Of a stretch of DNA of 39,858 nucleotides, positions 1 through 39,858 are shown piece by piece. The position numbers and the translations under genes were made by a program. The stretch is taken from positions 1 through 39,858 of the forward strand of contig CALKOA010000035.1 in NCBI GenBank assembly GCA_938091655.1. Reading direction: 5' to 3'. The stretch comes from an uncultured Balneolaceae bacterium. GTDB lineage: Bacteria; Bacteroidota; Rhodothermia; Balneolales; Balneolaceae. Below the pieces are notes generated by a model that worked only from the letters and a program-made list of their open reading frames with translations, had not been told where the DNA came from and searched no databases. The stretch's first letter is position 1; the number at the start of each line of letters is the position of its first letter.

Positions 1-65
1 GTTTCTTCACTTTCTTGTAAGTATCTTATCAATTCTTTGGAATACCCGTATTGTTCTTTTTCCAT
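1..65 (-). CDS. Partial hypothetical protein, N-terminus only
   Basis: An ATG at 65 reading leftward opens a frame of 21 codons that runs off the window edge without a stop. The peptide begins MEKEQYGYSKELIRYLQESE, which is hydrophilic and probably helical, with no signal peptide. There is no clear Shine-Dalgarno sequence, but many genes in this window also lack one. It would be divergent from the tRNA-Asp gene. I do not recognise the family from so few residues, and the start and even the existence of the gene remain tentative. Confidence 0.4.
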   Translation of the reverse strand, partial: MEKEQYGYSKELIRYLQESEE

Positions 66-177
66 ATTGATATTTGTAATATAGATTAGGTCAAATATTA
101 AAATTTAATAAAGACTAACTTGATTACAACTAGAAACAATACAAACATAAAACATTGTTTTTCAATAGGTTACATAA

Positions 178-251
178 GGTCCGGTAGTTCAGTTGGTTAG
201 AACGCCTGCCTGTCACGCAGGAGGTCGAGGGTTCGAGTCCCTTCCGGATCG
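178..251 (+). tRNA. tRNA-Asp (anticodon GTC)
   Basis: The sequence folds into a standard cloverleaf. A 7-bp acceptor stem (GGTCCGG with CCGGATC, one G-T pair) encloses a D arm, an anticodon stem CCTGC/GCAGG with loop CTGTCAC (anticodon GTC at 212-214), and a T arm containing GTTCGAGTC. The discriminator base is G, as expected for tRNA-Asp. CCA is not encoded. A rho-independent terminator follows immediately, so the gene appears to be transcribed alone. Confidence 0.97.
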
Positions 252-252
252 C

Positions 253-281
253 AAAAGCCCTGAATTCAGGGCTTTTTTTTT
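253..281 (+). terminator. Rho-independent terminator of tRNA-Asp
   Basis: A perfect palindromic stem centred on GAATTC (AAGCCCTGA paired with TCAGGGCTT) is followed by an uninterrupted T tract. It sits one base after the tRNA and before mnmG, so mnmG presumably has its own promoter in 282-321. Confidence 0.9.
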
Positions 282-321
282 ATCCTGTGTTTTTTCATCA
301 AACACCTTAGCCAATCTAAAG

Positions 322-2208
322 ATGGATATATTTCCAACATACGATGTAATTGTTGTCGGCGCAGGTCATGCCGGTAGTGAAGCTGCTGGCGCAGCTGCTG
401 AATTAGGTGCTAACACCTTATTAATTACAATGAACCTGGAGGCAATAGCAAAAATGTCCTGTAATCCCGCAATGGGTGGGGTAGCTAAAGGGCAGCTTGT
501 ACGGGAAATTGATGCACTTGGTGGTCTTTCTGGTATTGTTAGTGACCGTTCGGCGGTTCAGTTTAGGATGCTTAATCGTAGTAAGGGGCCGGCTATGTGG
601 AGCCCGCGCTGTCAAAGCGACCGAATGCTATATGCACAATATATGCGGGAAGAACTTGAAAAAAAACAAACACTTACGTTTCGTCAAGACAATGTTGTTG
701 ATTTAATTATCGAGGATAATGAAGTTCGGGGTGTAGTAACTCAAACCGGTCAACGTTTCAAGTCCAAATCGGTCGTACTAACGAGCGGAACCTTTCTGAA
801 TGGCTTAATTCATATAGGTGAGATGAATTTTGGAGGTGGACGGTCAGGGGAACGCGCTTCTGTTGGTATATCTGCAGCACTTGAAAGACATGGATTTTCA
901 ATAGGTAGGCTAAAAACAGGAACCCCTCCGCGAATCGATGGAAGGTCAGTAGACTATGGCCCGTTAGAAATTCAATATGGTGACGATGAGCCAACCCCAT
1001 TCTCCTTTTCATCAGATATCCGTGAACTTCGTGAAAAGCAGCAGCTTACTTGCTGGATAGGATACACGAATGATTCTGTTCATCAAAAGCTTAGAGAAGG
1101 ATTTGATAGAAGCCCCATGTTTAATGGTCGAATTAAATCAGTAGGACCTAGGTATTGCCCTTCTATTGAAGACAAGATTAACCGGTTTGCAGACAAAGAT
1201 AGACACCAGTTATTTTTAGAGCCAGAAGGGTGGAATACTTATGAAATGTATCTTAATGGTTTTTCTACATCGTTGCCTGAGGACGTTCAATACCAAGCAC
1301 TCCGAACAATACCTGGCTTTGAAAATGCTGTAATGCTTCGACCTGGTTACGCAATCGAGTATGATTACTTTCCGCCGCATCAAATTAAACGAAGCATGGA
1401 AACAAAGTTGATTGCTGGATTGTATTTTGCAGGGCAGATAAATGGGACAACCGGATATGAAGAAGCTGCGTGTCAAGGACTAATGGCTGGCATAAACGCG
1501 GCATTAAAAGTTAGCGGTAGGGCTGAGTTTATTCTGCAGCGTTCCGAAGCTTATATTGGGGTTTTAATAGATGACCTCATTAATAAGGGCACGGAAGAAC
1601 CCTATAGGATGTTTACTTCAAGGGCCGAACACAGAATATTATTAAGACAAGACAACGCCGATCTCAGGTTAACACCCAAGGGGCATGAAATAGGATTGGT
1701 TTCACGTGAAACGTATGAGCGCTTTAATAAGAAGAGGCAACAAATAAATGAATTGTTGTCACTGCTTTATAAAGAAACGGTACGGCCTGAGTCGCTTAAT
1801 GAATATTTGTTATCAGCGGGTACATCAGGATTAAAACAGCCGGTTAAGGCGCACAGTGTTTTGCCTCGACCGGAGGTTAGTATTGACGATCTTCTAAAAG
1901 TAGATGAATCACTTCGTGCTAAAGTATACGATATTACAGATAATAAACTAGTATTAGAACAGGCAGAAATACAAATCAAATATGCTGGCTATATAGTAAA
2001 AGAGCACGAAATGGTTAGGGAGCTAGGTAATAAGGAGCAGATTATCCTGCCCGATAACCTCGATTATGAACGGATAAAAAGTCTCTCCACGGAGGGAAGG
2101 CTGAAGATGCAAAAAATAAAACCAGAGACTTTAGGTCAAGCCAGCAGAATTAGCGGCGTATCTGCTAGTGATATATCAGTATTAATGGTTTATCTAAAAA
2201 GGTTTTAA
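322..2208 (+). CDS. mnmG: tRNA uridine-5-carboxymethylaminomethyl(34) synthesis enzyme MnmG (GidA)
   Basis: MnmG, working with MnmE, installs the carboxymethylaminomethyl group on wobble uridine 34 of certain tRNAs, using FAD, NADH and a methylene-folate. The protein is 628 residues, close to E. coli MnmG (629). Visible signatures are the N-terminal dinucleotide-binding GxGxxG (G13-G15-G18), the [14 protein letters not shown] segment with a cysteine at 47 as in E. coli, and the C-terminal [17 protein letters not shown] helical module that contacts MnmE. The frame is open further upstream to 193, but that extension runs through tRNA-Asp and the terminator, so ATG 322 is the start. rsmG follows after 4 bases, the classic gidA-gidB pair. 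A parS-like palindrome lies inside the coding sequence. Confidence 0.97.
1698..1713. promoter_or_regulatory. parS-like ParB-binding site 1 (inside mnmG)
   Basis: The sequence contains the 14-bp perfect palindrome GTTTCACGTGAAAC at 1699-1712, which is the core of the 16-bp bacterial parS consensus TGTTTCACGTGAAACA. The two outermost bases are G and G instead of T and A. In the mnmG frame it encodes the tail of Leu-Val-Ser-Arg-Glu-Thr. Two further sites lie in rsmG. Confidence 0.7.
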
Positions 2209-2212
2209 CTAT

Positions 2213-2902
2213 ATGAATAAAGCGTGTATTACGATTCGGCCAGTGGATAGCGCGCGTTATATTGAGATAAAAGAGCTGTATAAAAAAAATCTCGCACCAC
2301 TAAATAATTACATAGAAGAATTACAGTGGTGGAATAAAAGAGTAAACCTGGTTAGTCGAGATGTTTCACGTGAAACACTTGTGAAACACGTTGAGCACTC
2401 TTTATTGTTATTATTGGTGCCAATAGTAAATGAAGCGGCGTGTATATTTGATGTTGGTACTGGCGGGGGGTTGCCTGGGATGCCGTTAGCAATTTGCCGT
2501 ACAGATCAATTCAGGCAGCGTATCGTATTGAACGATAAAGTAGAAAAAAAAATCTGGGCGGTTAAGCAGATGATACAGAAATTGGGTGTTCTTGGGGTTG
2601 ATGCTATAGCCAAAAACGCTGCGACGATCACCCAAGGGGACGTTGATAATGTTTCACGTGGAACACTAGGGCAGCCGTCGGCGACTATTTGTATTACTAA
2701 GCATGCGTTTAAGGTTGATCAGCTACTTGACTTAATATCACCTGAGCTTACTAACGAATTTGTTTTTTTGAAAGGGCAGGCAGAAGCAGTGGAAGAGATA
2801 AAGAGTGTAAGAGGGCCAGTGAGCGCGGTTATTTATAGCCTAGATGAAATTGATGAAGCGGCTTTTTATCGGGGCAAGGCGATTGTCCACCTTAGCCGTT
2901 AA
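2213..2902 (+). CDS. rsmG: 16S rRNA (guanine(527)-N(7))-methyltransferase RsmG (GidB)
   Basis: RsmG methylates N7 of G527 (E. coli numbering) in the 530 loop of 16S rRNA using S-adenosylmethionine; its loss is a known cause of low-level streptomycin resistance. The 229-residue protein has the family order: helical N-terminus, the segment WNKRVNLVSRD, a glycine-rich SAM loop FDVGTGGGLPGMPLAI, and an acidic/basic segment NDKVEKKIWAV after strand 2. Length is normal (E. coli 207) with a slightly longer N-terminus. It starts 4 bases after mnmG and is likely co-transcribed. Two parS-like sites are embedded in the gene, encoding Val-Ser-Arg-Glu-Thr and Val-Ser-Arg-Gly-Thr. Confidence 0.95.
   Translation: MNKACITIRPVDSARYIEIKELYKKNLAPLNNYIEELQWWNKRVNLVSRDVSRETLVKHVEHSLLLLLVPIVNEAACIFDVGTGGGLPGMPLAICRTDQFRQRIVLNDKVEKKIWAVKQMIQKLGVLGVDAIAKNAATITQGDVDNVSRGTLGQPSATICITKHAFKVDQLLDLISPELTNEFVFLKGQAEAVEEIKSVRGPVSAVIYSLDEIDEAAFYRGKAIVHLSR
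2362..2377. promoter_or_regulatory. parS ParB-binding site 2 (inside rsmG)
   Basis: An exact 16-bp match to the canonical parS palindrome TGTTTCACGTGAAACA. The 16-bp perfect palindrome is read in frame as part of Asp-Val-Ser-Arg-Glu-Thr. ParB (Spo0J) nucleates and spreads from such sites to organise and segregate the origin region. parB itself is not in the window. Confidence 0.9.
2650..2665. promoter_or_regulatory. parS ParB-binding site 3 (inside rsmG)
   Basis: TGTTTCACGTGGAACA differs from the perfect palindrome at one base. Its reverse complement TGTTCCACGTGAAACA fits the Bacillus-type consensus TGTTNCACGTGAAACA. It lies 288 bp downstream of site 2, and three such sites within 1 kb is far above chance. 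Confidence 0.8.
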
Positions 2903-2932
2903 TATGTATTTGGTTCAAAGGGAGTGTATATC

Positions 2933-3892
2933 GTGAACAGTGCAGAAAGAAGATTAAAGCTTATTTTGTTGTTACAAAGGCCTGGTGGGAAAAAGACTGT
3001 CCAAGAGTTGGCCGATATTTTTGGGGTAAGTAGAAGGACTATTTTTAGAGACTTTAATGCATTATCTGAAATAAACGTCCCCATTAATTATGATCGGTAC
3101 TCTGGCTACGGACTGGTTGAAGGGTACAAAATGCCACCCCTTATGTTTAACTCAAAAGAACTGGCTACAATAATGGTAGGCCTGAATTTTGTTAAGTCAC
3201 AGGTCGATCAACAGATGGTTCAGGATGCTACTGGGGTTGAGTTAAAAATAAAAAATGTATTACCAAATGAGTTAAAGACACTCATGACTTCTTTGGAAGA
3301 GCATACAATTGTGGATCCTTATTTGCGGTTCAATAGTCATCAAAAGAAAGGTGGGGATTGGTATCTGATAAGCGCAGCTATAGCAGATAAAAAAAGAATG
3401 CAATTCACATATACCACAAAATCAGGGGAACAATCCACGCGGAAAATTGATCCTTATTTACTCGTTTATTTTCAAGATCACTGGAACGTGATAGGTTGGT
3501 CACACAAGCGAGGTGATATACGTAGCTTTATACTCGATAGGGTGGTATCACCGGTTGTTTTAGAAGAAAATTGGCTGCCAAAACCAAAAATGAACGTAGA
3601 CGCATTAATTTTTCGATTTAACGAGCATAAAAAATTAGTGGTACTAGAGGTCGAAAATTCTGAGATAGAAAGAATGAGGGCGATTTTACCGGCTAAAATA
3701 ATTAAGCTAGAAGAAAAAAAAGCTAAAAAATTTAGGCTGTGTTTTGAGTTTGATAATCTGCCTTTTTTAAATCAGTGGCTTTTACAATTTGGTACTTCTG
3801 TAAAAATAATCAAGCCTGAAACATTGATTTCTTTGCAGAAAAAAACACTTCAGGCCATGATTAATAATCTAGAACAGAAAGAGAAAGCGTAG
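2933..3892 (+). CDS. HTH-WYL domain transcriptional regulator
   Basis: This is a DNA-binding regulator of the WYL family, whose WYL domain typically senses a ligand such as a nucleotide or nucleic acid. The N-terminus (about residues 5-60) is a winged helix of the HTH_11/DeoR type, VQELADIFGVSRRTIFRDFN. The middle part (about 140-210) has the WYL pattern in divergent form, RKIDPYLLVYFQDHWNVIGW followed by FILDRV, and the C-terminus is a WCX-like extension. The GTG at 2933 is preferred over the GTG at 2924, because the Shine-Dalgarno-like AAAGGGAG (2917-2924) sits 8 bases before it and overlaps the other codon. It follows rsmG by 30 bases and converges on gyrA with only 10 bases between stops. 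The regulated genes are unknown. Confidence 0.85.
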   Translation: MNSAERRLKLILLLQRPGGKKTVQELADIFGVSRRTIFRDFNALSEINVPINYDRYSGYGLVEGYKMPPLMFNSKELATIMVGLNFVKSQVDQQMVQDATGVELKIKNVLPNELKTLMTSLEEHTIVDPYLRFNSHQKKGGDWYLISAAIADKKRMQFTYTTKSGEQSTRKIDPYLLVYFQDHWNVIGWSHKRGDIRSFILDRVVSPVVLEENWLPKPKMNVDALIFRFNEHKKLVVLEVENSEIERMRAILPAKIIKLEEKKAKKFRLCFEFDNLPFLNQWLLQFGTSVKIIKPETLISLQKKTLQAMINNLEQKEKA

Positions 3893-3902
3893 TTTTATTT
3901 TC

Positions 3903-6386
3903 TTAGCTTTCGGTTTCGTTCACTTCATCCGCGTCCCCGCCTTCCTCTTCTTCGTTGACAACTCGGGTGACTGCTGCAATAGAACCATCAGAGTCTAGTC
4001 TCATAATTCGTACACCCTGTGTGTTTCGGCCCATAGTTCGAATGCTGCCACAGTTCATTCGGATCACTTTTCCGCGCTGGGTTATTACCATTAAGTCATC
4101 TTGGTCAGAAACTTCTTTTAAGGCTATCAGGCCGCCAGTTTTAGGAGTGGTTTTGAGGGTTATGACTCCTTTACCGCCACGACTTTGTTCTCGATAGTCA
4201 TCTACTAATGAGCGCTTACCAAAACCATTTTCAGAGATGGCTAGTACGGTAGCTTCATGGGTATTTTTTATGATAACCATGTCTACAATAGCATCATCTT
4301 TACCTAGAGTCATTCCTCTTACGCCGGATGTGTTACGGCCCATCTGACGGACATCGGTTTCATGGAAACGGATGGCTCTACCGTTACTGTTTGCTAAAAT
4401 AATATTAGAGTCTCCGTCGGTTAGCTCAGCCGCCAATAAACTATCATCGTCTTTGATATTTATGGCAATAATACCATCTCTTCTAGGCCTGCTGTAAGCT
4501 TCCAAAGAGGTTTTTTTGATTTGACCATTGACCGAGCACATTACAATGGACTTGCCGTTTAGGTATTCCTGATCATCTAGGGATTTTACAGGAACGAATG
4601 CTTTAATGGCATCATCTTTGTCAATTTCAATCAGGTTAACTATTGCTCGGCCTCGTGCTAACCGGCCGCCTTCAGGTATTTCGTACACCTTAAGCCAATA
4701 ACACTTACCACTTTCACTAAAGAAAAGTATGTAATTATGATTAGTAGCTACAAATAAATGCTCTACATACTCTTCCTCGCGTGTGGTGGTGCCCTTCATG
4801 CCCTTGCCCCCACGTCGCTGCCTTCTATAACCACTAAGCGGCATCCTTTTGATGAAGCCTTTGTTCGATATAGTCACAACAACATCTTCGTCTGCAATCA
4901 TATCTTCGACACTAAAATCTTCAGCGGAGTAGACTATTTGTGTACGTCGCTCGTCACCGTATCGCTCTAGAAGATCACCTAGTTCTGTTTTAATGATAGA
5001 ATATTGTTCTGACCGGTCCGATAGTATTACTCGATATTCGGCTATTTTTTCAACAATGCCGTTATATTCTCCATCTATCCGCTCTCGCTCCAGTCCGGTT
5101 AATTTTTGAAGTCGCATTTCAAGAATGGCTTTGGCTTGGATATCCGTTAAGGCAAAGTTTTTTCTTAGTTCAACATTGGCTATTTGAGGATTCTTAGAAG
5201 CGCGAATAATTTTGATGACCTCATCTAGGTTATCAAGTGCTATTTTTAATCCTTCAAGTATATGCGCCCTTGCCTCTGCAGCTTCAAGATCATATATAGT
5301 GCGTCGTATGATAATCTCAACTCGGTGCTCTACGTAGTGGCGAATCAACTCTTTAATATCCATCACCTTTGGTCTTCCCTGCACTAACGCTAGGTTTATG
5401 ATACCAAAGGTTGTTTGCATTTGGGTGTATTTGTAAAGTTGATTTAATACAACCCCAGCGTTCGCTGAGCGCTTGAGTATGATAACAACACGCATGCCCT
5501 CGCGATCACTTTCGTCCCGTACTTCAGAAATCTCAGTGATTTTTTCTGTATGAACTAGCTCGGCAATTTTTTCAATTAGAGTGCTTTTATTAACCTGGTA
5601 TGGTATCTCGGTGATAACTATTTGTTCACGACCACCCCTCAACTCTTCCGTATTGGCCCGAGCCCGGAGTGTTACTTTACCTCGCCCGGTTTCATAGGCG
5701 TCTTTAACGCCTTCATATCCATATATGATACCCCCAGTAGGAAAATCTGGTGCGGTAATGTGTTTCATGAGCTCTTTAACTTCGATCTCTTGATTATCGA
5801 TAAACGCTTGAATACCGTTAATGACCTCTGTTAAGTTATGCGGAGCCATGTTAGTGGCCATACCTACAGCGATACCAGAGGCGCCATTAACTAGCAAATT
5901 AGGCAGTGCACCAGGTAATACAGTTGGCTCAAGAAGGGTATCATCAAAGTTAGTTTGGTAATCTACCGTGTTCTTGTTAATGTCAGTCAAAAGTTCTTCT
6001 GCTATACGATCCATGCGCACTTCCGTATAACGCATAGCCGCGGCAGAATCACCATCAACAGAACCAAAATTACCCTGCCCATCGACTAAGGGATACCGTA
6101 ACGAGAAATCCTGGACCATACGAACAATAGAGTCGTAAACGGCAGAGTCACCATGTGGATGATACTTACCTAATACTTCCCCTACAATACGAGCACTTTT
6201 TTTATACCCTCTATTATGAAGCATGCCAAGATCATTCATCCCGAATAGGGCGCGCCTATGTACGGGTTTTAACCCGTCTCGCACATCGGGCAGTGCTCTG
6301 GAAACAATAACCGACATCGAATAATCGATGTAGGATGATTGCATTTCATCTTCAATTGTTATGGGAATTATTTTTTCTCTAGCCAT
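3903..6386 (-). CDS. gyrA: DNA gyrase subunit A
   Basis: GyrA is the breakage-reunion subunit of gyrase, which introduces negative supercoils with GyrB. The protein has 827 residues. Key features are the catalytic tyrosine Y120 in [11 protein letters not shown], the quinolone-determining helix [10 protein letters not shown] with Ser81 and Asp85 (equivalents of E. coli Ser83 and Asp87, both wild-type residues), and the GyrA box QRRGGKG at 523-529. That box distinguishes it from ParC. Six-bladed C-terminal repeats and an acidic tail ([10 protein letters not shown]) follow. It lies 58 bases downstream of gyrB on the same strand, so the two are probably one operon. No terminator is visible in the 10-base gap to the convergent WYL gene. 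Confidence 0.97.
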
Positions 6387-6444
6387 TCCAGAAATATATT
6401 ATAGGTGTAAATTAATTAGCCAATGCGTCAATTTTGTCGCAGTG

Positions 6445-8436
<1,992 letters not shown>

Positions 8437-8533
8437 TTATAGAGCCAAAAACAAAAAAAGTCAGGGTTATAACCGAAAATATCAGAGATGTGAGCGCAGG
8501 GGTCAAATTTGAGGCTTGAAGCGCAAGAAAATC

Positions 8534-8566
8534 AGTGTGGAAAACCATGGGAAAGTGTGGAAAACC
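8534..8566 (+). repeat. Tandem 13-bp direct repeats resembling DnaA boxes
   Basis: AGTGTGGAAAACC occurs at 8534-8546 and again at 8554-8566, exactly 20 bp apart and on the same face of the helix. The complement contains TTTTCCACA, one base from the DnaA box TTATCCACA. They lie in the 280-bp divergent spacer between gyrB and rpmB, upstream of the rpmB promoter candidate. A DnaA-regulated promoter, part of an origin, or an unrelated operator are all possible. Confidence 0.5.
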
Positions 8567-8598
8567 GCTGTGTTTGTGTTTTTTTACCCTAATAGTCG

Positions 8599-8629
8599 TT
8601 GTTTTTTGAATTTTATAGCTCTATCTTTG
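8599..8629 (+). promoter_or_regulatory. Candidate Bacteroidota-type promoter for rpmB-rpmG-DUF4295
   Basis: TTG at 8599-8601 and TATCTTTG at 8622-8629 are separated by 20 bases, matching the Bacteroidota housekeeping sigma pattern (TTG about -33, TAnnTTTG about -7). It would start transcription around 8636, leaving a short leader before rpmB at 8663. The match is by eye only. Confidence 0.5.
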
Positions 8630-8662
8630 GTGTCTATCTCAAAAAATTCAGGAACTAAAAAC

Positions 8663-8908
8663 ATGTCGCGAAGAGACGATATTACAGGAAGAAAAGCAAT
8701 GAACGGTTATCGTTCGTCAAAGGCGAACAATAAAACCAAACATCGCTTTCACTTAAATTTACAGAAACGGAGCTTCTATCTTCCAGAAGAAGATCGATGG
8801 GTTACTTTAAAAGTGTCCGCAAAGACTCTCCGCACCATCAACAAAAAAGGTATTTCGGCTGTATTAAAAGATGCACGTCGAAGAGGAACCTTACTTAAAA
8901 AGGTATAA
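8663..8908 (+). CDS. rpmB: 50S ribosomal protein L28 (bL28)
   Basis: An 81-residue basic protein with the bL28 pattern: N-terminal DITGRKAMNGY, then KTKHRFHLNLQKRSFYLP, and the conserved WVTLKVSAKTLRTINKKGI. It lacks the zinc-binding cysteines found in some bL28 proteins. The frame is open back to 8516, but that extension crosses the tandem repeats and the promoter, so ATG 8663 (AGGA 10 bases upstream) is the start. It begins a three-gene unit with rpmG (3-base gap) and the DUF4295 gene, closed by a terminator. Confidence 0.95.
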   Translation: MSRRDDITGRKAMNGYRSSKANNKTKHRFHLNLQKRSFYLPEEDRWVTLKVSAKTLRTINKKGISAVLKDARRRGTLLKKV

Positions 8909-8911
8909 AAG

Positions 8912-9076
8912 ATGGCAAAAGGTAATAGAGTACAAGTTATTTTAGAGTGCACAGAGAAGCCAGGGAGTTCTCGATACGTCACTACAAAAAATAGAAGAAC
9001 ACAAACGGAACGTATGGAAATGAAGAAGTATAATCCTGTTCTTCGTAAGCATACCCTTCACAAAGAAATTAAATAA
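8912..9076 (+). CDS. rpmG: 50S ribosomal protein L33 (bL33)
   Basis: A 54-residue protein beginning [20 protein letters not shown], continuing with the conserved [20 protein letters not shown] and ending [14 protein letters not shown]. This matches bL33 of the large subunit. Only one cysteine is present, so this is the zinc-independent form. It starts 3 bases after rpmB and lies 9 bases before the DUF4295 gene, so all three should be co-transcribed. Confidence 0.95.
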
Positions 9077-9085
9077 TATAGAACC

Positions 9086-9256
9086 ATGGCAAAGAAGCAA
9101 GTATTCGGTTCAGAAGCATTACAACAAAAAGCCACTGCGCGTAAAATGGCAAAGGTTGTTGTTTCTACCAAAAACGATAGTGGAAAATACAGCTACAAAG
9201 AGGTTATGATAGACCAAGAAAATGTGGCAGAATTTTTGTCTAAGAACAAATCTTAA
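9086..9256 (+). CDS. DUF4295 family small protein, probable Bacteroidota-specific ribosomal protein
   Basis: A 56-residue basic protein starting MAKKQVFGSEALQQKATARK and ending DQENVAEFLSKNKS. It matches the DUF4295 pattern: N-terminal MAKK, a central MVK/VVSTKN-like strand with KYSYKEVMI, and a C-terminal VxEFL helix. DUF4295 genes regularly follow rpmB-rpmG in Bacteroidota. I recall, without being able to check it here, that this family has been proposed as an extra large-subunit protein (bL38) in Flavobacterium ribosomes. It is the last gene before the terminator. Confidence 0.85.
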   Translation: MAKKQVFGSEALQQKATARKMAKVVVSTKNDSGKYSYKEVMIDQENVAEFLSKNKS

Positions 9257-9277
9257 TCCTGTTTCTCCGACATTATT

Positions 9278-9315
9278 AAAAAGGTTATGCATTTGATTGT
9301 ATAACCTTTTTTTTT
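9278..9315 (+). terminator. Rho-independent terminator of the rpmB unit
   Basis: An 11-bp stem AAAAAGGTTAT/ATAACCTTTTT with a 12-base loop runs into a stretch of nine T residues. It lies 21 bases after the DUF4295 stop. The A tract on the left arm makes it potentially bidirectional, but no gene approaches from the right. Confidence 0.9.
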
Positions 9316-9384
9316 GCCTATTTTTTATGGGAATACGATAGTTGACAGGCAGCTAAACCAAACAATGTTAAATTCAAGTGCTCG

Positions 9385-9843
9385 ATGAACGTTAAAGAGA
9401 CCATATTAGCCGATCTAATTACAGCAATGAAAGCAAAAGATTCGAAGCGCTTACAAGTGCTTAGAAGCCTAAAAGCTAAATTACTAGAGAAAGAAATTGA
9501 ACAACGCTCAGACGGCAAAGCAGAACTTTCGAATGAAGATGCACTTGCGGTCCTAACAAAAGCAGCCAAGCAACGTAAAGAATCAATAGATCAATACACT
9601 GCTGGAAATCGATTGGATTTAGTGGAAGTAGAAAAAGCAGAATTAGAAATAATAGAGTCGTACTTACCTGCGCCTATGTCAGAAGATGAAATCATTGAGC
9701 GTATTGATAGCCTAATAAGTAAAGTTGGTGCTACTGGGATGCAAGATATTGGCAAAGTAATGGGACCAATAATGGGCCAACTCAAGGGCAAGGCTGATGG
9801 CTCTTTGGTTAACAAGCTAGTAAAGCAGAGATTAGAGAATTAA
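9385..9843 (+). CDS. GatB/YqeY domain-containing protein
   Basis: A 152-residue YqeY-family protein related to the C-terminal tRNA-binding domain of GatB. Characteristic segments are MKAKDSKRLQVLRSLKAKLLEKEIE near the N-terminus, AAKQRKESIDQYTAGNRLDL in the middle, and the C-terminal GATGMQDIGKVMGPIMGQLKGKADGSLV. A role in tRNA-dependent amidation or tRNA binding is inferred from the family and is not established. It heads a run of same-strand genes (cvpA, tyrS, xth, marR) with short gaps; the upstream region has no obvious consensus promoter. Confidence 0.92.
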   Translation: MNVKETILADLITAMKAKDSKRLQVLRSLKAKLLEKEIEQRSDGKAELSNEDALAVLTKAAKQRKESIDQYTAGNRLDLVEVEKAELEIIESYLPAPMSEDEIIERIDSLISKVGATGMQDIGKVMGPIMGQLKGKADGSLVNKLVKQRLEN

Positions 9844-9870
9844 CATTTTTAGTTAATTAATGGAGTTTGT

Positions 9871-10434
9871 ATGGAATATATAGTAGATATATTTATAGGC
9901 TTACCCCTACTTTATTTAGCTTATAAAGGTGCAGTTAATGGCATAGTTAAAGAAATATTGAACATCGTTGGTTTGGTATTGGCGGTTTATATAACGTTTA
10001 ACTACATGGATATTGCAGCAACTTATGTAGCCGCGTTATTTGAAGATGGTACCCAAAGTTTTATACCCTTTCTGGCTGGCGCTCTATTATTTATTATAGT
10101 CTTATCTATAGTTTCTTTGATTGCATATTGGACACGAGCGTGGTTAGATGCTGTAAAGCTCGGTACCGTAAATAGATTCTTAGGATCTTTATTTGGTATG
10201 CTCAAAGGCACAATTCTTATGAGTGCGATATTTTTATTATTGGCAGGGTTTCAGGTTCCACGAGAAGAGCTCAGGGAAGAATCCATACTCTATCCTTATG
10301 TAATTCAGGCAGCTCCACTTAGCTACAATGTAATTACAGCCGCTTACCCGGGCGCCGAGAATTTTACAGACACTATTCGTAAAACATTAGAAAACTATAA
10401 CCCGGTGGATAAATTACCGGTGATTAATCCATAA
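9871..10434 (+). CDS. cvpA: CvpA family membrane protein
   Basis: A 187-residue inner-membrane protein with about four hydrophobic segments (roughly 1-20, 27-48, 64-90 and 103-128). It has the CvpA hallmarks: an N-terminal segment ending YKGAVNGIVKEI and the NRFLGSLFGMLKGTI loop before the last helix. CvpA was named for colicin V production and is linked in some bacteria to envelope or bile stress; its biochemical role is unknown. It sits 27 bases after the YqeY gene and 8 bases before tyrS. Confidence 0.9.
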   Translation: MEYIVDIFIGLPLLYLAYKGAVNGIVKEILNIVGLVLAVYITFNYMDIAATYVAALFEDGTQSFIPFLAGALLFIIVLSIVSLIAYWTRAWLDAVKLGTVNRFLGSLFGMLKGTILMSAIFLLLAGFQVPREELREESILYPYVIQAAPLSYNVITAAYPGAENFTDTIRKTLENYNPVDKLPVINP

Positions 10435-10442
10435 TCCGTACA

Positions 10443-11657
10443 ATGAGCGTTTTAGCAGTTGAGCAACAATTAGCACTAATCAAACGAGGTGCAGTTGACA
10501 TTCTACCAGTCGAAGAATTAAAAGAAAGACTAAGCAAATCGATTGAAACGTCTACACCCTTAAAGGTAAAGCTCGGTGTAGATCCAACAAGGCCAGATTT
10601 ACATTTAGGGCATTCCGTAATTTTGCGCAAACTACGTCAGTTTCAAGACTTAGGTCATGAAGCCATTTTAATTATTGGTGGTTTTACAGCAATGATTGGA
10701 GATCCAACAGGGCAAAACACTACAAGACCACCACTTACAAAAGAAGAGGTAGCATTAAACGCTCAAAGTTATATTGATCAAGCAAAAAAAATATTGGATA
10801 CCAATCGGTTACAGATAGTGAATAATTTAGATTGGTTAGGACCGATGTCTTTTATGGATGTAATCCATCTTAGTTCAAAAATGACCGTTGCTCGAATGAT
10901 TGAGCGGGACGATTTCTCAAAGAGATTTTCAAACAATGAGCCGATTTCACTTCATGAGTTTTTATACCCACTAGCTCAGGGCCAAGATTCTGTTCACTTA
11001 GAAAACGACATAGAACTAGGTGGTACAGATCAAAAGTTTAACTTATTGGTCGGCCGAAATTTACAAAAAGAACGTGGTTTAAACCCTCAAGTCTGTTTAA
11101 TGATGCCATTGCTTGTTGGTACAGACGGTACCGCAAAGATGTCTAAATCATACGATAACTATATTGGCATTAATGAAGACCCCAACAATATGTATGGGAA
11201 AGCCCTATCTATTCCGGACAACCTTATCTACACCTATGTTGAATTGACAACGGATATTCCCAATGAAGATTTGCCAGCCGTACAAAAGAAGATTGAAGTT
11301 GACCCACGAAATGCTAAACATGATTTAGCGTACACACTAGTAGAGATGTATCACGGTAGGGAAGCAGCGGAAGGAGCTAGGCTCCATTTTGAAACAACCG
11401 TCATTCAAAAGAAGGTCCCAGATGACGCTCCTGAGTATAAGCTAAAAGGCGGACAAGAATACCGAATTCTAGATATCATATCGGCTCTAAAATTTTCCCC
11501 AAGTAATGGGGAGGCAAAACGATTAATAAAACAAGGTGGAGTGAGTCTGGATGATGTAAAAATCACGGATGTTAACTATGGTTTTATAGCCAAGGAGGGG
11601 AATGAGCAGGTGTTGAAAGTAGGTAAGAGAAAATTTGCTCTGCTAAAAAGCGATTAA
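10443..11657 (+). CDS. tyrS: Tyrosyl-tRNA synthetase
   Basis: A class I aminoacyl-tRNA synthetase that charges tRNA-Tyr. At 404 residues it carries the HIGH motif as HLGH at 54-57 and KMSKS at 232-236. The tyrosine-pocket segment LYPLAQGQDSV with ELGGTDQKFNLLVGR is present, as is a C-terminal S4 RNA-binding domain (EAKRLIKQGGVSLDD). The order of these motifs fits the TyrZ-like subtype. It starts 8 bases after cvpA, and the exonuclease gene follows after a single base. No T-box or other leader is visible. Confidence 0.96.
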   Translation: MSVLAVEQQLALIKRGAVDILPVEELKERLSKSIETSTPLKVKLGVDPTRPDLHLGHSVILRKLRQFQDLGHEAILIIGGFTAMIGDPTGQNTTRPPLTKEEVALNAQSYIDQAKKILDTNRLQIVNNLDWLGPMSFMDVIHLSSKMTVARMIERDDFSKRFSNNEPISLHEFLYPLAQGQDSVHLENDIELGGTDQKFNLLVGRNLQKERGLNPQVCLMMPLLVGTDGTAKMSKSYDNYIGINEDPNNMYGKALSIPDNLIYTYVELTTDIPNEDLPAVQKKIEVDPRNAKHDLAYTLVEMYHGREAAEGARLHFETTVIQKKVPDDAPEYKLKGGQEYRILDIISALKFSPSNGEAKRLIKQGGVSLDDVKITDVNYGFIAKEGNEQVLKVGKRKFALLKSD

Positions 11658-11658
11658 A

Positions 11659-12432
11659 ATGGCAGATGTAAAAATTGCCTCATATAATGTGAATGGAATA
11701 CGTGCAGCTACCAAAAAAGGGCTACTCAGCTGGATAAATGAGACCGCCCCAGACTTTATCTGTTTTCAAGAAATGCGCTCAAGTGAAAAGGACATGCCAA
11801 AAGAATTAGCTGAGCTCAATTATGTTCAATACCATCAAATAGCCCAAAAAAAAGGCTATTCAGGAGTTTCTATATTTAGCACGTCACCGGCCAATACTAT
11901 ACACTATGGCATAGGGGTCGATTGGATTGATGAGGAGGGCAGGGTGTTGACGGCAGAATACGATGAGTTTAGATTGGTTTCCTCTTATTTCCCAAGTGGA
12001 ACCACAGGCGACGTACGACAAGATATGAAAATGGAGTTCTTAAGTCATTTTATGGACTTTGCCATGGCTCTTAAAGAGGACGGGAAGCCTACGATAATCA
12101 CGGGTGATTTTAATATCTGTCACTTGGATATTGATATACATAATCCAGACAAACAGCATAATACGTCAGGTTTTTTACCAGAAGAGCGTTTATGGGTGAC
12201 TCAACTTTTATCAAAAGGTTATGCAGACGCTTTCCGGGAAGTACACCCAACCCTTAGAGATACTTACTCCTGGTGGAGTTATAGGGCGGGATCCAAAGCC
12301 AGAAATAAAGGGTGGAGAATAGATTATCACATGGTGACTGAGACGATGATTCAAAGAATCCTAGAGGCAAAAATTGAATCAAAGTGGGACATGTCGGATC
12401 ATGCTCCAGTAACCGTAACCTACCGGTTCTAA
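11659..12432 (+). CDS. xth: Exodeoxyribonuclease III (AP endonuclease)
   Basis: A Mg-dependent AP endonuclease and 3'-5' exonuclease of the base-excision repair pathway. The 257-residue EEP-fold protein has the active-site residues in order: N10 in SYNVNGIRAA, E38 in CFQEMR, D150 and N152 in GDFNICH, and D247-H248 in SDHAPV. These are equivalent to E. coli ExoIII N7, E34, D151/N153 and D258/H259. The start is ATG 11659, one base after tyrS. It is likely co-transcribed with tyrS and the MarR gene that begins one base later. Confidence 0.95.
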   Translation: MADVKIASYNVNGIRAATKKGLLSWINETAPDFICFQEMRSSEKDMPKELAELNYVQYHQIAQKKGYSGVSIFSTSPANTIHYGIGVDWIDEEGRVLTAEYDEFRLVSSYFPSGTTGDVRQDMKMEFLSHFMDFAMALKEDGKPTIITGDFNICHLDIDIHNPDKQHNTSGFLPEERLWVTQLLSKGYADAFREVHPTLRDTYSWWSYRAGSKARNKGWRIDYHMVTETMIQRILEAKIESKWDMSDHAPVTVTYRF

Positions 12433-12433
12433 C

Positions 12434-12898
12434 ATGCCTACTCATTATAAAGGAAGCCCTAGCGATATAGCCACACTCAATGCTTTTATAAAGTTAACAA
12501 GGGCGAGTAATACCCTACATCAGCAATTATCGAGAAGTTTAGCCGATTATAAATTAACAGAAAGTCAATTTGGGGTGTTAGAGGCCTTATACCATTTGGG
12601 GCCGCTGAATCAGCGAAGCCTTGGAGAGAAAATTTTAAAATCGGGCGGCAACATTACCATGGTTATCGTCAATTTAGAAAAACAGGGTTGGGTAACTAAA
12701 ACAAAAGACCCAAATGATAAACGCTCACACACCATTACTCTTACGGCGGATGGAGAGCGCCTCATTGAAGAGGTGTTCCCAGGACATTTACAAAGAATCT
12801 CTGAGCTTTTTAGTTGCCTTGAAGAAAATGAGCTAGCGGAGCTGTCCTATTTGTGTAAAAAACTAGGGGTATTCGCTTCTCAATGGAAAGCTGAGTAA
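12434..12898 (+). CDS. MarR family transcriptional regulator
   Basis: A 154-residue winged-helix regulator. The N-terminal dimerisation helix is followed by LTESQFGVLEALYHLGPLNQ, then the recognition helix region ILKSGGNITMVIVNLEKQGW. The wing is KTKDPNDKRSHTITLTADGE, with the DxRS motif typical of MarR. No conserved redox cysteine in the N-terminal helix is seen, so it is not an obvious OhrR. It is the last gene of the yqeY-cvpA-tyrS-xth run and converges on uvrB. Its target and ligand cannot be read from the sequence. Confidence 0.92.
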   Translation: MPTHYKGSPSDIATLNAFIKLTRASNTLHQQLSRSLADYKLTESQFGVLEALYHLGPLNQRSLGEKILKSGGNITMVIVNLEKQGWVTKTKDPNDKRSHTITLTADGERLIEEVFPGHLQRISELFSCLEENELAELSYLCKKLGVFASQWKAE

Positions 12899-12924
12899 GA
12901 GACCGGTAAGACTACCTAAAAAAA

Positions 12925-14979
12925 CTATAGCTCTTCTTCCAATTTGCCAATTTGGTCTCGAATTCTAGCGGCCTCCTCGAACTCCATATTTTTTGCCGCA
13001 TGCAGCATAGTCATTCTTAAGTGGTCTAAAAGCTTATCCTTTGACTCAAAATGAACTTCATTCATGGCGGAATTGGCTTTATAGGACAGTCCTTTATCGT
13101 CAACTCTAATACTCTCCATGTAATCCGATTGGGCTGCTGCTTCTGCTTCTTTGGAAAAGTCCACTTTTTGAGTGGAAATAAGGGCAGGGTCAACCAGCGG
13201 TTTAAGCTCTTTTTGGATCGTTTTTGGAGTGATACCGTGTTTCTCATTGTAGGCCATTTGGATTTCTCGGCGACGATCTGTTTCTTCAATTACTTTACGC
13301 ATGCTTTCGGTTATTTTATCAGCATACATAATGGCTTTACCATCTACATTTCTCGCCGCCCTTCCGACAATTTGAAACAGAGAGGTTTCAGAGCGCAAAA
13401 AGCCTTCTTTATCAGCATCCATGATAGCCACTAAGCTCAATTCTGGAATATCAATACCTTCTCTTAAAAGGTTTATTCCTACTAGCACATCAAAATCACC
13501 TCTACGAAACTTGTATAAAACCTCTATACGTTCTAGAGCATCAAGCTCACTATGCATGTAAGCGGCGCTAATGCCTATTTCTTTCAAGTAGGCGCTCAGT
13601 TCTTCAGAAAGTCTTTTGGTTAGAGTGATAACCAAGACGCGTTCTTTTTTCGCAACACGAAGCCGAATTTCTTCCAAAAGATCGTCAACTTGATTTCCAA
13701 GCGGTCTTACCTCTAAAACGGGCTCCATTAAACCAGTAGGACGGATAATTTGTTCAGTAAATACTCCTTCGCTTTTTACCAGTTCATAATCAGCGGGTGT
13801 AGCACTCACAAAAATGGCTTGATTAATCATTCCTTCCCATTCCTGAAAGGTTAAGGGTCGGTTATCCAACGCCGAGGGTAATCGGAAACCATGTTCGACC
13901 AATTCAGTTTTTCGAGAACGATCCCCGCCAAACATGGCATTTATTTGTGGCACGGTTTGGTGGCTTTCATCCACTACCAGTAAAAAATCTTCCGGGAAAT
14001 AATCAATGAGACAATAAGGCCGTTCACCTGGCTTTCGTGCGCTTAGATGCCTAGAATAATTTTCAATTCCACTACAATACCCTATTTCTTGGATCATTTC
14101 TAAGTCAAACAGAGTTCTTTGTTCAAGCCTTTTTGCTTCCAGGTACTTATCAAGTTCCAAAAGCTCATCGACTCGTTCGGTTAACTCCGTTCTAATAGCT
14201 TTTATAGTCTCTTCTTGCCGACCTTTTGAAGTAACGTAATGGGAAGCAGGATATATGCGGAATTCGTGCACTTGCTCCACGATTGAGCCGGTATCAACAT
14301 TAAAAATAGCCATTTGTTCAATCTCATCGCCCCAAAAAGTAATACGTAAACCCTCATCAGAATAGGCGGGAAACACATCAACCACGTCGCCGCGAACTCT
14401 AAAAACACCGCGGTGAAAATCATTATCCTTTCGGGTATAATGGAGGTCTACTAAATCATAGAGCAAGGTATTACGGGGAATTTCTGTCCCAACGGTTAAG
14501 GTAATGATCAGTTTTTCATATTCTGAGGGAGAACCAATGCCATAAATGCAACTCACTGAGGAAACGATGACTACATCGCGACGCCCGGACAGTAATGAGC
14601 TGGTGGCGCGTAACCTAAGGCGCTGAATTTCCTCGTTTATGGATAAATCTTTTTCGATGAACTTATCTTGCGAAGAGATATATGCCTCGGGTTGATAGTA
14701 ATCATAATAGGAAATAAAAAACTCAACCCTGTTCTCGGGAAAAAAATCACTTAGTTCGCGAAATAGCTGTGCGGCCAACGTTTTGTTATGGCTCATGACT
14801 AAGGTAGGTCGTTGAACCTGTTCAATTACACTGGCTACGGTTCGTGTTTTTCCGGATCCAGTAATTCCCAATAGAGTTTGAAAACGGTCGCCTGCAAGAA
14901 TTCCTTCTGTCAATTCTTGGATTGCCTGGGGCTGGTCGCCTGCTGGGTTAAAAGGGGAGTGAAGCTTGAATTCAGACAT
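12925..14979 (-). CDS. uvrB: Excinuclease ABC subunit UvrB
   Basis: UvrB is the damage-verification helicase of nucleotide excision repair, working with UvrA and UvrC. The 684-residue protein has Walker A GITGSGKT at 38-45, the damage-probing beta-hairpin region with SYYDYYQPEAYI, the DESH box in VVDESHQTVPQI, helicase motif VI in QIVGRAARN, and a C-terminal UVR domain (MEFEEAARIRDQIGKLEEEL) that binds UvrC. Length matches the family. It is transcribed alone, divergent from the chorismate mutase gene across 140 bp and convergent with the MarR gene. No LexA-type operator is recognisable upstream. Confidence 0.97.
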   Translation of the reverse strand: MSEFKLHSPFNPAGDQPQAIQELTEGILAGDRFQTLLGITGSGKTRTVASVIEQVQRPTLVMSHNKTLAAQLFRELSDFFPENRVEFFISYYDYYQPEAYISSQDKFIEKDLSINEEIQRLRLRATSSLLSGRRDVVIVSSVSCIYGIGSPSEYEKLIITLTVGTEIPRNTLLYDLVDLHYTRKDNDFHRGVFRVRGDVVDVFPAYSDEGLRITFWGDEIEQMAIFNVDTGSIVEQVHEFRIYPASHYVTSKGRQEETIKAIRTELTERVDELLELDKYLEAKRLEQRTLFDLEMIQEIGYCSGIENYSRHLSARKPGERPYCLIDYFPEDFLLVVDESHQTVPQINAMFGGDRSRKTELVEHGFRLPSALDNRPLTFQEWEGMINQAIFVSATPADYELVKSEGVFTEQIIRPTGLMEPVLEVRPLGNQVDDLLEEIRLRVAKKERVLVITLTKRLSEELSAYLKEIGISAAYMHSELDALERIEVLYKFRRGDFDVLVGINLLREGIDIPELSLVAIMDADKEGFLRSETSLFQIVGRAARNVDGKAIMYADKITESMRKVIEETDRRREIQMAYNEKHGITPKTIQKELKPLVDPALISTQKVDFSKEAEAAAQSDYMESIRVDDKGLSYKANSAMNEVHFESKDKLLDHLRMTMLHAAKNMEFEEAARIRDQIGKLEEEL

Positions 14980-15119
14980 GTGATAAACTAATTAAACAAA
15001 GGTAAGGCCTTTTTCTTTAACAAGTGTCCCACAGGATAAATTCATTGTGAAAGGATTGGTAAATCAAATACACATGGCGTATTATAGCGAGAGTTTAGAA
15101 CTAGAGTGAAACAAACTGT

Positions 15120-16253
15120 ATGCCGCATAAAAACAAAAATCTAGAAGTTTTTCGCGATCAAATAGATTCAATAGATCAACAAATACTTGATCTATTGGTT
15201 GAGCGTGGACACATCGTTAAACAAGTTACTGAAGCAAAATTAGCGCATCAGTTACCTGTTTTCGTTCCTAAGCGAGAACAGGAAAAGACGGCTGCCTTTA
15301 AGGAATTAGCTCGAGAAAAGGGAATAGACCCAGCCTGGGCAGAGGACTTTTTACGATTAATTATGGGCTCTTCAAGGCAGCGTCAATCTGAAGCGGCATT
15401 CCCAAGGTCTACCCAAGTGGCTAAACATATCATTTATATTGGAGGCGACGGGGGTATGGGTAAGTTGTACAAGCGTATTTCAGATCAAACCGGGCACAAG
15501 ACAACAAGTATAGATAAAAGTAACTGGTATGAATTAGATGGAGCCTTAAAGACCGCCGATATGGTTATTATTACGGTTCCAATTCACGTTACGGAATCAG
15601 TTATTCAGAGGCTAGAGGGAAGGCTTCCAGAACAAGTGATTCTGGCTGATTTCACTTCAAATAAACGGCGCCCTATAGAACAGATGAAAGCCATTCATAG
15701 CGGTCCTATTTTGGGTTTGCATCCAATGCATGGCCCTGATGTCGAGAATCTCTCTAAACAACTTATGGTGGTGTGTCCGGTTCAGCAGGCAGAGCAAAGC
15801 AAATGGTTTTTAGAGCAATGTGAACTTTGGGGCATGAGGTTAATAGAGGCAGAGGCCGAAAAACACGATCATGTAATGCATTTGGTTCAAGGCTTACGAC
15901 ATTTTGTTGCTTTATTGCATGGCTCTTTTATGAAGCATTATGATCTTAATCCCAATGATATGTTGGATTACTCGTCTCCCATTTATCGCGCCGAGCTCAT
16001 GATGACGGGAAGAATCTTTGCACAAAGTGCTGAGCTCTATGCAGACATTGTTTTTTCCAATGAAGAAAGGCGAGCCCTATTACTTAGATTTTTTGAGCAT
16101 CACGCACTACTAGCCGAGATGGTAAAAAACAACGACCGAAATGGTTTTATTAAAGAGTTTGAACAGGTAACCGATTTTTTTGGATCATTCGCAACTAAGG
16201 CCTTAGAAGAGTCTGGATACCTTATTAACCGATTGGCAGATCGCTTTGCTTAG
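15120..16253 (+). CDS. tyrA: Bifunctional chorismate mutase / prephenate dehydrogenase (T-protein)
   Basis: This converts chorismate to prephenate and then to 4-hydroxyphenylpyruvate for tyrosine synthesis. Residues about 8-90 are an AroQ-type mutase (FRDQIDSIDQQILDLLVERG and VFVPKREQ). Residues about 107 onward form an NAD-binding domain with GGDGGMG, followed by IITVPIHVTE and the catalytic histidine H201 in LGLHPMHGPD. The C-terminal helical dimer domain contains DYSSPIYRAELMMTGRIFAQ. At 377 residues it is colinear with the E. coli T-protein (373) and very similar over its whole length, which is unexpected for a Bacteroidota-like genome. It is a single-gene unit, divergent from uvrB. Confidence 0.95.
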   Translation: MPHKNKNLEVFRDQIDSIDQQILDLLVERGHIVKQVTEAKLAHQLPVFVPKREQEKTAAFKELAREKGIDPAWAEDFLRLIMGSSRQRQSEAAFPRSTQVAKHIIYIGGDGGMGKLYKRISDQTGHKTTSIDKSNWYELDGALKTADMVIITVPIHVTESVIQRLEGRLPEQVILADFTSNKRRPIEQMKAIHSGPILGLHPMHGPDVENLSKQLMVVCPVQQAEQSKWFLEQCELWGMRLIEAEAEKHDHVMHLVQGLRHFVALLHGSFMKHYDLNPNDMLDYSSPIYRAELMMTGRIFAQSAELYADIVFSNEERRALLLRFFEHHALLAEMVKNNDRNGFIKEFEQVTDFFGSFATKALEESGYLINRLADRFA

Positions 16254-16369
16254 AATTAAAGCGGTCTATAATATATAGTTGTTTGAGGCTGCATTCATAG
16301 CGACTCTTAACACAATGCGTGCTCACAATTAGTATCAGCTAAAGTATTGTTTTATTACACTTGCGAATG

Positions 16370-16389
16370 TGTATTATTGAAATAATACA
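16370..16389. promoter_or_regulatory. Perfect 9-bp inverted repeat, candidate operator upstream of the TPR-AraC genes
   Basis: TGTATTATT (16370-16378) and AATAATACA (16381-16389) are exact reverse complements around a GA spacer. The palindrome sits 54 bp before the ATG of the first TPR-AraC gene in an otherwise featureless 190-bp spacer, where a promoter or operator would be expected. The size fits a dimeric regulator. It is not followed by a T tract, so it is not a terminator. Confidence 0.45.
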
Positions 16390-16443
16390 ATTTAGTTAGC
16401 TTCTTTACTTTGTTGGGTACAGTTTACTAGAATAGGGGTAGAT

Positions 16444-18417
16444 ATGAGCCGCACTTTCTTTGCACGATTGTGTGTGGTAGCAATGTGTATGTATAGTACA
16501 TTCACTAATGCTCATTATACACATAGACATTTGTTTATCGGACATACATACCTGTCTCAACAGACAGGTATGGCCTTGAAAAATAATGGGGATGAAAAAG
16601 CGGCCACACAGAACCGGATTGAGCGTTCGCAGCGTCTTAGAATGGATTTGGAGTCGTCTAATAAATACCAAGAAAGTGAATTCTTACGTCTTATCAATGG
16701 ATTTACACAAGAGATTGAAACATTTAACGAGGCATCTTTAAATCTACTACGTAATATCTCAGACGCGGCCTACAATAAGAATATGAGTTTGTTGTTTATT
16801 GCAACCCAAGGCCTGCTTATTGATTATGATTTGTCAAACCACCATTTAGGTGAGGCTAAGAAAAAGCGAAACATTTTGGTTGAGCAACGATTTTTACCTA
16901 GTAGCAATGATAGATTAAATTTTGAGTTAGAACTAGATTTATTGGCTATTTGGAATTACGAATTTACCAATTAAAAAAGTATTGAGTTAGGGCAGCAGTT
17001 AAAAACAGGCAGTTTATCAAACAGGCAGAAAATAAAACTTTACCGATTACTAGGGCAGGCACATGCAGATGCATGAGATTTTTCCACTAGCATAGATTAT
17101 TATTTGTGTACGTTAGATGCCTCGCGGTCTACGATGGATAAAACAAATAAGAAGAAGGAAACACTCATTCTAAATGCTATTGGAGTAATTTTTGAAACGC
17201 TAGGAGATTATGATCAAGCACAAATCTATTATGATAAGGCGCTAATATTAGCGTACAACAGCGGTTTAGATGAATTACAAATGGTAGGTTTATCCAATTT
17301 AGGGGTACTATATAAAAACCAAGAACTTTATGAAGAGGCATTGGTCATGTACAAAAGCGCCCTTGTTCTTGCCAAAGAAAGGCAGGATGTATATGTAATG
17401 GCTCAAAATAGGTTTAATATTGGCAATGTATTTGCTGAAAGACTACAATATGACTCTGCCATGGTGTATTACAAAGCAGTTGAAGAGGAGGTAAAAAATT
17501 GGGATTCACGTCAGGAATACAGTTTAGCGTTAATGATGCAGGCGTCAATAAACATGGTACGAGAAAGTTATAATGAGGCGGAAACGCAACTCACTTTAGC
17601 CTTAGATATTCAAGAACAGATAAACAATCCATATATAAAGCTTGAGCTCTATCACCTATTGTCTAGCTTGTATGAAAAGAAAGAGAATTTTGAAGTAGCC
17701 CTTAGGTACCACAATTTAGAAGAAACCTTAAAGGATAGCTTGAACTCTGAGCAACAAGCGTCTGAGATTCAAAAGAAAATTACAGAGTTCGAACGAGCTC
17801 AAATAGAGTTACAAACAATTTTAGATCAAGAAAAAGAACGAGTTATTTATACAAGGAATCTTGGAATAAGCGTGATTCTTATAGTTTTAGTGCTTTTTAT
17901 TGTCATCATTTTTGCTTTGGATAAGAAGCAAAGAAAAGTGGAAAATGAATTATTTTCAGCGACTCTTAAGCTAACCCAATTTAATGAAGATGAGGTAAAA
18001 AGAAGTGTTACCGAAATATATTTCGGTACCCCGTCGCAAACGCTTATTAACCAAAATAAACAACTATGGGAGTTGTTTAACAGTATTATGGAGAAGATGA
18101 TAGCAGAAAAGTGGTACAGAAATCCCGAATTCACACTAAATGAAGTAACAAGAAGGGTTAGTAGTAACACAAAGTATGTAAGTAATGCAATAAAATTATT
18201 TTCAGGTTTAAACTTCAATTATTTCGTAAACACATTCAGGGTAAAGGAAGCAACAGAGCGATTGTTGCGGGATAATTTTTCTATGACTATGGAAGAACTC
18301 ATGCATCAATGCGGCTTTCAAAACAGAGGGACTTTTTATAGAGCTTTTAATGCTAAAGTTGGGATGACACCGAAAGAATTTAGAAAAAAGGTGGTTTCTG
18401 AAAGGGAGATAGTGTAG
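16444..18417 (+). pseudogene. TPR-transmembrane-AraC regulator interrupted by two in-frame stop codons
   Basis: One continuous frame of 657 codons is broken by TAA at 16972-16974 and TGA at 17074-17076. Before the first stop lies a signal-like N-terminus (FFARLCVVAMCMYSTFTNA) and a helical region. The 33 codons between the stops and those after them continue tetratricopeptide repeats, and the TGA falls where a TPR glycine is expected (AHADA-stop-DFSTSIDYY). Then come more TPRs (to about 17750), a coiled coil, one membrane helix (ISVILIVLVLFIVIIFAL) and a C-terminal AraC HTH with YVSNAIK and GFQNRGTFYRAFNAKVGMTP. The downstream gene is a paralogue aligning through the same region. A shorter product from TTG 17104 or ATG 17134 could still be made, but it would lack the export signal. 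Probably a recent nonsense pseudogene; readthrough is the alternative. Confidence 0.75.
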
Positions 18418-18470
18418 GTTAGTCGGAATGTAAATTCAGATAATTTCTTTACCCAGGCGTTAGAAGTACG

Positions 18471-20372
18471 ATGATAAGAACGCAGTTAAAAAAATATAAA
18501 CCCTTTGCGCAAGGAATAAAGAGGCAGCTAACAGGGTATAACTATTTCGCCTCTTTGTTGCTATTTTTATTAGCCAATATTTGGCAAGGTGTAGGAGAAA
18601 ATCAAAATTTAGAAACTAATTCAGCAGAAGTGTTGGACCGCTATGAACGCCTGAAAATTGAATATGCATCCGAGTTTACAAACAAAGATTTTCTAGCACA
18701 GGTTGATAGCTTAATGAATCGCTTGCAACAATTAAATGACGGTGATACGTACCTAGAAATTGGTCTGGAAAAGTGGCAAGCTCTCAATCAAATTGGTTTT
18801 TACACGATGGTTCAAGATGAGATTGAATATGTTTTCAGCCAAAACTCCTTAAAAATTTCCTTAGAGAACAAAGAAAAAGCGAGTTTATTACTCATGCAAG
18901 CATATGTGAACTCTAGAGCCATTACCAAAGCCCAAAGCTTAGGGGTTGAGATTTTGCAAGCTACTGAAAATATTGAAACAGCCACAAGAGCTAAATACTA
19001 TTTAAGTGTTGTATATGCGTATGCCGGTAAATACCAAGAATCTATTGAACTACTAACCGAGAATCTAGATTATTATATTACCATTAATGATACCGCGGCG
19101 CAGATTGTTGTATTGAACAATGCAGCACAGACAAACCAGGATTTAAATCAACCAACACAAACCGAATATTTTTTTAAAAGGGCAGAGACCCTAGCTATTG
19201 AATCGGGTGATTTAGAGAACCAGTTGCTAATATACTCCAATATGGGAGTATTCTATAAAACGCAACAAAATTATGAACTAGCCAGGGCATACTATGAAAA
19301 AGGGCTAACTATTTCATTACAACGCAATGATTTATCTGCCACGGCCCAAAACATGTTCAATATCGGTAATATCTATTATGAGGAAGGAAATTATAGGGAG
19401 GCGGTCAATTACTACAATGAGTCCCTTGAGATAGTAGAGGAATTAAATTATGAGTATCCTAAGGCACTCATATATATGATGAAAGGCGCCGTTTCCATTG
19501 ATTTAGGATTTTATGATGAAGCGAATCAGTATTTAATGCAGGCGAAGAAAATAAATAGCTTAATTAATGACCTTGAGTCTAGTTTATTTCTTTATGACAA
19601 ACTATCAACCCTTAAGCAGCTTACTGGTGATTATCAGGCGGCATTTGAATATCTAAGCAATATAGTAGATTTGAAAGACCAGAAGTTTGCCTCTACCTCT
19701 TTGGATAGTTTAAATCAAGCAGTTATTAAGTTTCAATTAAATGAAGAAATGCTTCGATTAGAGAATACGGCTATTGAGTATGAAAAATTAATACAACAAC
19801 GAGTATTTGGAATAGCGCTAATCCTGCTATTAGGGATTGGGTTATCCATCACTTTAGTATTAAATAATCGAAAAAAAGCGTTGATAGAAAAACTATTTAG
19901 TAATTACAAGACAGAGAGACAAGCAGAGTCAAATACTCAAACTAAAGGAAAAAAGAGCCTAATTAGCTCGTCAAATAATAGCTCAAACAATGTATTTGAA
20001 AAGTTATTTTTCATTAATAAATCAAAAGGAAGCATACCTTCCGAACATCAGGATTTATTTAATCAAATAGGTACGGTAGTATTGGAAGAGGAATTATTTC
20101 GAGACACGGAACTTACCTTAGTTAAATTAGCAAAGAGGGTTAATAGTAATACCACGTATGTAAGCGAGGCGATTAATTCGAATCTTGGTATGAGATTTAA
20201 TAGTTTTTTGAATCGCATACGTATTCATGAGGCACAAAAAATCATGCTTGAGCAGGATGAGCCCATTGATCGAGTAATGCGTATGAGTGGGTACAGAAAT
20301 CGAAGCACTTTTTATCGGGCATTCCAAGCCGAAACAGGATTAACACCGAGAGAATTTATTACAAGTAAATAA
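18471..20372 (+). CDS. TPR-transmembrane-AraC family regulator (intact paralogue)
   Basis: A 633-residue membrane-bound one-component regulator. An N-terminal hydrophobic helix (about 25-42) is followed by a helical region and at least five tetratricopeptide repeats (about 150-410, for example YSNMGVFYKTQQNYELARAY and NMFNIGNIYYEEGNYREAVN). A second membrane helix is at about 445-465 (FGIALILLLGIGLSITLVL), then a polar linker rich in Ser and Asn, and a C-terminal AraC-type HTH (about 535-630) with TYVSEAINS and GYRNRSTFYRAFQAETGLTP. The layout predicts a periplasmic TPR sensor joined to a cytoplasmic DNA-binding domain. It follows its interrupted paralogue by 53 bp and precedes the VOC gene by 37 bp. 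Ligand and targets are unknown. Confidence 0.88.
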   Translation: MIRTQLKKYKPFAQGIKRQLTGYNYFASLLLFLLANIWQGVGENQNLETNSAEVLDRYERLKIEYASEFTNKDFLAQVDSLMNRLQQLNDGDTYLEIGLEKWQALNQIGFYTMVQDEIEYVFSQNSLKISLENKEKASLLLMQAYVNSRAITKAQSLGVEILQATENIETATRAKYYLSVVYAYAGKYQESIELLTENLDYYITINDTAAQIVVLNNAAQTNQDLNQPTQTEYFFKRAETLAIESGDLENQLLIYSNMGVFYKTQQNYELARAYYEKGLTISLQRNDLSATAQNMFNIGNIYYEEGNYREAVNYYNESLEIVEELNYEYPKALIYMMKGAVSIDLGFYDEANQYLMQAKKINSLINDLESSLFLYDKLSTLKQLTGDYQAAFEYLSNIVDLKDQKFASTSLDSLNQAVIKFQLNEEMLRLENTAIEYEKLIQQRVFGIALILLLGIGLSITLVLNNRKKALIEKLFSNYKTERQAESNTQTKGKKSLISSSNNSSNNVFEKLFFINKSKGSIPSEHQDLFNQIGTVVLEEELFRDTELTLVKLAKRVNSNTTYVSEAINSNLGMRFNSFLNRIRIHEAQKIMLEQDEPIDRVMRMSGYRNRSTFYRAFQAETGLTPREFITSK

Positions 20373-20409
20373 AAATCAACGCATCCGTAATTCTTATCTA
20401 ACCCCCGCT

Positions 20410-21498
20410 ATGAATCGACCTAAAGTAATATCTGGCATACAACAAATTGGTATCGGGAACACCGATGTGCTACAAACAACGGAGTGGTATCGGCGCCATT
20501 TTGGAATGGATATCATGGTTTTTGATGATGAGGCGACAGCCAATCTCATGCTACCTTACACAGGTGGCAAGCCTCATGATCGTCGCGCTATTCTTAGCTT
20601 AAGTATGCGTGGTGGAGGGGGCTTTGAAATATGGCAGTATACCTCTCGAAAGCCTACTGCAATGGAAGGAGAAGTTTACTTAGGCGATCTGGGTATTAAC
20701 GCTGCAAAAATTAAAAGCGTGGACGTTCAAAAGAGCTATGAAGAGTTCAATATGAAGGGTCTTAATGTGGTTACTTCATTAAAAAACAATCCCATTGGAG
20801 AACCTCATTTTTTTGTTAAAGATCTACATGCGAATCTTTTTCAGGTTATTCAGGGGCAATCTTTTTTCCGGAAAAAAGAACGAATGTTAACTGGAGGGGT
20901 GGCTGGTGCGCTAATTGGTTCGACGGATATAGATCGATCCTTAACTCTTTATCGAGATATTCTTGGCTACGATACTGTAATCTATGATGAGGAAGGGATT
21001 TTCGATGATTTTGAAGGGCTTAATGGGGCCAATGTTTCCTATCGACGCTGCTTAGTTCGGCATTCACGGCCCAGAAAAGGGGGATTCAGTGCACTTTTTG
21101 GACCCACTGAAATTGAGTTGGTTCAACGCATCGATACCGAGGCCAAATTAAGCCCCCCGAAAAAATTGTTCCATAACCGATATTGGGGGGATCCAGGATT
21201 TATTCATCTTTGCTTCGACGTACAAGGAATGAACGCACTTAAAGAGGAATGTGAATCAAAAGGATATCCCTTTACTGTCGATAGTGCGAGTAGTTTTGAT
21301 ATGGGAGAAGCAGCCGGCCGATTTACCTACATTGAAGATCCAGATGGGACGCTAATTGAGTTTGTTGAAACTCATAAGGTGCCAATCGCAAAAAAGTTTG
21401 GCCTGTTTGTGGATATGACTAAAAGAGATCCCGAAAAATCACTACCAAAATGGATGCTTCAGGCCCTATCTTTATCTCGTATGAAGCCTTTATCCTAG
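20410..21498 (+). CDS. Two-domain VOC (glyoxalase/dioxygenase superfamily) protein
   Basis: A 362-residue cytoplasmic protein with two vicinal-oxygen-chelate modules, about residues 8-140 (IQQIGIGNTDVLQTTEWYRRHFGMDI ... GEPHFFVKDLHANLFQVIQG) and 163-325 (GALIGSTDIDRSLTLYRDILGYDTV ... YIEDPDGTLIEFVETHKV). The second module has a plausible metal triad, with a His in FIHLCFDV and a Glu in LIEFVETH. The substrate is not apparent; two-domain VOC proteins include ring-cleaving dioxygenases and 4-hydroxyphenylpyruvate dioxygenase, but this lacks the C-terminal signature of the latter. The 37-base gap to the TPR-AraC gene suggests co-transcription or at least a functional link. It converges on the DUF1643 gene. 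Confidence 0.8.
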   Translation: MNRPKVISGIQQIGIGNTDVLQTTEWYRRHFGMDIMVFDDEATANLMLPYTGGKPHDRRAILSLSMRGGGGFEIWQYTSRKPTAMEGEVYLGDLGINAAKIKSVDVQKSYEEFNMKGLNVVTSLKNNPIGEPHFFVKDLHANLFQVIQGQSFFRKKERMLTGGVAGALIGSTDIDRSLTLYRDILGYDTVIYDEEGIFDDFEGLNGANVSYRRCLVRHSRPRKGGFSALFGPTEIELVQRIDTEAKLSPPKKLFHNRYWGDPGFIHLCFDVQGMNALKEECESKGYPFTVDSASSFDMGEAAGRFTYIEDPDGTLIEFVETHKVPIAKKFGLFVDMTKRDPEKSLPKWMLQALSLSRMKPLS

Positions 21499-21556
21499 CA
21501 ACTGCTAAAGCAACCATTGCAACCACAGTGTACTTGGGTTGAACCTACCAGAATAC

Positions 21557-22114
21557 TTAACGGTTCAAGGTTTTTTGTAGATAGTCACTTAGGGCAAAAC
21601 TCTCCAATGGCGCGTCCTTACGAAGGTACAATGGATGATGGGGATGGCCATTTTTTGAATGAGCCCCTCTAGTATAAAAATGAGGGTTCGAATCCTTAAT
21701 TGCATCGTGAATATCCGATAAACAGCGAAGTAAATAAGGACGTTTTTCTATTAAGGCCCCCCAGGCACACCACACATGAACCCGTGATTCTTGACTAAAC
21801 TCGTGCAAATAATGCCGAATCCAGTGTATATTTTCTTGATGAAGTACCGGCTGAATTCTTTTATGCATTTTATCAGGATTGGTGGCTCTTTGAGGATATA
21901 AGTTTAACATCAACCAGCCATTATACCCGTTTTCCTCAGCAAATCGTGCAACCGAGGCAACGGTTGGGTCTAATCGCTCTGGAGTGGCCGTGCTTGGATT
22001 TACCCCAAAACAAACAAAAGGGCGAGTTCCTTTCCTGCCCAAAGTAAAACGGGCTTTTGGTTCAGAATGATCGTACACCCAGGGCATTTCTTTTATATCC
22101 TTTACCAATTGCAT
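21557..22114 (-). CDS. DUF1643 domain-containing protein
   Basis: A 185-residue soluble protein with the DUF1643 pattern: RKGTRPFVCFGVNPSTATPE, DPTVASVARFAEENGYNGWLMLNLYPQRATNP, VWCAWGALIEKR and the C-terminal KNGHPHHPLYL. The conserved NPSTA, Trp/Gly and HP motifs are intact. The function of the family is not established. Its ATG overlaps the stop of the thioredoxin-like gene (sequence TAATG on the minus strand), so the two are translationally coupled. Confidence 0.88.
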   Translation of the reverse strand: MQLVKDIKEMPWVYDHSEPKARFTLGRKGTRPFVCFGVNPSTATPERLDPTVASVARFAEENGYNGWLMLNLYPQRATNPDKMHKRIQPVLHQENIHWIRHYLHEFSQESRVHVWCAWGALIEKRPYLLRCLSDIHDAIKDSNPHFYTRGAHSKNGHPHHPLYLRKDAPLESFALSDYLQKTLNR

Positions 22115-22806
22115 TAATGCACTACCTTTTCGTCCAATAGGCTTTCTGCCTCCCCGGAATACTCAGAAGAATTCCGCAAAAAGTCTTTGAAGCGTTGCGT
22201 GTTATATTGCGCCATTCCCCTTTTTTTCATGACAATATACCCATCGCTATTAATAACATAGGTCGTTGGTACGACGGAGGTATCATAAATAGGTGGTTTT
22301 CGAGAGCGCGGAAAGTAAACCGGCATGCTGTATCCTTTACGCTCAATAAAAGCCAGCGCCTTCTCTGGGTCTTCGTCCAGTGAAACCATCATGAAAACAA
22401 CCTGTTCTTTGGATTCCGCGGTTCTAGTCATTTCCTCATAAAGAGCCTGAATATTGGGCATTTCGGCTATGCAAGGTGGACACCAAGTAGCCCAGTAGTT
22501 CATGAATATAGTTTTACCTTTAAAATCGGCCAACGACACAGGCGCGCCAAGCGTATCATTTAAATAGAAATTATAGTCGGCCAATTCAAAATTAGCGGCT
22601 AAATCATCATAATTTTGGATATCAGCATCGGTTATTTTGGGTTGAATGAGATGCGTACTTAGTAGTATGCGTTGTGCATATCCAATCACCTCGGTATGCC
22701 ACCCTCCGATATATAAAATAAACCCAATAGCAATAATGATTCCCCACTCACTCAATTCCCGACGCCATGTTCGTTTGGTGATGGTGCTATTCTCTTTCAT
22801 ATGCAT
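22114..22806 (-). CDS. Membrane-anchored TlpA/ResA-like thioredoxin
   Basis: A 230-residue periplasmic thiol-disulfide oxidoreductase. One N-terminal membrane helix (about 20-36) anchors a thioredoxin fold with the strand SLADFKGKTIFMNYWATW, the redox motif C109-P-P-C112, and the cis-proline loop SVVPTTYVIN. TlpA/ResA proteins reduce disulfides in cytochrome c apoproteins or other exported proteins. The specific partner here is not visible, since no cytochrome c maturation genes are nearby. An alternative start is ATG 22800. The gene overlaps the DUF1643 start by one base. Confidence 0.9.
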   Translation of the reverse strand: MHMKENSTITKRTWRRELSEWGIIIAIGFILYIGGWHTEVIGYAQRILLSTHLIQPKITDADIQNYDDLAANFELADYNFYLNDTLGAPVSLADFKGKTIFMNYWATWCPPCIAEMPNIQALYEEMTRTAESKEQVVFMMVSLDEDPEKALAFIERKGYSMPVYFPRSRKPPIYDTSVVPTTYVINSDGYIVMKKRGMAQYNTQRFKDFLRNSSEYSGEAESLLDEKVVH

Positions 22807-22882
22807 GTTTTATGTACAGATTTAACTGGTTGATGTGTGCCCTTTGGCCGTCGCAATGAATCTCAGTCGAACTACTATAACC

Positions 22883-23554
22883 CTAGATAATCGTTCTGAT
22901 TTCATCTAAAGACTTTTTTTGAATGTCAGGCACTTTTACCCCTTCCTTAGGAAATCCACAAACCAACAATAAAAACGCCTTTTCATTGGAAGGTCTGTTA
23001 AGTACTTCATTCAAAAACCCCATTGGGCTAGGTGTGTGTGTTAGGGTGGCAAGTCCTGCATTATGCAAGGCGGTTATAAGTATACCGGTGGCAATTCCAA
23101 CCGATTCTTTCACGTAATAATGCTTTTCTTTAGTGCCACCATCTTTATGGGCATAACTCGCACTAAACACAGCAATGAGTGCCGGCGCTTCCTCTAGAAA
23201 TGGCTTCTGCTCGGTAGTTTGAAAGGCTTCTAGATCTTGTAACCACTCCTGAGTAGCGCGGCCATTATAAAACAAATGCTCTTCTTTTTCAGCCGCAATC
23301 CGAAGCTTTTTTTTGACCTGAGGATCGGTAACCACAACAAAGTGCCACGGTTGTTTATTTGCCCCGTTAGGAGCAGTTCCAGCGCTTTTTATACACGCAT
23401 CGAGTACTTCCAACGGGACTTTTTCCGACGAAAAAGCCCGAACACTCCGTCTTTTTTTTACAAGTTCATAAAAATCATTAGACCGTGCTCGCATCTCATC
23501 AGGGCTATATTTCGAATATTCATCCCAGGCACGGAAAGGAGCAGAATCTGGCAT
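22883..23554 (-). CDS. Iodotyrosine deiodinase-like nitroreductase-family flavoprotein
   Basis: A 223-residue FMN-dependent protein of the nitroreductase fold. The N-terminus has KKRRSVRAFSSEKVPLEV and the FMN/substrate segment GTAPNGANKQPWHFVVV. The distinguishing part is the lid: E92, Y96 and K117 in the spacing 4 and 21 seen for human iodotyrosine deiodinase E157, Y161 and K182. The Trp (W104) and Asp-Leu (D107-L108) are also in register. KEHYY-like (KHYYVKESVGIATGIL) and LATLTHTPSP segments also match that subfamily. The likely reaction is reductive dehalogenation of halotyrosines, although the physiological substrate in bacteria is uncertain. It lies 76 bp upstream of the TlpA-like gene on the same strand. 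Confidence 0.82.
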   Translation of the reverse strand: MPDSAPFRAWDEYSKYSPDEMRARSNDFYELVKKRRSVRAFSSEKVPLEVLDACIKSAGTAPNGANKQPWHFVVVTDPQVKKKLRIAAEKEEHLFYNGRATQEWLQDLEAFQTTEQKPFLEEAPALIAVFSASYAHKDGGTKEKHYYVKESVGIATGILITALHNAGLATLTHTPSPMGFLNEVLNRPSNEKAFLLLVCGFPKEGVKVPDIQKKSLDEIRTII

Positions 23555-23628
23555 AAGGTAGGAGGTTAGGTTGATTAAGGGTCAAATCAGTACATCAGGT
23601 TTAGGTCAATACCATAAATATACTACCG

Positions 23629-25953
23629 TTAATCTACAGGAACTTCGGATAAAACAACAGGAAACCGACTCGTTCGAACAAAATTCCACCATTTTTTGGT
23701 CGACTCGTAGCGTTGGCGATAACGTTCCCGCCCACTGCCGCTTTGTAGGGCAGGGTGGTCTGCCATGCCCTCTAACCAAGTTGTAACAGAAGCCGAATCC
23801 AGTCGGCCTATATTTCGGTCCAGAATCACTAAGTGGTTGGAGAAATCCCATGTTAATTCGGCAGTATGAGAAGGGTCATCTATGATAAGCTTTTCAAGGT
23901 CATCCGATCTTTCACCCATTATTTTTTCATTTAGCCAAAGTGTAACCAAGCCCGATAGACGATTTGATCTCTGTTGAGACGATGCGGCATCATAATCGTC
24001 TGTGCCGGATAGAGTGGAAAAAGTTGCATAACGATTAAATTCATCGTTCCAATAACGGTACACCGTCGACTCTCGCAATCTAGTGTCATATGCGTTAAAT
24101 TGAGAGGAATCTGGCAGATAATCACCATACTCAATGGCAACATAATCCAGCCAAAGCAAACTATCTTTTAGACTCATAGCTCGCCGATTAGGTCGGCGAT
24201 TACTTGTCGAATCAAGCTTGTTATCCAGTTGAATTGCCCGCTCCCATTCCCTGTTCATCACGAATGCATCACGCATTAGGCGTGTTGCAGACTCTGAGGT
24301 ATCACGCAAGCTAATATTTTGAATCACCAATGCAGGTCTATCTAGCCATAGAGCATGAGAGAACCAACGAACCCTTGCAGATTCAGAAGTACTTAGAGAA
24401 TTAAATGCTGTGTTCAGTACTTCATTCGCTTGTTCAACTCTAGCTGTTTCCCAATAGTAATTCCATTCATCAAGTAAGGCATAATCCGAAGCAGGATTAC
24501 GAGGACAAGCTAACTGCCAAATAGAGGTTTGCCCAAATAGCTCATTCGAACGCCGTCTGTCAGTTTCATTGGTTTGTTGCTTTAATGAACTTAAATATTG
24601 ATGCCATTCCTCTACGAGTTGTTCAAGAGGGGGATAGTTTTTGGATAGTTTAGAGCTACTATAGGATTCCTTTAGATAGGCTACGGGATATTCTTGAAGT
24701 AAGAATCCCACAAAGGCCCCCGCTACAGTATAGCTTAATCCAGATGATTCCGAATAAAACCCCCATGGACTGAATAATTTCTGAATGGTTTCGATCGGAG
24801 GAAATTCGGGTTGAGCCGCTACAAGCTCATTCAGTGTGCTATGTTGACTTGCTCCCTGGGTTATGGCTTCAGCTAAACCTTCTATGAGAGCGATGTTCCA
24901 AGACCCATTAAACAATAAGTTTCCAAAATCTTTGGCAACCACGTGAACCAGTTCATGCTCCAAAACACTTGCTAGATGATTATGCGCAATATGCAATTGA
25001 TCTTTAGTTAACCAAATGGGTACGTAACTGGTTTCTTTAGCACCTACGAGTTTCTTTTTTTGCCACTCATTTGCATAGATATAGCTCTCGATTTGTTTCC
25101 CTTCAGGCCACTCTATTTCAAGCCTATCGAGTAGATTTTGCAAATGAAATTCATGCCGAAAGGCCCAGCGCTCAACCTCAGCAATTGGAATAGTATTATC
25201 TGCATACAAATTAAAATGAGGCGTTTGAACATGAGTAGTAAGATTTTTTTTAAGCGAAGAATAGGTGGTAACACCGCCCCAATACCCTGCGGTAGAATAC
25301 CCAATGAGTAATGCAAGAAGGATACTGAACGTTCCTAAGCGTTTACTTAGTTTAGGCCCACCCTTTACTTGTTTGGTGCTTAGTAAAAGGAATAGGGCTC
25401 CCCAAAGAAGAGTTATCACACGAAAGGGAATGTACGCTGCTGGAAAAGGGGCTAGAAAATCATAAAGAGGACCAGGCCAATATCCCCAAAGATGGTTAAA
25501 AAAATACAGTTGAGGGGAGGTAAAAAAAATAATTAACCAACTGCCAACTCCAATCCCTAGAATCCATAAGCCAGCAATTAGGGTTGGAAATATAAACCCT
25601 TTCACAGAGATAAAACGACCTATTGTACTTCCTAGAAATAGGCTTAAATAAGGACCCAATATCCAAAACAAAAGGCCCTCCCAAGAAAAGCATCCTCTCC
25701 ACAGGTCAAAAATGATAACCACACCAGCAAAAAAACTAAGGAGGAGACAATCCCTAATAACCCTATGGTAATAGGAAAGGGTGGGTTTGAATAAAAACCT
25801 GCGTTGAATACGCGCCTCTCGAATCGTACCCCACAAGCCTGCAATAATGGAGGCAATAAAAGCCAAATCTACATGAAGCGTACCAATGAGCGGAAGCTGA
25901 CTAGCACCTATCCCAGCTATAAGAATAGTGAGGACATGGGAGACCCTGAACAT
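23629..25953 (-). CDS. Polytopic membrane protein with an HExxH (peptidase MA-like) domain
   Basis: A 774-residue protein I cannot assign to a named gene. Residues 1 to about 235 are strongly hydrophobic with roughly six to eight membrane helices. A domain of about residues 240-450 contains HELVH at 333-337 in SVLEHELVHVVAKDFG, followed 21 residues later by E358 in ALIEGLAEA, the spacing of a gluzincin zinc site with Glu as third ligand. The rest (about 460-774) is helical and TPR-like, with repeated Trp/Leu segments and no further membrane helices. This predicts a membrane-anchored zinc peptidase with its catalytic domain outside the membrane. It is flanked by proline dehydrogenase and the deiodinase-like gene on the same strand, neither of which explains its role. 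Confidence 0.75.
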   Translation of the reverse strand: MFRVSHVLTILIAGIGASQLPLIGTLHVDLAFIASIIAGLWGTIREARIQRRFLFKPTLSYYHRVIRDCLLLSFFAGVVIIFDLWRGCFSWEGLLFWILGPYLSLFLGSTIGRFISVKGFIFPTLIAGLWILGIGVGSWLIIFFTSPQLYFFNHLWGYWPGPLYDFLAPFPAAYIPFRVITLLWGALFLLLSTKQVKGGPKLSKRLGTFSILLALLIGYSTAGYWGGVTTYSSLKKNLTTHVQTPHFNLYADNTIPIAEVERWAFRHEFHLQNLLDRLEIEWPEGKQIESYIYANEWQKKKLVGAKETSYVPIWLTKDQLHIAHNHLASVLEHELVHVVAKDFGNLLFNGSWNIALIEGLAEAITQGASQHSTLNELVAAQPEFPPIETIQKLFSPWGFYSESSGLSYTVAGAFVGFLLQEYPVAYLKESYSSSKLSKNYPPLEQLVEEWHQYLSSLKQQTNETDRRRSNELFGQTSIWQLACPRNPASDYALLDEWNYYWETARVEQANEVLNTAFNSLSTSESARVRWFSHALWLDRPALVIQNISLRDTSESATRLMRDAFVMNREWERAIQLDNKLDSTSNRRPNRRAMSLKDSLLWLDYVAIEYGDYLPDSSQFNAYDTRLRESTVYRYWNDEFNRYATFSTLSGTDDYDAASSQQRSNRLSGLVTLWLNEKIMGERSDDLEKLIIDDPSHTAELTWDFSNHLVILDRNIGRLDSASVTTWLEGMADHPALQSGSGRERYRQRYESTKKWWNFVRTSRFPVVLSEVPVD

Positions 25954-26056
25954 TTACGTGGTTGTGAAGAAATCTATGTGTAACGAACTAAAGTAATGGT
26001 ATGGGATTTTCATAATCCTACCTTAGTGAAGCAGCGCAGTATTGCCTGCTTTATTG

Positions 26057-26911
26057 TTAACGCTTAAATAAAGTACTAATAACAAACCAAATATTTTCTT
26101 TTCGCTCGGCTAATCTTCGGCTAAAATAAGGAAACCAATCCGTACCAAAGGGCACGTAAACTCGAGTAGGATATCCAAGCCGGTTCAGATCCATTAAACC
26201 TTGTTCTCGTAACCCGTAAAGCATTTGAAATTCAACCCTAGAATAGGGGATATCATAATCTGCTAAATAGGATCTAACCGCTCGAATAAGCTGGTCATCG
26301 TGGGTGCCAAATCGTGGAAAAGAAGTGTTATTAATGAGCACTTCCGCATACGCATTAAAAGCCTCTCGAATATCGGACATTTGCTGAAAGGCTCTTGATC
26401 TAGACTCTTTATACGCGCCTTTTACTAGCCGAATGTCTGCTCCTAAATCAGCTAATTCAGCTATATCCTCCTTACTTCTATGCAGCATCGCTTGAATTAC
26501 GGTACCTACATGTTGAGCTCCGTATTCGGCATGAGCTCGTTTGAACAAATCCAAGGTAAGTTCGGTATACGCACTGCCCTCCATATCAATTCGAACAAAT
26601 TGATTTTGTGTTCGCGCATGTTCCATTAGAGTAAACAGATTATCTGCACAATACTCCACATCAATGTCTAATCCAAGCATGGTTAACTTTATAGAGATTC
26701 CACTCAATAGTTTGTGTTGCTCAATTCCTTTGAGTACGTCAACATAGGCCTTTACGTTGTGGTCAGCTTGTGATCGAGAGCTTACATTTTCTCCAAGCAA
26801 ATCAAGGGTAAGCTGATGATGGGCTTGATTAAGTTGTTTAGCAGCGGGTACGCTTGATGAGAATTCTTCACCAGCAACAAATCGCTTAGCGAAAACAAAC
26901 GGTAATTTCAT
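26057..26911 (-). CDS. Proline dehydrogenase (monofunctional)
   Basis: An FAD enzyme that oxidises proline to pyrroline-5-carboxylate, feeding electrons to the quinone pool. The 284-residue protein has the TIM-barrel signatures GISIKLTMLGLDID, VRIDMEGS, GTVIQAMLHRS, IRLVKGAYKE and FGTHD. It also has the C-terminal proline-binding helix beginning at Y252 (YVPFGTDWFPYFSRRLAER) with R265 and R266, equivalents of the paired arginines in E. coli PutA. It is shorter than PutA because the pyrroline-5-carboxylate dehydrogenase and DNA-binding domains are absent. No such dehydrogenase gene is in the window. A 6-bp stem AAGCAG/CTGCTT at 26029-26051 lies past its stop but has no T tract on this strand. 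Confidence 0.92.
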   Translation of the reverse strand: MKLPFVFAKRFVAGEEFSSSVPAAKQLNQAHHQLTLDLLGENVSSRSQADHNVKAYVDVLKGIEQHKLLSGISIKLTMLGLDIDVEYCADNLFTLMEHARTQNQFVRIDMEGSAYTELTLDLFKRAHAEYGAQHVGTVIQAMLHRSKEDIAELADLGADIRLVKGAYKESRSRAFQQMSDIREAFNAYAEVLINNTSFPRFGTHDDQLIRAVRSYLADYDIPYSRVEFQMLYGLREQGLMDLNRLGYPTRVYVPFGTDWFPYFSRRLAERKENIWFVISTLFKR

Positions 26912-27321
26912 AAAGATAAGTAAGGCTTTTTAACGTCCAATTAATTGTTATCGATGAAGAGTGAGGGAAAACTAACCAATTGATCCTAAGCACAAACAGA
27001 GATAGGATGAGCAAAGGTACGAGTTTAGTTCAAATTATCCACCTAACTGTAACCTTTTTCTATTCATTCCGTACTGTTTTATGTGTTTGTTTGTTGGCGC
27101 TAAATAATAGGCACTCACCTATGGATGTCTATTTAGGCAAGTTAAGCACCTAAGTTTCCAAGTAAAGCAGTTTTGAGGAACCAAAGCTTTGGTAAATGCT
27201 AATAAACACAAGAATAAGTCAAAAAATGATTAAGAACGAAATAGTTAAGTAATAGCTTTGCAAAAAGGCTGAAAAAGTTACGGCCAAAAAACCTCAAAGA
27301 AACCCTAAAAACACCAAAATT
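26912..27321. other. Long AT-rich intergenic region between proline dehydrogenase and the DUF4097 gene
   Basis: This 410-bp divergent spacer must hold promoters for both neighbours. TAGCTTTG at 27253-27260 matches the Bacteroidota -7 pattern TAnnTTTG about 60 bases before the DUF4097 ATG, but no clear TTG lies at the right distance upstream. A 48-codon plus-strand frame (27007-27153) with a hydrophobic middle (HLTVTFFYSFRTVLCVCLLAL) is present but not convincing. I see no RNA gene, repeat or terminator. Confidence 0.5.
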
Positions 27322-28281
27322 ATGAATCTCGAATCTCAAAAAGATGATACAAATAGAACGACCAAGCACATTTTTCCCCTTGTTTTAGGCCTATTTTTTG
27401 TGAGCTTCTCGCATCTAACTTTTGCTCAATCACCGGTTGCCTCACAAGAGTTTACTGTTGGTGATTATGCCGAGGTGGAAGTGACTACGAGTGGTGGACG
27501 AATCGAAGTGATCGGAAAAAATACGGCTAAAGTCACCGTAAACGCGATTGCTTATGTGAATGGAAGGAGGTCTTCAAATGCAAATTTAGATAACTGGTCT
27601 ATAACCATAGAAGAAATTCAGGGCAAAATAGTAGCAAAAGCTGAAAAAGAAAGTAATATGGGGTGGTTACGAGGTGGAAATAACGTGAGCATTGCTTTCG
27701 AAATTGAAACGCCGGTTAATACAGAGCTCAATGCCAGAACTTCAGGGGGTTCGGTCAGTATTGAAAACTTGTCTGGGAACCAGTATGCTCGTACATCAGG
27801 CGGTAGCATGGAGGCCAACAATATCCAAGGAAATGTTGAGATGCGGACTTCTGGGGGGGCAATACGACTTGAAAATATCGATGGGCAAGCTGAAGTAGCT
27901 ACTAGCGGTGGGTCAATACGTGCTAAAAAGGTAACTCAAGGACTAAAAGCCAGAACCAGTGGCGGCTCATTAAATCTTCAGGAAATATCAGGAAGTTTAG
28001 AGGCCAGAACATCGGGAGGTAGCATAGAAGTACATTTAATTAATCCTATTGAGTACATAGAAGTTTCAACTTCTGGGGGGAATGTAACCGTTGAAGTACC
28101 AGAAAACCTTGGATATGATTTAGCGTTAACCGGGAGTAGAGTTCGAACAGAGTTAAGAAATTTTACCGGGAGCTCTTCTAGAGATTCCATAAATGGAGCA
28201 ATGAATGGGGGTGGGATACCTTTAAAAGCCCGGACCTCTGGGGGCTCTGTCTCGCTTAAGTATTATAAAGCGGCGTCTTAG
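27322..28281 (+). CDS. Exported DUF4097-type beta-strand repeat protein
   Basis: A 319-residue protein with a signal peptide (hydrophobic core IFPLVLGLFFVSFSHLTFA, probable cleavage near residue 35). The mature part is a regular array in which Thr-Ser-Gly-Gly recurs nine times, mostly as ARTSGGS, at about 18-22 residue intervals. Each is followed by a short beta strand (VSIENL, MEANNI, IRLENI, IRAKKV, LNLQEI, IEVHLI). This suggests a right-handed beta-solenoid exposed in the periplasm or on the surface. The family is DUF4097/DUF4098-like, often called putative adhesins; the function is unknown. It is a single gene closed by a terminator. Confidence 0.85.
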   Translation: MNLESQKDDTNRTTKHIFPLVLGLFFVSFSHLTFAQSPVASQEFTVGDYAEVEVTTSGGRIEVIGKNTAKVTVNAIAYVNGRRSSNANLDNWSITIEEIQGKIVAKAEKESNMGWLRGGNNVSIAFEIETPVNTELNARTSGGSVSIENLSGNQYARTSGGSMEANNIQGNVEMRTSGGAIRLENIDGQAEVATSGGSIRAKKVTQGLKARTSGGSLNLQEISGSLEARTSGGSIEVHLINPIEYIEVSTSGGNVTVEVPENLGYDLALTGSRVRTELRNFTGSSSRDSINGAMNGGGIPLKARTSGGSVSLKYYKAAS

Positions 28282-28332
28282 ATAGTTTTTATGGCTTGAG
28301 TTTTATTTTCCGATTAGTTAGTTAATGAATTT

Positions 28333-28360
28333 ACGAGGGAGGAATCCCTCGTTTTTTCTT
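28333..28360 (+). terminator. Rho-independent terminator after the DUF4097 gene
   Basis: A perfect 7-bp GC-rich stem CGAGGGA/TCCCTCG with loop GGAA is followed by TTTTTTCTTT. It lies about 50 bp after the DUF4097 stop and before xseB, so the xseB-dxs-queA unit needs a promoter within the next few tens of bases or arises from readthrough. Confidence 0.92.
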
Positions 28361-28381
28361 TAGAGTAATAGGTGGTATTTT

Positions 28382-28612
28382 GTGTCTATGCAAGAAATGA
28401 ATGTAGAAAATAACACAGAAAGGGAACGACCAAGCTTTGAACAAGCTTTAAGAGAATTAGAACATATAGTTCAAGAGTTGGAAAAAGATGATGTGTCTCT
28501 AGAAAGATCTATTGAACTGTATCAAAAAGGGGTTGAACTCTCAAAAACATGCTCTGATTTATTAGAAAAAGCAGAGTTAAAAATTCAAGAGGTTCAGTCT
28601 AGCTCGAATTAA
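28382..28612 (+). CDS. xseB: Exodeoxyribonuclease VII small subunit
   Basis: XseB is the small subunit of exonuclease VII, which degrades single-stranded DNA into oligonucleotides. The 76-residue helical protein has the family motif FEQALRELEHIVQELEKDDVSLERSIELYQKGVEL. The GTG at 28382 has GGTGG six bases upstream. ATG 28388 or 28397 are equally possible starts and would remove only two or five residues. xseA, the large subunit, is not in this window. It is followed after 15 bases by dxs, a pairing also seen in other bacteria. Confidence 0.92.
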   Translation: MSMQEMNVENNTERERPSFEQALRELEHIVQELEKDDVSLERSIELYQKGVELSKTCSDLLEKAELKIQEVQSSSN

Positions 28613-28627
28613 TTTCTGGGTTAAAGC

Positions 28628-30637
28628 ATGGATTCTATCAAACATACAGTGAATAACGAGTCTTTAGTGTCTGTTCCTATGGCAGGTCCCTTGTTAAGGA
28701 ATATTGAATCGCCTGCGGATTTAAAAAAGCTCTCTTCGGCACAATTGCGAGAAGTTTCAGACGAATTACGCCAATTTATAATCGATATAGTTTCTGTGCA
28801 TGGTGGTCATTTTGGAGCCTCTCTGGGCGTAGTTGAATTAACAGTTGCACTGCATTATGTCTACAATTCACCTCATGATAGTATTATTTGGGATGTTGGA
28901 CACCAAGCTTATGGGCATAAAATTCTAACGGGTAGAAGAGATCAATTTCATACGAACCGTACCTATCAAGGCCTTTCGGGTTTTCCGAAGCGCTCGGAAA
29001 GTGAGCATGATGCATTTGGAGTCGGTCATTCGTCTACTTCCATTTCAGCTGCTCTTGGGATGGCAGTGGCAAACGACCTTGATGGAACAGGTAATAAAGT
29101 TGTCGCTGTTATCGGCGATGGCGCAATGACTGGTGGGCAAGCTTTTGAAGCGCTTAATAACGCTGGGTTCATGAATAAAGATGTGTTAGTTATTCTCAAT
29201 GATAACAATATGTCCATTGATCCCAATGTGGGGGCTTTGAACGAATATTTAGCCGATATAACCAGCAGCAAAACATTTAACAGGGTTCGAGACGAAATTT
29301 ACGATCTGTTAGGACACTTTAAGGCGGCCGGTGATACCATGCGAAAAATAGCTTCTCGCTTAGAGTCGGCCGTTACCGCGGCAGTGACTCCAGGGTCCTT
29401 GTTCCGTTCTTTTGGCTTCAAATATTATGGCCCTATCGATGGTCATGATGTTGATGGTCTTAGAAAAACGCTTGAAGATTTAAAAAATATTAAAGGACCC
29501 AAGCTTCTGCATGTAGTTACTGTAAAGGGGAAAGGTTTTGCACCTGCTGAGAGAGAACAAACTAAGTGGCATGCCCAAAGTTCACCATTCGACAAAATAA
29601 CGGGGAAATCATTAGCTACTCCATCGGTTAAAGCGAAAGCCCCAAAGTATCAAGATGTATTTGGCGAGGCGTTAGTTCAACTAGCTCAAAAAAACGAACA
29701 AATCGTTAGCATGACACCGGCCATGCCTAGTGGTTCTAGTTTGCTGCCTATGATGCACGCTTTCCCAGATCGAGCGTTCGATGTTGGCATAGCGGAACAA
29801 CACGCCGTTACATTTGCGGCGGGTTTAGCAGCACAGGGTAAAAAAGCTTTCTGTGCTATTTATTCTACCTTTTTACAACGTGGTTTTGATCAATTGGTTC
29901 ATGATGTAGCTATTCAAAAACTACCCGTAGTTTTTTGTATTGATCGCGCGGGCGTGGTGGGTGCTGATGGACCTACACATCATGGGGCTTATGACATAAG
30001 TTATTTACGCTCGATTCCGAATTTGATAATTTCTTCGCCATTGAATGAGCAGGACCTCAGAGACATGATGTTTACCGCATCAGAGTATGATGAGGCGGCA
30101 TGGGCTATTCGCTATCCAAGAGGCGCATCAACCGGTATGAGTGTGAGAGAGCATTTTGAGTCAATGCCCATTGGTAAAGGCAAAAAAATTAAGGATGGAG
30201 AGTTTGTTGCTATTGCAACATTTGGCCCCATTGGTAAATATGCCATTGAAGTTTGTGAGGCATACGCTGCCGAGGGGATTTACATTGCGCATTATGATAT
30301 GCGATACGCTAAACCTTTAGATAAACAATTACTCAACGAAATTGCGTTGAAATTTGACCACGTGATTACATTGGAAGATGCGGCAGTGGTAGGTGGGTTT
30401 GGAAGTGCAATCGCTGAATATTATGCGACATTAGACATGGAAACTATAGAGGATACATCGGCCCGAGAAAATAAAAATTATCCACCCAGGCTGCACATCA
30501 TGGGTTTGCCAGATAGAATTATCGAACATGGAACCCAGCGTGAACTACACGATGAAGTGGGCATAGGTCCAGACGGTTTAACGGAAAAAATTGCTTCTAT
30601 ATTTGCGCATCAAAAAGTTTCTGAATATAGCGCTTGA
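28628..30637 (+). CDS. dxs: 1-deoxy-D-xylulose-5-phosphate synthase
   Basis: DXS condenses pyruvate and glyceraldehyde 3-phosphate, the first step of the methylerythritol phosphate pathway, and its product also feeds thiamine and pyridoxal synthesis. The 669-residue protein has the thiamine-diphosphate motif G163-D-G-A continuing to NDNNMS at 191. The segment GGHFGASLGVVELTVALHYV precedes it, and the C-terminal transketolase domain has DVGIAEQHAVTFAAGLA, DRAGVVGADGPTHHG and the EDAAVVGGFGSA segment. It is about 45 residues longer than E. coli Dxs; an ATG at 28679 would shorten the N-terminus by 17. It lies between xseB (15 bases) and queA (15 bases). Confidence 0.96.
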   Translation: MDSIKHTVNNESLVSVPMAGPLLRNIESPADLKKLSSAQLREVSDELRQFIIDIVSVHGGHFGASLGVVELTVALHYVYNSPHDSIIWDVGHQAYGHKILTGRRDQFHTNRTYQGLSGFPKRSESEHDAFGVGHSSTSISAALGMAVANDLDGTGNKVVAVIGDGAMTGGQAFEALNNAGFMNKDVLVILNDNNMSIDPNVGALNEYLADITSSKTFNRVRDEIYDLLGHFKAAGDTMRKIASRLESAVTAAVTPGSLFRSFGFKYYGPIDGHDVDGLRKTLEDLKNIKGPKLLHVVTVKGKGFAPAEREQTKWHAQSSPFDKITGKSLATPSVKAKAPKYQDVFGEALVQLAQKNEQIVSMTPAMPSGSSLLPMMHAFPDRAFDVGIAEQHAVTFAAGLAAQGKKAFCAIYSTFLQRGFDQLVHDVAIQKLPVVFCIDRAGVVGADGPTHHGAYDISYLRSIPNLIISSPLNEQDLRDMMFTASEYDEAAWAIRYPRGASTGMSVREHFESMPIGKGKKIKDGEFVAIATFGPIGKYAIEVCEAYAAEGIYIAHYDMRYAKPLDKQLLNEIALKFDHVITLEDAAVVGGFGSAIAEYYATLDMETIEDTSARENKNYPPRLHIMGLPDRIIEHGTQRELHDEVGIGPDGLTEKIASIFAHQKVSEYSA

Positions 30638-30652
30638 TAAGCAGCTTTTTGT

Positions 30653-31678
30653 ATGAGTTTAGGAATACACGATTTTGATTTCGAGTTACCGGAGCGACTA
30701 ATTGCACAAAATCCCGCTTACCCTAGAGATCACGCCAAATTGTTGGTGTATGACCGTGCAACTCAACGTATTCAAGATCGCTACTTTTACGAGTTAGATA
30801 GCTTGCTAGAGGCGGATACCACACTGGTCTTAAACAATTCACGGGTCGAAAAATGCCGCTTATTGTTTGAAGGTGGAAAAACAGAAATTTTTGTGTTGGA
30901 TACGATAGATCCGCATCACGTTCAGGCAATGGTTAGACCTGGAAAAAAGTTTAAAGTGGGAAAAAGAGTATTGTTGGCACCGGACTTGTATGCCGAGGTG
31001 CTCTCAATAACCGAAGATGGACTTCGGACATTGAAACTTTCACACTCACTAGGCGACGCAGTTTTTGGGCCATTTAAGCATACCCCCTTACCTCCTTATA
31101 TTGCACAAAACGAAGCGTTATCTGAGGAGTATCAAACCATTTATGCCAAAGATGAGGGAAGTAAGGCGGCGCCTACTGCAGGGTTGCACTTTACCCCAGA
31201 ATTAATGCAGCGTATTGCTGATTCGGGTATTTCTGTTGAAGAACTCACGTTACATGTGGGCATGGGTACCTTTGCACCCGTTAAGACCGAGCGAATTCAA
31301 GAGCATATCATGCATGAAGAGAGGTATTTTTTACCTGAAGAGGTCGCTGAGCGATTGAATAATTCACCCCATATTACAGCGGTGGGCACTACCAGTGTTC
31401 GGGTTTTAGAGTCGGTGGTAGCATTAAATATGGATGTTGAATCTGGGGCTATTAGAAAATTTAAAGCGGGAAGCGGTAGCACGGATATATTTATTACTCC
31501 AGGGTTCCATTACCAAGCGGTTGATGCACTAATTACCAATTTTCATCTTCCAAAAAGTACCCTTCTCATGCTGGTAGCTGCCTTCGTGGGCCTGGAAGAA
31601 TTGCATCGCATATATGCTCATGCCATAGCTTCAGAATACAGGTTTTATTCTTTTGGCGATGCAATGTTGTTGAGATAA
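30653..31678 (+). CDS. queA: S-adenosylmethionine:tRNA ribosyltransferase-isomerase
   Basis: QueA transfers and isomerises the ribosyl part of S-adenosylmethionine onto preQ1 at the wobble position of Asp, Asn, His and Tyr tRNAs, forming epoxyqueuosine. The 341-residue protein has the diagnostic segments FDFELPERLIAQNPAYPRDHAKLLV, the SAM-binding region SKAAPTAGLHFTPELM, and TNFHLPKSTLLMLVAAFVG near the C-terminus. The length is typical. It ends the xseB-dxs unit. tRNA-Asp(GTC), a queuosine substrate, lies elsewhere in the window. Confidence 0.96.
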   Translation: MSLGIHDFDFELPERLIAQNPAYPRDHAKLLVYDRATQRIQDRYFYELDSLLEADTTLVLNNSRVEKCRLLFEGGKTEIFVLDTIDPHHVQAMVRPGKKFKVGKRVLLAPDLYAEVLSITEDGLRTLKLSHSLGDAVFGPFKHTPLPPYIAQNEALSEEYQTIYAKDEGSKAAPTAGLHFTPELMQRIADSGISVEELTLHVGMGTFAPVKTERIQEHIMHEERYFLPEEVAERLNNSPHITAVGTTSVRVLESVVALNMDVESGAIRKFKAGSGSTDIFITPGFHYQAVDALITNFHLPKSTLLMLVAAFVGLEELHRIYAHAIASEYRFYSFGDAMLLR

Positions 31679-31877
31679 ATCTACTGACATATGCCCATCT
31701 TCGGCTTTGGGCTGAAATTGAATTAAACCAAGGTTAATTTTTCCGATAAAAAGTTATAAAAGACCGAAAAAACACCATCGAAAATTATTATCTTTAGTTC
31801 TTATTTTAGGTAATCAGATACAAAATTGTTGTAAACCACTTGGTTTTACGTATTAACTGACCATCAGAATTACATAC

Positions 31878-33242
31878 ATGTCAAACGTAGTTACGATAAA
31901 GCGAGGCGTCAATATTGATCTCGTAGGGGAAACCAATCCTGAACTAGGCACCCCTCATTCCATCTCCACTGCAGCTCTTAAACCCTCTGATTTCCAAGGC
32001 GTTCGATTCAAGTTGTCCGTCAAAGAAGGGGATGAGGTAAAAGCGGGCTCGCCTCTTCTTTATAACAAAGATGTTGAGGCAATGAAATTTTGCTCACCCG
32101 TAAGCGGTGAAGTGGTTGCTATCGTTCGAGGTGCCCAACGAAGAATATTAGAAGTACGGGTGTTGGCGGATAAAAAAATCAAGTTTGAACATTTTGGTGC
32201 GGCAGACCCGCATAGCATAGATCGCTATGCTGTCATCGAAAAAATGCTCCAGAGTGGAGTATGGCCTATGCTTAAACAACGCCCGTATAATGTTGCAGCA
32301 AATCCAGAAATAACGCCTAAAGCAATTTTTATTTCTGGTTTTGATACCGCGCCCTTAGCGCCTGATATGGGGATAATTTTAGAGGGCCAGGAAAAAGAGT
32401 TTCAAGCAGGGGTAGATGCTCTAGCAAAATTGACGGATGGTCCGGTGCACTTAGGGCTTAGTGAATCTAAACCAACGGGTAAAACCTTGGCTTCTGTTAG
32501 AGGAGTTAAAGTTACCAAGTACAAAGGGCCGCATCCTGCCGGTTTAGTAGGTGTTCATATACATCATTTAGATCCCATAGATAAAGGTGAGCATGTGTGG
32601 ACGATTGCACCTGAGCATGTAGTCATATTGGGGCGTCTATTTTTGACAGGAACGTATGATGCGCGTACGGTTGTGGCTTTATCTGGCAAGGAAATTAAAG
32701 CGCGACACTATGTCCAAACGGTGGTTGGAGCCTGCGTAAAAGAACTTTTAGAGAACAATTTATCTGATGATGTCCCCGTCCGAATCATTTCAGGAAATGT
32801 GTTAACAGGCACAAAGATAGAAGAAGATGGGTATATGGGATTTTATGAGCGCCAAATAACGGCTATTCGAGAAGGCGTCGAGCCAGAGTTATTTGGTTGG
32901 CTTATTCCCAAGCCAAACAAGTTCAGTATTTCCAGAGCACTCCCTTCGTGGTTTATGCGGCAGGTTGGCCAAGTGAAATATGACTTGGATACAAATAATC
33001 ACGGAGAACTTCGGGCATTTGTGGTAAGTGGTGAATATGAAAAAGTATTTCCTTTTGACATATTTCCAGTACAACTGCTGAAGGCCATCTTGAACGAAGA
33101 TATAGATGCCATGGAGAAATTAGGATTATATGAGCTAGTAGAGGAAGATTTTGCTCTGTGTGAGGTGGTTTGTACCTCAAAAATAAATGTTCAAAATATC
33201 GTGCGTGACGGATTAAATCTGTTACGATCCGAAGTAGGCTAA
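31878..33242 (+). CDS. nqrA: Na+-translocating NADH:quinone reductase subunit A
   Basis: NqrA is the peripheral, cytoplasmic subunit of the sodium-pumping NADH:quinone reductase and contributes to the quinone site. The 454-residue protein starts VVTIKRGVNIDLVG and has the lipoyl/barrel-sandwich-like stretch VRFKLSVKEGDEVKAGSPLLYNKD. Later segments HPAGLVGVHIHHLDPIDKGEHVW and GRLFLTGTYDARTVVALSG are typical. It heads nqrABCDEF-apbE. The 199-bp leader contains a weak hairpin (GTAAACC/GGTTTTAC at 31831-31849) and no classical riboswitch. Confidence 0.96.
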   Translation: MSNVVTIKRGVNIDLVGETNPELGTPHSISTAALKPSDFQGVRFKLSVKEGDEVKAGSPLLYNKDVEAMKFCSPVSGEVVAIVRGAQRRILEVRVLADKKIKFEHFGAADPHSIDRYAVIEKMLQSGVWPMLKQRPYNVAANPEITPKAIFISGFDTAPLAPDMGIILEGQEKEFQAGVDALAKLTDGPVHLGLSESKPTGKTLASVRGVKVTKYKGPHPAGLVGVHIHHLDPIDKGEHVWTIAPEHVVILGRLFLTGTYDARTVVALSGKEIKARHYVQTVVGACVKELLENNLSDDVPVRIISGNVLTGTKIEEDGYMGFYERQITAIREGVEPELFGWLIPKPNKFSISRALPSWFMRQVGQVKYDLDTNNHGELRAFVVSGEYEKVFPFDIFPVQLLKAILNEDIDAMEKLGLYELVEEDFALCEVVCTSKINVQNIVRDGLNLLRSEVG

Positions 33243-33285
33243 ATTAGTACTAGGTTAATTCAAACGATAAACTATTCAATTTCCA

Positions 33286-34479
33286 ATGAAAGCTTTACAC
33301 CAATTCATTGACAGCAATGTTCACCCATTATTTAAAGAGGGATCTAAATTAGAGAAGTACTGGCCGGTTTATGACGGTTTTTACACCTTTTTATTTACAC
33401 CCGGCCACACGGCCGATGGAAAGGCCCATATACGAGATGGGGTAGATTTAAAGCGCACCATGAATACAGTGATTACCGCATTAATACCCACCCTTCTATT
33501 TGGGATGTGGAATGTCGGATATCATCACTTTAATGCAATCGGAATTGACGCAACATTCTTTGAGCAATTTTTATTCGGCGCTATAAAAGTCATACCTATG
33601 GTGGTTGTTTCTTATGCAGTAGGCCTTGGTATAGAGTTTTTGTTTTGTGTTATTAAAGGGCACCAAATTGAAGAGGGATACTTAGTAAGCGGAATGTTGA
33701 TACCGCTTATTATGCCGGTTGATTTACCCCTCTGGATGATGGCCTTGTCCGTAGCCTTTGCGGTAATTATTGGAAAAGAAGTGTTTGGTGGTACTGGGAT
33801 GAATATTTTCAACCCAGCTTTGCTCGCTAGGGCATTTGCCTTTTTTGCTTATCCAACGTACATGTCAGGGGACAAAGTTTGGATTAACACTACGGGTACA
33901 GAAGGAATGATGGCGGTTGATGGTTTTTCAGGCGCCACAGCGCTTGGCGAATACGCTACGACCGGTATCTCTCAGTATAGTGCTCTGGACGCTTTTATTG
34001 GAATTATTCCTGGATCAGTTGGTGAAACATCAGTAATAGCGATTATGCTAGGTGCTGGACTACTGTTATTTACAGGTATCGCTAGTTGGAGAATCATGCT
34101 AAGTGCAGTGGTTGGTGGAGTTGTAATGGGGCTTATTTTCAACGCTGTTGCCCCATTTGCACTTAGTGCTGAACAACAGGCATTTATGGCAGTACCTTTT
34201 TGGCAACAATTAGTGATGGGAGGCTTTGCATTTGGTGTAGTATATATGGCTACAGATCCCGTCTCCGGATCGCAGACCGATACGGGTAAATATGTATATG
34301 GCTTTTTGATAGGGTTTCTATCCATCATGATTCGCGTATTCAATCCCGCATATCCTGAGGGAGTTATGTTGGCGATTTTATTTATGAATACGATGGCTCC
34401 TTTGGTAGACCATTACGTAATCCAAGCCAATATCAAGAAAAGAGAACAAAGATTAGCCCTTAAAACAGCGACGGCATAA
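33286..34479 (+). CDS. nqrB: Na+-translocating NADH:quinone reductase subunit B
   Basis: NqrB is the large integral membrane subunit, with about ten helices, that holds riboflavin and a covalent FMN and forms the sodium path. The 397-residue protein contains DGFSGATALG with the FMN-accepting threonine at residue 218, plus the RnfD/NqrB-type segments GKEVFGGTGMNIFNPALLARAFAFF and MATDPVSGSQTDTGK. Flavinylation would be done by the ApbE encoded at the end of the operon. It begins 43 bases after nqrA and ends 2 bases before nqrC. Confidence 0.96.
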   Translation: MKALHQFIDSNVHPLFKEGSKLEKYWPVYDGFYTFLFTPGHTADGKAHIRDGVDLKRTMNTVITALIPTLLFGMWNVGYHHFNAIGIDATFFEQFLFGAIKVIPMVVVSYAVGLGIEFLFCVIKGHQIEEGYLVSGMLIPLIMPVDLPLWMMALSVAFAVIIGKEVFGGTGMNIFNPALLARAFAFFAYPTYMSGDKVWINTTGTEGMMAVDGFSGATALGEYATTGISQYSALDAFIGIIPGSVGETSVIAIMLGAGLLLFTGIASWRIMLSAVVGGVVMGLIFNAVAPFALSAEQQAFMAVPFWQQLVMGGFAFGVVYMATDPVSGSQTDTGKYVYGFLIGFLSIMIRVFNPAYPEGVMLAILFMNTMAPLVDHYVIQANIKKREQRLALKTATA

Positions 34480-34481
34480 TT

Positions 34482-35204
34482 ATGGATGTAAATAAAAATT
34501 CATACACCTTTCTATTCGCTACGGCCATGGTAGTAGTGGTAGCAGCTTCGTTATCCTTTGCGGCGACCAACTTAAAACCGTTCCAGGATACCAACGTAGA
34601 ACAAGAAAAAATGCAAAGCATTTTGAGTTCTATCCAAATTCAAGTAGAGCGTTCTGAAGCACCGGAAGCATATGGTACATATATTAGAGAGGCGATAGTT
34701 TTGCAAAAAGGAGAAGCCATCGATGGGCAAGATGCTTTTGCAATTGATTTAGCCAAAGAGATTAGAAAATCAGACGAAGAACGTTTGTCTCCTTTATATA
34801 TAGCCGATAAAGAAGGTGAAATCTACTACATTATACCATTGCAGGGTAACGGACTTTGGGGGCCTATATGGGGATATGTTTCTTTAAAGCAAGATATTAA
34901 TACTGTGTATGGAGCAACCTTTGATCATAAAGCTGAAACACCTGGGCTAGGAGCCGAAATCAATACACCTGTATTTGAAGAGCAGTTCAAAGGAAAGCGT
35001 ATGTTAGATTCTAATTTGACCTTTGTTGGTATTGATGTGCGTAAAGGAGATGCTTCTACCGAATATCAGGTAGATGGAATCTCAGGGGGTACCATTACTA
35101 GTGACGGAGTAGAAGCTATGATCCTAGACTGTGTAAAGGAGTATGTTCCTTTTCTTAAAGAGCATAGCGGCAATACAGCCACAGCAGCAATAATCAGTGA
35201 ATAG
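34482..35204 (+). CDS. nqrC: Na+-translocating NADH:quinone reductase subunit C
   Basis: NqrC is a single-span periplasmic subunit carrying the second covalent FMN. The 240-residue protein has one N-terminal membrane helix (about 8-28) and a periplasmic FMN-binding domain with PLQGNGLWGPIWGYVSL, KAETPGLGAEIN and the attachment motif DGISGGTIT. The FMN would be on T204. The motif has SGGT where Vibrio NqrC has SGAT, a conservative change. There is a 90-bp gap before nqrD, the longest inside the operon. Confidence 0.95.
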   Translation: MDVNKNSYTFLFATAMVVVVAASLSFAATNLKPFQDTNVEQEKMQSILSSIQIQVERSEAPEAYGTYIREAIVLQKGEAIDGQDAFAIDLAKEIRKSDEERLSPLYIADKEGEIYYIIPLQGNGLWGPIWGYVSLKQDINTVYGATFDHKAETPGLGAEINTPVFEEQFKGKRMLDSNLTFVGIDVRKGDASTEYQVDGISGGTITSDGVEAMILDCVKEYVPFLKEHSGNTATAAIISE

Positions 35205-35294
35205 CACCATAGCCAGATTAAGTTTATTCTTAAGACAGCCAATAAAACGACCTTATAATTCTGATCTAAACAGCCAATCCTTAATTAACCACTC

Positions 35295-35996
35295 ATGGCC
35301 GACGTATTAGTAAAAAAAGAGGAAGCAAAAGACCTACTGGTCGACAAGCAACCTAAAGAACCTCTTTTTAGTAAAAAAAACAGAAAATTATTAAACGACC
35401 CGCTGAACGATAATAACCCGATCACCGTGCAGGTTTTGGGGATTTGTTCTGCTCTTGCCATAACAGTCAAGTTATATCCCGCATTGGTTATGTCCATTTC
35501 GGTGTTGTTTGTAATGGCTGCGGGGAATGTGATTGTATCGTTAATGAGAAACTTTATCCCTAATCGGATACGGATCATAGTACAGTTAGTTGTAGTTGCA
35601 TCTCTTGTAGCTCTAGTGGATCAAGTACTAAAAGCCTTTGTATATGATGTGTCTAAAGAACTTTCTGTATTTGTAGGTCTTATCATTACCAACTGTATTA
35701 TTATGGGCCGTTTAGAGGCATTTGCCTTAGGTAATACGGTTTGGAAATCCTTCTTAGATGGGATCGGTAATGCGTTTGGCTATGCTTGGATTTTATTAGC
35801 AGTAGCTTTTTTCAGAGAACTTTTAGGCTCAGGAACGTTGTTTGGTTTCCAAATTATACCCGACGCATGGTATTTAGCTAATGGTGGGTTTTATAGTAAT
35901 AATGGATTTATGCTGCTTCCGCCCATGGCGCTTATAACGGTAGGTATCATCATATGGGTACAACGTGCTCGTAACACTAAATTGATAGAGGAGTAA
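35295..35996 (+). CDS. nqrD: Na+-translocating NADH:quinone reductase subunit D
   Basis: NqrD is a six-helix membrane subunit that together with NqrE binds the intramembrane iron centre. The 233-residue protein has the two conserved cysteines in inverted half-repeats, C51 in [12 protein letters not shown] and C134 in [17 protein letters not shown]. Vibrio NqrD is about 210 residues; the extra length here is a polar N-terminal extension of about 25 residues ([20 protein letters not shown]). It precedes nqrE by 5 bases. Confidence 0.96.
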
Positions 35997-36001
35997 TCAT
36001 T

Positions 36002-36619
36002 ATGCAAGAACTCGTTAATTTATTTGTTAAAGCCATATTTGTTGACAATATGATATTTGCCTACTTCCTAGGCATGTGTTCATATTTAGCCGTATCGAAA
36101 AAAGTTTCTACTGCTGTAGGACTTGGAATAGCTGTAATTTTCGTACTAACGATCACCGTACCGGTAAATTTCTTATTAGAAAATTATATACTTCGCGAGG
36201 GCGCGCTATCTTGGCTAAGCCCAGCATTTGCTGAAGTGGACCTAAGTTTTCTATCCTTTATTTTATTTATTGCGGTAATTGCCTCCATGGTTCAGTTAGT
36301 AGAGATGACGGTAGAAAAGTTTTCTCCAGGTCTATATAATGCATTAGGTATTTTCTTACCACTAATTGCTGTGAACTGCGCTATTCTTGGTGGTTCACTA
36401 TTCATGCAGGAAAGAAACTTTATCGGAATAACCGAAGCTACTGTTTTTGGATTCGGTAGTGGAATAGGTTGGTTTTTAGCTATCGTTGCTATTGCCGCCA
36501 TTCGAGAAAAAATTCAATATTCAAACGTGCCTGCCCCTTTAAAAGGTTTAGGGATTACATTTATTGTAACCGGACTGATGGGGATTGCATTTATGTCCTT
36601 TATGGGTATTAAGTTATAA
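36002..36619 (+). CDS. nqrE: Na+-translocating NADH:quinone reductase subunit E
   Basis: NqrE pairs with NqrD in the membrane with opposite topology. The 205-residue protein has cysteines C26 in [13 protein letters not shown] and C126 in [18 protein letters not shown], the expected iron ligands. About six membrane helices are visible. It matches the normal length for the family (about 200). The gene starts 5 bases after nqrD and ends 28 bases before nqrF. Confidence 0.96.
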
Positions 36620-36647
36620 CACCAAAACGTTTTTATACAATATCATC

Positions 36648-37958
36648 ATGGCATTAGCAGCAACCACATTAATTGTATTTACCAGTGTAATAGTATTTTT
36701 TGTAGTAATACTACTTCTGGTATCTATTTTATTAGGAGCGAAATCTGTATTAACTCCATCAGGACCAGTTAAAATAACCATTAACGGTGAAAAAGAGATT
36801 GAGGTAGCCTCTGGGAGTACTTTATTGAGTACATTGGGAGACAATAAAATCTTTTTACCCTCTGCTTGTGGCGGTGGTGGAACTTGTGTTCAATGTAAGT
36901 GTCAGGTTCTTGAAGGTGGTGGAGAAATTTTACCAACGGAGACGCCGCATTTTACTCGAGCCGAACAAGCAGATAAATGGCGCCTAGGTTGTCAGGTTAA
37001 GGTAAAAGAAGACATGAACATTCAGATTCCTGAAGAAGTCTTTGGAATTAAGAAATGGCAAGCAAAAGTTGTGTCAAACTATAATGTGGCTTCATTTATC
37101 AAGGAATTTATCGTAGAAATTCCTGAGGAAATGGATTACAAAGCGGGTGGATATATACAGATAGAAATACCACCATGCGAAGTAGATTATAAAAACATTG
37201 ACATTACCGCCCACCCGGAAGAGCACGATACCCCTGATAAATTTCAGCTCGAATGGGATAAATTTGGCCTATGGGATCTCAAAATGAAAAATGAGGAAAC
37301 GGTAGAGCGCGCCTACTCAATGGCTAGTTACCCTGCAGAAGGGCGTAAAGTAATGCTTAATGTTCGAATTGCAACACCACCATGGGATAGAGCCAAAAAC
37401 GGTTGGATGGATGTAAATCCAGGTATTGCTTCTTCGTTTATATTCGACAAGAAACCAGGTGATACGGTAACGATTTCAGGCCCGTATGGCGAATTCTTTA
37501 TTAAAGAAGAGACCGAATCAGAAATGTTATACGTGGGAGGTGGAGCGGGTATGGCGCCAATGCGTTCTCATTTGTATCATCTGTTTAAAACTTTAGAAAC
37601 AGGTCGAAAGGTTTCTTACTGGTATGGTGGTCGTTCTAGACGTGAATTATTCTATCTAGATCATTTTAAACAACTAGAAGACAAGTTCGATAATTTCAAA
37701 TTCTATGTTGTTTTATCTGAACCACTCGAGGAAGATAATTGGGTTGAAAAGAAAGACATTAATGATCATAAAGGCGATGGTTTCTTAGGTTTCGTTCACC
37801 AAGCAGTGATAGATCAGTATTTATCTAAGCATCCTGAACCCGAAGAAATAGAATTTTATTTCTGTGGTCCTCCACTTATGAACCAAGCTGTTCAAAAAAT
37901 GTGTGACGATTGGGGAGTGCCCGAAGAGAATGTGGCGTTTGATGACTTTGGTGGATAA
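36648..37958 (+). CDS. nqrF: Na+-translocating NADH:quinone reductase subunit F
   Basis: NqrF is the NADH-oxidising entry subunit. The 436-residue protein has one N-terminal membrane helix (about 3-30). Its [2Fe-2S] ferredoxin domain has ligands C74, C80, C83 and C115, matching Vibrio C70, C76, C79 and C111. An FAD domain (AYSMASYP) and an NADH-binding domain ([43 protein letters not shown]) follow. The frame is open to 36585, but the upstream part overlaps nqrE and lacks family similarity, so ATG 36648 is the start. The apbE gene follows by 11 bases. Confidence 0.96.
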
Positions 37959-37969
37959 TATCAAAGCGT

Positions 37970-39046
37970 ATGTATAGATTAATGCGAGTAAACGCAGCAA
38001 ATAGAAACGGCCTTGGTCGTTTCTATTTTGTTTTAGGGCTATATACTTATCTACTGCTGGCAATCACATGTAGCCCATCCACGGCATATGAAACTTTACA
38101 TGGGCAAGCCCAGGGATCTACTTATTCCATACAGTTTGCACAAGATCAATTGGTTGATGGCATAGAATTACACGGGGAGATAGATCAGTTGTTATCACGT
38201 ATTGATTCTTCTATGAGCACCTACGTGCCAAGCTCACTCATTTCTAGTGTGAACCAATCTGAAGGTGCTTGGGTTAGAATCGATGATATGTTTATGAAAG
38301 TCTTGACTAGATCGATAGAGGTAGCCAACGAAACTGATGGCGCCTTTGATCCAACAATTGGCTCGGTCGTTCGATTATGGGGTTTTGGATTTGATGAAAT
38401 TCGTGGGGACATTAGCGACAAAAATATCCAAGAAGCATTGGCACGTAGTGGATTCGATCAGATTAAGATTGATACTTTAGCTTCTAGTGTGAGCATCCCC
38501 AAAGGATTTTCTATTGATTTCAACGCTATTGCGCAGGGATTTTCGGTGGATACATTGGCGTTATTATTAGAATCTAAAGGCATACAAAACTACATGGTAG
38601 AATTAGGGGGAGAAGTTCGCACCCGAGGATATAATGCTCAAGGTGATCATTGGAATATTGGTATAGATCGCCCCATTAACGAATTAGCAACAGGCAGAGA
38701 ATTACAGGCAATTATTACTTTGAAAAATCAATCCCTAGCTACTTCAGGTAATTATCGAAAATTTTGGATAGATGAACAGACCGGTATCAAATATGCTCAT
38801 ACTATAGACCCAAAAACGGGGCGACCAGCGATGAATCAATTACTAAGTGCAAGTATTGTGCATGTCGAGGCGACCATGGCAGACGCTTATGCCACCGCTT
38901 GTATGGTTTGGGGACATTTAAAGTGCATTGAGTTTCTAGAAGGTAATGCAGACTATTTTGGAGTACTTATCTATACCGATGAAGAAGGGAATTGGTTTAC
39001 TTATTACAGCCCGGAGCTAAACATAACGATGGTTCAGACAGACTAA
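37970..39046 (+). CDS. apbE: FAD:protein FMN transferase ApbE
   Basis: ApbE transfers FMN from FAD to Thr or Ser in S-G-A-T type motifs, here on NqrB and NqrC. The 358-residue exported protein has an N-terminal hydrophobic helix (RFYFVLGLYTYLLLAITC), possibly a lipoprotein signal although Thr before the Cys is atypical. The segments DPTIGSVVRLWGFG, SIDFNAIAQGFSVD, YMVELGGEVRTRG, TSGNYRKFWID and AHTIDPKTGRPA are all present. An alternative start is ATG 37982. Its place directly after nqrF makes it the dedicated flavinyl transferase for the pump. Confidence 0.95.
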   Translation: MYRLMRVNAANRNGLGRFYFVLGLYTYLLLAITCSPSTAYETLHGQAQGSTYSIQFAQDQLVDGIELHGEIDQLLSRIDSSMSTYVPSSLISSVNQSEGAWVRIDDMFMKVLTRSIEVANETDGAFDPTIGSVVRLWGFGFDEIRGDISDKNIQEALARSGFDQIKIDTLASSVSIPKGFSIDFNAIAQGFSVDTLALLLESKGIQNYMVELGGEVRTRGYNAQGDHWNIGIDRPINELATGRELQAIITLKNQSLATSGNYRKFWIDEQTGIKYAHTIDPKTGRPAMNQLLSASIVHVEATMADAYATACMVWGHLKCIEFLEGNADYFGVLIYTDEEGNWFTYYSPELNITMVQTD

Positions 39047-39097
39047 GATTGGTTGGAGTCTTCATTAAAATATTTCCTCCTAAACTAATAGTCATAT

Positions 39098-39352
39098 CTA
39101 GACAAAAGGGCTAAACTCAGGCTCTTCTTTCTTCTGGCTTTGTGTGTTTTTGTCTTCACTTTTACACTTCTGGTCAGGTAGCGCGCCGCATAAACTACAA
39201 GCCTCTCCCTCCTCATTAAGGAATGGACTATTACTTGCACAGGTACCAGCAAATTCACCATCTTTTTTGGCCCATATTTTAATAGCTATACCAGCAAAGC
39301 CAATACCTAAAAAGGTTATAGCTAATAATAGAGTGGCAAAAAATGATTCCAT
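39098..39352 (-). CDS. nqrM: Na+-NQR maturation factor NqrM (DUF539)
   Basis: NqrM is a small membrane protein needed for Na+-NQR assembly, thought to deliver iron to the NqrD/NqrE centre. The 84-residue protein has one N-terminal membrane helix (about 5-27) followed by four cysteines, C38 in GTCASNS, C52 and C55 in ACSLCG, and C63, the family pattern. The C-terminus is polar and charged. Unlike the usual arrangement after apbE on the same strand, here it is on the opposite strand and converges on apbE, 51 bp between stops. It therefore needs its own promoter. Confidence 0.9.
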   Translation of the reverse strand: MESFFATLLLAITFLGIGFAGIAIKIWAKKDGEFAGTCASNSPFLNEEGEACSLCGALPDQKCKSEDKNTQSQKKEEPEFSPFV

Positions 39353-39516
39353 GGATGGATTAATTTTAATGATAAGCTAAATCGAAATACTATTTAAAAA
39401 TCGCATTATTTATGGTAAATGACAATAAAAGCTTGTTATAAATAGTCTGCTCGAGGAGTAAAATAGGTGCTTCTCAGTGAACATTTCCATATATTTATTG
39501 CTCATTATTTATGAAT

Positions 39517-39590
39517 GCGCCCGTAGCTCAACTGGATAGAGTACCAGGTTTCGGCCCTGGGGGTTGGGGGTTCGAACCCTCCCGGGCGTA
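39517..39590 (+). tRNA. tRNA-Arg (anticodon TCG)
   Basis: A full cloverleaf is visible. The acceptor stem GCGCCCG/CGGGCGT ends in a G-T pair, the anticodon stem is CCAGG/CCTGG with loop TTTCGGC (anticodon TCG), and the T arm is GGGGG TTCGAAC CCTCC. The discriminator is A. CCA is not encoded. A terminator-like hairpin follows 11 bases later. Confidence 0.95.
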
Positions 39591-39600
39591 CAACTAAATT

Positions 39601-39637
39601 AAGCTAAGTAACATAATTACAGTTATTTAGCTTTTTT
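39601..39637 (+). terminator. Rho-independent terminator of tRNA-Arg
   Basis: AAGCTAAGTAAC (39601-39612) pairs with GTTATTTAGCTT (39622-39633) over 12 bp with one G-T pair and a 9-base loop, and is followed by TTTT. It is AT-rich but long. Confidence 0.75.
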
Positions 39638-39650
39638 ATTTTGTAGGAAC

Positions 39651-39667
39651 TGTACAAGTTTTGTACA
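39651..39667. repeat. Inverted repeat TGTACAA-GTT-TTGTACA downstream of tRNA-Arg
   Basis: Two 7-bp arms are exact reverse complements around a 3-base spacer, 60 bp past the tRNA end and beyond its terminator. It could be a regulator or recombinase binding site. No integrase gene is visible in the window. Confidence 0.35.
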
Positions 39668-39721
39668 ACTTATCTATAGTTAAGAGTGTTATAGCATTAA
39701 ATCAAGAGATGTATATCCTAT

Positions 39722-39858
39722 CTAATATCTAAGTATCCAGATAGATCTACATTTAGGACATCTCGATAAGAATGAAATGTATTACTGCCACTTAGTTCTT
39801 TTCCAGGTATGTTTACACCTAAGACATTTCATTTCAGATCCATTTATTTCAACTAAAT
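39722..39858 (-). pseudogene. C-terminal end of a zinc-ribbon protein, interrupted by an in-frame TAA (partial)
   Basis: A minus-strand frame enters from the right edge and reads EMKCLRCKHTWKRTKWQ before a TAA at 39782-39784. The same frame then continues for 19 codons to a TAG at 39722-39724 and contains SRCPKCRSIW. The two CxxC knuckles, CLRC and CPKC, are spaced as in a small zinc ribbon, so the TAA appears to split one domain. The upstream part is outside the window and family membership cannot be named. It may instead be an intact gene that ends at the TAA with a chance CPKC downstream. Confidence 0.4.

Follow-up and report, generated by a model that had tools for sequence, protein, structure and literature searches.

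The TPR-transmembrane-AraC/HTH_18 regulators of Bacteroidota and Balneolota share one domain order, TPR_12 followed by a single transmembrane helix and HTH_18. The tandem pair of genes analyzed here has this same order, and no curated NCBIfam equivalog passes its cut-off for either protein. Their N-terminal TPR regions match the FimS-type TPR sensor histidine kinase (NCBIfam NF053520) with E-values of 1.8e-14 and 4.2e-16, which falls well short of the curated cut-off; unlike in the FimS-type proteins, the output domain of the pair is an AraC HTH, and a kinase domain was not found. The first gene of the pair (gene 1) is broken, and its closest described counterparts in this respect are young bacterial nonsense pseudogenes, e.g. 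those of Salmonella (Kuo and Ochman 2010, PMC2916853). Like these, gene 1 is broken in one lineage and intact in relatives, its sequence is otherwise well kept, and deletion is seen in related genomes. Unlike the young pseudogenes of Salmonella, the present locus appears to add allele replacement and at least two deletion forms within one marine Balneolaceae genus.

The window, that is, the whole stretch of 39,858 nucleotides analyzed, is one contig from a draft genome of 2.05 Mb in 149 contigs, about 90% complete (G000, the window genome). An initial contig scan with the protein of the gene 1 3' piece as query gave no matches, and relatives were located via alignment of the neighboring tyrA gene. 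They are marine, uncultured Balneola or Balneolaceae (phylum Balneolota), with nine genomes in the genus; a second genome of the same species as the window genome was not found. The Balneolaceae loci returned from outside the genus carry no matching pair beside tyrA, and in a search of 92 family genomes (E <= 1e-40) the pair was detected only in this genus, with no closer donor. The literature on membrane TPR-AraC regulators and on Balneolaceae pseudogenes yielded nothing useful. The relevant features of the window are as follows.

15120..16253, + strand: upstream flank tyrA, bifunctional chorismate mutase/prephenate dehydrogenase (NCBIfam NF008400; 9/9 genus genomes)
16444..16974, + strand: gene 1 5' piece, ORF of 176 aa that runs to the first premature stop and carries a putative signal peptide
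16972..16974, + strand: first premature stop, TAA (Gln/Gln/Asn in G001/G002/G007)
17074..17076, + strand: second premature stop, TGA (Gly, invariant in G001/G002/G007)
17104..18417, + strand: gene 1 3' piece, open frame encoding TPR repeats, a single transmembrane helix and an AraC-type HTH
17860..17919, + strand: gene 1 predicted transmembrane helix, GISVILIVLVLFIVIIFAL region (hydropathy)
18151..18387, + strand: gene 1 HTH_18/AraC-type DNA-binding domain (Pfam PF12833, E 4.2e-14)
18471..20372, + strand: gene 2, intact tandem paralogue (TPR, transmembrane helix, AraC HTH), 633 aa
20127..20357, + strand: gene 2 HTH_18 domain; its 3' part is the stretch surviving as a remnant in G003, G004, G005, G006 and G008
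20410..21498, + strand: downstream flank, glyoxalase/dioxygenase-superfamily protein (Pfam PF00903; 9/9 genus genomes)

Translation of the frame 16444-18417 on the forward strand gives 657 codons and a terminal TAG, interrupted by exactly two internal stops, TAA at codon 177 and TGA at codon 211. This agrees with the preliminary description, in which the frame was called clean but for these two codons; no frameshift is present, and the reverse strand of the same interval is crowded with stops. Homology to the orthologues in G001, G002 and G007 crosses both stops with the frame unchanged, in line with the earlier remark that the protein pattern continues past them. Compared with the orthologue in G001, gene 1 is 69% identical across the whole frame (657 aligned codons) and 76% identical over the 3' part, and the sole in-frame length difference, 15 bp, is divisible by three. 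Each lesion differs from the corresponding G001 codon by a single base and lies outside any simple repeat or invertible segment. The proposed check of the orthologous codons in relatives was made within the genus: neither stop is shared by any of the three intact orthologues, which have sense codons at both positions, and thus both stops are private to the window genome. The TGA indeed replaces a conserved glycine, as had been claimed.

The TPR repeats and the C-terminal HTH_18 exceed the Pfam gathering scores in gene 2 and in gene 1, the latter being a regulator of this kind by ancestry. By simple hydropathy only, the transmembrane signal is strong (3.43 and 2.69), and the N-terminal hydrophobic stretch, at residues 5-23 of the gene 1 5' piece, is moderate (about 1.2). 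Judging by the order of the domains, the intact proteins would sense with a TPR domain on the periplasmic side and signal via one membrane helix to an AraC-type DNA-binding domain in the cytoplasm. The 5' piece of gene 1 contains no Pfam domain, and its 176-aa product would be exported but have no output domain. The export signal would in turn be missing from a product initiated at TTG 17104 or ATG 17134. These two codons are not conserved as starts in G001, where no internal start is conserved, and no ribosome-binding site is recognisable at either, although few genes of the window show one. Gene 1 is most likely functionally null, because an output domain is absent from the 176-aa piece, and the 3' piece has neither an export signal nor a conserved start.

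The intact paralogue reported beside gene 1 is real, but it is neither close nor recent. Because gene 1 and gene 2 share only about 31% identity and G001, G002 and G007 each have both, the duplication is old, and the two genes are an ancient tandem pair, not a recent duplicate or copy. Being an ancient paralogue that has orthologues of its own, gene 2 should not simply be taken as a substitute for gene 1. The pair lies between tyrA and the glyoxalase gene in G001 and G002; in G007 it is found beside tyrA, with the glyoxalase gene on another contig. A tandem TPR-TM-HTH pair between these two flanks is the ancestral arrangement.

In the five remaining genomes, G003, G004, G005, G006 and G008 (loci L044, L045, L046, L048 and L049), the pair is deleted, and tyrA and the glyoxalase gene lie 240-341 bp apart, compared with about 4.2 kb where the pair is present. 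The leftover consists of 45-57 codons from the 3' end of the gene 2 HTH, with stops or frame breaks. The remnant in G003 and G004 begins within the HTH and keeps about 120 bp of the sequence downstream of tyrA; that in G005, G006 and G008 reaches a little further back into gene 2 and retains none of the tyrA-downstream sequence. The two remnant forms look like the products of separate deletions. The tandem pair is dispensable and has been lost repeatedly.

The part of gene 1 after the TGA shows dN/dS of 0.108 relative to G001 (CI 0.084-0.138), close to the 0.119 obtained for gene 2; the HTH gives 0.058 and the part before the TAA 0.197, and the estimate for the 33 codons between the stops was discarded (no convergence). 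Distances to G002 and G007 are used here solely as saturated in dS. At alignment columns where the other three orthologues agree, the window genome has 14 changes of its own, and G001 has 20. Hence there is no excess of changes on the lineage of the window genome, and relaxation is not detectable after the TGA, as expected if the gene is a very young pseudogene. Since the constraint after the TGA resembles that of gene 2 and the lineage shows no excess, the stops are recent. About 6% of random substitutions in the gene's own codons are nonsense, and two stops without a frameshift correspond to neutral decay of 0.005-0.03 substitutions per site, roughly 0.02, a value above about 0.05 being unlikely. 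In flanking genes, the nearest genome, G003, lies at a dS of about 0.22; the expected neutral decay is below this, and the inactivation of gene 1 is therefore recent on that scale. The absence of indels in gene 1 would be at most mildly expected had neutrality lasted long. The purifying selection measured after the stops reflects mostly the time before they arose and, taken alone, is compatible with continued use of the 3' piece.

It is thus highly probable, as far as sequence comparison can tell, that gene 1, once the gene of a membrane-anchored TPR-AraC regulator, has recently become a nonsense pseudogene. The preliminary description had offered a very young nonsense pseudogene as one of its two readings, and this reading is supported by the sense codons in the intact orthologues, the absence of detectable relaxation after the TGA and the loss of the locus in five related species. 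The best surviving alternative, which we consider improbable, is an assembly or base-calling artefact, i.e. gene 1 is intact and one or both stops were miscalled or result from strain mixing in the 149-contig draft. Internal-stop pseudogenes in low-coverage assemblies are often spurious products of assembly error (PMC11017572), and the constraint on gene 1 shows no loss. Nevertheless, when about 470 kb of the window genome's other contigs were compared with about 440 kb of G003, 73 other genes (27,016 codons) contained no internal stop and no frame change relative to their G003 orthologues. Scattered base-calling error is unlikely because these genes are free of internal stops, and two random miscalls would both fall in gene 1 with a chance of about 6e-4, (657/27,673) squared. 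Loss of the same locus in relatives also makes true decay plausible.

Even less probable, and very unlikely in our estimate, is that gene 1 is split yet used, either because translation of the 3' ORF begins at an internal start and yields a separate regulator, or through readthrough of the stops. Such use would fit the 437 open codons of the 3' ORF, with TPR, transmembrane helix and HTH intact, and its low dN/dS; the latter, however, is expected of a very young pseudogene. The privacy of the stops, the candidate starts at 17104 and 17134 with neither conservation in G001 nor a recognisable ribosome-binding site, the missing export signal, and the use of TAA and TGA as normal stops elsewhere in the window all argue against it. 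No recoding RNA element was detected among known Rfam families in 14000-22000. The other reading offered earlier, a switchable or readthrough gene, is thus not supported, given stops that are private point substitutions; a selected split likewise lacks support, and we found no positive evidence for a 3' part acting as a cytoplasm-facing variant. That the stops represent one state of a reversible, phase-variable switch can practically be dismissed: although the locus varies across the genus, with divergent alleles and deletions, both lesions are single-base changes outside any simple repeat or invertible segment, and we know of no switch that reverses two separate nonsense substitutions.

Besides the recent loss of gene 1, the pair as a whole shows a pattern of divergence unlike that of its flanks. 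The nucleotide tree of tyrA, the glyoxalase gene and uvrB joins the window genome with G003 (support 98), then G004, then G001; the protein tree is less resolved. The remnants in G003 and G004 point elsewhere. Informative sites agreeing with gene 2 of G001 versus gene 2 of the window number 30:2 in the G003 remnant and 29:1 in that of G004, whereas the flanking genes, counted in the same way, give the opposite direction, 118:292 and 148:238, respectively (Fisher p 1.7e-13 for G003 and 7.8e-11 for G004). The same remnants are 86-90% identical in nucleotide sequence to G001 and 70-74% to the window genome. Between the window genome and G001, dS is about 1.44 for the pair, compared with 0.33 for tyrA and 0.74 for the glyoxalase gene, and identity falls sharply at the tyrA stop. 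A locally higher synonymous rate, e.g. from weak codon bias, could contribute to the raised dS of the pair, but it would not give the 30:2 site pattern. These comparisons place the window pair and the remnants of its nearest relatives in different allele lineages. A similar contrast is observed between G002 (L053) and G007 (L055), where tyrA is 99% and the glyoxalase 96% identical, compared with protein identities of 57% for gene 1 and 63% for gene 2 and a saturated dS, indicating an allele replacement.

The window pair was probably exchanged in by recombination, because the G003 and G004 remnants resemble the G001 allele, against the flanking genes. Homologous recombination via the conserved flanks, which would move divergent alleles of the pair, is the simplest explanation; the allele in the window genome would then be an imported one. 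Should G000 and G003 be true sisters, either G000 would have regained the pair, or G003 and G004 would share their deletion by recombination.

Several other genes of the window are variable. A 774-aa protein without Pfam or NCBIfam match (23629-25953, - strand) is 85% identical in G001, and in G003 and G004 its counterpart is reduced to terminal fragments, i.e. another gene recently deleted in the closest relatives. The DUF4097 protein at 27322-28281 (+ strand) is intact in the window genome, G001 and G003; the counterpart in G004 (L058, around 10020-10644) is broken by stops and frame breaks. The ApbE-family gene at 37970-39046 (+ strand) has dS of 1.63 to G001 and 0.58 to G003, high beside its neighbors, and is possibly another exchanged segment.

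In the history we propose, the allele would have reached the window genome by homologous recombination via the conserved flanks; gene 1 may have lost its use before or after this exchange and would then have gained two point nonsense mutations. A broader and tentative proposal, which we regard as possible though rather doubtful, is that the pair is a fast-turnover allelic cassette, whose divergent alleles are exchanged via the tyrA and glyoxalase flanks beside deletion alleles and nonsense nulls, possibly maintained by frequency-dependent selection acting on the input of the periplasmic TPR sensor domain; the window allele would be one such null.

By itself, a regulator gene with two nonsense mutations in a single draft genome is nothing out of the ordinary. 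In kind this is ordinary gene loss; the locus itself has an unusually fast turnover, which is the more interesting side result. One sensor pair displays graded decay within a single marine genus, being intact, freshly broken, or deleted with two remnant forms, and its alleles are far more divergent than its flanks (in G002 and G007, 57-63% inside and 96-99% in tyrA and the glyoxalase). The locus is thus a usable natural experiment on how marine bacteria with small genomes gain, exchange and lose membrane-bound regulators.
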